A stretch of 39,641 bases of DNA, from positions 1 to 39,641 of IMG/VR virus record IMGVR_UViG_3300017971_000138; one strand, 5' to 3'. The notes beneath the pieces were generated by a model. The model did not search any database. It was not told where the DNA came from and worked only from the letters and a program-made list of their open reading frames with translations. This DNA is from a virus. The position numbers were made by a program, and so were the translations under genes. Below are positions 1 to 39,641 of the stretch, one piece after another (position 1 is the first letter of the stretch; the number at the start of each line of letters is the position of its first letter).

Positions 1-123
1 ACTTGGGATGTACTTCCACTGGAAGCTTAAATAGCATGTTTACTATTCGCTTGGTGTTGTGTCTGGTGCTTCCGCTGGTGCTGTATCTGGTGCTGATTGT
101 CCGCTTCCACCTGTTGAAGTAGA
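1..123. repeat. Terminal direct repeat, left copy
   Basis: Bases 1-123 are identical to 39519-39641. This is either the overlap left by assembling a circular or circularly permuted genome, or a true short direct terminal repeat; the sequence alone cannot decide. The repeat holds the 3' ends of two convergent genes, a 29-residue membrane protein (ends at 34) and a minus-strand secreted protein (ends at 43), so it is coding rather than a dedicated end structure. That favours assembly overlap. Confidence 0.95.
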
Positions 124-279
124 TGTGCTTTCTACTGCTTCGCACGCCTTGCAAAAATCTATATATCTTGCAGTATCGCCAACAAGGTCATTTGAATACC
201 CATCCGCTCCGAAAGTTCCAAAATCCATTGCAAATACAGGTGCCGATAAAAGGCCGATAAATAATAAAGCTTTCTTCAT
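43..279 (-). CDS. Small secreted CXXC protein (78 aa)
   Basis: Unrecognised small exported protein. The chosen start (ATG at 279) gives a textbook signal peptide: MKK, a hydrophobic core LLFIGLL, then SAPVFA before a likely signal peptidase I cut. An AGGA site sits about 7 bases upstream. The frame is open further upstream to 369, but that would overlap the preceding gene and bury the signal. The mature part has a CKAC (CXXC) pair near its middle and a tail rich in Pro, Thr, Ser and Gly with repeated APDT-type units. It is the last gene of the groEL-led minus-strand operon. Its 3' end lies in the terminal repeat and converges on the plus-strand micro-ORF at 39463. A periplasmic role is inferred; the function is unknown. 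Confidence 0.7.
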   Translation of the reverse strand: MKKALLFIGLLSAPVFAMDFGTFGADGYSNDLVGDTARYIDFCKACEAVESTSTSTGGSGQSAPDTAPAEAPDTTPSE

Positions 280-326
280 AGTAATTCCTAACATTGTAAG
301 ATTGGTTAAAACACTGACAATGCTTA

Positions 327-598
327 TTACTTTTCTTTCTTTTTTTGCAACTCGTATTCTTTTCTCCATATGTCCATTTTCATCTCTCGGATCTCTCTAA
401 AGTTTCGCATTGTATTATTTGAAACCGATGTTATCCAAACAAGAAGTATGACAACGGTAAAGCTTGTAATGTCTAGCTTTGCTCCTAGAGTGTCTTGTCC
501 TGTGCGCATTAGATATACAAGCCTGCCAAGATAGAAAACCATGAATGGGACTATCAGCCTGTGTGCCCATGTGAGCATTTTTATTTCTCTATCTAGGT

Positions 599-602
<4 letters not shown>
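327..602 (-). CDS. Small membrane protein with two TM segments (91 aa)
   Basis: Unrecognised. Two hydrophobic stretches are visible, at about residues 16-32 and 46-61, separated by a short polar loop. A strongly charged C-terminus follows (RKEYELQKKKEK). Start and stop of neighbours overlap as ATGA with the ERF gene upstream, which indicates translational coupling in the groEL operon. The size and the two-TM, charged-tail layout are compatible with a class II holin. No lysozyme lies next to it, though, and no family motif is visible, so this remains a guess. Confidence 0.7.
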
Positions 603-2886
<2,284 letters not shown>

Positions 2887-2983
2887 TTAAACATACAACA
2901 TCGTTTTATCTTCGATTTCAAAGACCAGTGCTACATACACCATCCATAAACCTTGATGTTATTACTATCTTACCACTAATATC

Positions 2984-3012
2984 AGTATAGCATGTCTAAG
3001 CAGAAATGTCAA
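2984..3012 (-). promoter_or_regulatory. Strong sigma70-type promoter for the groEL operon
   Basis: On the minus strand TTGACA (3012-3007) is followed by a 17-base spacer and TATACT (2989-2984), very close to the bacterial consensus. Transcription would start near 2977, leaving a leader of about 105 bases before the groEL ATG at 2871. Confidence 0.85.
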
Positions 3013-3048
3013 TAACATAAAGATTGTCATTATGCTTATTAATGTTAT
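3012..3048. promoter_or_regulatory. Inverted repeat spanning the divergent promoters (candidate operator)
   Basis: ATAACAT (3012-3018) and ATGTTAT (3042-3048) are perfect inverted copies 23 bases apart. The left arm touches the -35 of the leftward promoter and the right arm overlaps the -10 of the rightward promoter. A dimeric repressor, most simply the adjacent HTH protein (3091-3333), could bind here and control both directions. Confidence 0.5.
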
Positions 3049-3051
3049 ACT
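3024..3051 (+). promoter_or_regulatory. Rightward promoter for the HTH regulator operon
   Basis: TTGTCA (3024-3029), a 16-base spacer and TATACT (3046-3051). The start would fall near 3058, giving a leader of about 33 bases before the ATG at 3091. It lies back to back with the groEL promoter; the two -35 boxes are 11 bases apart. Confidence 0.75.
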
Positions 3052-3090
3052 ATAAGTAAATAAAAGAAGGTGTCTAGCATTAGGGAAATT

Positions 3091-3333
3091 ATGAATAAGA
3101 AATTTTGTGATATTGAGGATGTTCGTCGGGTTTTGTTGTCTCATATGGTTAAGCGTGAGATAGGTCCTGCTGATATTGGGAGGATCATTGGTGTCTCTCG
3201 CAATACGGTAAATGATTTTATATCTGGTAAGAAGGACCCGACATTTGTTACGCAAGCAAAGATAATCAATTACTTAAAGAAGATTAGTAGAGAGAAGATG
3301 GTAGATGATATTGACACCGATGTTGTTGCATAG
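3091..3333 (+). CDS. Cro-sized XRE-type HTH regulator (80 aa)
   Basis: Small DNA-binding protein. A helix-turn-helix is visible at about residues 27-50: IGPADIGRIIGVSRNTVNDFISGKK, the pattern of XRE/Cro-CI proteins, where the second helix reads SRNTVNDF. There is no dimerisation or cleavage domain, so it is Cro- or antitoxin-sized rather than a full CI. I chose ATG 3091 because AGGGA sits 4 bases upstream. An in-frame GTG at 3070 would leave only a 12-base leader and no spaced RBS. It is the first gene under the rightward promoter and lies beside the inverted repeat at 3012-3048, so autoregulation and control of groEL are likely but inferred. Confidence 0.8.
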   Translation: MNKKFCDIEDVRRVLLSHMVKREIGPADIGRIIGVSRNTVNDFISGKKDPTFVTQAKIINYLKKISREKMVDDIDTDVVA

Positions 3334-3341
3334 GGAGCTTC

Positions 3342-3791
3342 GTGAACATTGAAAAATTAGCTAAAGAGTTGAGGAAGGAAGCAGAAAAAGAGGCTGCTAT
3401 ATTGAGGAGGCAGGTAGCGCATTTAGGCCTTTATACCAAAGCATATACCCCACTTCTTAAGAAAAAAAGTGAATATAATGAACTGATAAACAGATGTGTA
3501 GTTGCGGAGAAAGAGTATCTTGATGTTGACCATGAGTTCCACCAGATAATTTTAGAGATCAAGAATCTTCGACTGAATGGTGGCTCAAGGATTGATCTTG
3601 TAATCCTTCTGGAGAAAGGTGCGAAGCTTGGAGACAGCAGGAAGGAGGCTATGGAATCTCTGGGAGCAGCTGAAGATGATCTTAAGAAAATGAGCAAAGA
3701 GATCAATAGATATGTTCTCTCAAGGGAGGCGTTAAGTGTTTCGATCGAGGATGATCAAAAAGAGTTAGAAGGCTTGAAGGATGAGAGTTAG
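3342..3791 (+). CDS. Coiled-coil protein of unknown function (149 aa)
   Basis: Unrecognised. It starts with GTG preceded by AGGGAG at a good spacing, 8 bases after the HTH gene, so the two are co-transcribed. Nearly the whole length is charged and helical with heptad-like spacing of Leu and Ile (for example the first 30 residues and residues 100-149), consistent with a coiled coil. No Cys pairs, nuclease motifs or membrane segments are visible. Confidence 0.75.
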   Translation: MNIEKLAKELRKEAEKEAAILRRQVAHLGLYTKAYTPLLKKKSEYNELINRCVVAEKEYLDVDHEFHQIILEIKNLRLNGGSRIDLVILLEKGAKLGDSRKEAMESLGAAEDDLKKMSKEINRYVLSREALSVSIEDDQKELEGLKDES

Positions 3792-3820
3792 AGTTTTTCA
3801 TTACAGCTATAAGGGATTGC

Positions 3821-3955
3821 ATGAGAAAGAGTTTGTTGTTTCTGACGATGCTATGTTTTTGTACTACAGGTTTATGGTTTTCAATATGCCCACCGGATAT
3901 GCATGGTATCATTCCAGACGACGCTGTGCCAGAATTGCAATTAACAAGTGAATAG
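3821..3955 (+). CDS. Micro-protein with signal peptide (44 aa)
   Basis: Short gene supported by AAGGGA four bases before ATG and by its sequence. It begins MRKSLLFLTMLCFC, a Lys/Arg start plus hydrophobic core typical of a signal peptide or membrane anchor, followed by TTGLWFSICPPDM and an acidic, Pro-containing tail ending in LTSE. Three Cys lie in or near the hydrophobic segment. Whether it is cleaved or stays in the membrane is unclear; no good lipobox is seen. An overlapping frame (3781-3951) is also open but looks less protein-like. Confidence 0.6.
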   Translation: MRKSLLFLTMLCFCTTGLWFSICPPDMHGIIPDDAVPELQLTSE

Positions 3956-3967
3956 AAATGGGATACT

Positions 3968-4033
3968 GTGGGTGAGAAAACCATAAAGACAGCAGAAGAG
4001 CTGCAGGCAATGATTTGCAGAGCTAACGACTGA
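3968..4033 (+). CDS. Possible 21-aa micro-ORF
   Basis: A GTG-started frame with GGGA four bases upstream encodes MGEKTIKTAEELQAMICRAND, an amphipathic helix-like peptide, 12 bases after the signal-peptide micro-gene. It reads like protein but is too short to be sure. It could equally be leader sequence before the tRNA-like element. Confidence 0.25.
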   Translation: MGEKTIKTAEELQAMICRAND

Positions 4034-4095
4034 AGAGATTTCCTGCTTTAAGGTTGAAAAAAAAATAGATTAGCTCATACTTCTAGAAAAAGAAC

Positions 4096-4167
4096 GGGGC
4101 ATGTCGCTTAACGGGTAAAGCATTATCACCTAAGATAAAGATTCGAGTTCAATCCTCGACGGCCCCG
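4096..4167 (+). tRNA. Degenerate tRNA or tRNA-like element
   Basis: The stretch folds as a cloverleaf. The acceptor pairs GGGGC (4096-4100) with GCCCC (4162-4166), plus TG with CG across a bulged A (4101). The D stem is GCTT/AAGC (4106-4109/4118-4121) with loop AACGGGTA containing the GG pair. The anticodon stem is TTATC/GATAA (4123-4127/4134-4138). The T stem is TCGAG/CTCGA (4143-4147/4155-4159) with a canonical TTCAATC loop. Two defects stand out: the anticodon loop has six bases (ACCTAA) with no U33, so no anticodon can be assigned, and CCA is not encoded. It may be a decaying tRNA gene, a tRNA mimic, or an old attachment site; no integrase is present. Confidence 0.6.
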
Positions 4168-4176
4168 ACAAAAAAA

Positions 4177-4186
4177 TTGATATCAA
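4177..4186. promoter_or_regulatory. Perfect 10-bp palindrome between tRNA-like element and micro-ORFs
   Basis: TTGATATCAA is a perfect palindrome in an A-rich stretch 11 bases after the tRNA-like element and upstream of the genes starting at 4213. It could be a protein-binding site; it is short enough to occur by chance. Confidence 0.2.
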
Positions 4187-4212
4187 AATTAGTCAAAAAA
4201 AAAAGGGCGCCC

Positions 4213-4311
4213 ATGTCGAACACCACATTCTATATAGAACAGCCACTTTTTCTTTGTAAAAACTCTACTGAGACAGTTGTAAACCCAGAAACAGAGGAGG
4301 TAGTTACATGA
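4213..4311 (+). CDS. Small ORF of unknown function (32 aa)
   Basis: Begins with ATG after AAGGG with six bases between. It encodes a 32-residue acidic peptide (MSNTTFYIEQPLFLCKNSTE at the start, a Glu/Val/Thr-rich end) and its stop overlaps the next ATG as ATGA. Codon choice looks like that of neighbouring genes. No function can be suggested. Confidence 0.4.
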   Translation: MSNTTFYIEQPLFLCKNSTETVVNPETEEVVT

Positions 4312-4373
4312 TTAATACTAGACAACTTTCTCATAGAAATCAAGCTTTCAGAAGGTCCTACGTATTTTCGTAA
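4308..4373 (+). CDS. Possible 21-aa micro-ORF with strong RBS
   Basis: GAGGAGG lies 7 bases before this ATG, a stronger site than most real genes here have, and the start overlaps the preceding stop as ATGA. The product is a short basic peptide (MINTRQLSHRNQAFRRSYVF plus one Ser). It could be a genuine micro-protein or a coupling leader for the zinc-ribbon gene at 4407. Confidence 0.35.
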   Translation: MINTRQLSHRNQAFRRSYVFS

Positions 4374-4406
4374 GTAAATTAAAAACAAGGATAAATAAGG
4401 ATAAAT

Positions 4407-4625
4407 ATGAAAAAGAAAGATATGTCTACTTATCATTTTTCATCATGTCCGTCTTGTGGATGTGGTCAATGTACCTGGATAGAAGATCTCTCTAATGAGT
4501 CTAGAGCTATATATTTAGAAGCACAAGAGGCTTGCGACAAGCTTTTAGCTGAAAAGTATGTGGCAATTGAAAGAACTCCAGAGAGTGGAGGATTCAGCAT
4601 TTCATTTCAACGAAAAAAGAAATAA
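4407..4625 (+). CDS. Small Cys-rich (zinc-ribbon-like) protein (72 aa)
   Basis: Unrecognised. Residues 14-22 read CPSCGCGQC, a dense cluster of four Cys likely to bind zinc, though a second distant CXXC half is missing, so it is not a standard zinc ribbon. The rest is an acidic helix (SRAIYLEAQEACDKLLAEKY) and a basic end (QRKKK). AAGGA lies five bases before ATG. It precedes the replication protein and may belong to the same early operon. Confidence 0.65.
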   Translation: MKKKDMSTYHFSSCPSCGCGQCTWIEDLSNESRAIYLEAQEACDKLLAEKYVAIERTPESGGFSISFQRKKK

Positions 4626-4742
4626 AAAAGACCATCCGAAGAGAGTCAATCTAGTGAAGCCTTGATTTTTTTCTCTAAAAAAAATAAGCTGTTGAGACTG
4701 TAAACCAACACCGAAACAACAACTTAATTTTTTTAAAGATAT

Positions 4743-5855
4743 ATGCAGAATAAAACAAACCCCTCCCAAAAGCAAGTAGATTCTCAAAGAAAATCAGAAG
4801 AAGTTCTTCTCTCTGAAGAAACTTATCAAGAACTAGAAAATATTCTCGGTGTGAAATTAAATCGCTCTCATAGGCGTAAGTTTGATCGAAGCCCAAAGAA
4901 CGTTTTGTCGTTCAATAAGAAGCCTATTTGGGCTGTCCAGGAGTTTTTTAAGTGTCCTGAGGATTATTATCATCGGCTTACGGCCACTCAGCAGAGAATC
5001 TTGCACGTCTTGGTTCAGTATTGTTTGAACTATAGGAAGTGCTTTGTTTCGTACGCTACTGTTGCAGCTCTTTCTGGGTGTTGTGAGAAAACGGTTTATA
5101 CAGCTGTTGAGCTTTTTAGGTCTGATGGTGTTATAGGGACTATGTATCGTCATAAGACGACGAATCTATTCCGTCTTGCTACTGACTGGAGAAGACAATC
5201 TGTAATAGATAGTTTGAAGAAATATTTCCCTGTCTTGAAGTTCGTTCTCTCTTCTTTTTTGTTGCTATCAAGAGTCGCTCCCATACCTTGTATGCCTAAA
5301 AATTACGTACAAAGTACAAAAGAAAGTTCTAAGGAAGTTATATTTAGTGAAGTCCCTCTCAAAGATGAAGCAGCTTCTCGAAAAAATCGTGTCTCAAACC
5401 CAACGGCTCTCTCCAATTACATACACACTGTAATGGATGCACAAAAGAGGACGCCCGAAAAGCGTCCGATTGAAGTGCAGGATAGAAGAACCTTAAATGG
5501 CCAACAACCAAAGATAAAAAAAGAAGGAAGTAAAATGCTGTCAGCTGAAGAAAAAAGAAAACTGTCTCTACCGCCAGCTTACAAAGAAAAACCCCCTACT
5601 CCTCCAGCTTACAAGCCATACACGGCAAAGCCACGCGTTATCCCACATGAGGACATTTATATTTCTTACTTTAAACTACAAGATCACTACCGCGAAAATG
5701 GCAACCCACTCAACCTGCCAAACCCATACCGCGCAAAATTTATAGAATTGGTTGAGGAGTCTTGCGCCGGCAGTGATATAACGAAGACTCAGTTGAAAGA
5801 GCAGCTCTACAAGCTGTACCTAGCAAAGAAAGAAGACAATGGAAATAGGATATGA
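4743..5855 (+). CDS. Replication-initiator-like protein with winged HTH
   Basis: This 370-residue protein has a winged-helix-like domain at about residues 80-145: LTATQQRILHVLVQYC, then VSYATVAALSGCCEKTVYTA (recognition region) and a wing-like GVIGTMYRHKTTNLFRL. This arrangement is common in phage O-type and plasmid replication initiators, which open the origin and recruit the host helicase. A basic low-complexity linker with two PPAYK units (about 278-292) leads to a helical C-terminal domain (about 300-365). It lies upstream of the zinc-knuckle and RusA genes, a usual place for such a gene. The RBS is weak (AAAG). With no polymerase or helicase in the genome, the phage must borrow the host replisome. 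The role is inferred from architecture, not from a specific family match. Confidence 0.55.
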   Translation: MQNKTNPSQKQVDSQRKSEEVLLSEETYQELENILGVKLNRSHRRKFDRSPKNVLSFNKKPIWAVQEFFKCPEDYYHRLTATQQRILHVLVQYCLNYRKCFVSYATVAALSGCCEKTVYTAVELFRSDGVIGTMYRHKTTNLFRLATDWRRQSVIDSLKKYFPVLKFVLSSFLLLSRVAPIPCMPKNYVQSTKESSKEVIFSEVPLKDEAASRKNRVSNPTALSNYIHTVMDAQKRTPEKRPIEVQDRRTLNGQQPKIKKEGSKMLSAEEKRKLSLPPAYKEKPPTPPAYKPYTAKPRVIPHEDIYISYFKLQDHYRENGNPLNLPNPYRAKFIELVEESCAGSDITKTQLKEQLYKLYLAKKEDNGNRI

Positions 5856-6543
5856 ATTTGGAGATAGAATAATAACTGGATATGTAGAGCCTAAAAAATC
5901 TATAGATAAAAGATATGGAACAATAACCCTACATGAAAGATACCTTTGCAGGTGTAAGTGCGGCAAGGAGTCGATAATATATGAATCCGGAATAAAAAGT
6001 GGCAAGCAGGATCGTTGTATGAAGTGTGCTAGGCGCTTCAAGATAAACTTTGTTCAAAAAGGGACAGTGTACGGAACATATACAGTTATTAGTGATCCAA
6101 TTTTAGACGAAACCAGGAATGGAGAGAAGCACTGTTTTTATCTTTGTAGGTGTACATGTGGAAATGAAAGAAGGCTAAGATCTACCGAAATTAAAAAAGG
6201 AAGACGAATAACCTGCCTTGAATGTCACATGAAACTCCAAGCTGTGAACAAGAAAAGAGATAAAAAAGCAGTTATAGGGGAAACGTTTGGAGAGCTTACT
6301 GTTATTGGTTATACCTCTACAAAAACCGGGAAAGAAAGCAAAAATTTTCTCATCACTAAATGTTCATGTGGAAAAATAAAAAAAAGATCAAAGCAGAGCC
6401 TTGAGGAATACGGAACCTCTATGTGTGTGAACTGTTATAGAGATAGAGTAGGATTAAAAAGAAAGAAAAAAGGTAATGAAATACAGGATCATCGGAACCC
6501 CAGTAGCATGGGCCCGACCAAGACTCAGAAGAGGAACCAATAA
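5839..6543 (+). CDS. Triple zinc-knuckle DNA-binding protein (234 aa)
   Basis: The protein is three tandem copies of a unit of about 65 residues: a G-x-x-F/Y-G-x-x-T-V-I-like strand pair, then CxCxCG, a basic stretch, and CxxC. The Cys clusters are at 37/39/41 with 60/63, 103/105/107 with 126/129, and 175/177 with 196/199. The third copy opens GETFGELTVIGY. This unit is known from phage HNH and AP2-type homing endonucleases as a DNA-recognition module. No HNH, GIY-YIG or AP2 catalytic domain is present, so this is probably a DNA-binding protein only, or a remnant. The start overlaps the replication gene by 17 bases, and the end overlaps rusA by 68 bases. The overlap region encodes a basic tail unlike the rest. 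Confidence 0.7.
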   Translation: MEIGYEFGDRIITGYVEPKKSIDKRYGTITLHERYLCRCKCGKESIIYESGIKSGKQDRCMKCARRFKINFVQKGTVYGTYTVISDPILDETRNGEKHCFYLCRCTCGNERRLRSTEIKKGRRITCLECHMKLQAVNKKRDKKAVIGETFGELTVIGYTSTKTGKESKNFLITKCSCGKIKKRSKQSLEEYGTSMCVNCYRDRVGLKRKKKGNEIQDHRNPSSMGPTKTQKRNQ

Positions 6544-6892
6544 GTTCTTCGACTCACAAGCAAAACAAAAAGAAGATATTCGTTTGCAGATGACTCTTCT
6601 TCGGAAAGAAATAGTAGCCCTCGACGTACCAGTTTCTATCGACATCACCTTTTTTATGCCAATCCCAAAGAGCACATCAAAAAAGAAGCAAAAACTCCTA
6701 GAGGGACAACACCACTCAAAGCGTCCTGACCTGGATAATCTCATCAAGCATCTCAATGACTCACTTGAAGGAATTTGCTGGACAGACGATGCAAAGATTG
6801 TCGAAGTGACTGCACGTAAGGTATACTCAAGTGAACCGCGTACAGAATTCTCAATAAGAAGGAAGGACGTATATGGCAATCAAGAAGGCTAA
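6476..6892 (+). CDS. rusA: RusA-type Holliday junction resolvase
   Basis: RusA cuts four-way DNA junctions and resolves recombination or replication intermediates before packaging. The 138-residue protein shows the family order: an N-terminal IIGTPVAWARPRL strand, ITFFMPIP, then KRPDLDNLIKHLNDSL with the catalytic Asp85 and Asp87, and CWTDDAKI with Asp104/105, followed by a basic final strand. All metal-binding acids are present, so it should be active. The start is set by similarity to other RusA N-termini and forces a 68-base overlap with the upstream gene. It pairs functionally with the ERF protein at 599-1231. Confidence 0.9.
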   Translation: MKYRIIGTPVAWARPRLRRGTNKFFDSQAKQKEDIRLQMTLLRKEIVALDVPVSIDITFFMPIPKSTSKKKQKLLEGQHHSKRPDLDNLIKHLNDSLEGICWTDDAKIVEVTARKVYSSEPRTEFSIRRKDVYGNQEG

Positions 6893-7409
6893 AACTAAAA
6901 AGCCTACCAAAAAAACAACTAAGCGACGCGTAACTGTCAAGCGTAAAAAAGTCCCAATTGAGCAGGTGCTTGAAGAAGGCTTAGATCACCTGTCACTTCA
7001 AAAAAGACCCATCACAATGCGTATGCTTGAAGCAAAAGCCGAACACCTCGTCAAGTGGGCAACCACTAACCAAGACGCACTCTATATTATCGAGTATTAC
7101 GTAGCTAATGGAGTTTCTGGCTCTATGTGTAAGAGATGGGCAGAAATGTGTCCCAAGTTTAAAGCTGCCATGATGACTGCCAAGCACGCACTATCTGCAC
7201 GCAAACAAAGAGGTGCATTGTTTAAGAAGATGTCCGAACGAATGGTTCTACCATCTCTGCCATTTTATAGCGAAGACTGGGAGTGGGGAGAAGACTGGAA
7301 GAAACTCAAAGAGTGGGATAGTGACCTCAAGGATGATAAAGAGAAACAACCAACCGAGTTTATTATCAAAATGAGCGATCTCGGCAAACCACAGGATGAT
7401 GATGAGTGA
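6873..7409 (+). CDS. Putative terminase small subunit or other HTH protein
   Basis: The 178-residue protein has a very basic N-terminus (residues 1-27, alternating Lys/Arg and Thr), a helical core with IIEYYVANGVSGSMCKRWAE (71-91) that resembles the HTH of small terminase subunits, then FKAAMMTAKHALSARKQRGALFKKMSE, like the helices that follow it in those proteins, and an acidic tail. Small terminases bind the packaging site and load the large subunit. If correct, terS lies 6.3 kb before terL, which is unusual. The C-terminus has TEFIIKMSDLGK, echoed in the protein at 15090. It overlaps the end of rusA by 20 bases. Moderate confidence only; a general DNA-binding protein is the alternative. 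Confidence 0.5.
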   Translation: MAIKKAKTKKPTKKTTKRRVTVKRKKVPIEQVLEEGLDHLSLQKRPITMRMLEAKAEHLVKWATTNQDALYIIEYYVANGVSGSMCKRWAEMCPKFKAAMMTAKHALSARKQRGALFKKMSERMVLPSLPFYSEDWEWGEDWKKLKEWDSDLKDDKEKQPTEFIIKMSDLGKPQDDDE

Positions 7410-7722
7410 AAAATTTAACATTTTAGAAAGAATATTAAAGGAGGAGGCGTTTCTCTTAGCACTAGGATGCACCCCGGACTTTGAATATAAACTTACAAAT
7501 AGATATTCGCTTTGTTTTGGACTGATTGTGCGCATTATCCCAGGAGACAACTGGACTCGCGGAAATATAAACCAGAGAAATCTTTACCTGGTAGACAAGT
7601 TCGAAGATAAAAAGGCAACTTTGCTTGCCTGCGTAGACAAGGAGCTGCTTAAGGAGATCTTTGCAGACGCTGTATTTGATGACTTTGCTAAAGCTTTTGG
7701 TGCGACAAAGGGATTGGGATGA
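7402..7722 (+). CDS. Hypothetical protein (106 aa)
   Basis: Unrecognised. Three ATG codons run in tandem (7396, 7399, 7402). I chose the third because AGGA at 7393-7396 is then five bases away. The stop of the upstream gene overlaps by 8 bases. The sequence is a mixed alpha/beta globular pattern: a helical start (FNILERILKEEAFLLALG), a central strand pair (YSLCFGLIVRIIPGDNW), and a helical end (KELLKEIFADAVFDDFAKAF). No motif, membrane segment or Cys pair points to a role. Confidence 0.7.
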   Translation: MSEKFNILERILKEEAFLLALGCTPDFEYKLTNRYSLCFGLIVRIIPGDNWTRGNINQRNLYLVDKFEDKKATLLACVDKELLKEIFADAVFDDFAKAFGATKGLG

Positions 7723-7746
7723 GTAGTGCAACGAAAGGATGGCGCT

Positions 7747-8298
7747 ATGAATAAGAAAAGGGAAAAAGGCCAAAAGTTGACATACCCAAGAGGTTATAAG
7801 CAAAGAATGTCTCCAGCAGCATTCGATAGGAGTCATGATCTTTTTAGGTGTACGTGGGGCGTTAACGGGCATGTGCCAACTGAGGTAACAGATAAAGACG
7901 TGGAGTTTGCTGCAGAGTATCTCAGAAGAAAGATGTGTGGTGACAGCTGGTCCCGCAGATGCACCATTTTTATGGAGTTTGAGCAGGAGCTGGCTCCAGA
8001 CATTCTTAAGCTAGGCCAGTTTTTTCACCACGCCATGATTGAGGACACGTATCAGCCTAAAAACTTCTACGGCACGCATAAGTACATTCGGTTTATAGCA
8101 AAAGAGAACGTTGATAAATATCATCTCAAGACCAAAGAGGGCGAGACCATCTACAGGATTAAGTGCTTTGCTATAGAAAGAAGTAGGGAAAAAGGAGAGA
8201 GAGGTAAGAAGTTCGAGAGCTTTATTAAGAACGGTATTATTCATGAGGGAGCTCCATTTGCAATTCTTCATGCAACAGAGGGCTATCGACATGAGTGA
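7747..8298 (+). CDS. Hypothetical basic protein (183 aa)
   Basis: Unrecognised. ATG 7747 has AAAGGA seven bases upstream; the frame stays open to a GTG at 7726, which lacks an RBS. The N-terminal 25 residues are strongly basic, the middle carries aromatic and charged helices (DVEFAAEYLRRKMCGDSW, then DILKLGQFFHHAM), and the C-terminal third alternates Lys, Glu and Gly (RSREKGERGKKFESF). It could bind nucleic acid, but no domain is visible. Confidence 0.7.
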   Translation: MNKKREKGQKLTYPRGYKQRMSPAAFDRSHDLFRCTWGVNGHVPTEVTDKDVEFAAEYLRRKMCGDSWSRRCTIFMEFEQELAPDILKLGQFFHHAMIEDTYQPKNFYGTHKYIRFIAKENVDKYHLKTKEGETIYRIKCFAIERSREKGERGKKFESFIKNGIIHEGAPFAILHATEGYRHE

Positions 8299-8335
8299 CT
8301 CATATGGAGTATGTAAATAGCTTAAAGGATTAAAA

Positions 8336-8827
8336 ATGTTCACGGTAAGAGAGATCGTTGAAGGGACATTTATTCTGCCGGATCAACTCGTTAAAGACAT
8401 CAAGTTTTTTAAGACTAAATTCCAACACAAAAAATTTCGTTATGACTCTGAGCGCCTTCGCGTGAGAGTAGACATTTTGAAGTACTGTGACGTGATATTT
8501 AACTGTAGGGAGCTGCTTGAGTTTGAGAAGGCTTGTAATGAGCTGGTCAAGCTATGCAAGAACAAGCACTCCCTTTTCGGTGTCCACTACAGTAACATTT
8601 ACTACTTCCTTGATACGATGGATAAACTGAGAGACTTCTATGAGATCAACAAATACGCCTGCATTAAAGACAAGCGTATCTCTCATATTATGAGGCTTAA
8701 AACGATGCTTTTATGTATGACTGCGTACTTTGAGAAATGGTGCAAATCCAGACCAAAAACACGCATGAATATGAAGCTGGAGGAGGCGCTCAGTGACTTT
8801 GAGGATGGAATTTACGACCTGGACTAA
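8336..8827 (+). CDS. Hypothetical helical protein (163 aa)
   Basis: Unrecognised. AAAGGA lies seven bases before ATG. The protein is almost all predicted helix with many Cys (residues near 50, 57, 67, 74, 108, 127, 136) that do not form regular CXXC pairs, many Tyr/Phe and a basic surface, ending in an acidic tail (FEDGIYDLD). It is the last gene before the operator-promoter at 8838, so it closes the first rightward operon. Confidence 0.7.
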   Translation: MFTVREIVEGTFILPDQLVKDIKFFKTKFQHKKFRYDSERLRVRVDILKYCDVIFNCRELLEFEKACNELVKLCKNKHSLFGVHYSNIYYFLDTMDKLRDFYEINKYACIKDKRISHIMRLKTMLLCMTAYFEKWCKSRPKTRMNMKLEEALSDFEDGIYDLD

Positions 8828-8836
8828 GCACTCTAT

Positions 8837-8865
8837 TTGTGGTAAAATTATCACATAGTTAAAAT
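8837..8865 (+). promoter_or_regulatory. Promoter of the coiled-coil operon, overlapped by operator
   Basis: TTGTGG (8837-8842), a 17-base spacer and TAAAAT (8860-8865). Start near 8872, 17 bases before the ATG at 8889. The TAAAATTATCA in the operator is repeated exactly 17 bases downstream, so the second copy forms the -10 box and one protein could touch both elements. Confidence 0.55.
8838..8855. promoter_or_regulatory. 18-bp palindromic operator, copy 1
   Basis: TGTGGTAAAATTATCACA, two inverted arms (TGTGGTAA and TTATCACA, one mismatch) around AA. It is identical to the minus-strand reading of 30716-30699 and differs at two positions from 15036-15053. It overlaps the -35 of the promoter for the 8889 operon, so binding should repress. 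The candidate binder is the ribbon-helix-helix protein at 30483-30665. Confidence 0.75.
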
Positions 8866-8888
8866 TATCAAGTAGCTAGGAGTTTGCT

Positions 8889-9422
8889 ATGTCAAAGAAG
8901 AAGTCTGCCCAAGAGGAATATCTTGAGGTTAGAAAGAAAACTATAGAAAAGCTGATTGAGCTTGTTGAAGACAATGGTGGAGACATGAGCTGTCTGTTTG
9001 ATTACAGTGCTTGTGGTGACATTATTGAGGAGCTTGGCAAGGCGATCGACAAGAAGACTGAAGAGAATGCCGGCGGTAGCTTGTTAATGGAGAACGTTAC
9101 CGTTATGACCATGCGCAAAGAGTCAAAGAATGATCCTGAAAGTCGGGATGCTGAGATTGGTTATATATTCATTCAGTTTCCCAAAGAGAGAAATGTTTTG
9201 ACCGGCTTGATGGGTTGCAAAGAAATGCGCATTCCTATTTATGAACGCTTTAAGTTCAATAAGGAGCTTGATCATGCTATCGAAATGGCCGACGACAACG
9301 ACATATACATTATATATCAAAAGCCACCTGCAAAAACTGACAAAGAGGATTTAGCTGCTCGCAATCAGCATGAGCTTTGCTTTTGTATCAGGAAAGATGG
9401 CAAGTTTCAGGTGAATGGATGA
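8889..9422 (+). CDS. Hypothetical protein, first gene of operator-controlled operon (177 aa)
   Basis: Unrecognised. TAGGAG lies six bases before ATG. The N-terminal 60 residues are charged helices (EEYLEVRKKTIEKLIELVED), followed by a globular alpha/beta part with strands EIGYIFIQF, DIYIIYQK and HELCFCIRKDGKFQV. The later strands suggest a small folded domain, not just a coiled coil. It starts the operon reading through to about 11133 and directly follows the operator. Confidence 0.75.
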   Translation: MSKKKSAQEEYLEVRKKTIEKLIELVEDNGGDMSCLFDYSACGDIIEELGKAIDKKTEENAGGSLLMENVTVMTMRKESKNDPESRDAEIGYIFIQFPKERNVLTGLMGCKEMRIPIYERFKFNKELDHAIEMADDNDIYIIYQKPPAKTDKEDLAARNQHELCFCIRKDGKFQVNG

Positions 9423-9450
9423 CCGAGAATAGAAATTTAAAGAGAGAAAT

Positions 9451-9930
9451 ATGGACACAGAAAAGTTAAAGAAATTACAAAAAGACTCTCAGATAAAAAA
9501 TCTTCTGCTTGAGGAGTCTATTGACCGCATGTCAGATTTGCTTCACAAGAAGGGCAAGGTTGATCTGGAAACGTTGGACATTCTGATTGCCAGAAACAGG
9601 CTGGAGAAAGAAGATGTGTTGCGTATAATGCGAATTTTATGTGGCGACAAGACAAAAGTGAAGCAAGATAAGGCGTTTGAGAAAGAGTTTGCAAACAAGG
9701 AGAAAGCTATTCAGGACCGGTTCATTAAGAATCGTGACGCTGCCTCTGAGTTGAAATTGCAGCTAGACAATAACGTGCGGCTTCGCAATACAATAGAAAA
9801 AGAGCGCAATGATTTGGTGAGACAAATTATTAAGATTGGGCAAATTGGGCAAGAGGAGAGCAATGGAAAACAAAGTCCTCAAAAAGGAAAAACAAGACCT
9901 CAAAGAAAGAGTAAAAAAGGTAGTAAGTGA
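9451..9930 (+). CDS. Coiled-coil protein (159 aa)
   Basis: Unrecognised. It is charged and helical throughout, with two likely coiled-coil stretches at about 1-30 and 75-125 (ELKLQLDNNVRLRNTIEKER). A low-complexity basic tail follows (QSPQKGKTRPQRKSKKGSK). The tail coincides with the 68-base overlap with the next gene, so it may be shaped by that gene's start region. Confidence 0.7.
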   Translation: MDTEKLKKLQKDSQIKNLLLEESIDRMSDLLHKKGKVDLETLDILIARNRLEKEDVLRIMRILCGDKTKVKQDKAFEKEFANKEKAIQDRFIKNRDAASELKLQLDNNVRLRNTIEKERNDLVRQIIKIGQIGQEESNGKQSPQKGKTRPQRKSKKGSK

Positions 9931-10384
9931 GAATGAGGAGGGTGACAAGCAAGAGCTTATCGACAGCCTCATTGGTTCCGAGCCACTCGTTGAGCCTTGC
10001 AAGGAGGATTACGATTCGACGTCGATTATTCGTGAAGAGATGGCAGAAATAGCGGGTTACCGAGTTTTCCTGTTGAAAGAAATTCTTTCTTTGGAGAAGG
10101 ATATGACGCGAATTTTAAGCAAGATCCGTCAGAACAGGCACGATATTTGCCAATATCTAATTGATTATGAGATTGAGCCGCAGAAGGTTAGCCATGATGT
10201 TGCACAAGAGTTGACACTCAAGCAGGTTGAGTTAGACAAGATCGTTTTTGCTCGGCAAAAGCGTATCGACAAGATTCAAGACAAGGCAGATGAGTATCGA
10301 ATACACTACTCGCATTTAGTTTCAATTTTAAGCAGCTTTTTGGATGCAGAATACTTAGAGAAAAAGGAGCGTAAAGATGGCTGA
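9863..10384 (+). CDS. Coiled-coil protein (173 aa)
   Basis: Unrecognised. I chose ATG 9863 because GAGGAG sits four bases upstream; the frame is open back to a TTG at 9836 without an RBS. Nearly all helical: an N-terminal basic coiled coil (KVLKKEKQDLKERVKKVVSE), an acidic hinge with EPLVEPCKED, and a long heptad-rich stretch from about residue 60 to the end. It overlaps the previous gene by 68 bases and the next by 8. Confidence 0.7.
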   Translation: MENKVLKKEKQDLKERVKKVVSENEEGDKQELIDSLIGSEPLVEPCKEDYDSTSIIREEMAEIAGYRVFLLKEILSLEKDMTRILSKIRQNRHDICQYLIDYEIEPQKVSHDVAQELTLKQVELDKIVFARQKRIDKIQDKADEYRIHYSHLVSILSSFLDAEYLEKKERKDG

Positions 10385-10787
10385 TAGCAAAGAAATGGTT
10401 AAGAAGAAGGCGATTGAGTCAATGGAGGCGCTCATTGCTAAGGCAGAAGAAGTGGTGGAATCGCATAAGGATGCAGAGGTAAAGTATAGAGATTTTCATG
10501 CGTTGTCACAGAAGATGTATGAATGTGGATTAGAGTCTTACAAGAGGATGTTAGTCAGCCTTAAGACTGGGGATGAGAGCGATTTCAGGGTGTGGATTGA
10601 CCTTAACAATAAGGTTAAAAATTTAAATGAAGATGTTAACAATGCTCAGAGGAAACTTAGGAGCTATGATCTTAGGCTTGACGCACTTTTAAATGAACTT
10701 CAGGATCTTGCTATGACGGGAAGGGCTGACACTATGCGCTTCATCGAAAATTACACAGATCTGTTAGGAGGTCAAAAAGATGGATGA
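10377..10787 (+). CDS. Helical protein (136 aa)
   Basis: Unrecognised. GGAG lies seven bases before ATG and the start overlaps the previous stop by 8 bases. Charged helices fill the length (MVKKKAIESMEALIAKAEEV at the start, then LNNKVKNLNEDVNNAQRKL) with a coiled-coil-like pattern. It is similar in style, though not obviously in sequence, to its upstream neighbours. Confidence 0.7.
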   Translation: MADSKEMVKKKAIESMEALIAKAEEVVESHKDAEVKYRDFHALSQKMYECGLESYKRMLVSLKTGDESDFRVWIDLNNKVKNLNEDVNNAQRKLRSYDLRLDALLNELQDLAMTGRADTMRFIENYTDLLGGQKDG

Positions 10788-11133
10788 AGATAAAAGGTTG
10801 CTTGGGCCTTCTGATGGGTGGCCCTCTAGAAGGCTATTAGAGTTTATGCATGGCAAAGCTTACTGTGACCAATACCCAGACATCGATGATCTATGTGCTG
10901 CTCTGAAGAAAAAGGCTGCTGAGCAAGAGGAGGCCGATAAGAAGCGCATGAGTGATCCGGAAAGTATTGGGATGATGCGTATGAAGTTTGAATTTGATTA
11001 TCGAACTGAGAAAGAGGCTGAGCAGATGCTTGATAAAGTACGGAACTTTGAGCGCATACATAAGCTCGAGGTTTCAAACTCTCTTGGCTGGCATAAAATG
11101 ATCAACGATATGGACAAGGATGATCAAAAATAA
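10780..11133 (+). CDS. Hypothetical acidic protein (117 aa)
   Basis: Unrecognised. AGGAGG, the best RBS of this operon, sits eight bases before ATG. The first 30 residues look folded (LLGPSDGWPSRRLLEFMHGK), the rest is charged helix with many Met, Lys and Glu, ending DMDKDDQK. It ends the run of tightly overlapping genes that starts at 8889. Confidence 0.7.
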   Translation: MDEDKRLLGPSDGWPSRRLLEFMHGKAYCDQYPDIDDLCAALKKKAAEQEEADKKRMSDPESIGMMRMKFEFDYRTEKEAEQMLDKVRNFERIHKLEVSNSLGWHKMINDMDKDDQK

Positions 11134-11144
11134 TTTCTCGTTGC

Positions 11145-11180
11145 TATAGTAAAGAGGTGATAAATAAGAAATGAACCTCT
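11145..11180 (+). promoter_or_regulatory. Possible extended -10 promoter and leader hairpin
   Basis: TGC followed by TATAGT (11145-11150) resembles an extended -10 promoter; no convincing -35 is seen. Just downstream AGAGGT (11153-11158) pairs with ACCTCT (11175-11180), forming a leader hairpin before the gene at 11197. The same CTATAGTAA string recurs before the capsid gene at 20441-20449. Confidence 0.35.
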
Positions 11181-11196
11181 AAAAAAAGGGCGAGTA

Positions 11197-11421
11197 ATGG
11201 ACTATATAGCGCTTCTCTGTTGCGTTCTAGGATTTTTTTGCATTTATAAAATTTACATGATGGCTATTGCACTTGTATCTGCGATCAGGGAGCTTGTTGG
11301 GGTCCAGGAGGTTATTGTTACGAAGGTTGATAGAGTTTCGGCAGTACTTGATGATTTGCCGCGAACGGTTAAGAGAATTAGAGATAGGGAAAAGAAAAAT
11401 GAAAAAGATATTAAAAGTTGA
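11197..11421 (+). CDS. Small single-TM protein (74 aa)
   Basis: Unrecognised. The first 30 residues form a hydrophobic anchor (ALLCCVLGFFCIYKIYMMAI), followed by a helical, increasingly charged domain ending in REKKNEKDIKS. AAGGG lies 8 bases upstream. N-terminal anchor plus charged helix is the general shape of an inner-membrane spanin or a small regulator of membrane targets. It overlaps the next gene by 23 bases. Confidence 0.7.
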   Translation: MDYIALLCCVLGFFCIYKIYMMAIALVSAIRELVGVQEVIVTKVDRVSAVLDDLPRTVKRIRDREKKNEKDIKS

Positions 11422-12301
11422 TCCGTCGGAACGGAGAGCTCATTGGCCGCCGAAGGGTAAGATCGAAAAAAATACCGTATGGGACAACGTTGGTGGGGAC
11501 GGGCTCGTCTACTGCTTCAAGGGGTACGACGAAGAGGGTATGGAGCTCTGGGAGTATGAAGCCGGAATAGAGTCGGCATCTGATCTTAGTCCTGAAGTCC
11601 TGCTAGAATTTAGCAAGAAGCTGTTATATAGCCCGCCTAAGACTAAAGATGAATTAGTAGAATGCGACTATTGGAAATGTGTTTCTGAGGACGAAGAGGA
11701 GCAACTGAAGTGCTATAGGGAAGTATTGAGCAAAACTTTGCTTAATGTACAAGATGCAAGAGATAATTTGCTCAAGGCACGTCAGGCGCGCAATGAAGTT
11801 TTGTCCGAGGTTCGCGACATTGATAGTGTCATCACTTCTGATTTGATGGATATGCCGAACTGGATAGAAGAGCTTTTAAGGGATGGTGTACGAGATAAGC
11901 GCGCTTTTAGGGAGTTCATGGGTCCTGTATCAAGAAATAAGCGCAAGGGAAACATCGAAAACTCAGAGAAGCACTTGGATAAACTGAAGCAGCGTTTAGA
12001 GCGCGCAGAGAATGCTGTTGTCTACACTAACAATAAGTTTGAAGATGCCCTCGAATTATTTGACCTGAGGCTTGCTAACTGGGAATCACTTTGCTCTGAA
12101 ACAGAGGATGAGAAGAAGGTTCTTGATGCTGCCTATGTTGTTATAGAGGAAAGACGCAAGGATAGAGAAGAGCTAAATAAAGACGGCCTATTGCGCTTTA
12201 ATCGTTTTGATGGATATAATCGCAAGTTATTGGCGGAAAAAGCAAAAGAGCTGCTTGGTACAGAGCAAAAGTGGGATTACTCAGACGAGCAAGAGGACTG
12301 A
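11399..12301 (+). CDS. Large coiled-coil protein (300 aa)
   Basis: Unrecognised. ATG 11399 has AGGGA eight to nine bases upstream. The first 75 residues look like a compact domain with many aromatic and charged residues (WPPKGKIEKNTVWDNVGGDG, then YCFKGYDEEGMELWEY). From about residue 100 the protein is a long helical region with coiled-coil stretches (LNVQDARDNLLKARQARNEV and LDKLKQRLERAENAVVYTNN). It overlaps the TM gene upstream. The size and shape would suit a structural or scaffold-like role, but nothing specific supports this. Confidence 0.7.
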   Translation: MKKILKVDPSERRAHWPPKGKIEKNTVWDNVGGDGLVYCFKGYDEEGMELWEYEAGIESASDLSPEVLLEFSKKLLYSPPKTKDELVECDYWKCVSEDEEEQLKCYREVLSKTLLNVQDARDNLLKARQARNEVLSEVRDIDSVITSDLMDMPNWIEELLRDGVRDKRAFREFMGPVSRNKRKGNIENSEKHLDKLKQRLERAENAVVYTNNKFEDALELFDLRLANWESLCSETEDEKKVLDAAYVVIEERRKDREELNKDGLLRFNRFDGYNRKLLAEKAKELLGTEQKWDYSDEQED

Positions 12302-12305
12302 TGCG

Positions 12306-12641
12306 ATGAGTGAAGAAGTCTCGACGCAAACTGATGTTGATTATGAATATGGTGGCGGCAAAGTGAGGTTGTACAAAAAGATCGTTATTGAGATCGCAGG
12401 GAACCCTCCTGGAATGCATTTTCCATCCTGGATGAACATTCATCATGGTGAAGAGATTCCTTGTCTTACCAAAGAGGATTATGATCTTTGCTACAAGTTG
12501 CTTTTGGATTTTAAGAATACGCCAGACTCCGAGGTTTTAAGAAAAGATCGAATGCGTAAGTTGTTTCGTGAGTGTGCTGACACGGTAAGGGAAAAGGCTC
12601 AGGCTGCAGCAAGTATGAGGAAAAAATATGGGACCGATTGA
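12306..12641 (+). CDS. Hypothetical protein (111 aa)
   Basis: Unrecognised. ATG 12306 lies four bases after the upstream stop, with AAGAGGA eight bases before it. Residues 15-60 look beta-rich (GGGKVRLYKKIVIEIAGNPP, then MHFPSWMNIHHGEEI), followed by basic helices. Two His within FPSWMNIHHGEE are suggestive but do not match a metal-binding family I know. Confidence 0.65.
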   Translation: MSEEVSTQTDVDYEYGGGKVRLYKKIVIEIAGNPPGMHFPSWMNIHHGEEIPCLTKEDYDLCYKLLLDFKNTPDSEVLRKDRMRKLFRECADTVREKAQAAASMRKKYGTD

Positions 12642-12945
12642 GGCCTTTTTGTTAGGTGTAATGCTTACTGCTGGTATTAATGGAATAGGCATAAAATATA
12701 TAAAAGACCAACATGCAAAAGAAAAAGCTACGCTTGTAGCGAAATTGCATGGAGGCGGAAAAAAACCAAATAATTGTGTTAAAACTGTGCATGAGTCTGT
12801 CAAGGAAGGGTCGTTTACTATGCAGCAGGGCGCTGCTCACATTCAGGTAAACACTAATAAGGACGCAAAGACTCGTGTTAGGGTTGAGAAAGACGGGAAT
12901 TCTCAGCGCGTAACAATAAATAGCGGCAACACGACGAGGCTTTAA
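12628..12945 (+). CDS. Single-TM protein with beta-rich C-terminus (105 aa)
   Basis: Unrecognised. An N-terminal hydrophobic stretch (IEAFLLGVMLTAGINGIGI, residues 4-22) is followed by a short charged linker and a C-terminal half rich in Asn, Thr, Val and Lys, likely beta structure (AAHIQVNTNKDAKTRVRVEK). GAGGAA lies 7 bases before ATG. An anchored protein facing the periplasm is plausible; a role in lysis is possible but unsupported. Confidence 0.65.
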   Translation: MGPIEAFLLGVMLTAGINGIGIKYIKDQHAKEKATLVAKLHGGGKKPNNCVKTVHESVKEGSFTMQQGAAHIQVNTNKDAKTRVRVEKDGNSQRVTINSGNTTRL

Positions 12946-12963
12946 CTAAAAAAGGGAGAGGCA

Positions 12964-13230
12964 GTGAGCATAAAATCAATCCGGAACTCTATCATTCTCT
13001 TAGCTACAGCTGTTGGAGGGGCCCTTTTCGGCCCCTCCTTGCTGGAGAAGCGACAGAGACATGTTGATCCAATTAAGATCCAAATGGAAATAGAGGGAAG
13101 GCTCGATGTTATTCGTCAGTATATGGACCAGAAGTATGGCGAAGGGTTCTTTGACGAGCAGGTGATGAGGCATAGTAGCAAGAGACAGGTGTTAGAGTTA
13201 ACTAAAGGACAAGAAAATGGAAATGGATAA
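12964..13230 (+). CDS. Small membrane-anchored protein (88 aa)
   Basis: Unrecognised. Starts with GTG after GGGAG. An N-terminal hydrophobic segment (SIILLATAVGGALFGPSLL, about 9-27) precedes a charged helical domain ending in Gly/Asn. The layout repeats that of the two other N-anchored proteins in this stretch (11197 and 12628). Confidence 0.65.
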   Translation: MSIKSIRNSIILLATAVGGALFGPSLLEKRQRHVDPIKIQMEIEGRLDVIRQYMDQKYGEGFFDEQVMRHSSKRQVLELTKGQENGNG

Positions 13231-13263
13231 GCTTGCTCAAGAAGAGTTCATGGAGTATCAGTG

Positions 13264-13659
13264 ATGCTAACAGGTTTATGCTTTTGCGGGAAAAGCAGGC
13301 AGTCGGAAACTGGCCATCTTGTAATGTGTGATGAGTGCATTGAAAAGCTTAACGGGATGTGGAAAGAGTTTCTTAAGGAAGTAAAAGTTCTTGGTGATGC
13401 CCGCTTGATGAAAACATTTGCAGATGGAATTGTTCGTCACTTGCTGCCGCCAGGATCGATGCCGATAGTAGATGTCTTTGCTTTTGATGAGCCTAGGATT
13501 CTAAAGGTTCAGTTTGATAATGCCAATCGTGATGATATAAAGTACGCGAGAGCTCTTGCTGATAAGTGGGATCATCTAATGAAAGAAGTATTCGGCCAAG
13601 ACGTTGAGTTAGTGTGTTTAGTGTCTATGGCTCCCAGGGAGAACGTTCAAGATGAGTAA
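13264..13659 (+). CDS. Zinc-ribbon N-terminus hypothetical protein (131 aa)
   Basis: Unrecognised. The N-terminus carries two Cys pairs, CFC and CDEC, 15 residues apart, with GKSRQSETGHLVM between, consistent with a zinc ribbon (the same pattern opens ClpX-type zinc domains and some transcription factors). The remainder is a mixed alpha/beta domain with no motif I recognise. GTG 13261 and ATG 13264 are adjacent; ATG is placed eight bases after GGAG. It lies directly before terL. Confidence 0.65.
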   Translation: MLTGLCFCGKSRQSETGHLVMCDECIEKLNGMWKEFLKEVKVLGDARLMKTFADGIVRHLLPPGSMPIVDVFAFDEPRILKVQFDNANRDDIKYARALADKWDHLMKEVFGQDVELVCLVSMAPRENVQDE

Positions 13660-13682
13660 GTAGAAAGTTAAGCGGGTAGGTG

Positions 13683-15026
13683 ATGCAAAAAAAAGAAGTA
13701 GCTCTTGATCAATTTCGGCCACGAGGCTATCAAAGGTGCATGTTTGACTCGTTAGAGAATAAGAACTTCAAGCGTGTCATGGCAATCTGGCCTCGAAGAA
13801 GCGGCAAGGACATGTGCGCTTGGAATCTTTGTATTAGAGAATTAGTTCGGTCTGTTAAGACCATTTATTATGTGTTCCCGACATTTGCTTCTGGTAGACG
13901 TATTTTGTGGGATGCAATTACAAATCACGGTGTTAGGATTCTTGACTATCTGCCACGAGAGCTTGTTGATTCCCGAAATGAACAGCTCATGCGGATCAAA
14001 TTAAAGAACGGTTCTGTTTTTCAGATAATTGGCTCAGATTCGTATGACAATACCCTTGTTGGGACAAACCCAAAAGGTGTTGTGTTCTCTGAGTTTGCGC
14101 TCAGCGACCCAAACGCGTACTCATTTATAAGGCCAATTCTTTCGGCTAATAACGGGTGGGTGCTTTTGGTGTCTACTCCCCGGGGCAAGAACTTCATGTA
14201 CGACATGTATAATGTAGCGCTCCAGAGTTACGATGATTGGTTTGTGTCGAAGTTGACTGTTGATGATACCAAGCACATCTCGCTTGATGCGATCATGAAG
14301 GAGATTGAGCTTGGGGAGATCTCAGAAGATCTGGCGCAACAGGAGTACTGGACGTCGTTTGATATGGGTGTTGAGGGAGGCTATTACACGAAATATGTGG
14401 ATAAGGCTCGACTCGAAGGTCGAATTGGCCCTGTGCCATGGCAGCCTCAACTTCCTGTTCACACTGCGTGGGATCTCGGTAGTGAAGACATGACTTCTAT
14501 TATCTTTTTCCAGTTAGTTGGTCAGGCAATTCATGTAATAGATTTCTATGAGAATAACAAGGAAGGGATGACCTATTATTGCGATGTTATTAAGAGCAAG
14601 CCTTACCATTATGGGACTCATATTGGCCCTCATGATATTAAAAACTTTGAAATGAGTTCCAGTTCTTCGAGGTTAATTACGGCACACAACCTTGGAGTGA
14701 TATTTGAGGTAGCTTCTAGGAAAGTTGGGCTCATGGATGGAATAGAGCTTGTTCGCACCACATTGCCTCGCGTCTGGATTGATGAGGTTAAATGCAAGCA
14801 GTTCGTTAAGGCTCTTGAAAATTATAGACAGGAATGGGATAACAAGAAGAAGGTGTATAAAACGAAGCCACTTCGAAACCAGTACACTCACGCAGCAGAC
14901 GCAATGCGTTACCTCGCGGTGCACTTGCCGTTTATCGGGAAGGATTTGACACCTGAGGAGATCGAAAACCTGCGCCAAGAGGCTGTATACGGCAACAGAG
15001 TTGCGCTTCCAGGGGTGTTTCAATAA
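13683..15026 (+). CDS. terL: Terminase large subunit
   Basis: Packaging motor ATPase and headful or end-cutting nuclease. Walker A is PRRSGKD (37-43). The Walker B-like strand is GVVFSEFALSDP, where Ser precedes the catalytic Glu, as in several podovirus terminases. The coupling segment WVLLVSTPRGKN follows. The RuvC-like nuclease begins with HTAWDLGSEDMTSI, continues through IGPHDIKNFE, and ends with the acidic THAADAMRYL motif. At 447 residues it is full length. The upstream RBS is weak, and GTG at 13680 is an alternative start. It is followed immediately by the operator at 15036, so the genes after it have their own control. Confidence 0.95.
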   Translation: MQKKEVALDQFRPRGYQRCMFDSLENKNFKRVMAIWPRRSGKDMCAWNLCIRELVRSVKTIYYVFPTFASGRRILWDAITNHGVRILDYLPRELVDSRNEQLMRIKLKNGSVFQIIGSDSYDNTLVGTNPKGVVFSEFALSDPNAYSFIRPILSANNGWVLLVSTPRGKNFMYDMYNVALQSYDDWFVSKLTVDDTKHISLDAIMKEIELGEISEDLAQQEYWTSFDMGVEGGYYTKYVDKARLEGRIGPVPWQPQLPVHTAWDLGSEDMTSIIFFQLVGQAIHVIDFYENNKEGMTYYCDVIKSKPYHYGTHIGPHDIKNFEMSSSSSRLITAHNLGVIFEVASRKVGLMDGIELVRTTLPRVWIDEVKCKQFVKALENYRQEWDNKKKVYKTKPLRNQYTHAADAMRYLAVHLPFIGKDLTPEEIENLRQEAVYGNRVALPGVFQ

Positions 15027-15035
15027 ATAGAGTTT

Positions 15036-15053
15036 TGTGTTAAAATTAACACA
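15036..15053. promoter_or_regulatory. 18-bp palindromic operator, copy 2
   Basis: TGTGTTAAAATTAACACA has perfect 8-base inverted arms around AA and matches the operator at 8838 and 30699 at 16 of 18 positions. The two changes (G to T in one arm and T to A in the other) are complementary, so they keep and even improve the symmetry. It lies 10 bases after terL and 37 bases before the operon 15090-16424 that includes groES. A promoter with TTTCAA (15018-15023), 17 bases and TAAAAT (15041-15046) may overlap it. Confidence 0.75.
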
Positions 15054-15089
15054 GGTGATTGTTTAATCTTTTTACTGAAAGGATGGCCA

Positions 15090-15449
15090 GTGGTTAACAA
15101 AATCGCAGTCATTTTGATGTGGTGTTCTCCTCTTGTTTCTCTCATTGCTTTTGCGTGCGTGTTTCATTATGCAAAAGATGCATTTGATACGCTTACGAGC
15201 AAGTTTAGGATACTTGAGAATCGTATATTTAAGATGGGCTCTGATGCATTAGAGGCACATGGTAAGATCCATCGCCTTGAAGAGGCTGTCGATGAATTGA
15301 AAAACGCATCCAAGAAGAATCCTAAGGAAGAGAAAAAGAAAGAAGAGGTAAAAGAGGAAGAAAAGAAGGCCACCGAGTTCATTATTAATACAAAGCAGTA
15401 TGGAAAAAGTGATCACAAGAAAAGCAAGAAAGGTAAGCATGGAAAATAA
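15090..15449 (+). CDS. N-anchored coiled-coil protein (119 aa)
   Basis: Unrecognised. GTG start with AAAGGA at good spacing. One TM helix at about 5-25 (IAVILMWCSPLVSLIAFACV), a helical stalk with coiled-coil heptads (35-72), then a Lys/Glu-rich segment, a TEFII motif at 95-99 and a His/Lys-rich end. The layout would fit an inner-membrane spanin, but no partner lipoprotein is nested in or after it. The TEFII-x5-GK end resembles that of the terS-like protein at 6873. It overlaps groES by 11 bases. Confidence 0.65.
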   Translation: MVNKIAVILMWCSPLVSLIAFACVFHYAKDAFDTLTSKFRILENRIFKMGSDALEAHGKIHRLEEAVDELKNASKKNPKEEKKKEEVKEEEKKATEFIINTKQYGKSDHKKSKKGKHGK

Positions 15450-15726
15450 GTTTCAGCCTCTCTATGACAAAGTACTTGTTAAAGTTGAGAAAGAAAAGAT
15501 TACTGAAGGCGGTATTGTTTTAGCTGATGTAGCAGATAAGGATTTAAAGGGTGGCACGGTTGTTGCTATTGGACAGGGACATCTTTTGGAAACAGGTAAG
15601 CTGTGTCCCTTGCAAGTTAAAGTTGGTCAAACCGTCTACTTTGGTAAGTTAGCGGGATCAGAGTGGGGTGAAGACCTTCTTGTAATGCGTGAGATGGACA
15701 TCATGGGATTTGAGTCCTCAGAATGA
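15439..15726 (+). CDS. groES: Co-chaperonin GroES
   Basis: GroES caps the GroEL chamber. The 95-residue protein has the family layout: FQPLYDKVLVKV at the start, a mobile loop with the GroEL-binding GGIVL triad (residues about 22-26), then VVAIGQGHLLETGK, the VKVGQTVYFGK strand and a final LLVMREMDIMGF. ATG 15439 is chosen because AAAGG lies six bases away and the protein then begins where GroES proteins do; the frame is open to 15400. It is translationally linked on both sides (11-base overlap upstream, ATGA overlap downstream). It sits in an operator-controlled operon, far from groEL. Confidence 0.95.
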   Translation: MENKFQPLYDKVLVKVEKEKITEGGIVLADVADKDLKGGTVVAIGQGHLLETGKLCPLQVKVGQTVYFGKLAGSEWGEDLLVMREMDIMGFESSE

Positions 15727-16028
15727 TTACGGCACTTGTTCTGTTTTCTATTTTAGCCTTTGTTTGCTTTGGTTTTCTTAAGGCTATCAGGCAAAAGTTT
15801 TCCGAGCAGAAGGCTAAAATAGATGAGATTTCCCAGAAGCTTGAGGCTCACTCGGTTACTATTTCAGCAATCTATAAAGCGAGGGGCGCGCTTCCAGAGC
15901 AAGTCGACACAAAAATTAATGCAGAAATAGTAGATTTAAGCAGAAAAGCAGATATTGAGCTCAGAAAGAATGCGGAGATGTTTCGAGTTATTGACGAGAG
16001 ACTAAAGAGGTTGGAGCGGAAAGGGTAA
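15723..16028 (+). CDS. N-anchored coiled-coil protein (101 aa)
   Basis: Unrecognised. It starts inside the groES stop (ATGA). One TM helix (ITALVLFSILAFVCFGFL, 2-19) is followed by a long charged helix with heptads to the end (KQKFSEQKAKIDEISQKLEA and ELRKNAEMFRVIDERLKRLE). It has the same architecture as the gene at 15090, so the two may form a pair. Confidence 0.7.
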   Translation: MITALVLFSILAFVCFGFLKAIRQKFSEQKAKIDEISQKLEAHSVTISAIYKARGALPEQVDTKINAEIVDLSRKADIELRKNAEMFRVIDERLKRLERKG

Positions 16029-16031
16029 AAA

Positions 16032-16424
16032 GTGAAGTTTTCAGATTATATGATGATTAAAGAGGCTGCTAGCTTTTTGGGTGTGACAGGAAACACTCTT
16101 AGAAATTGGCAGTCGGCAGGCAAGATAAAGGTCTATTTACATCCGATTAATAACTATCGTTTGTATAAGAGAGAGGATCTTGAAGAGCTTTTAAAAATGC
16201 TTAAAATTAAAGGAAAGCCGGAAGTTATTGTTGACGAGAGGCATTGGTCTGAAAAGGACGAATGTATAACGCTTGAAGATAGGCTTGGGAAACTGGAGTA
16301 TCTCCATGAATGTGTCTCAAAGTGCGGAGTTGGCCCGATTTTCAATTCAGTAACTGACCTTGAAAAAAGAGTCTCGAATCTTGAGAAGATGGTTTACGAT
16401 ATATTGAAGCGGTTAAATAAATAA
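16032..16424 (+). CDS. MerR-type HTH protein with coiled coil (130 aa)
   Basis: The N-terminal half is a MerR/excisionase-like winged HTH: MIKEAASFLGVTGNTLRNWQ, then AGKIKVYLHP, NNYRLYKREDLEELLKML. This fold binds DNA and often acts as a regulator or recombination directionality factor. The C-terminal half has a short acidic linker and a coiled coil (VTDLEKRVSNLEKMVYDILK), suited to dimerisation as in MerR regulators. GTG start with AAAGGG seven bases upstream. With no integrase, a regulatory role, perhaps of late transcription, is more likely than excision. Confidence 0.75.
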   Translation: MKFSDYMMIKEAASFLGVTGNTLRNWQSAGKIKVYLHPINNYRLYKREDLEELLKMLKIKGKPEVIVDERHWSEKDECITLEDRLGKLEYLHECVSKCGVGPIFNSVTDLEKRVSNLEKMVYDILKRLNK

Positions 16425-16429
16425 ACTTC

Positions 16430-16458
16430 TTGCGGCATATATTTCTTAGGCGTACGAT
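16430..16458 (+). promoter_or_regulatory. Promoter of the monocistronic 16494 gene
   Basis: TTGCGG (16430-16435), 17 bases, TACGAT (16453-16458). The -10 begins an inverted repeat CGATTA/TAATCG (16455-16460/16470-16475) that could be an operator; the MerR-type protein encoded just upstream is a candidate binder. Confidence 0.45.
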
Positions 16459-16493
16459 TATTTTAGTAGTAATCGTTTAACTAAGGAGGCCGT

Positions 16494-16772
16494 ATGGGTG
16501 CACTCGCAAGCCGTAATCAGGTAAGTCTTACTGATGTGTTAGAGTCGACAATGGACATTCTAAGAAAGCTCCATGTTGTTCACGAGAAAACAGCTTTTGA
16601 GGAACTTCTGGAATCCAAGTTGCCTGGTTCTGATATTACAGTTGCAAACCTTGTTAATAATTTATTTGAGATCGTTAAGCCTGTTATTGCAGAAGCTCGC
16701 AAAAGATTTCCAGCTTTGTTCGCAGTGATAGATTGGGCACAAGAAATTGTTAGAAAGCTTCTCAAACACTAG
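16494..16772 (+). CDS. Helical protein in its own transcription unit (92 aa)
   Basis: Unrecognised. AAGGAGG lies four bases before ATG, the strongest RBS in this area. The protein is all helix with alternating hydrophobic residues (ITVANLVNNLFEIVKPVIAE, then ALFAVIDWAQEIVRKLL), giving amphipathic helices that could associate with membrane or oligomerise. No transmembrane segment is clearly long enough. It is flanked by its own promoter (16430) and a strong terminator (16814), so it is expressed independently of both the groES operon and the virion operon. Confidence 0.75.
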   Translation: MGALASRNQVSLTDVLESTMDILRKLHVVHEKTAFEELLESKLPGSDITVANLVNNLFEIVKPVIAEARKRFPALFAVIDWAQEIVRKLLKH

Positions 16773-16813
16773 GTTCGTTAGCTCCTTTCCTATGTGTAGA
16801 GATGATGTTGTTT

Positions 16814-16846
16814 TCCCAGAGGGCTATGTCCTCTGGGATTTTATTT
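16814..16846 (+). terminator. Strong rho-independent terminator
   Basis: TCCCAGAGG pairs perfectly with CCTCTGGGA (9 bp) around a 7-base loop, followed by TTTTATTT. It separates the early and middle genes from the virion structural operon. Confidence 0.9.
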
Positions 16847-16888
16847 GAGTGCTTGGTCATTTTTTTATTGTGATTGTTATAGTGAGCT

Positions 16889-16909
16889 TTGACATTCATA
16901 AGATATAAT
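16889..16909 (+). promoter_or_regulatory. Possible promoter of the structural operon
   Basis: A perfect -10 box TATAAT (16904-16909) lies 29 bases before the portal ATG. TTGACA (16889-16894) is present but only 9 bases away, so it cannot be the normal -35. No good -35 exists at 17 bases. Either the -10 acts with an activator or a different factor is used. Confidence 0.45.
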
Positions 16910-16937
16910 TTTTGTCCCATAAAAAGGGGAGATGATA

Positions 16938-19016
16938 ATGGCGACGCTTTTTTCCAACAAAGGATCTCGGCTATACACAGAAAAAGATAGAGACATTCAA
17001 GAGCGCATGCAGGAATTCTATAAGAATAGTCTTTCTGTTAACGAGTCTTTTTGGAATGAAGCGGACACTGATACGCGCTTTGAGGCAGGCGACCAGAATG
17101 TTTTCTATGAGAATTATGGCCTCGAGCCGATCAATAACCGTACAATTTTTAGCTTTAACAAGATTCGGCGCATAACCAGTACTATTTCTGGATTCCAGCG
17201 ACGCAATAGAAAATCAACCATCGTTATTCCGGTAGAAAATGCGGATCAAAAAACTGCGGATCAATTTTCAAAAATACTTTCCTGGTGTAACAGGCGAGAA
17301 GCTGTTCTTGATACTATTTCAGAGGCGTTCCATGGCGCTATTGTTACGGGCCTTAATTTACTTCATGTCTGGAACGACTACAGAGATGACCCTATTAGTG
17401 GCGATATTAAAGTGGATAATTGCGCTTATAACTCCTTCCTGATAGATCCGTATTTTAGAAAAAGAGATCTTTCAGATTGTAATGGTATCTGGCGCAGGTC
17501 GTATCTGACAAAGCGGGAGATACTCTCGATCTTGCCGAAGTATAGAAAAGAGCTTATGGATGATCATGGTTTTGAAAAAGGGGATGACGAAAAATTTTAC
17601 TTGATGCCAGAGCATTTCAACTTCGACAAAGGCACACTTCTTCCATATGACGAATATTATTACCGCGCATATCGCTCACAAAAGATGGTAGTTGATACGC
17701 AAACAGGCGAGTCGATGGAGTGGAAGGGCAAAGACGATAGCGACTTAAAGCAATTTCTTCAGTTTTTCCCACAAACGACTGTCGTTCAACAGGAAGTTCA
17801 GACAGTTAAGATGGCGATTGTTGTCGATGGAAAGGTTATGTATGACGGACCTAATAATCTTGGCATTGATATGTATCCATTCGTTCCTGTTTTTGGGCAT
17901 TACAATCCGCAATTATCTGATTACTCGCTAAGGATCCAAGGTGTTGTTCGTGCTCTTCGTGATCCACAATATCTCTATAATAGAACAAAAGTAATCGAGC
18001 TGGACATTCTTGAGTCCCGTGCAAATACAGGTTGGATTGCAAAAGCAAACTCGCTGATTGACCCGAAAGAGCTAATGAAGACGGGCCAAGGTCGTACAAT
18101 TTTGCTCAAAAGCACAGCTGAAATGTCAGATGTGCATCCAATTCCAACACAGGATATTCCTGCAGGATTCTTTCAGGTTTCTAGTGGGCTGAACCAGGAA
18201 ATTATTGATATTCCAGGTGCCAATGAAGAGTTGCTTGGATCTGCTACAGATGAAAAAGCTGGTGTATTAGCTATGCTCCGTCAAGGTGCTGGGCTGACGA
18301 CGATGCAGCCTTTATTCGACCAGCTTGATTCATCACAAAAACTTTTAGGTAAGATTCAGATTCAAGTGATACAGAATAATTTTACGCCGGGTAAAGTGAA
18401 AAGGATTATTGAAGATGAGCCGACACCGCAATTTTATAATAAGGCGTTTGGCAAATATGATGCAGGGGTTGAAGAGGGGGTTGACTCAACTACTCAGCGC
18501 CAGAACGGATTCGCTCAACTTATTGAACTTAGAGAGCGAGGGGTGCCGATCCCAAATGAAGCCCTTCTTGAAGCGTCTACAATTCAAAATAAAACAGACC
18601 TTATCGAGACGATAAAACAAAGCACCGAGCAAAAGCAGCAAATTGAACAATTGCAATTGCGTTTGGCGCTCAGAGAACAAGAAGCAAGAGCGAACTTGGC
18701 AGATTCAAGGGCGTTTGCGGATAGAGGCCTTGGGATTGAAAGGATCAGTAGGGTTGAAGAGAACCAAGAGCAAGCAATTGAGAACCGTACAGAGGCTCAG
18801 ACAAACAGAACACAAAGCCTACTCAATATTGTAAAAGCAATTCAAGAATTGGAGTCTGCAGATATTGCACAGATCCAACAATTGCTAACAATAGATGGGC
18901 TCGTTAAATCTAATGTGGAACCGGTTGAAGATGCGCCGGTTCCAGTAAACCCTATTGCTACAAGTTTATTACAATCTAATTTCGATACACCAATTAGTAA
19001 CATAAACAAAATATAG
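16938..19016 (+). CDS. Portal protein
   Basis: The portal is the ring at the packaging vertex through which DNA enters and leaves and where the tail attaches. At 692 residues it has the length and the typical sequence flow of podovirus portals: an N-terminal helical region with NRTIFSFNKIRRITSTISGF, a stem region around SGDIKVDNCAYNSFLIDPYF, a FVPVFGHYNPQLSDYSLRIQG wing-to-stem segment, AREAL-like ILESRANTGW, and a C-terminal coiled-coil barrel rich in Gln and Glu (about 560-650). ATG 16938 is preferred over 16932 because GGGGAG is then six bases away. It is the first gene of the structural operon. Confidence 0.9.
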   Translation: MATLFSNKGSRLYTEKDRDIQERMQEFYKNSLSVNESFWNEADTDTRFEAGDQNVFYENYGLEPINNRTIFSFNKIRRITSTISGFQRRNRKSTIVIPVENADQKTADQFSKILSWCNRREAVLDTISEAFHGAIVTGLNLLHVWNDYRDDPISGDIKVDNCAYNSFLIDPYFRKRDLSDCNGIWRRSYLTKREILSILPKYRKELMDDHGFEKGDDEKFYLMPEHFNFDKGTLLPYDEYYYRAYRSQKMVVDTQTGESMEWKGKDDSDLKQFLQFFPQTTVVQQEVQTVKMAIVVDGKVMYDGPNNLGIDMYPFVPVFGHYNPQLSDYSLRIQGVVRALRDPQYLYNRTKVIELDILESRANTGWIAKANSLIDPKELMKTGQGRTILLKSTAEMSDVHPIPTQDIPAGFFQVSSGLNQEIIDIPGANEELLGSATDEKAGVLAMLRQGAGLTTMQPLFDQLDSSQKLLGKIQIQVIQNNFTPGKVKRIIEDEPTPQFYNKAFGKYDAGVEEGVDSTTQRQNGFAQLIELRERGVPIPNEALLEASTIQNKTDLIETIKQSTEQKQQIEQLQLRLALREQEARANLADSRAFADRGLGIERISRVEENQEQAIENRTEAQTNRTQSLLNIVKAIQELESADIAQIQQLLTIDGLVKSNVEPVEDAPVPVNPIATSLLQSNFDTPISNINKI

Positions 19017-19022
19017 GTGCTT

Positions 19023-19634
19023 ATGGTGAAGCAAAAACAAGAGCAAACGTTTGGTCAGAAGTACTTTAAGATCAAGCAAACTATAATAGATGGCGTTGAT
19101 TATAAAGAAGCTTCTCAAGCGTCAAAAAAACAGTATGTAAAAGGATTTATGCGAGCGGTTGAGCGGGGAGCGGCGCAATTTTCAGGGAACTTTTTCATAG
19201 AAGTGCTTTTGAAGGAGGAACCGCTCTTTGGTAATACACCTCGGAGATACTTTATCCCTAAAGAAGCCTGTCCACGTGGCCATACAAATCAGGCAGTTTA
19301 TCTGATAGATCAAGCAAAAGAAGAAGCTGATCTCTGGTGGAGTATTCCCAATATGCGTGATTGCATATGGTATTTAACCAATCCAGAAGCCCAGTTTTTA
19401 GATAATATTGGCAAATATGAAATAAGTAAGAACGTCCATGCTTTTTATAGTCTAGAGGTAGACGATAAAGCTGATGCGTATAACAAAAAGATTACAAAAT
19501 CGACCCTGCGTTCTGACTTTAATCCAGCAGATTGGGATGACGGGGATCTTATAATACACAACGAAGATGATGACATTTTTATTTCAAAACGAGAGAAGGG
19601 TTTAAATGGAAACAGAGCAAGAAACAGTAGTTGA
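19023..19634 (+). CDS. Conserved-looking podovirus protein beside portal (203 aa)
   Basis: Function not recognised with certainty. The centre reads FIEVLLKEEPLFGNTPRRYF, then IPKEACPRGHTNQAVYLID and LWWSIPNMRDCIWYLTNP, a pattern I associate with a protein often found between portal and scaffold in podoviruses. Two Cys flank this core. The C-terminus is acidic. The start (ATG 19023) follows AGG five bases away. The end overlaps the scaffold gene by 29 bases. Confidence 0.65.
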   Translation: MVKQKQEQTFGQKYFKIKQTIIDGVDYKEASQASKKQYVKGFMRAVERGAAQFSGNFFIEVLLKEEPLFGNTPRRYFIPKEACPRGHTNQAVYLIDQAKEEADLWWSIPNMRDCIWYLTNPEAQFLDNIGKYEISKNVHAFYSLEVDDKADAYNKKITKSTLRSDFNPADWDDGDLIIHNEDDDIFISKREKGLNGNRARNSS

Positions 19635-20364
19635 AAACGTAGAGCAGGTCCAAGAGGTTGTTCCACAGCAGGAAGCAGCTGTTGCTCAAGCAGAAGTTCA
19701 ACCTGAAGCTGTTCCAGAACAACAGGCAGCGGGAGAACAAAGTGTTCAGAATGTTCGCTTTGAGACACTCCGAGAGGCACGCCAAAAGGCTGAGCAGGAG
19801 CGCGATAATCTTAGAAGGCAATTAGAATATCTGCAGATGCAGCAGCAAGTTGGGCAGCAGCCTCAGGCTCAGCAGGCACAGCAGCAATTCCAGATTGGTG
19901 ATAACGATTATGTCCAGGGCGTCCATTTGAAAAAGCAGTTTGAGGCGATGGAAGCTAAGCAGCAGCGGCACCTTGATGAGCTTAAAGAAAGAACAATTAA
20001 CGCAAGTATAGCGGTAGAGTGCCCTGATTACGATAAAGTTGTTACGCCAGAAAACTTAGCAGTTTTAGAAAAAGCGTATCCACAAGTTGCAGCAACATTG
20101 AATGCCTCAACTGACAAATACAATAACAGGAAAACTGCGTATACTTTGATGAAGAACCTTGGCATTGCGAGTAGCCAGTCACATGATAAGGCAGTTGCTC
20201 AAGCCAAGGTAAACTCGCAGGCTCCACTTCCTTCTACAAGTGTTAAGCAGCAGCAGGGAGGCGGTGGCCCAATAAGCCATCTGAACTCGTTTGCAGATAG
20301 TTCTGCTCCAGAGTCCCGAGAACTTACATACCAGCAGATGCTCAAGGATGCTGGCAGAGGCTAG
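19606..20364 (+). CDS. Putative scaffolding protein
   Basis: Scaffolds guide capsid assembly and are then lost. This 252-residue protein has all the usual traits: a position directly before the capsid gene, high Gln, Glu and Ala content with an acidic N-terminus (TEQETVVENVEQVQEVVPQQ), a coiled coil at about 45-85 (LREARQKAEQERDNLRRQLE), few aromatic residues and a basic stretch near the C-terminal half (KYNNRKTAYTLMKNLG). GAAGGG lies five bases before ATG. No sequence motif is diagnostic, so the call rests on context and composition. Confidence 0.8.
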   Translation: METEQETVVENVEQVQEVVPQQEAAVAQAEVQPEAVPEQQAAGEQSVQNVRFETLREARQKAEQERDNLRRQLEYLQMQQQVGQQPQAQQAQQQFQIGDNDYVQGVHLKKQFEAMEAKQQRHLDELKERTINASIAVECPDYDKVVTPENLAVLEKAYPQVAATLNASTDKYNNRKTAYTLMKNLGIASSQSHDKAVAQAKVNSQAPLPSTSVKQQQGGGGPISHLNSFADSSAPESRELTYQQMLKDAGRG

Positions 20365-20383
20365 ATTCATTACTCTCCTTTCG

Positions 20384-20439
20384 CCCACTACGGTGAGCTG
20401 CAAACTTTCTGTAGTGGGTGTTGTATATTATTTTTTTTT
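20384..20439 (+). terminator. Terminator between scaffold and capsid genes
   Basis: CCCACTAC (20384-20391) pairs with GTAGTGGG (20411-20418), and a run of nine T follows at 20431-20439. It would reduce read-through from the portal operon into the capsid gene, which then relies on the promoter at 20421-20447. Confidence 0.65.
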
Positions 20440-20447
20440 ACTATAGT
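20421..20447 (+). promoter_or_regulatory. Promoter of the capsid operon
   Basis: TTGTAT (20421-20426), 15 bases including the T run, TATAGT (20442-20447). Transcription would begin near 20454, exactly at the first leader hairpin. The spacer is short, so the promoter may need help or use a different -35. Confidence 0.45.
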
Positions 20448-20452
20448 AAGAA

Positions 20453-20564
20453 TGCGTATAACGGGCGTCGCACACCCAGGCGTAGAACTGGTCTCGCCAA
20501 CCATTATTTCTTATCGGCGTAGAATTGGCCTCGCCACCCAGCGTATATTGGGCCCTCGCAAGCC
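20453..20564 (+). repeat. Four hairpin repeats in the major capsid gene leader
   Basis: Four imperfect copies of a unit of about 25 bases lie at 20453-20478, 20479-20503, 20516-20540 and 20541-20564. Each has a short stem closing a loop of 12 or 13 bases: TGCG/CGCA (20453-20456/20469-20472), GGCG/CGCC (20479-20482/20495-20498), GGCG/CGCC (20516-20519/20532-20535) and GCG/CGC (20541-20543/20557-20559). Loops follow TAKAAYTGGNCT and a tail of about ACCC follows each. The T-A pair replacing G-C in copy 1 is a compensatory change, which argues for selection on the structure. There is no ORF here. Confidence 0.75.
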
Positions 20565-20565
20565 T

Positions 20566-20609
20566 ACAGATTTCTCAATCTGTCTTAAGTGTTATTGATT
20601 AAACTTAAG
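20566..20609 (+). promoter_or_regulatory. Two further leader hairpins reaching the capsid RBS
   Basis: ACAGATT/AATCTGT (20566-20572/20577-20583) forms a perfect 7-bp stem with a TCTC loop. Directly after it CTTAAGT (20584-20590) pairs with ACTTAAG (20603-20609). The last arm includes the first part of the AAGG ribosome-binding site (20607-20610) eight bases before ATG 20618, so it could mask it. Confidence 0.6.
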
Positions 20610-20617
20610 GATATATA

Positions 20618-21562
20618 ATGCCTATAACCACAACTAGTATCCTCGCCCCTCAGGTGCAAATAGAGTTCGACAAGCGAATTCTGGCTACACCTTTTGCGGA
20701 GTATATCCACAGGATGGGTGCGGATGAATATAGCCTCGGGGCAAATAATGGTGACACCAAAAGGTTGACCCGTTATGACGAAATTGATTCCGCGTTAGCT
20801 CCGTTGGAAAGTACAGGTGTGACTCCTCCAGCAGACTTGCTGACAGGTGTTAACATCGACGCGAAGATCGACTACTACGGAACATGGATTGAGCTGAACG
20901 AACAAGTTACACTCCAGCGTTCTGATCGCGTATTGAACAATGCTGCAATTCAGCTTGGAAACACCCTTCGTAAGACTGAAGACGAGCTTACAAGAAACAT
21001 GTTCCAGGCAACTGCTGCTGTTCTTAACTGCGTTGCTGGTGTTAATGGCGATACACCGACAGAGCTTACTGCAAGTGATGTCGATGACGTTGTTACACTC
21101 CTTCGTGGTGCGAATGCGAAAATGTTTACTAAAGATATTGAAGGCAAAGACAAGTTTGGGACTGCCCCAATTGCCGCATCTTACATGGTCATGGCGCATA
21201 CTGACTTGATCAAATCCATGAGGAACGTTCAAGGCTTTGTGCACAGATCACAGTATCCAGATCGCTCAAGCATCATGCAGGCTGAAGAAGGCAATATTGG
21301 TGATCTTCGATTCATGATCTCTTCGATCGGATCGAAAGAACTAGGAGCCTCAAAGCTTAATGCAAACTTGTATAACATGTTCTGCTCGGCTAAAAACTCT
21401 GTAGGAAGAATTAAGCAAGACCAATACGGTTCTCGCTTTATCGTTCATCCTCCACGTTTGAATGGCCCAATGGAACTGAACAGTACAGCTGCATTCAAGA
21501 TGTCCTTTGTTGCACGTATTTTGAACGACAGGCATGTTTACAACCTGCGTTGCACAATCTAA
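20618..21562 (+). CDS. Major capsid protein (N4-gp56-like)
   Basis: HK97-fold shell protein, 314 residues. It matches the flow of the N4-gp56 family: QIEFDKRILATPFAEYIHRM, GDTKRLTRYDEID, a block ALAPLESTGVTPPADLL, then DYYGTWIELNEQVTLQRSD, the helical LGNTLRKTEDELTRNMF (spine helix) and FMISSIGSKELG. Order in the operon (after scaffold, before adaptor genes) agrees. It is expressed from its own promoter through a long structured leader. Confidence 0.88.
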   Translation: MPITTTSILAPQVQIEFDKRILATPFAEYIHRMGADEYSLGANNGDTKRLTRYDEIDSALAPLESTGVTPPADLLTGVNIDAKIDYYGTWIELNEQVTLQRSDRVLNNAAIQLGNTLRKTEDELTRNMFQATAAVLNCVAGVNGDTPTELTASDVDDVVTLLRGANAKMFTKDIEGKDKFGTAPIAASYMVMAHTDLIKSMRNVQGFVHRSQYPDRSSIMQAEEGNIGDLRFMISSIGSKELGASKLNANLYNMFCSAKNSVGRIKQDQYGSRFIVHPPRLNGPMELNSTAAFKMSFVARILNDRHVYNLRCTI

Positions 21563-21574
21563 GAAAGGAACATT

Positions 21575-22540
21575 ATGGCTGACAATACAAAAATCCTATC
21601 GGGAAGCTTTGTTGGATCTGGCGTTGCTGAGAAGATTGTTCTTCGTGGTGGCGTCGACTGGATCAAAACATGGAACTACACCGTAACAGCAGCTGGTGGT
21701 GCTGGCACAGGTGTTCAGTTCATGTGGAGACGAGGAATGACTCAGGATTATGCGTTCGAGTGGCAAAAGCTCGCAGCGGATGATTCCATTACTCAGGTTA
21801 TTGCTACTTCAGGTGGCTTTACCTATATCGACAGCACAGATCCAAATAAGCTCGGTGCACTAAACTCAACAATCACCGCTATCTCCGCAGCAGCGATTCC
21901 TATCGTTTCTGCGACATCGACAGCGACATTGATTGCTGGGGATATTGTTAAGATTCTTGATGTAACTGGCGCACAACAGTTTGGTGGTATTGATTTCCAA
22001 ATTGATACCGTTATAGCAAACACGAGTTTCCGACTTGTGTATGCTCCGCAAATTGTTGCTGGTACAACAGGATCATTCCGACCAGTTGACCTTCCAAAAG
22101 AGTTTTATCCAAAATGGAGATATATCTCCAAGATAACTGCTGCTAACCCTGCGGTTATTACAACGACAGTGGACCACGGATACGTTGCTGGGCAACTTAT
22201 TCGCTTGCGTGTGCCGTCCGAGTTTGGAATGACTCAAATGGATAACTTGGTTGGAACAGTTGTTTCTGTAACCGACTCAACAATCACAACTGATATTAAT
22301 TCGTCTGCATTCACCGCATTCGCATGGCCACTTACAGCAGCAGGAGCATTCACTCCAGCTCAGGTCATTCCGTTCGGTGAGTCAAGCAGCAATACCTATA
22401 TTGGTTTGACTGACGACGCTACAGATAACCGTGGAGAAATCTATATGTCGCTTGCAGCAGGTACTGATAGCCCTGCCGGAGCGCTTAACGATGTAATCTA
22501 CTGGGAAGCTGGTAAGAACTTTAGTGATACCAACGAGTAG
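21575..22540 (+). CDS. Putative capsid decoration or minor head protein (321 aa)
   Basis: It directly follows the capsid gene (AAGGA, 13 bases between genes). The composition is that of a beta-rich virion protein, high in Thr, Ala, Val and Ile with no charged helices. Residues about 183-250 (PAVITTTVDHGYVAGQLIRL, then VGTVVSVTDSTITTDI) resemble the small beta domain found in many phage virion proteins, where a hydrophobic strand pair surrounds DHGYxxGQ. Head decoration is the likeliest role given position; a tail spike part is the alternative. Confidence 0.6.
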   Translation: MADNTKILSGSFVGSGVAEKIVLRGGVDWIKTWNYTVTAAGGAGTGVQFMWRRGMTQDYAFEWQKLAADDSITQVIATSGGFTYIDSTDPNKLGALNSTITAISAAAIPIVSATSTATLIAGDIVKILDVTGAQQFGGIDFQIDTVIANTSFRLVYAPQIVAGTTGSFRPVDLPKEFYPKWRYISKITAANPAVITTTVDHGYVAGQLIRLRVPSEFGMTQMDNLVGTVVSVTDSTITTDINSSAFTAFAWPLTAAGAFTPAQVIPFGESSSNTYIGLTDDATDNRGEIYMSLAAGTDSPAGALNDVIYWEAGKNFSDTNE

Positions 22541-22550
22541 CATTATCTAT

Positions 22551-22573
22551 GAGGGGGAGCAATCCCCCTCTTT
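22551..22573 (+). terminator. Terminator or attenuator after the capsid pair
   Basis: GAGGGGGA and TCCCCCTC form a perfect 8-bp, GC-rich stem closed by a GCAA (GNRA) tetraloop, followed by only three T. With so short a T run it probably attenuates or protects the 3' end, keeping capsid mRNA more abundant than downstream mRNA. Confidence 0.7.
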
Positions 22574-22588
22574 AAAGCAGGAGCAGAT

Positions 22589-23215
22589 ATGCCAAAGAAG
22601 AAATTAGATCCAGCATCAATTAAAACAGTTAAGGCTGAGTTAGCACCCGTAGCACAAGATGTACAAAAAACAGGGCAACTTCCGGCAGTTGATGCACAAA
22701 AATCAGGGATACCAAGAGAAATTACTATTACCCCTGAGGAAATGCATTTCATTGAGCAGTTCCGTAAACGTAATGCGGAAGCAGACAGAGCAGAGTATCT
22801 CAAGTCTGTAGCAAAGCTCGAGAAAAAAAGAATGCAAGACGAAGCTGACAGAAAACAAATGGAAATAGATAGACAGCTTGTAAAAGGTAAGTTTGTATTC
22901 CATGAGGTAAGAGGTGGGACTCTTCCGGTTACACACAGAAAGTGGGCGCCTCTAGGGATATTTGAAAAAGAACTTAAAGACGGTCATGAGTATGAAATTC
23001 CTCTTTATGTAGCAGAGTTCTTGAATAACGGCGGCAGATGGCCTGTCCACGAAAACCACGTTGATGAGAACGGCAAGAAGACCTGTCGGATCGGAACTCA
23101 TGTAGACCGATATAATTTTTACCCTGTTTCGTTTGTTGACACTTCAAGGCCTGAAATGCAAAAAGCTTTTGCGCCAAACAAGAACTTAGTCACAAGCGTT
23201 ACGAGGGCTTTCTAG
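22589..23215 (+). CDS. Conserved-looking virion-region protein (208 aa)
   Basis: Exact role unknown. The N-terminal half is a charged, partly coiled-coil region (about 60-95, with KSVAKLEKKRMQDEADRKQM). The C-terminal half is a compact domain (VKGKFVFHEVRGGTLPVTHR, then DGHEYEIPLYVAEFLNNGGR and WPVHENHV) of a type I associate with podovirus structural clusters. It lies between the head genes and the head-tail adaptor. RBS AGGAG is six bases before ATG. Confidence 0.6.
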   Translation: MPKKKLDPASIKTVKAELAPVAQDVQKTGQLPAVDAQKSGIPREITITPEEMHFIEQFRKRNAEADRAEYLKSVAKLEKKRMQDEADRKQMEIDRQLVKGKFVFHEVRGGTLPVTHRKWAPLGIFEKELKDGHEYEIPLYVAEFLNNGGRWPVHENHVDENGKKTCRIGTHVDRYNFYPVSFVDTSRPEMQKAFAPNKNLVTSVTRAF

Positions 23216-23239
23216 TAATAAATAAAGGAGAGTAGTCAG

Positions 23240-24199
23240 ATGGCAGACGCAACTCTGAGCGCGATTATCTTAAAAGTGAGAAGGCTTACACATAGTCAAT
23301 CTCCTCAGCAAATATCGGATGACGATATCAAAGAGTACGTAAACACGTTTATCCTCTATGATATACCGCCTCAATTAAGGCTGTTTACGCTCAGAAAAAC
23401 GCTTACCTTCTATACTCAACCTAATATAGATACCTATGAGAGCAACTCTATAGTTGGCGATCCTCTCGAGGACTTTAAAGACAAGTATAATGGCGTTTAC
23501 GATCCGGTTTACGTTGCTGGTTACCGGGTAGCTCTTTCTCAATCAGAAAGAGAGTTCTACGATTTGTATCCCTTTACCAACACTATTACCACAGAATCTA
23601 CTGGCGATGGAATTACAACTACGGTTATTGGAACACTCGGAACTGTTCCGGTTTTAAGGAACCACGTTGTATTCAATTCAAAAGATGCGAGTGGCAACGG
23701 CATGGAAGTTCATGACGACGGGCTCGGTGCATTTGATGGTGATGGCGTCGGAACTATTGATTATGTGACTGGTGATGTTACAATCACCTGGACTAACCCC
23801 CCAGGGGCGGGCGAAGATATCAACAGTATTGTCCGTCCCTACACTGCAAATCGTCCAAACGCTCTCCTTTATTTCAACAACAAGATGATTTTGAGGCCAG
23901 TTCCAGATCAGGTATATCCAATTCAGATTGAGGTTGATGCAAGACCAACAGAGCTGATATTAACGAGTGATATTCCTGACCTTGAACAGTGGTGGCAATA
24001 TATTGCATACGGAGCTGCCAAGAAGGTATTTGAAGATAGATCAAATCATGAGGGTGTTGCAGGGCTAATGCCTGAGTTTCAGCGACAAGAAGATGCGATC
24101 TTGTATAGAACTCTCGCAATCATGGCGAAAGAAAGAACTGCGACAATCTATTCTCAGGGGTATAAAGGCGGATACAGATATAGAAACGGAGCTTGGTAA
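23240..24199 (+). CDS. Head-to-tail adaptor / tail tube protein A-like
   Basis: 319 residues. The N-terminus (IILKVRRLTHSQSPQQISDDDIKEYVNTF) has the small helix-turn-strand pattern of gp11-type adaptors that bind the portal, and the far C-terminus returns to helices (WWQYIAYGAAKKVFEDRSNH), another feature of this class. The centre carries a beta insertion (TESTGDGITTTVIGTLGTVP). It precedes a 735-residue nozzle-like protein, the usual adaptor-nozzle order of podoviruses. AGGAG lies 12 bases before ATG, farther than usual. Confidence 0.65.
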   Translation: MADATLSAIILKVRRLTHSQSPQQISDDDIKEYVNTFILYDIPPQLRLFTLRKTLTFYTQPNIDTYESNSIVGDPLEDFKDKYNGVYDPVYVAGYRVALSQSEREFYDLYPFTNTITTESTGDGITTTVIGTLGTVPVLRNHVVFNSKDASGNGMEVHDDGLGAFDGDGVGTIDYVTGDVTITWTNPPGAGEDINSIVRPYTANRPNALLYFNNKMILRPVPDQVYPIQIEVDARPTELILTSDIPDLEQWWQYIAYGAAKKVFEDRSNHEGVAGLMPEFQRQEDAILYRTLAIMAKERTATIYSQGYKGGYRYRNGAW

Positions 24200-24819
24200 T
24201 GGCGTACACGACAAACATCCCAAAGTCAGGAGATATTCCTGCACAATCAAGATCACTTATAGAAACAAATTTTAATACAATCGACACTGTTCTTGCTATT
24301 AACCATGTTGGCTACAATGCAACTGGTCAGGGCAAGCACACGAAGATACAGATGCCAGAAGAATCAGCTGATCCTACAACCCTTGTAGACGAAGGTGCTA
24401 TCTACACAAAGCAAGGCTCAGTAACAGCTGAAGCAGAACTTTGCTATAGAAGAGAGGACTCTGGGGGCGCTGGCGGACAAGTCATAGAAATGACTGCGTA
24501 CCAGGCTGTTTCTGCAACTAATGGTTGGACTATTTTGCCATCTGGGTTGCTTGTTAAGTGGGGATTGACTTCTGACTTTAGCCAGGACGATGGAGCGTCA
24601 ACCTTTACATGGCCAACAGCTGCTAGTGAGCCTGAGTTCGGTGTCTGTTATAACGTGCAGGTTACGCCTCAATACAATAATACAACTAAGGGGTATGTAC
24701 AGCTTTCTAGGATAGTTATTTTTAATACTACAACTGTTCAGGTTCAGCATACATTTACAAATTCTACAACAGCAAAATATCGCTCATATATCTATGCAAT
24801 AGGAACCAGGAAACCGTAA
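24199..24819 (+). CDS. Collar or tail-fibre-like protein (206 aa)
   Basis: The start overlaps the previous stop by one base (TAATG). Residues 8-50 read IPKSGDIPAQSRSLIETNFN then INHVGYNATGQGKHTKIQMP, an arrangement I know from phage tail-tip and collar proteins. The C-terminal part has WTILPSGLLVKWGLT and strands that look like the gp53-like fibre-tip domain. It lies between adaptor and nozzle genes, so a short fibre attached at the collar is likely. Confidence 0.6.
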   Translation: MAYTTNIPKSGDIPAQSRSLIETNFNTIDTVLAINHVGYNATGQGKHTKIQMPEESADPTTLVDEGAIYTKQGSVTAEAELCYRREDSGGAGGQVIEMTAYQAVSATNGWTILPSGLLVKWGLTSDFSQDDGASTFTWPTAASEPEFGVCYNVQVTPQYNNTTKGYVQLSRIVIFNTTTVQVQHTFTNSTTAKYRSYIYAIGTRKP

Positions 24820-24828
24820 GGAGTTGCA

Positions 24829-27036
24829 ATGCCTAGACTTGATCAATTTCTTATAGCGCCACTTACGGAAGGTTTTAGGACTGACATTAGGCCTTGGTTG
24901 TTGCCTGAAGAAGCCTTTGCAAAGCTGCAAAATGCTTATGTATGGCGTGGAAGACTGCGCAAGCGATTCGGATCTAAGTACCTTGTTGGATCTATCGGTG
25001 TGACGGCAGGGTTCGAGCAGCTCAACTCTCGGTTGCGAATCAATATTGGAACAACGGATGCTGGAACAGGTAATTTCGCCACAAATGTGCCGGGAATTGT
25101 CTGGGAGGTTGGGCAAGCATTTTCCATTGAAGGAGAGATGTTTACCGTTGAAGAGGCTGGTGTAGCAAAAACAATGTTGACCACAGGATCGACAGTTGCC
25201 ACCTATGATACGACAACCGGTGCGGTTTCTTTTACTGCTGCAGCGAAAAATAAGGCTGTTTACTTCTATCCTGCAACTCCTGTTATGGGATTTGTTAACT
25301 ATGAAGACCCCGCAATTAACAAAGAGCCAACATATGCATTTGATACCCAGTTTGCATATAGATATATAAGTGGTGGCTGGGAGCGGCTTGGCACTGTTGC
25401 CTGGACAGGTACCAACTCTAACTTCTTTTGGGGAGAGAACTTCCGCGGCTCAAAGATGTCAGATACAGTTCTATTTGTAACGAATAACACAACTACAGAT
25501 AATATCAGGTATTGGGATGGTGCAACATGGACCGTCTTTACACCGCAATATACAACTACGGCTACAGATACTATTGAAGGTTGCAGGCTGATTATTTCCT
25601 TTAAAGATAGGCTTTTATTTTTAAATACTTATGAATCTATTGGCGGGGCAGCTGCGGTTAACTACCCAAATAGGGTACGTTACTCTGTTAACGGATCTCC
25701 GCTGGTTGCAGCTACATCGTGGCTTGAAGCTCCTCAGACTCCTGGTAAAGGTGGCTGGATAGATGCTCCTACAAAAGAGGCAATAGTTTCAGCAAAAATA
25801 TTGAGGGATCGTCTTGTTGTATTCTTTGAGCGCAGCACATGGGAGCTTGTCTATACTGGAAACAAAGTTATTCCTTTTGTGTTTCAACGCATTAATTCGG
25901 AACTTGGCGCCGAGTCAACGTTCTCAACTGTTCTGTTTGATAAAGTATTGCTTGGGGTTGGAAACGTTGGTATCCATGCCTGTTCCGGCTCAAGTGTTGA
26001 GCGAATCGACCAAAAGATCCCGGACGAAGTGTTCGAGTTTCATAATGGAAACGAGGGCATAGAGCGAATATTTGGCATACGGGACTATACCACAGAGATG
26101 GTCTATTGGACGCTTCCTGACGCAGATGAAAACCCAATTTATCCAACACGAGTACTCGCCTATAACTACAAGAATCAAACGTGGTCTATTAATGACGACT
26201 CAATAACAGCACTTGGCTACATCCAAAACCTCAATGATATTACCTGGGCAGACGTTACCTGGACCTGGGATGAGTGGCTTGATTCATGGGGCAGTGGTGG
26301 CAACCAATCCGAGCACAGAAAAGTTATTGCTGGTAACCAAGAAGGCTATACATTCTTGATAGAAGCCGGAACTCCTCGCAACGTTGGCGGCTTGCAAATA
26401 ACCCAGATCGAAGTGCCGGTCAGTGGAGATTTAACAATCACTGCAATAAATCACAATCTCCAGGTTGGAGATTTTGTGCTAATAGAAAATGTTAACGGGA
26501 CCGGTGGCGTAGATGGCATTTTCCAGGTTCAGACAATTGTATCTGTAAATGAGTTCACCATTACTGCACCTGACTACGATTCTGTGGCATACACAGGTGG
26601 TGGTACTGTTGCACGCGTTAGCAGGATTGATATTGAAACCAAAGAATATAACTTCTACCAAAAGCAGGGCCTGAATGTTTTTATTCCTAAGATTGGATTC
26701 TATGTTGATAGAACTGCTAATGGGCAAATATCGGTCGATTATAGTACGTCCTCGTCCTCTTTAGGGCTGACTGAGCAGGGAACTGCTTCCGGTGCTTTGC
26801 TTGGAACCAATATTCTTGAGACGCATCCATATGTAGATTCCTTAGGCAATCTAATAGAGCCTTATGAAGCTACACAAGATAGATTCTGGCATTTCATGTA
26901 TCCTAATGCTGAGGGCGAAGTGATTCAGATGCATATTTATTTGAATGACACGCAAATGCTAGATTATCAGATTGCATTAAGTGATTTTAACCTGAACGCT
27001 ATGAGTATATTCTCAAAGCCTGTTCACAGAGCTTAG
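24829..27036 (+). CDS. Tail nozzle / tail tube protein B-like (735 aa)
   Basis: A large beta-rich virion protein, the biggest in the genome, placed after adaptor and collar genes, as gp12-type nozzles of podoviruses are. The N-terminus (PLTEGFRTDIRPWLLPEEAF, then KLQNAYVWRGRLRKRFGS) is typical of these proteins. Repeated Trp/Thr/Asn-rich strands follow, consistent with a propeller-like ring. At about 520-600 there is a small beta domain (TITAINHNLQVGDFVLIENV) like that in the 21575 protein. No enzymatic motif is evident. Confidence 0.7.
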   Translation: MPRLDQFLIAPLTEGFRTDIRPWLLPEEAFAKLQNAYVWRGRLRKRFGSKYLVGSIGVTAGFEQLNSRLRINIGTTDAGTGNFATNVPGIVWEVGQAFSIEGEMFTVEEAGVAKTMLTTGSTVATYDTTTGAVSFTAAAKNKAVYFYPATPVMGFVNYEDPAINKEPTYAFDTQFAYRYISGGWERLGTVAWTGTNSNFFWGENFRGSKMSDTVLFVTNNTTTDNIRYWDGATWTVFTPQYTTTATDTIEGCRLIISFKDRLLFLNTYESIGGAAAVNYPNRVRYSVNGSPLVAATSWLEAPQTPGKGGWIDAPTKEAIVSAKILRDRLVVFFERSTWELVYTGNKVIPFVFQRINSELGAESTFSTVLFDKVLLGVGNVGIHACSGSSVERIDQKIPDEVFEFHNGNEGIERIFGIRDYTTEMVYWTLPDADENPIYPTRVLAYNYKNQTWSINDDSITALGYIQNLNDITWADVTWTWDEWLDSWGSGGNQSEHRKVIAGNQEGYTFLIEAGTPRNVGGLQITQIEVPVSGDLTITAINHNLQVGDFVLIENVNGTGGVDGIFQVQTIVSVNEFTITAPDYDSVAYTGGGTVARVSRIDIETKEYNFYQKQGLNVFIPKIGFYVDRTANGQISVDYSTSSSSLGLTEQGTASGALLGTNILETHPYVDSLGNLIEPYEATQDRFWHFMYPNAEGEVIQMHIYLNDTQMLDYQIALSDFNLNAMSIFSKPVHRA

Positions 27037-27055
27037 ACTTTTTCCTTCACATGTG

Positions 27056-27075
27056 GGCGCTTCTTATGGGGCGCC
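27056..27075 (+). terminator. Hairpin at the convergent 27036/27079 junction
   Basis: GGCGC (27056-27060) pairs with GCGCC (27071-27075), followed by a T-rich stretch (27076-27088). It ends the rightward structural operon just before a minus-strand gene. Confidence 0.55.
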
Positions 27076-27078
27076 TAT

Positions 27079-27615
27079 TTACTCTTTTATGTATTCAATT
27101 ACTACATCACAAGCATAGGCAGATTGATCTTTGCCAACTGTTATGTTGATGTATGTAGCGTCTATCCAGAACTCGATTACCTCAGCTGCTGTTGTTGATG
27201 CATAAGGCAATGGCTTGTATGAGCCAAGAGCGGGATCGTTTGCAACAGTATATGCACGCTTTATTCTCGTGTTTGCATCTATTTGAATTCCATGTGCTAC
27301 CTGTTTGTTACCTGCACTATTTTTAAGTGCGCCGTATATGACAGTTGTAGTGAACTCTTGCCGTGGTTGTGGGGCATCAGCTGTAAGTGATGAAAGAGAC
27401 TTGTTTGCGTACCACACGTTTCCATTTACGAACTCTGGCTCGTGATAAATGCCAGTTCTTTTGAGATTAACTGCTAAGGCGACCTCGTTTGTTCTTTGTG
27501 AGATTTTCAACAGTATATCTTTGAGGTTTTGGTCTGCCGTCAGCCTGGCTATATCAACCTTTTCAACTTCGTCTGTCGTGCGTAAAAATAGACCTTCTTG
27601 TGTATCAACTGCCAT
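27079..27615 (-). CDS. Structural-looking protein on the opposite strand (178 aa)
   Basis: ATG 27615 has GAAGGG six bases upstream; the frame is open further to 27639. After a charged start (VDTQEGLFLRTTDEVEKVDI) comes a beta-rich half with TTTVIYGALKNSAGNKQVAHG, then YKPLPYASTTAAEVIEFWID and VVIEYIKE. This resembles small virion proteins that cap or decorate tails, where a strand pair with AHGI precedes a PLPYAS turn. It is the only gene in the structural region read leftward, so it must have its own promoter, which I could not identify with confidence. Confidence 0.65.
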   Translation of the reverse strand: MAVDTQEGLFLRTTDEVEKVDIARLTADQNLKDILLKISQRTNEVALAVNLKRTGIYHEPEFVNGNVWYANKSLSSLTADAPQPRQEFTTTVIYGALKNSAGNKQVAHGIQIDANTRIKRAYTVANDPALGSYKPLPYASTTAAEVIEFWIDATYINITVGKDQSAYACDVVIEYIKE

Positions 27616-27729
27616 AGCTACCCTTCTTTGTGGAAACAAAACTGAATTAATAACTACTGCCGATTTTAGAAAAAGTTTATGATTTTGAGTAGAAGCTCTA
27701 TTGAAGTATCTGTTAAACGAGGAGACGAA

Positions 27730-28278
27730 ATGCCTATCGGTGAATTTTTATTTGGAACTGATGATAAGTTCAAGCAGTTCAGCACACTTGGACAACCACA
27801 AAGACAGGGCCTAGATCAGTTGTTTGGCAGCTCTCTGCAGCAGTTGCTTCAAGGCGGTGGACCAGGGGGCTTTGCGCCTATTGCACAACAAGAAATGCAA
27901 AGATTCCAGCAAGATATCATTCCGTCACTTGCAGAAAGATTTACTTCAATGGGTTCTGGAGCTCAGCGCTCTAGTGGATTTAATCAAGCTTTAGGTGGAG
28001 CAAGTACACAGCTTGGAACTAATCTAGCGGCACTTGGTGCGCAGCACCAACTTGCTCAAAGAGGGCAAGCTTTACAGGGACTTCAACTTGGGCTTACACC
28101 TCAAACAGAAAGATTCTTTATGCCAGGGCGCCAAGGCTTTATGAATGCATTAGCTCCAGGTCTTGGGCAAGGTATTGGTATGGGGCTGACTGGTGGCTTA
28201 GGCGGAGCTGGCGCAGTTGCCGGAGCAGGCGGCGGGCTTCTCGGTGCGCTTTCTGGGCTTCTTAGAGGCGGTCAATAA
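27730..28278 (+). CDS. Gln/Gly-rich internal virion protein candidate (182 aa)
   Basis: ATG 27730 follows GAGGAG at 5-6 bases. The middle (IIPSLAERFTSMGSGAQRSS, then FNQALGGASTQLGTNLAALG) is a pattern I associate with podovirus ejection or internal proteins. The C-terminus is a Gly/Ala-rich hydrophobic stretch (about 135-180, GLGGAGAVAGAGGGLLGALS) that could insert in a membrane during DNA ejection. The next gene, 17 bases away, is also Gln-rich, so the two likely act together. Confidence 0.65.
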   Translation: MPIGEFLFGTDDKFKQFSTLGQPQRQGLDQLFGSSLQQLLQGGGPGGFAPIAQQEMQRFQQDIIPSLAERFTSMGSGAQRSSGFNQALGGASTQLGTNLAALGAQHQLAQRGQALQGLQLGLTPQTERFFMPGRQGFMNALAPGLGQGIGMGLTGGLGGAGAVAGAGGGLLGALSGLLRGGQ

Positions 28279-28295
28279 AAATTTAAGGAGATATT

Positions 28296-29840
28296 ATGCC
28301 TATTCAAACACTTGTAGGTAAGAGAGGTTTTGGTGATTTGCTCGGTACCGGTGTAAGTGCTGGTATCTCTCAGGGGCTTGAGCAACTTATACAACAGCGA
28401 CTGAAGGGTCTTCAAGCACAAGCATTCAACCAACGTATACAAGATATTGTAAATCCTGGACAGGCTCAGTTTCAGCCACAGCAGCAAATGCCAGAGGCGC
28501 CTATGCAACAGGCTCAAGCTGCAGGTGCCGCACCTGCAGCAGTAGGACAGCAGCCACAACAATTCCCAGTTTCAATGGCGCCAACTCCACAAGAGCTTGT
28601 GCAGCCAGCCATAGCGCCAAGATTACAACAAGCTATGCAGGACGGAGGGCTTCCTCCAGAAATTTTGCAGCAAATGCAGCAACAGCAACAAGCGCTACAA
28701 CAACAACAGGCATTACAGCAGCAGCAAGCTTTGCAGCAACAGCAAGCTCCTGTCCAACCGGGGGTTCAGCCAGCATTGCAAGCTCCAGCTACCGCGCCAG
28801 TGCCAGCAAGAGGAGCGGCTCCTGCGCCCACTACACAAAGAAGAGGCCCCGCTTTGGATTTAGAGCAGGAAGCTGTGCTGGCATTGTTCGAACAAAAGGA
28901 GCGGCATCAGCGAGAAGACAGAAATTTAAAGCGTGAACTTGCGGAGCGGAAAATACTTGCAAAGGCAGCGGAGCAAGACAGAGATATTAGCTTTAAAGAG
29001 CAAGAGTCTATTGATGCGAAAGAGCGTCCATACTTTAACAGGCAGGTTGGGAAATTTAGAGCTCATCTGGATGCTGATAGAAGGCTAGGGAGAATGGAAG
29101 TTCTAAATGAGCAGGGTGATCTTGGTATACCTGCCGCCAATAGTATATTAGGAATGATTAATCCAATTATAGATACTACCTTTTTGCTTACAGCGGATGC
29201 GCAAGAGCTCGAGAAGCTTTCCAAGGAATTCATGAAAGATGCTCCGGCTGAATTGGGGCAAACGCTTAGACCTGCCGACTTTGCAAACTTCCTAAAAACA
29301 GTTCCTACTTTGTGGCAAACGCGAACTGGGCGTTCAAAAGTTATTCGCAACATGCGTGCTGTTGGTAGAATTGTGAATGCAGAAACAGCTGCAATGGAGC
29401 AAATTATTGCCGAGAACGGCGGAAGGCTTCCTCGTCAACTAGAGCTTAAGTCTTTGCGTAGAATTAGATCTCTTATGGAACAAGAGGCTGAAGAGTTCAA
29501 GCGTGGACCTCTTGGGGCGAGAAGCAGTAACGAAATTATCTCTGCAGCAAATACTCCATTTTCAAGGAGAAATACATTGTTCCCGCAAACACCACAGCCA
29601 ACCCCTCTTGAGCAAAGTTTGACACCAGTTGGAAGAGAGATTCTTCAAGAGGCAGAAGCTCTTAGGCGAGATAAAGCAGGAGCTCGCAAGACTCCAAGAA
29701 GGCCGCAAAGATCTGGCGATCTTCTAAGGCAAGCTTCAGCAGCTGTTAGCCCTGTTGCAGTAGGAAAAAATCTTGTAAATGTTGCAAAAACTGGTGTTAA
29801 TAGAGCTAGGAGAGCATTGAAGAATCGCGCTAAAATTTAG
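28296..29840 (+). CDS. Large Gln-rich internal virion protein candidate (514 aa)
   Basis: AAGGAG lies 7 bases before ATG. Order of parts: a hydrophobic, Gly-rich start (1-25), a Gln/Ala/Pro-rich low-complexity region (about 40-185) containing four near-identical ALQQQQ units (about 128-150), a charged coiled coil (190-245), and a helical C-terminal half ending in a basic tail (VNRARRALKNRAKI). Ejection proteins of podoviruses have this general style. No lytic transglycosylase motif is visible, so peptidoglycan cutting is not supported here. Confidence 0.65.
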   Translation: MPIQTLVGKRGFGDLLGTGVSAGISQGLEQLIQQRLKGLQAQAFNQRIQDIVNPGQAQFQPQQQMPEAPMQQAQAAGAAPAAVGQQPQQFPVSMAPTPQELVQPAIAPRLQQAMQDGGLPPEILQQMQQQQQALQQQQALQQQQALQQQQAPVQPGVQPALQAPATAPVPARGAAPAPTTQRRGPALDLEQEAVLALFEQKERHQREDRNLKRELAERKILAKAAEQDRDISFKEQESIDAKERPYFNRQVGKFRAHLDADRRLGRMEVLNEQGDLGIPAANSILGMINPIIDTTFLLTADAQELEKLSKEFMKDAPAELGQTLRPADFANFLKTVPTLWQTRTGRSKVIRNMRAVGRIVNAETAAMEQIIAENGGRLPRQLELKSLRRIRSLMEQEAEEFKRGPLGARSSNEIISAANTPFSRRNTLFPQTPQPTPLEQSLTPVGREILQEAEALRRDKAGARKTPRRPQRSGDLLRQASAAVSPVAVGKNLVNVAKTGVNRARRALKNRAKI

Positions 29841-30001
29841 TCTTCGTTGTCAGATAGTAGCCAATCTACCAATACATATACCAGTACTGGTGGAAAGGTT
29901 ATCATCAGGAAGACCTTTATTATTGTTCCTCCAAATCTGAGAAACAGATAAAGAGCTACGGCGATAAAGAATATTTGTGAAAAAAATAATAACCACGTCA
30001 T
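29837..30001 (-). CDS. Two-TM micro-protein (54 aa)
   Basis: AGGGGG lies five bases before ATG 30001 on the minus strand. The product is almost all hydrophobic: MTWLLFFSQIFFIAVALYLF followed by LRFGG, then a second segment (TIIKVFLMITFPPVLVYVLV) and an acidic end (DWLLSDNED). It overlaps the stop of the convergent internal virion gene by four bases. Two TM helices with a short loop and a charged end would suit a holin or an inner-membrane effector. It belongs to the ribbon-helix-helix operon. Confidence 0.7.
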   Translation of the reverse strand: MTWLLFFSQIFFIAVALYLFLRFGGTIIKVFLMITFPPVLVYVLVDWLLSDNED

Positions 30002-30017
30002 GATTCCCCCTAAATCC

Positions 30018-30042
30018 GAGGCCCTGTCCCTAGAAGGGCCTC
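30018..30042. terminator. GC-rich hairpin between minus-strand genes
   Basis: GAGGCCCT (30018-30025) and AGGGCCTC (30035-30042) form a perfect 8-bp stem with a 9-base loop. It sits between two minus-strand genes and has no T run on that strand, so it may process or attenuate the transcript rather than end it. Confidence 0.5.
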
Positions 30043-30079
30043 AAAAGTACTAGCAGTGTCGCTCAAACACCACTATTAA

Positions 30080-30472
30080 TTAATATCCATACATCTTTTT
30101 TTCTAGATCCAACTTTTTTTTATGTTTGTACCAGATTCCAAGAGCTTTCTTGTATCGCTTTATGCTTTTTAGATGCTCTATTGTTTTCGGCTTTTTTTTA
30201 TGTTTTGACAGCAAAGACCTGTACATCTCATCCCCTGTTGGATTTGTTGGGCTGAGATATAGCATAGCGAACGTAATAAGAGCTATGCGATCTTCTTTTT
30301 CAAGCTCGTCTTCAAGGCCAACCTGGAATGGATTGGTTTCTCTTGCACATTTCTGCGCTTTTTTCCATAGCCTCTTTTCTTTTGAATCCTCATATACAGA
30401 GAGGTCTGATGCATAACAACCGATAGCACAGAGCCCTGCTATTATTAAGGCAAGCTTGATTGCTACATTCAT
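30080..30472 (-). CDS. Exported protein or lipoprotein (130 aa)
   Basis: Unrecognised. A clear signal sequence (MNVAIKLALIIAGLCAIGCY) precedes a charged mature domain. Cleavage could follow AIG before Cys19 (a weak lipobox) or after YAS. The mature part is helical, Lys-rich, with a final stretch KHKKKLDLEKKMYGY. AAAGGA lies seven bases before ATG. It follows the regulator gene by 10 bases and so is under the same operator. A superinfection or envelope function is plausible for a regulator-linked exported protein, but is inference. Confidence 0.7.
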   Translation of the reverse strand: MNVAIKLALIIAGLCAIGCYASDLSVYEDSKEKRLWKKAQKCARETNPFQVGLEDELEKEDRIALITFAMLYLSPTNPTGDEMYRSLLSKHKKKPKTIEHLKSIKRYKKALGIWYKHKKKLDLEKKMYGY

Positions 30473-30482
30473 AATGGTTCCT

Positions 30483-30665
30483 TTAATCTAGTTCTGACTG
30501 GTCCCGATATGACAACTCTTTTTGTACTTCTTTAGCAAACACTTTTATTGTCCATTCAGCAAGCGTGCAATTATAGTCAGTTTTCAGCTTAGCGACCTTT
30601 TTGTATAGATCCATTGGCAGGTCAACAACGATCCTTCTTCTTCCTGGCCTATTACCCTTATTCAT
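30483..30665 (-). CDS. Ribbon-helix-helix regulator (60 aa)
   Basis: The sequence RRRIVVDLPMDLYKKVAKLK (about 9-28) is the Arc/CopG-type pattern: a basic strand alternating with hydrophobic residues that lies in the major groove as a dimer, a helix, a turn (DYNCTLAE), and a second helix (WTIKVFAKEVQKEL). Such proteins bind palindromic operators and usually repress their own gene. An exact 18-bp palindrome lies 34 bases upstream of the ATG (30699-30716), and two near or exact copies precede other operons. GAGGAA lies nine bases before ATG. Confidence 0.88.
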   Translation of the reverse strand: MNKGNRPGRRRIVVDLPMDLYKKVAKLKTDYNCTLAEWTIKVFAKEVQKELSYRDQSELD

Positions 30666-30698
30666 AGTTCATTTCCTCGTTTATATATATTTCATCCC

Positions 30699-30716
30699 TG
30701 TGATAATTTTACCACA
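30699..30716. promoter_or_regulatory. 18-bp palindromic operator, copy 3 (regulator's own)
   Basis: Read on the minus strand it is TGTGGTAAAATTATCACA, identical to 8838-8855, and the identity extends two bases further (20 in all, 30699-30718 against 8836-8855). It lies between the ribbon-helix-helix gene and the divergent fibre operon at 30799. A minus-strand TTGTGG (30717-30712) could serve as -35. Confidence 0.8.
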
Positions 30717-30744
30717 AAAGTAAAAATAAAGCTAGTGTTATCCA

Positions 30745-30772
30745 TTGGGGTTTGTTTACTGAGGTTGATAAT
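30745..30772 (+). promoter_or_regulatory. Possible promoter of the fibre operon
   Basis: TTGGGG (30745-30750), 16 bases, GATAAT (30767-30772), 27 bases before the ATG at 30799. Weak -35; the nearby operator could also affect it. Confidence 0.35.
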
Positions 30773-30798
30773 AAATTACCCTATTTAAGGAGAAGAAC

Positions 30799-31569
30799 AT
30801 GGCAACCTCTAAGCAGCGTAGGAATGGTGTTTACGGGCTTAATCAGCCTATATATCAGCCTGGCCCAGACCCGGTAGTTTCAAACAGAGATCCTCAATCA
30901 TCTGACAAATTAAGATTAATGACCCAGTGGGGCAATAAGCTTACTGGGGGAGCTTGGGTTCTCACTTCAATTACCGCTGGTTCGGCTACATGGACTCCTA
31001 CAACCGTTAACGGCGGCGCAACAATTACAACTGGAAATTTGACCATTGTTGCAGGGGACGCAAATTTGACAGCTGGCGATGTGAATTTGACTGCTGGCGA
31101 CGTAAATCTAACTGCGGGAGACGTAACACTTGACGCTGGCGATGTGACAGCCACTTTAGGTTCAATTACAGCTGGTACAGGCTTCACGGCGACCACAGGC
31201 AATATAACGGCCACAGCTGGAAGTGTTGAAGTCACATTGGGCGATGTAGTTTTGACTAATGGGGATATTTCAGTTGTAGATGGCACCTTGGAGGTAAGAG
31301 ATGTCGCTGGCGGAAATGGGACCATCGTAGCTGATGGCGACATTGATTCTGCTGGAAATATAGAAGGTGTCATGTTGTTTGCATCAGGTGATGATGCTGG
31401 ACAAGCAAGCACTGTAGGGTTCACTGATGTTACTGATACAACCCTTAGTACTGGTGCAGGCGTAGTCCTCATGAAGACAGCAAATCCAGGCGATTCTTCT
31501 GGCTGGTTGAAGATTTATGTGGGAACTGACGTACGTTATATCCCATTCTGGACCAACTTAAGCCCATAA
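30799..31569 (+). CDS. Repeat-rich fibre protein (256 aa)
   Basis: First gene of the fibre array, AAGGAG 8 bases upstream. N-terminal 50 residues (NQPIYQPGPDPVVSNRDPQS and after) probably attach it to the virion. Residues about 75-175 are seven-residue repeats around LTAGDVN, with Asp, Thr and Val at fixed places, the pattern of a beta-helix or triple beta-fibre. The C-terminus (SGWLKIYVGTDVRYIPFWTN) looks like a small cap or tip. It is followed by a 16-bp hairpin. Confidence 0.75.
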   Translation: MATSKQRRNGVYGLNQPIYQPGPDPVVSNRDPQSSDKLRLMTQWGNKLTGGAWVLTSITAGSATWTPTTVNGGATITTGNLTIVAGDANLTAGDVNLTAGDVNLTAGDVTLDAGDVTATLGSITAGTGFTATTGNITATAGSVEVTLGDVVLTNGDISVVDGTLEVRDVAGGNGTIVADGDIDSAGNIEGVMLFASGDDAGQASTVGFTDVTDTTLSTGAGVVLMKTANPGDSSGWLKIYVGTDVRYIPFWTNLSP

Positions 31570-31577
31570 GTTTGCTT

Positions 31578-31621
31578 CATCCAGGCTCTTCCGTAAGTTC
31601 TTGCGCGGAAGGGTCTGGATG
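31578..31621 (+). terminator. Long intergenic hairpin in the fibre array
   Basis: CATCCAGGCTCTTCCG (31578-31593) pairs with CGGAAGGGTCTGGATG (31606-31621), 16 pairs with two G-U, around a 12-base loop. No T run follows, so it may be an mRNA-stabilising or processing element that lets the first fibre be made in a different amount from the rest. Confidence 0.6.
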
Positions 31622-31670
31622 AGTACGATTTGAACGATAATAGTTAGTGTTTCTTTAAAAAGGATAAAGC

Positions 31671-31886
31671 ATGACACAAAAAGCGATAACAGCTCTTGAA
31701 GTAAAAAAGGGTGACTTTACTTTTACTTTCTTAATGCCAGGTGGTTCAACATACGGACAGGCATTTGATGCTGCGTTTGAAGTATTTGCGCATGTAAACC
31801 GACTCAAGAATGAAGCGGTCGAAAAAGTGAAGGCAGATAAAGAAGCACAAGACAAAAAAGATGAAGCACAGAAAGTTGCTGAATAA
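31671..31886 (+). CDS. Small fibre-region protein (71 aa)
   Basis: Unrecognised. AAGGA lies six bases before ATG. Residues 1-40 are beta-like (ALEVKKGDFTFTFLMPGGST) and the rest a charged helix ending DEAQKVAE. It sits between two fibre genes; a chaperone or small tail cap is possible. Confidence 0.65.
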   Translation: MTQKAITALEVKKGDFTFTFLMPGGSTYGQAFDAAFEVFAHVNRLKNEAVEKVKADKEAQDKKDEAQKVAE

Positions 31887-31898
31887 TTGAGAACCGTC

Positions 31899-31928
31899 TT
31901 CTCGCATCTGGGATTCTGGGTGCGAGAG
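31899..31928 (+). terminator. Intergenic hairpin
   Basis: TCTCGCA (31900-31906) pairs with TGCGAGA (31921-31927), extended by one G-U pair at 31899/31928, with a 14-base loop. It lies between 31886 and 31949, without a T run. Confidence 0.4.
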
Positions 31929-31948
31929 GTCCTAAATAGGGAGATGGT

Positions 31949-32293
31949 ATGAACACAGGTAGAATATCCAGATATGAACACGAAGAGCTGCGCACGCTCG
32001 CTTCTGGTTCGATGCTAACCACATATGTTGCAGTTGGCACCGCCATGGAAAATGCTCTTATAAAATACAGAATCGTAAACGAGACAGACGCCAATTTGAC
32101 GATTTCTTTTGATGGCGTAACTGATCATGACCGCATTCCAGCAAACACAGCTTATATTGATGATGCAGCTTTAGAGTCAGGTGGCTCATCTCGTCTGGCT
32201 AAAGGCACAACTATATACGTTAAATACGATCTTGGAGCTGGTCCAACAACGGGCGATGTTTTTGTTACAGCAATATACAACAAGTATCTTTAG
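31949..32293 (+). CDS. Small beta-rich virion protein (114 aa)
   Basis: GGGAG lies seven bases before ATG. Two-thirds are beta-like (ALIKYRIVNETDANLTISFD, then AYIDDAALESGGSSRLAKGT), matching small structural proteins next to phage fibres. Family not recognised. Confidence 0.6.
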   Translation: MNTGRISRYEHEELRTLASGSMLTTYVAVGTAMENALIKYRIVNETDANLTISFDGVTDHDRIPANTAYIDDAALESGGSSRLAKGTTIYVKYDLGAGPTTGDVFVTAIYNKYL

Positions 32294-32305
32294 GAAGGGG
32301 ATAGC

Positions 32306-32908
32306 ATGTCACAGATTGCAAGCATCGGCGGAGGCGGCGGCGGAATCGCTACTCCGGTTTCTGTCCCAAACGGGGGCACCGGAATATCCAGCATTACGGA
32401 TCACGCGCTTATCGTTGGATCTGGGGTCGCTGATGTTACCGTTTTAGCGGCTGCTGGGAATGGCGCAATTCCGATAGGAAGTGTCGGGGCCGATCCTGTT
32501 ATAGCAACAATTACAGCTGGATCTGGTATCAATATTACGAACGGTGCAGGTTCTATAACTATTGCCAGTACAGGTGGTGGTGTTGGCTGGACAGAAGTCA
32601 CTGGTGCCACACAGGCGCTCGCGGTAAACAATGGTTATATTCTCAATAATGCAGGCCTTGTTACTGCAACTCTCCCAGCTACAGCGTCTGTTGGAGATAC
32701 TATAGAGATAGTTGGCAAGGGTGCTGGAGGATGGTTGATAGCTCAAAATGCAGGTCAAACAATACACTTTATTTCTTCTGACACTACGACTGGTGTCGGT
32801 GGATCTCTTGCTTCTACGGTTCAGTATGACTGCGTTGAATTAGTTTGCATAACAGCCAACACAGACTTTGTGGTAAAAGATTCTGTTGGCAATATTACTG
32901 TCGTTTAA
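32306..32908 (+). CDS. Fibre protein with GGTG leader and shared C-terminal module (200 aa)
   Basis: The N-terminus reads PVSVPNGGTGISSITDHALI, a start motif common in phage fibre proteins, then AGSGINITNGAGSITIAST. The last 105 residues (from WTEVTGATQALAVNNGYILN to NITVV) are a module present again at the C-termini of the proteins at 32918 and 36353. Each copy includes the GKGAGGW motif. GGGGA lies six bases before ATG. Confidence 0.75.
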   Translation: MSQIASIGGGGGGIATPVSVPNGGTGISSITDHALIVGSGVADVTVLAAAGNGAIPIGSVGADPVIATITAGSGINITNGAGSITIASTGGGVGWTEVTGATQALAVNNGYILNNAGLVTATLPATASVGDTIEIVGKGAGGWLIAQNAGQTIHFISSDTTTGVGGSLASTVQYDCVELVCITANTDFVVKDSVGNITVV

Positions 32909-32917
32909 GGAGAGAAT

Positions 32918-34645
32918 ATGGCAACGCAAAATGCAATCGATACAAATAAACCTATAGAGGTAAGCAAGGGTGGAACCGGTGCGTCTACTTTGACAGATAC
33001 AAGTGTTTTAGTTGGCAATGGCACAGGTCCAATTGTTGCACTTGCTGCGGCTACAGATGGTCAGCTGATAATCGGCTCTAGCTCGGCAGACCCTGTTCCA
33101 GCGTCTTTAGCTTCTGCAAATGGAACAATAAGCTTTACAGCTGGTGCTGGATCACTTGATCTTTCTGCTGGCGGAGCTCTTTTAACTCCGAGTGGCTTCG
33201 AGTCCTTCGGTGGAGCTGGAAGCTATTATGACGATACAGTTCTTGGTCAATTTACAATTTCTCGTCCAGGAACCGGGTACATAAAAGGCGTTCCTGTTGC
33301 ATGGACAGCCCCACAAACAGTCACAGGTCTTTTGGCTGGAAACACTTATTATATTTATATAGATAATACGGGAACAATTCAGAAGACGACGTCTTATTCT
33401 GAAACGCTTTTTAGCGACAATATAGTCCTGTTTGAATGCTTACGTGATTCTACCTCCGGGACCAATATCCAAGTAACAGTTAAAGAGAATCATCCGTTTG
33501 AGTTTCCCTGGAAGACTTCTGTGTGGGCTCACGATACTTTGGGTCCAGTTATATCTGGCATGCAGGGTGGTGCGAATATAACACTTAATGGCACTCAGAA
33601 AATTGAGATCTCTGGAGCAGATGCGCTTGAGGATCATGGTCTTGAGACAACAATCCCAGATTCTGGTGGCGTTGCAGAGGTGTTTGAACAGTACTTTACA
33701 AACGGTTCTGGCAAGTGGGCTCGACATGCTCAATCAGATACGTTTGATGGAACTTGGAATAACGCTGGTACTCCTACAGCTCTTGGCTCGAACAAGTATT
33801 CTGTTAACAGGCTCTATGTATCTAAAGATGATTTAACGAGCGCTACGCCGACATACATCTCTGTTATGGGTGATGCTCAGTACAATAACTTGTCTGCAGC
33901 TGACACGGCTATTGCAAATGACGCAATCACTACCGCAACAGGTGAACTCGCAGCGCTTGAGCTTGCTCAGCTTGGGTACATAGTTTTTGAGGAGTCTTCT
34001 ACTTCTATTGTGCAAGTTATTATTGCCAAAGAGACAGCGAGAACAAGCTTCTCTGGTGTTACTGCTACAACTGCATCTCTGGTGCTTACGGATACAACGA
34101 ACTTTGATGGAGTTTTGAGTGCTGCTGACACAAACGTGCAGTCTGCATTAGAGACTATTGATGATTGGGGCAAGACGGCATCACGTTCGTTTGCAAGTGA
34201 CTCGGGCAGTGCTGTCCCGGCAAGTGAGGTAATTACCATTGCTGGCGGTACCAATGTGACTACGAGTGCTACTGGATCTACTGTAACTATTAATGCTTCT
34301 GGTGGTGGTGGAGGAATTTCGTGGTCAGAAGTGACTGGAACTACACAAGCAATGGCGGTTGATAATGCATATATTTTGAACAATGCGTCATTAGTTACTG
34401 CCACGTTGCCAGATACGGCGGCTTTGGGTTCGGTGGTTCGTGTTGTTGGTAAAGGAGCAGGCGGCTGGAAGATTGCCCAAAATGCATCAGAGTCAATCAT
34501 CTGGGATGAAGATTCTTCTACGACGGTTGGCACTGGTGGGTCGTTAGATTCCACTGATGATTATGATGCTGTTGAGCTTGTGTGCACTGTGGCTGATACT
34601 ACCTGGACAGTGATTTCCTCAAAAGGAAACATCTCAATTACCTAG
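32918..34645 (+). CDS. Large multi-domain fibre protein (575 aa)
   Basis: Starts with MATQNAIDTNKPIEVSKGGT, the same leader type as 37189 and 37539. A middle section (about 80-400) is beta-rich with a charged central portion; it has no copy elsewhere in the array. The last 108 residues (WSEVTGTTQAMAVDNAYILN to ISIT) are the shared module, preceded by a GSAVPASEVITIAGGTNVTT segment also found in shorter form in 36353. The unique middle is the likely receptor-binding or trimer part. Confidence 0.75.
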   Translation: MATQNAIDTNKPIEVSKGGTGASTLTDTSVLVGNGTGPIVALAAATDGQLIIGSSSADPVPASLASANGTISFTAGAGSLDLSAGGALLTPSGFESFGGAGSYYDDTVLGQFTISRPGTGYIKGVPVAWTAPQTVTGLLAGNTYYIYIDNTGTIQKTTSYSETLFSDNIVLFECLRDSTSGTNIQVTVKENHPFEFPWKTSVWAHDTLGPVISGMQGGANITLNGTQKIEISGADALEDHGLETTIPDSGGVAEVFEQYFTNGSGKWARHAQSDTFDGTWNNAGTPTALGSNKYSVNRLYVSKDDLTSATPTYISVMGDAQYNNLSAADTAIANDAITTATGELAALELAQLGYIVFEESSTSIVQVIIAKETARTSFSGVTATTASLVLTDTTNFDGVLSAADTNVQSALETIDDWGKTASRSFASDSGSAVPASEVITIAGGTNVTTSATGSTVTINASGGGGGISWSEVTGTTQAMAVDNAYILNNASLVTATLPDTAALGSVVRVVGKGAGGWKIAQNASESIIWDEDSSTTVGTGGSLDSTDDYDAVELVCTVADTTWTVISSKGNISIT

Positions 34646-34652
34646 GAGAGTT

Positions 34653-35315
34653 ATGGCAACTAAAAATAGTGTAAACAATAAAACCGGGTCCCTGACGTTG
34701 GACCCTGGAGCATCTGGCGATCCATTTGTTCAGTTAAGTATTAATGCGGATGACAAGTTCATATATGGAGTTGATGATTCAGACAGCGATAAGTTTAAGA
34801 TTGCTGATGCGAACTCTTTGGCTACGGCAAATGTGTTTGTGATGACGGCAGATGGTGAAAGGACGATGCCATTGCAGCCGTCGTTTTTGGCGTATCTTGG
34901 TACTACAGATTCAAATGTAACCGGGAACTCTGATCAGTTTTTCATAGGTTCAGGTAATGCCATGACAGAAGTATTTGATCAGGGAGGTAATTTTAATACG
35001 AATGGTACGTTTACCGCGCCGGTCACGGGTCTCTATAGACTGTTTTATGGGCTTAGATTAACTGGCATTACGGTTTCGCATGATCTTGCATTTAATGGTC
35101 TTAATACATCAAACAATACTTATCCTGGATTTCTTATGGACCCAGGATCAGCATTTCCATCTAGCGGAACTATGGTTATAACGACAAAGGTTATAGCAGA
35201 CATGGACGCGGCTGATACAGCAACGATTAGTGTGACAGTATCAAATGGGGCAAAAGTTGTTGATGTTTCAGCTTCAGGTAGAGATGTTTTTTTTGGTGGT
35301 TATTTAATTTGTTAA
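34653..35315 (+). CDS. C1q-like fibre tip, paralogue 1 (220 aa)
   Basis: Residues 16-60 read LDPGASGDPFVQLSINADDK and continue with GVDDSDSDKFKI, which acts as a stalk and leader. From about residue 75 (ERTMPLQPSFLAYLGTTDSN, then FNTNGTFTAPVTGLYRLFYG) the pattern is that of C1q/TNF-like trimer domains, here with the GTFTAPxTGxY signature. The C-terminus ends FFGGYLIC. It is paralogous to 35325, in tandem. Confidence 0.75.
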   Translation: MATKNSVNNKTGSLTLDPGASGDPFVQLSINADDKFIYGVDDSDSDKFKIADANSLATANVFVMTADGERTMPLQPSFLAYLGTTDSNVTGNSDQFFIGSGNAMTEVFDQGGNFNTNGTFTAPVTGLYRLFYGLRLTGITVSHDLAFNGLNTSNNTYPGFLMDPGSAFPSSGTMVITTKVIADMDAADTATISVTVSNGAKVVDVSASGRDVFFGGYLIC

Positions 35316-35324
35316 AGGAAAGAT

Positions 35325-35984
35325 ATGGCTAAAAAAAATTCTATTTCTAATGCCTCTCAAGATATTACAATTGATCCAGGAGCGAGTGGTGACAGCTTTT
35401 TGCAGTTTTCAATCAATGGGACCGGAGAGTTTCGCATTGGTGTAGACGATAATGACTCGGATAAGTTTAAGATTTCTCAAGGGTCTGCTTTAGGTACAAA
35501 TGATACATTTATAATGACTTCATCAGGCGAGAGAACAATGCCGCTCCAGCCAGCGTTTCTAGCGTATCTTGCCTCAAGTGACAGCTCAGTAACGGGGGAC
35601 GGTACAACGTTTACAATGGGCTCAGGTAATGCGTTAACAGAAATATTTGATCAGGGTGGTGACTTCAATACGAATGGTACGTTTACCGCGCCGATCACAG
35701 GTCGGTACGAGCTTATTGGTGCGATGCGTGTAAATGGCCTAACTTCTTCGCATACAAAAATAGAAATAAATATTGTTACATCAAATGGTACTTATGGTGG
35801 GCTCGAAGCAAATCCTGCATCTATTGATTATAGCGGAATTATTCTTTTCACATGGAGTGCTTTGGTTGACATGGACTCTGCTGACACTGCCACTCTTCAG
35901 GTTACTGTTTCTAATGGAACAAAAGTGGCTGGCCTTCAGGCATTTGGAAGGGCATGCCATTTTGGAGGCTATTTGGTTTGCTAA
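35325..35984 (+). CDS. C1q-like fibre tip, paralogue 2 (219 aa)
   Basis: Aligns with 34653-35315 over its whole length: DPGASGDSFLQFSINGTGEF, VDDNDSDKFKI, GERTMPLQPAFLAYL, FNTNGTFTAPITGRY and HFGGYLVC. The leader and the front of the globular domain are well conserved, while the receptor-facing stretch after residue 135 (IGAMRVNGLTSSHTKIEINI) differs, as expected for tips selected on different receptors. One stretch of 27 bases (35667-35693) is identical to 34995-35021. Confidence 0.75.
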   Translation: MAKKNSISNASQDITIDPGASGDSFLQFSINGTGEFRIGVDDNDSDKFKISQGSALGTNDTFIMTSSGERTMPLQPAFLAYLASSDSSVTGDGTTFTMGSGNALTEIFDQGGDFNTNGTFTAPITGRYELIGAMRVNGLTSSHTKIEINIVTSNGTYGGLEANPASIDYSGIILFTWSALVDMDSADTATLQVTVSNGTKVAGLQAFGRACHFGGYLVC

Positions 35985-36004
35985 TTAATTCAAGGAGATA
36001 TTAA

Positions 36005-36340
36005 ATGGCTTTTACAAATACTGACGTTGACAACATATTAACTGAAGTACAAAGAAATGTTATCAAAGCAGATATTAATTCAGATGTTTTTTATGAAGAT
36101 ATGATCAGGCGAATGCAGTATGGGAAAGACAATGGATGCACAACCTGCCTTCTTATAGAGAAGTATGAAAAGTCTTTTGAAAGATTGAAAAAGAAATGGG
36201 AGCCGATCTTAGTTGCTGATGGAGTTGATCCTATTCCTACTGATGAAGCAGCGTTTGCTGCACTTGTATTTGCGCATGATGATTATAAAGATAAAAAAGC
36301 TATTGTCGATGCGATGCTAGCTGAAATGGCAGGACAGTAA
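36005..36340 (+). CDS. Helical protein within fibre array (111 aa)
   Basis: Unrecognised. AAGGAG is eight bases before ATG. Unlike its neighbours it is helical and charged (DNILTEVQRNVIKADINSDV, then LIEKYEKSFERLKKKWEP). It may be a fibre chaperone or assembly factor, a function such small helical proteins often have next to fibre genes. Confidence 0.65.
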   Translation: MAFTNTDVDNILTEVQRNVIKADINSDVFYEDMIRRMQYGKDNGCTTCLLIEKYEKSFERLKKKWEPILVADGVDPIPTDEAAFAALVFAHDDYKDKKAIVDAMLAEMAGQ

Positions 36341-36352
36341 TAGGGAGTAGTA

Positions 36353-37180
36353 ATGGCAGTATATGATAAGAGGTTAACAGGAAGGAATCGTCTTTCTTAC
36401 CTTGGTGTAAACGCAATCTCGCCTCCAAACTTCAAGAAATACAATAGAGCTCCAACTACCTCAGACAATAAAGGATTTATTGAAGGGGATGAATGGCAAG
36501 ATGACTCTGTTGACCCAGCTGTAGTTTATAAGCTTACGAGTCTTAAAGAGGGCATAGCTATTTGGCAAGGGACAACTTTGCCTTCTGGTGGAACCAACGG
36601 ACAAATACTTGTTGGGTCTACAGGATTGCCTGCTGTTTGGACTGACCTTACTTCTACTGGTGGAACAATAACGGTTACCGGTGGGGCAGGAACTCTTAAT
36701 ATTGAGTCTGGCGGATCTGTACCAATTCAGTTTGATGGAGACACAGGATCTGCTGTCCCCGCTCTCGGAATTCTAGATATTGTAGGGGGCGTAGGCGTGA
36801 CCACCTCTGCGGCTGGCAATGTTATGACCATCTCTTCTTCCGCTGGTGGGCTTGCATGGACAGAAGTTACTGGTACTACCCAGGCAATGGCTGTAGATAA
36901 TGGATATCTTGCAAACAATGCTGCTCCCGTTGTGTTTACACTTCCAGCAACAGCTGCACAGTTTTCTATTATTGAGGTTGTTGGTAAAGGTGCTGGCGGT
37001 TGGAAGATTGAGCAGAATGCCGGGCAGACCATAATATGGGAAACAACTGCATCTACAACAACAGGCGTTGGTGGCTACTTAGAGTCCACTGATGACTATG
37101 ATAAAGTAGCCGTAATGTGCACTGTAACTGACACAGACTTTACCGTAGTTGCAAGTAAAGGTAACATTACAATCGTTTAA
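36353..37180 (+). CDS. Fibre protein with shared C-terminal module (275 aa)
   Basis: N-terminal 75 residues (LTGRNRLSYLGVNAISPPNF, then EGDEWQDDSVDPAVVYKL) appear unique. They are followed by a beta segment (GGTITVTGGAGTLNIESGGS), the GSAVPALGILDIVGGVGVTT segment, and the shared 108-residue module (WTEVTGTTQAMAVDNGYLAN to NITIV). The module is the third copy in the array. AGGGAG is seven bases before ATG. Confidence 0.75.
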   Translation: MAVYDKRLTGRNRLSYLGVNAISPPNFKKYNRAPTTSDNKGFIEGDEWQDDSVDPAVVYKLTSLKEGIAIWQGTTLPSGGTNGQILVGSTGLPAVWTDLTSTGGTITVTGGAGTLNIESGGSVPIQFDGDTGSAVPALGILDIVGGVGVTTSAAGNVMTISSSAGGLAWTEVTGTTQAMAVDNGYLANNAAPVVFTLPATAAQFSIIEVVGKGAGGWKIEQNAGQTIIWETTASTTTGVGGYLESTDDYDKVAVMCTVTDTDFTVVASKGNITIV

Positions 37181-37188
37181 GGAGAATT

Positions 37189-37530
37189 ATGGCCACCAGA
37201 AATAGTATCAACTCAGACATAGCTATAGAGATAGAAAAAGGCGGTACTCGTACAACATCTAATACGGCATATGCGGTCCTCTGCGGGGGAACTACAGCAA
37301 CAGGGGCGATACAGTCTATTGCTTCGGTTGGAACAGCAACACAAGTATTAACATCTAATGGCGCTGGCGCTCTTCCTACATTTCAAGCTGCACCAACAAC
37401 GAGCATGGAATTCCAGCAAGTTTCAACTGATCCGGTTTCTCCTATTGACGGACAGGTTTGGTATAACACAACGTCAAATGAATTTAAAGGACAGGCAAAC
37501 AGTGTTACCGTTACGTTTACTGTTACTTAG
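37189..37530 (+). CDS. Short fibre leader protein (113 aa)
   Basis: Reads RNSINSDIAIEIEKGGTRTT, then CGGTTATGAIQSIASVGTAT and DPVSPIDGQVWYNTTSNEFKG before a short beta end. It corresponds to the first 100 residues of the gene at 37539, without its propeller. It could be a separate adaptor or the remnant of a longer fibre after loss of the tip. AAGGAG lies five bases before ATG. Confidence 0.7.
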   Translation: MATRNSINSDIAIEIEKGGTRTTSNTAYAVLCGGTTATGAIQSIASVGTATQVLTSNGAGALPTFQAAPTTSMEFQQVSTDPVSPIDGQVWYNTTSNEFKGQANSVTVTFTVT

Positions 37531-37538
37531 GAGTGCAT

Positions 37539-38729
37539 ATGGCTACAAAAAATGAAATTGATTCTAATATTCCTATAGAGGTTGAAAAGGGCGGCACTGA
37601 GACGTCTGCTTTTGTGGCTTATACGCCAATTTGCGGTGGCACTGGGGCAGCGACAGCTCTTCAGTCTGTTGCTTCTATTGCTAATGCAAACGATATTTTG
37701 ACGTCTGAAGGAGCAGGAGCTCTCCCGGTATTTAAGACTCCTATAACTTACTTTGAGCAATTGGCTTCTGACCCTGGCTCTCCAACAGCTGGGCAGGTTT
37801 GGTATAACACGACTACGGATCTTTTTAAGGGTGCTGTTACAGTTGTTAGTGGTGCATGGGTTATAAAAGCTGTTGCAACTTATTCTTCTTATTATGGCGG
37901 TGCTGGTGAGCCAGATGATGCATTTGGGTGCAATGGGCCATCCCAGGCGCAACGATATGACGGCGTAGCTGATTCTTGGTCAACCAAAACTGGCTTTGGG
38001 GGGACTGTTAACCCACCGGTTATTACAGGTACCGATGCCGGCGATGCATTAGCAGCAGGAGGAATTGTAGGTGGATCTGTCTCTAATCAGCTAAAAAAAT
38101 ATGATGGAGTTGGAGATAGTTGGTCAACAAAGTCAACAATGTCTGTTTCTTGTACTGGTCCAGGATTTAAGGGGTCTGGCGACGATGCTCTTAAATTTGG
38201 CGGAAGAATAGATCCTCTTACAGGGTGGAGCGGAACAAACTCGGCAGAAAGATATGACGGGACTGGAAATTCTTGGTCAACAAAAGCAAGTTATAGTGGA
38301 ACAGTTGCCGCCCTTATTTTGAGCGCTGGAACAGCAGGAGACTGTCTTCGTTGTGGCGGAGTTACTAGTTCTGGAGGAACACAGACTTCTGCTGTTGAGT
38401 TATATGACGGAACCGGGAATTCGTGGACAACGAAGACTTCTATGAACTCCACTAGAGGCGATGGTGGATATGGTAGTGCTGCAGCAAGCGCAATTGTATG
38501 GGGCGGCTCAGCAGGTGGTGTTACATATACAAAACAGTGTGAAAAGTATGATGGAGTTGGTAACTCATGGTCAGCTGGTCCAACTTGCAATGATAATCAT
38601 GCGCCAACGGCAAGTGTTGCAGATTCTAACACATCGGCTTTGACCTGGAGCAGCGGGTCGGCACCAACTAAATCAACTGAAAGATTAGGTAGCACCTCAA
38701 TAAGCGTAGTAACGTTTACAACAACTTAG
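37539..38729 (+). CDS. Kelch-like beta-propeller receptor-binding protein (396 aa)
   Basis: ATG 37539 has TTAGGAG five bases upstream; an in-frame GTG at 37533 is closer to the SD and unlikely. Residues 1-100 are the leader shared with 37189. From about 138 on, five repeats with YDGxGxSW at 140, 188, 239, 289 and 337 (period about 49) and a GG pair in each repeat match kelch-type blades. Such propellers bind proteins or glycans, so this is a strong candidate for the receptor-binding tip. Several Cys lie in the blades. Confidence 0.8.
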   Translation: MATKNEIDSNIPIEVEKGGTETSAFVAYTPICGGTGAATALQSVASIANANDILTSEGAGALPVFKTPITYFEQLASDPGSPTAGQVWYNTTTDLFKGAVTVVSGAWVIKAVATYSSYYGGAGEPDDAFGCNGPSQAQRYDGVADSWSTKTGFGGTVNPPVITGTDAGDALAAGGIVGGSVSNQLKKYDGVGDSWSTKSTMSVSCTGPGFKGSGDDALKFGGRIDPLTGWSGTNSAERYDGTGNSWSTKASYSGTVAALILSAGTAGDCLRCGGVTSSGGTQTSAVELYDGTGNSWTTKTSMNSTRGDGGYGSAAASAIVWGGSAGGVTYTKQCEKYDGVGNSWSAGPTCNDNHAPTASVADSNTSALTWSSGSAPTKSTERLGSTSISVVTFTTT

Positions 38730-38735
38730 GAGCGT

Positions 38736-39371
38736 ATGGACAATCTTAAGCAAGTTAAAAATATTTTAAGTGATTCTGAGTTTGAAAAGCTTCAAGAAAT
38801 AAAAGATGAGCTTTCTGATTCATGGGAGAAGAACCAGATATTTCGCACTGAAACAGAAGCCCGTTTTGCAGTTCTAAACGATGCAAAGATTCCTACAAAG
38901 GCAGGGAAATACTGGCAATCTGTTCGTGAGCAGATGTGCCACTTTAATGAGCTCGTAACTCTATCGTTTGATATGCGTCGTAAAGAGATAGATCTGCAGG
39001 AGGTTCAAGAGAAGCTTGGTTCGGCAAAAGAATACGACAAGCGTCGCCTTGAGGTTGATAAAGATGAGCTCGTATTCGGTTTAGCTAACTGTAAGCGAGT
39101 GGCAAAAGATCGTGTACGAGAGATCATGCAGTGGTCGATGCTTAAGAAGGAGCTTGATGACGGGTCTTTTGACACGAAGAATGTTAACACTCACCAACGA
39201 GAAACTCTTTTCAAGACAGCTTTAAACAAGGCGCAAATGACTACAGAGAAAACGGGATCAGAGGAGCGTCTTTCTATTGGTGGTCTCATTCATATGCTCA
39301 AAAAAGAGCCTGAAAATAAAGAATTGGTAGAAAAGCTTGAGAGGCAGGCGTTGTCTAAAAAAGATAAATAA
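38736..39371 (+). CDS. Charged helical protein after fibre array (211 aa)
   Basis: Unrecognised. Starts after TAGGAG six bases upstream. Helical and charged throughout, with coiled-coil-like stretches (VKNILSDSEFEKLQEIKDEL, EIDLQEVQEKLGSAKEYDKR). Near the end, KTGSEERLSIGGLIHMLKKE is a less charged break. It is the last large gene before a strong hairpin, so it shares the fibre transcript; a virion or fibre-assembly role is inferred from position only. Confidence 0.7.
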   Translation: MDNLKQVKNILSDSEFEKLQEIKDELSDSWEKNQIFRTETEARFAVLNDAKIPTKAGKYWQSVREQMCHFNELVTLSFDMRRKEIDLQEVQEKLGSAKEYDKRRLEVDKDELVFGLANCKRVAKDRVREIMQWSMLKKELDDGSFDTKNVNTHQRETLFKTALNKAQMTTEKTGSEERLSIGGLIHMLKKEPENKELVEKLERQALSKKDK

Positions 39372-39377
39372 TTAAGT

Positions 39378-39417
39378 GACTCTCGGGCTATAACCATGAA
39401 CGAAGAGCCCGAGAGTC
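39378..39417 (+). terminator. Hairpin closing the rightward fibre operon
   Basis: GACTCTCGGGCT (39378-39389) pairs perfectly with AGCCCGAGAGTC (39406-39417), 12 bp around a 16-base loop. No T run follows, so a weak or processing terminator is likely. Confidence 0.65.
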
Positions 39418-39462
39418 TAAAGCAGTGCTTCCTATACAAACCCGCTTTTATAAGGAGACTGT

Positions 39463-39552
39463 ATGGATATTACTTGCTTATCCCTGTATTTTGGGACCTT
39501 ATTGGTGTGTTATTTGACACTTGGGATGTACTTCCACTGGAAGCTTAAATAG
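39463..39552 (+). CDS. Micro-membrane protein across the junction (29 aa)
   Basis: AAGGAG five bases before ATG, an excellent site. The product is one hydrophobic helix with a basic end: MDITCLSLYFGTLLVCYLTL, then GMYFHWKLK. The gene crosses into the terminal repeat (its last 34 bases are also 1-34), which is why it is easily lost in linear annotation. It lies after the fibre hairpin and converges on the secreted protein at 43-279. A single-TM micro-protein of this sort could be a lysis peptide or a modulator; no homology is claimed. Confidence 0.65.
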   Translation: MDITCLSLYFGTLLVCYLTLGMYFHWKLK

Positions 39553-39641
39553 CATGTTTACTATTCGCTTGGTGTTGTGTCTGGTGCTTCCGCTGGTGCT
39601 GTATCTGGTGCTGATTGTCCGCTTCCACCTGTTGAAGTAGA
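39519..39641. repeat. Terminal direct repeat, right copy
   Basis: Exact copy of 1-123. It includes the end of the micro-membrane gene and, on the minus strand, the 3' part of the secreted CXXC protein, so nothing here is a distinct gene. Confidence 0.95.

Follow-up and report, generated by a model that had tools for sequence, protein, structure and literature searches.

A stretch of fibre-like genes in the genome of a small uncultured tailed phage of a podovirus-like family is fairly likely to be an adsorption locus, in which fibre or spike genes are composed of exchangeable blocks. Leaders would attach the proteins, heads would contact the host, a C-terminal block with the motif GKGAGGW (the C module) would cap them, and cassettes would be swapped. 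The region is probably one where host-recognition parts are exchanged. This reading includes a correction, because the most obvious shared block of the array is probably a conserved cap and not a variable tip. Comparison of 31 genomes, none of them from a cultured phage, brings out the block boundaries, the exchange of whole cassettes and the probable partner genes, and the locus provides a natural series for testing the interchangeability of blocks.

Genome and Relatives

The window, which is the whole stretch of 39,641 nucleotides that was analysed, is an IMG/VR virus record (IMGVR_UViG_3300017971_000138) that begins and ends with the same 123 bases. This exact end repeat indicates that the record closes and that the genome is complete at ~39.5 kb (about 39,518 unique bases). 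The portal gene matches phrog_156 (4e-65) and the major capsid gene phrog_1357 (3e-27) in PHROGs, where the terminase and a nozzle-like virion protein also have clear matches. Rfam searches on split capsid genes gave nothing at the gathering threshold, and for one of these genes nothing at E up to 1.

The closest portals from isolates are only ~20–24% identical, so that, within the collection searched, the lineage of the window has no near relative in culture. No isolate phage matched the window at the nucleotide level. Within the isolate collection the C1q protein query gave no match, and the C module query matched a single record, a Microcoleus phage (45%). Because the isolate collection gave almost nothing, relatives were taken from IMG/VR. 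Module scans reached hundreds of loci, and 50 records were tested for the window-type capsid protein, which was found in 32 of them, the window excluded. Thirty of those 32 genomes (31–40 kb) were compared whole, making n = 31 with the window, and genes in the relatives were called with a simple custom caller. A single-sequence capsid scan of viral_contigs found no close relatives of the window itself.

Discrete Blocks in the Array

All-against-all alignment of the array proteins reveals discrete blocks; all array features given here and below lie on the plus strand. The C module ends three proteins, as the preliminary description had proposed. It is shared by g1 (residues 64–199, gene start at 32306), g2 (residues 434–574, 32918) and g6 (residues 120–274, 36353) at 54–59% protein identity (E 1e-37 to 1e-54) and 68–70% DNA identity, and the common block runs up to the stop codon. 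The modules are situated at 32576–32905 in g1, 34310–34642 in g2 and 36845–37177 in g6.

A second block is the GGT leader. It had been described for the genes starting at 32918, 37189 and 37539, one of them with a kelch propeller, and alignment not only confirms these but adds g1, so that four proteins start with it (g1, g2, g7 and g8). The leaders of g7 and g8 are 52% identical over 112 residues and those of g2 and g8 52% over 42 residues, and g1 shares 44% with g2 over 75 residues (residues 17–90 against 12–86, E 6e-13). The leader is located at 32354–32575 in g1, 32918–33175 in g2 and 37539–37874 in g8. The protein g7 (37189–37530) is a stand-alone leader protein, 66–67% identical to the same gene in the relatives G036 and G040. 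The N-terminal part of g6 (36353–36700) weakly resembles the N terminus of oA (30799–31569), the fibre-like protein that leads the array (g6 residues 1–116 against oA 1–112, 30%, E 0.006). Between oA and g1 lies oC (31949–32293), a small conserved protein ahead of the array that occurs in one to three copies in relatives.

The two C1q-like genes g3 (34653–35315) and g4 (35325–35984), earlier described as a tandem duplicate, are 56% identical over their full length. Neither the middle of g2 (M2, 33176–34177; 64–68% identical to G025 and G044) nor the kelch part of g8 (37875–38726) has a paralogue within the array, which makes the block boundaries sharp.

G, T, S and A are abundant throughout the array, and oA contains short internal repeats, so that one might suspect low-complexity β-repeat resemblance only, with real modules absent. 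In shuffled-sequence controls, however, the C module (module-only alignments) scored 42–58 SD above the shuffles, the C1q pair and its parts 36–86 SD, and the g2/g8 leader 11 SD. Blocks that stand 11–86 SD over shuffles and have sharp ends, with E-values down to 1e-86 and confident predicted folds, make this explanation practically untenable; the similarity is not of a diffuse β-repeat kind without boundaries.

The array had also been called unusually rich for a genome under 40 kb. The size is correct, as the genome closes at the length given above, but the unusual richness is not borne out: eight array genes of at least 150 amino acids make up 20% of the window genome, and the relatives have a median of six genes and 21%. 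The richness of the array is typical of its own family, and it is dense beside the isolate phages cited below.

Predicted Folds of the Putative Tips

The putative tips are likely to be the C1q/TNF-fold heads, the kelch propeller and the variable middle parts, and these would make contact with the host. Structure predictions were made as monomer models. The model of g4 (pLDDT 87) shows a C1q/TNF fold at residues 73–219. It matches the C1q domain of Caprin-2 (Protein Data Bank code 4ous) with a VIA Z of 16.6 and an rmsd of 2.2 over 128 residues, and the top of its fold-match list consists nearly throughout of C1q/TNF-type folds. At the sequence level g3 is weak (Pfam C1q E 0.037, below the cut-off). 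With the g4 model as a guide, both g3 and g4 are predicted to be C1q/TNF-like jelly rolls.

The product of g8 matches solved kelch propellers (phmmer 7.5e-18). Its Pfam Kelch_6 match (8e-5) is slightly short of the cut-off, and repeats spaced 144–153 nt are visible in the DNA. Repeated motifs combined with propeller homology identify g8 as a predicted kelch β-propeller.

For g2, residues 86–200 are modelled with a fold similar to the attachment or shoulder domains of phage receptor-binding proteins. VIA Z values are 8.0–9.7 to Bordetella MTD (residues 50–172), the lactococcal p2 RBP and the phi812 baseplate, with the Bordetella MTD and lactococcal p2 RBP matches at Z 8.0–8.5. A sequence profile of the g2 family gave no meaningful match against solved structures, and the g2 fold is therefore taken from the model. 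Confidence in this model is low for the leader (residues 1–88) and high for the C module (pLDDT ~93). No recognised enzyme domain was found in the window array. Array genes of relatives contain Peptidase_S74, a tailspike chaperone domain.

The C Module as a Probable Cap

The modelled C module of g2 matches residues 78–185 of TSP4 from phage CBA120 (VIA Z 12.4), T4 gp9 (10.2) and T4 gp10 (9.7), and it also resembles the C-terminal domain of the capsid spike of Pseudomonas phage Pa223 (Z 11.0). The XD1 domain of TSP4, comprising residues 80–178, is a trimeric β-sandwich with a presumed spacer role in assembly proteins (PMC8825819). On the basis of the model, the C module is predicted to be a β-sandwich of the XD1/T4 gp9 type.

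The module lies no more than two residues from the C terminus in 40 of 41 copies. With a median identity of 54%, it is the best conserved block measured, ahead of the portal (47%), the capsid protein (MCP, 43%), the C1q head (37%) and the nozzle (35%). A tip that touches a receptor in an arms race is expected to vary more. Conservation above that of the portal, together with the XD1/gp9 fold, makes a trimer cap or assembly block a better reading than a tip. The C module is thus probably a trimerising or assembly cap, which would be re-used by many fibres.

The preliminary description had taken the GKGAGGW module for a receptor-binding tip, in an array that repeated duplication within this genome had expanded, so that many tips would be borne together. 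The three copies do sit at C termini, where many phage fibres bear the tip, and in g1 the module directly follows the leader with no other body. The XD1-like fold is also found in two glycan-binding domains, of CpaA and StcE (PMC8825819), and by analogy with these and with the capsid spike the C module may have a role in binding. Yet the module is the most conserved of the blocks, its closest folds are the assembly domains of TSP4, gp9 and gp10, and its phylogeny disagrees with duplication. A single clade of the three window modules is rejected (AU p 0.0004), each of them grouping with modules of other phages and not with each other as closest relatives, and their synonymous divergence is near saturation (pS 0.64–0.79). 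The separate clades and near-saturated synonymous sites show the window modules to be old lineages. A tip multiplied within this genome is therefore unlikely, and a conserved cap is the reading that we retain.

The C module of g2 is 86% identical to that of a G036-like phage, and the portal is 49% identical. Recent lateral transfer from such a phage was considered and dropped, as the synonymous sites are saturated (pS 0.77), so that conservation and not recency is behind the 86% identity.

Array Layouts and Cassette Replacement

In the window the locus belongs to the late operon, in which it lies downstream of the genes for capsid, adaptor and nozzle, and the array is at the same place in the 30 relatives. 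Its layout, as a combination of domains, differs in all 31 genomes. Fibre-like module genes are present in 31/31 genomes, the oA label in 28/31, oC in 25/31, the C module in 29/31, C1q-type genes in 21/31 and kelch in 4/31. The same head is found with various leaders (L-Q and oA-Q; L-K and oA-K), and the same C module with various bodies (L-C, L-M2-C, oA-C, Q-C and M2-C). Portal identity has no predictive value for the best C module (rho 0.05) or the best C1q match (rho 0.09), neither correlation being significant.

The array proteins could alternatively decorate the capsid, as head fibres or capsid spikes that serve general adhesion and not receptor-specific recognition. The match of the C module to the Pa223 capsid spike would fit such a role, and no site for docking to the tail was recognised in the leaders. 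In contrast, the locus follows nozzle and inner tail genes, Peptidase_S74 and kelch architectures occur in the relatives, and the nearest folds are mostly those of tailspike and baseplate proteins, which renders capsid decoration quite unlikely. In an adsorption locus, the N-terminal leaders, of the GGT or oA type, would attach each protein to the virion, and several tips would be displayed simultaneously.

Comparison of related genomes supports the replacement of cassettes by exchange. Between G015 and L087, the flanks have a pS of 0.02–0.31 (upstream large gene 0.02, L-L-C gene 0.23, oA 0.24 and post-array gene 0.31), but within the cassette the C1q genes are saturated (0.63–0.68), and the values for s36 and for the array gene that follows are 0.57 and 0.49, respectively. 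A saturated cassette inside flanks of low pS indicates replacement, and divergence from a common ancestor fits poorly. Between G002 and G003, the main array fibre genes have a pS of 0.63–0.67 and the flank genes 0.17–0.26. This second pair is mosaic elsewhere in the genome too. Since no close relative of the window was found, replacement is seen in the relatives and not in the window itself. Diversification of the locus would thus proceed by replacement of whole tip-plus-partner cassettes in exchanges between phages.

The locus would also diversify when, from time to time, a tip gene is duplicated in tandem. The C1q pairs are sisters in the tree for the window (100/93), G015 (93/92) and G013, which points to a recurring process, either duplication in tandem or conversion of one neighbouring gene by the other. 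In the window the pair has a pS of 0.63, and the duplication is therefore old. The earlier proposal of repeated duplication and recombination consequently holds for the recombination of modules, given the 31 differing layouts and the G015/L087 and G002/G003 cassettes, and for an old tandem duplication of the C1q gene, but not for duplication of the C module within this genome.

Probable Partner Genes and the ERF Annealase

Two small genes accompany particular heads. The gene s36 (36005–36340) is usually adjacent to C1q-type genes and occurs only in genomes that contain them (16/16, Fisher 7e-5), and s38 (38736–39371) is present in exactly the 4 kelch genomes of 31 (Fisher 3e-5), in tests that ignore shared ancestry. 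Both are probably assembly helpers of the C1q and kelch genes that they accompany.

The window genome also encodes an ERF single-strand annealing recombinase (599–1231, minus strand; Pfam ERF 1.5e-9, phrog_2324 1.6e-21), and ERF is present in 23/31 genomes. A recombinase of the ERF type equals lambda Red in recombining DNA of 78% identity (PMC3945230), which makes exchange between diverged blocks plausible. ERF is plausibly the agent of block exchange, and it would act on the conserved blocks.

A more specific scenario is possible but doubtful. In it, a family of small phages not yet in culture, of which a part may infect chlamydiae, maintains a combinatorial adhesin locus in which the C block is a universal cap or socket, C1q with s36 and kelch with s38 are plug-in cassettes swapped between phages, and several tips are carried on one short tail. 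A literature search gave no paper directly concerned with tailed phages that infect chlamydiae. GroEL was dropped as a host marker, because its best matches are uninformative (Pseudomonadota 57–60%, Chlamydiota 52–58%). If the chlamydial link holds, these would be tailed phages of intracellular bacteria whose viruses are little known.

Comparison with Known Systems

Modular receptor-binding proteins are already well known. So are multi-adhesin phages with re-used gp10/XD domains and podoviruses with swappable spikes, and the locus works alike. It differs from them in the C-terminal position of an XD1-type block, the C1q and kelch heads, the tip-plus-partner cassettes and the density of the array in a genome of less than 40 kb.

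The Ackermannviridae (CBA120 TSP1–4) and phiK64-1/RaK2 form branched tailspike complexes, with 11 adhesins in phiK64-1 (PMC8825819, PMC11414711, PMC6872550). The locus resembles these systems in having several adhesins per phage, re-used assembly domains of the T4 gp10/gp9 type and recombinational exchange of tips. There, however, the XD domains are N-terminal and precede enzymatic spikes in large phages, whereas here the XD1-like block is C-terminal in a 39.5-kb genome, and the C1q and kelch heads set the window apart as well. No match to an XD2/XD3 jelly roll is among the fold matches listed for g2, whose leader is modelled at low confidence.

Metaviromic islands of pelagiphages contain variable C1q-domain proteins near the tail fibre that have been proposed to bind receptors (PMC3909814). 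A C1q-fold gene with a variable domain is common to both, but the C1q genes of the window occur in tandem sets with s36, within a larger mixed array and in another phage family. The Klebsiella podoviruses KP32, KP34 and K11 share with the locus an N-terminal anchor, a swappable functional part and horizontal exchange (PMC8262889). They carry one or two depolymerase spikes, in contrast to the six to eight fibre-like genes found here.

The C Module beyond the Capsid Family

The C module, the conserved C-terminal GKGAGGW block of three proteins of the array, is present at ∼57–66% identity in phage records that nevertheless lack a capsid protein of the window's type (G014, G017, G019, G020, G022, G023, G026, G028–G035, and G037–G039), among them contigs of 53 and 64 kb. 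Its occurrence in these records indicates a module pool that is wider than the phage family of the window. In relatives, genes of the array match HNH endonuclease families (alignment A5). These genes are possibly homing endonucleases residing within the adhesin locus and, if so, could promote exchange.

Interrupted Capsid Genes

The major capsid gene is interrupted by insertions of ∼0.2–1.4 kb in eight relatives (G004, G009, G015, G018, G021, G042, G047, and G049; loci L224, L234, L245, L248, L250, L263, L273, and L277), mostly around codons 90–117. In several of them the insert contains an open reading frame with LAGLIDADG-like GxxDGEGS motifs. The insertions are probably introns with homing endonucleases, although an Rfam search of the split genes returned no match. 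The capsid gene of the window itself is intact.

Capsid Relatives in Chlamydiota

Strong-scoring capsid relatives (E <1e-38) were found in 8 of 234 Chlamydiota genomes (G051, G055, G056, G092, G178, G198, G219, and G271; loci L278, L282, L283, and L293–L299), or 5/231 when seed genomes are left out. At the same threshold, Pseudomonadota (1/299) and Patescibacteria (1/287) each gave a single genome, in both cases a seed. These relatives provide a lead to tailed phages of chlamydiae; several of the Chlamydiota loci lie on contigs of phage length (35–41 kb), and the link therefore depends on binning.

Chaperonin Genes

The window encodes GroEL (1228–2871, minus strand; Pfam Cpn60, 7e-80) and GroES (15400–15726, plus strand; Pfam Cpn10, 2e-21), widely separated and on opposite strands. 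Neither was seen in any of the 30 relatives, and the presence of both within one genome of <40 kb looks unusual.
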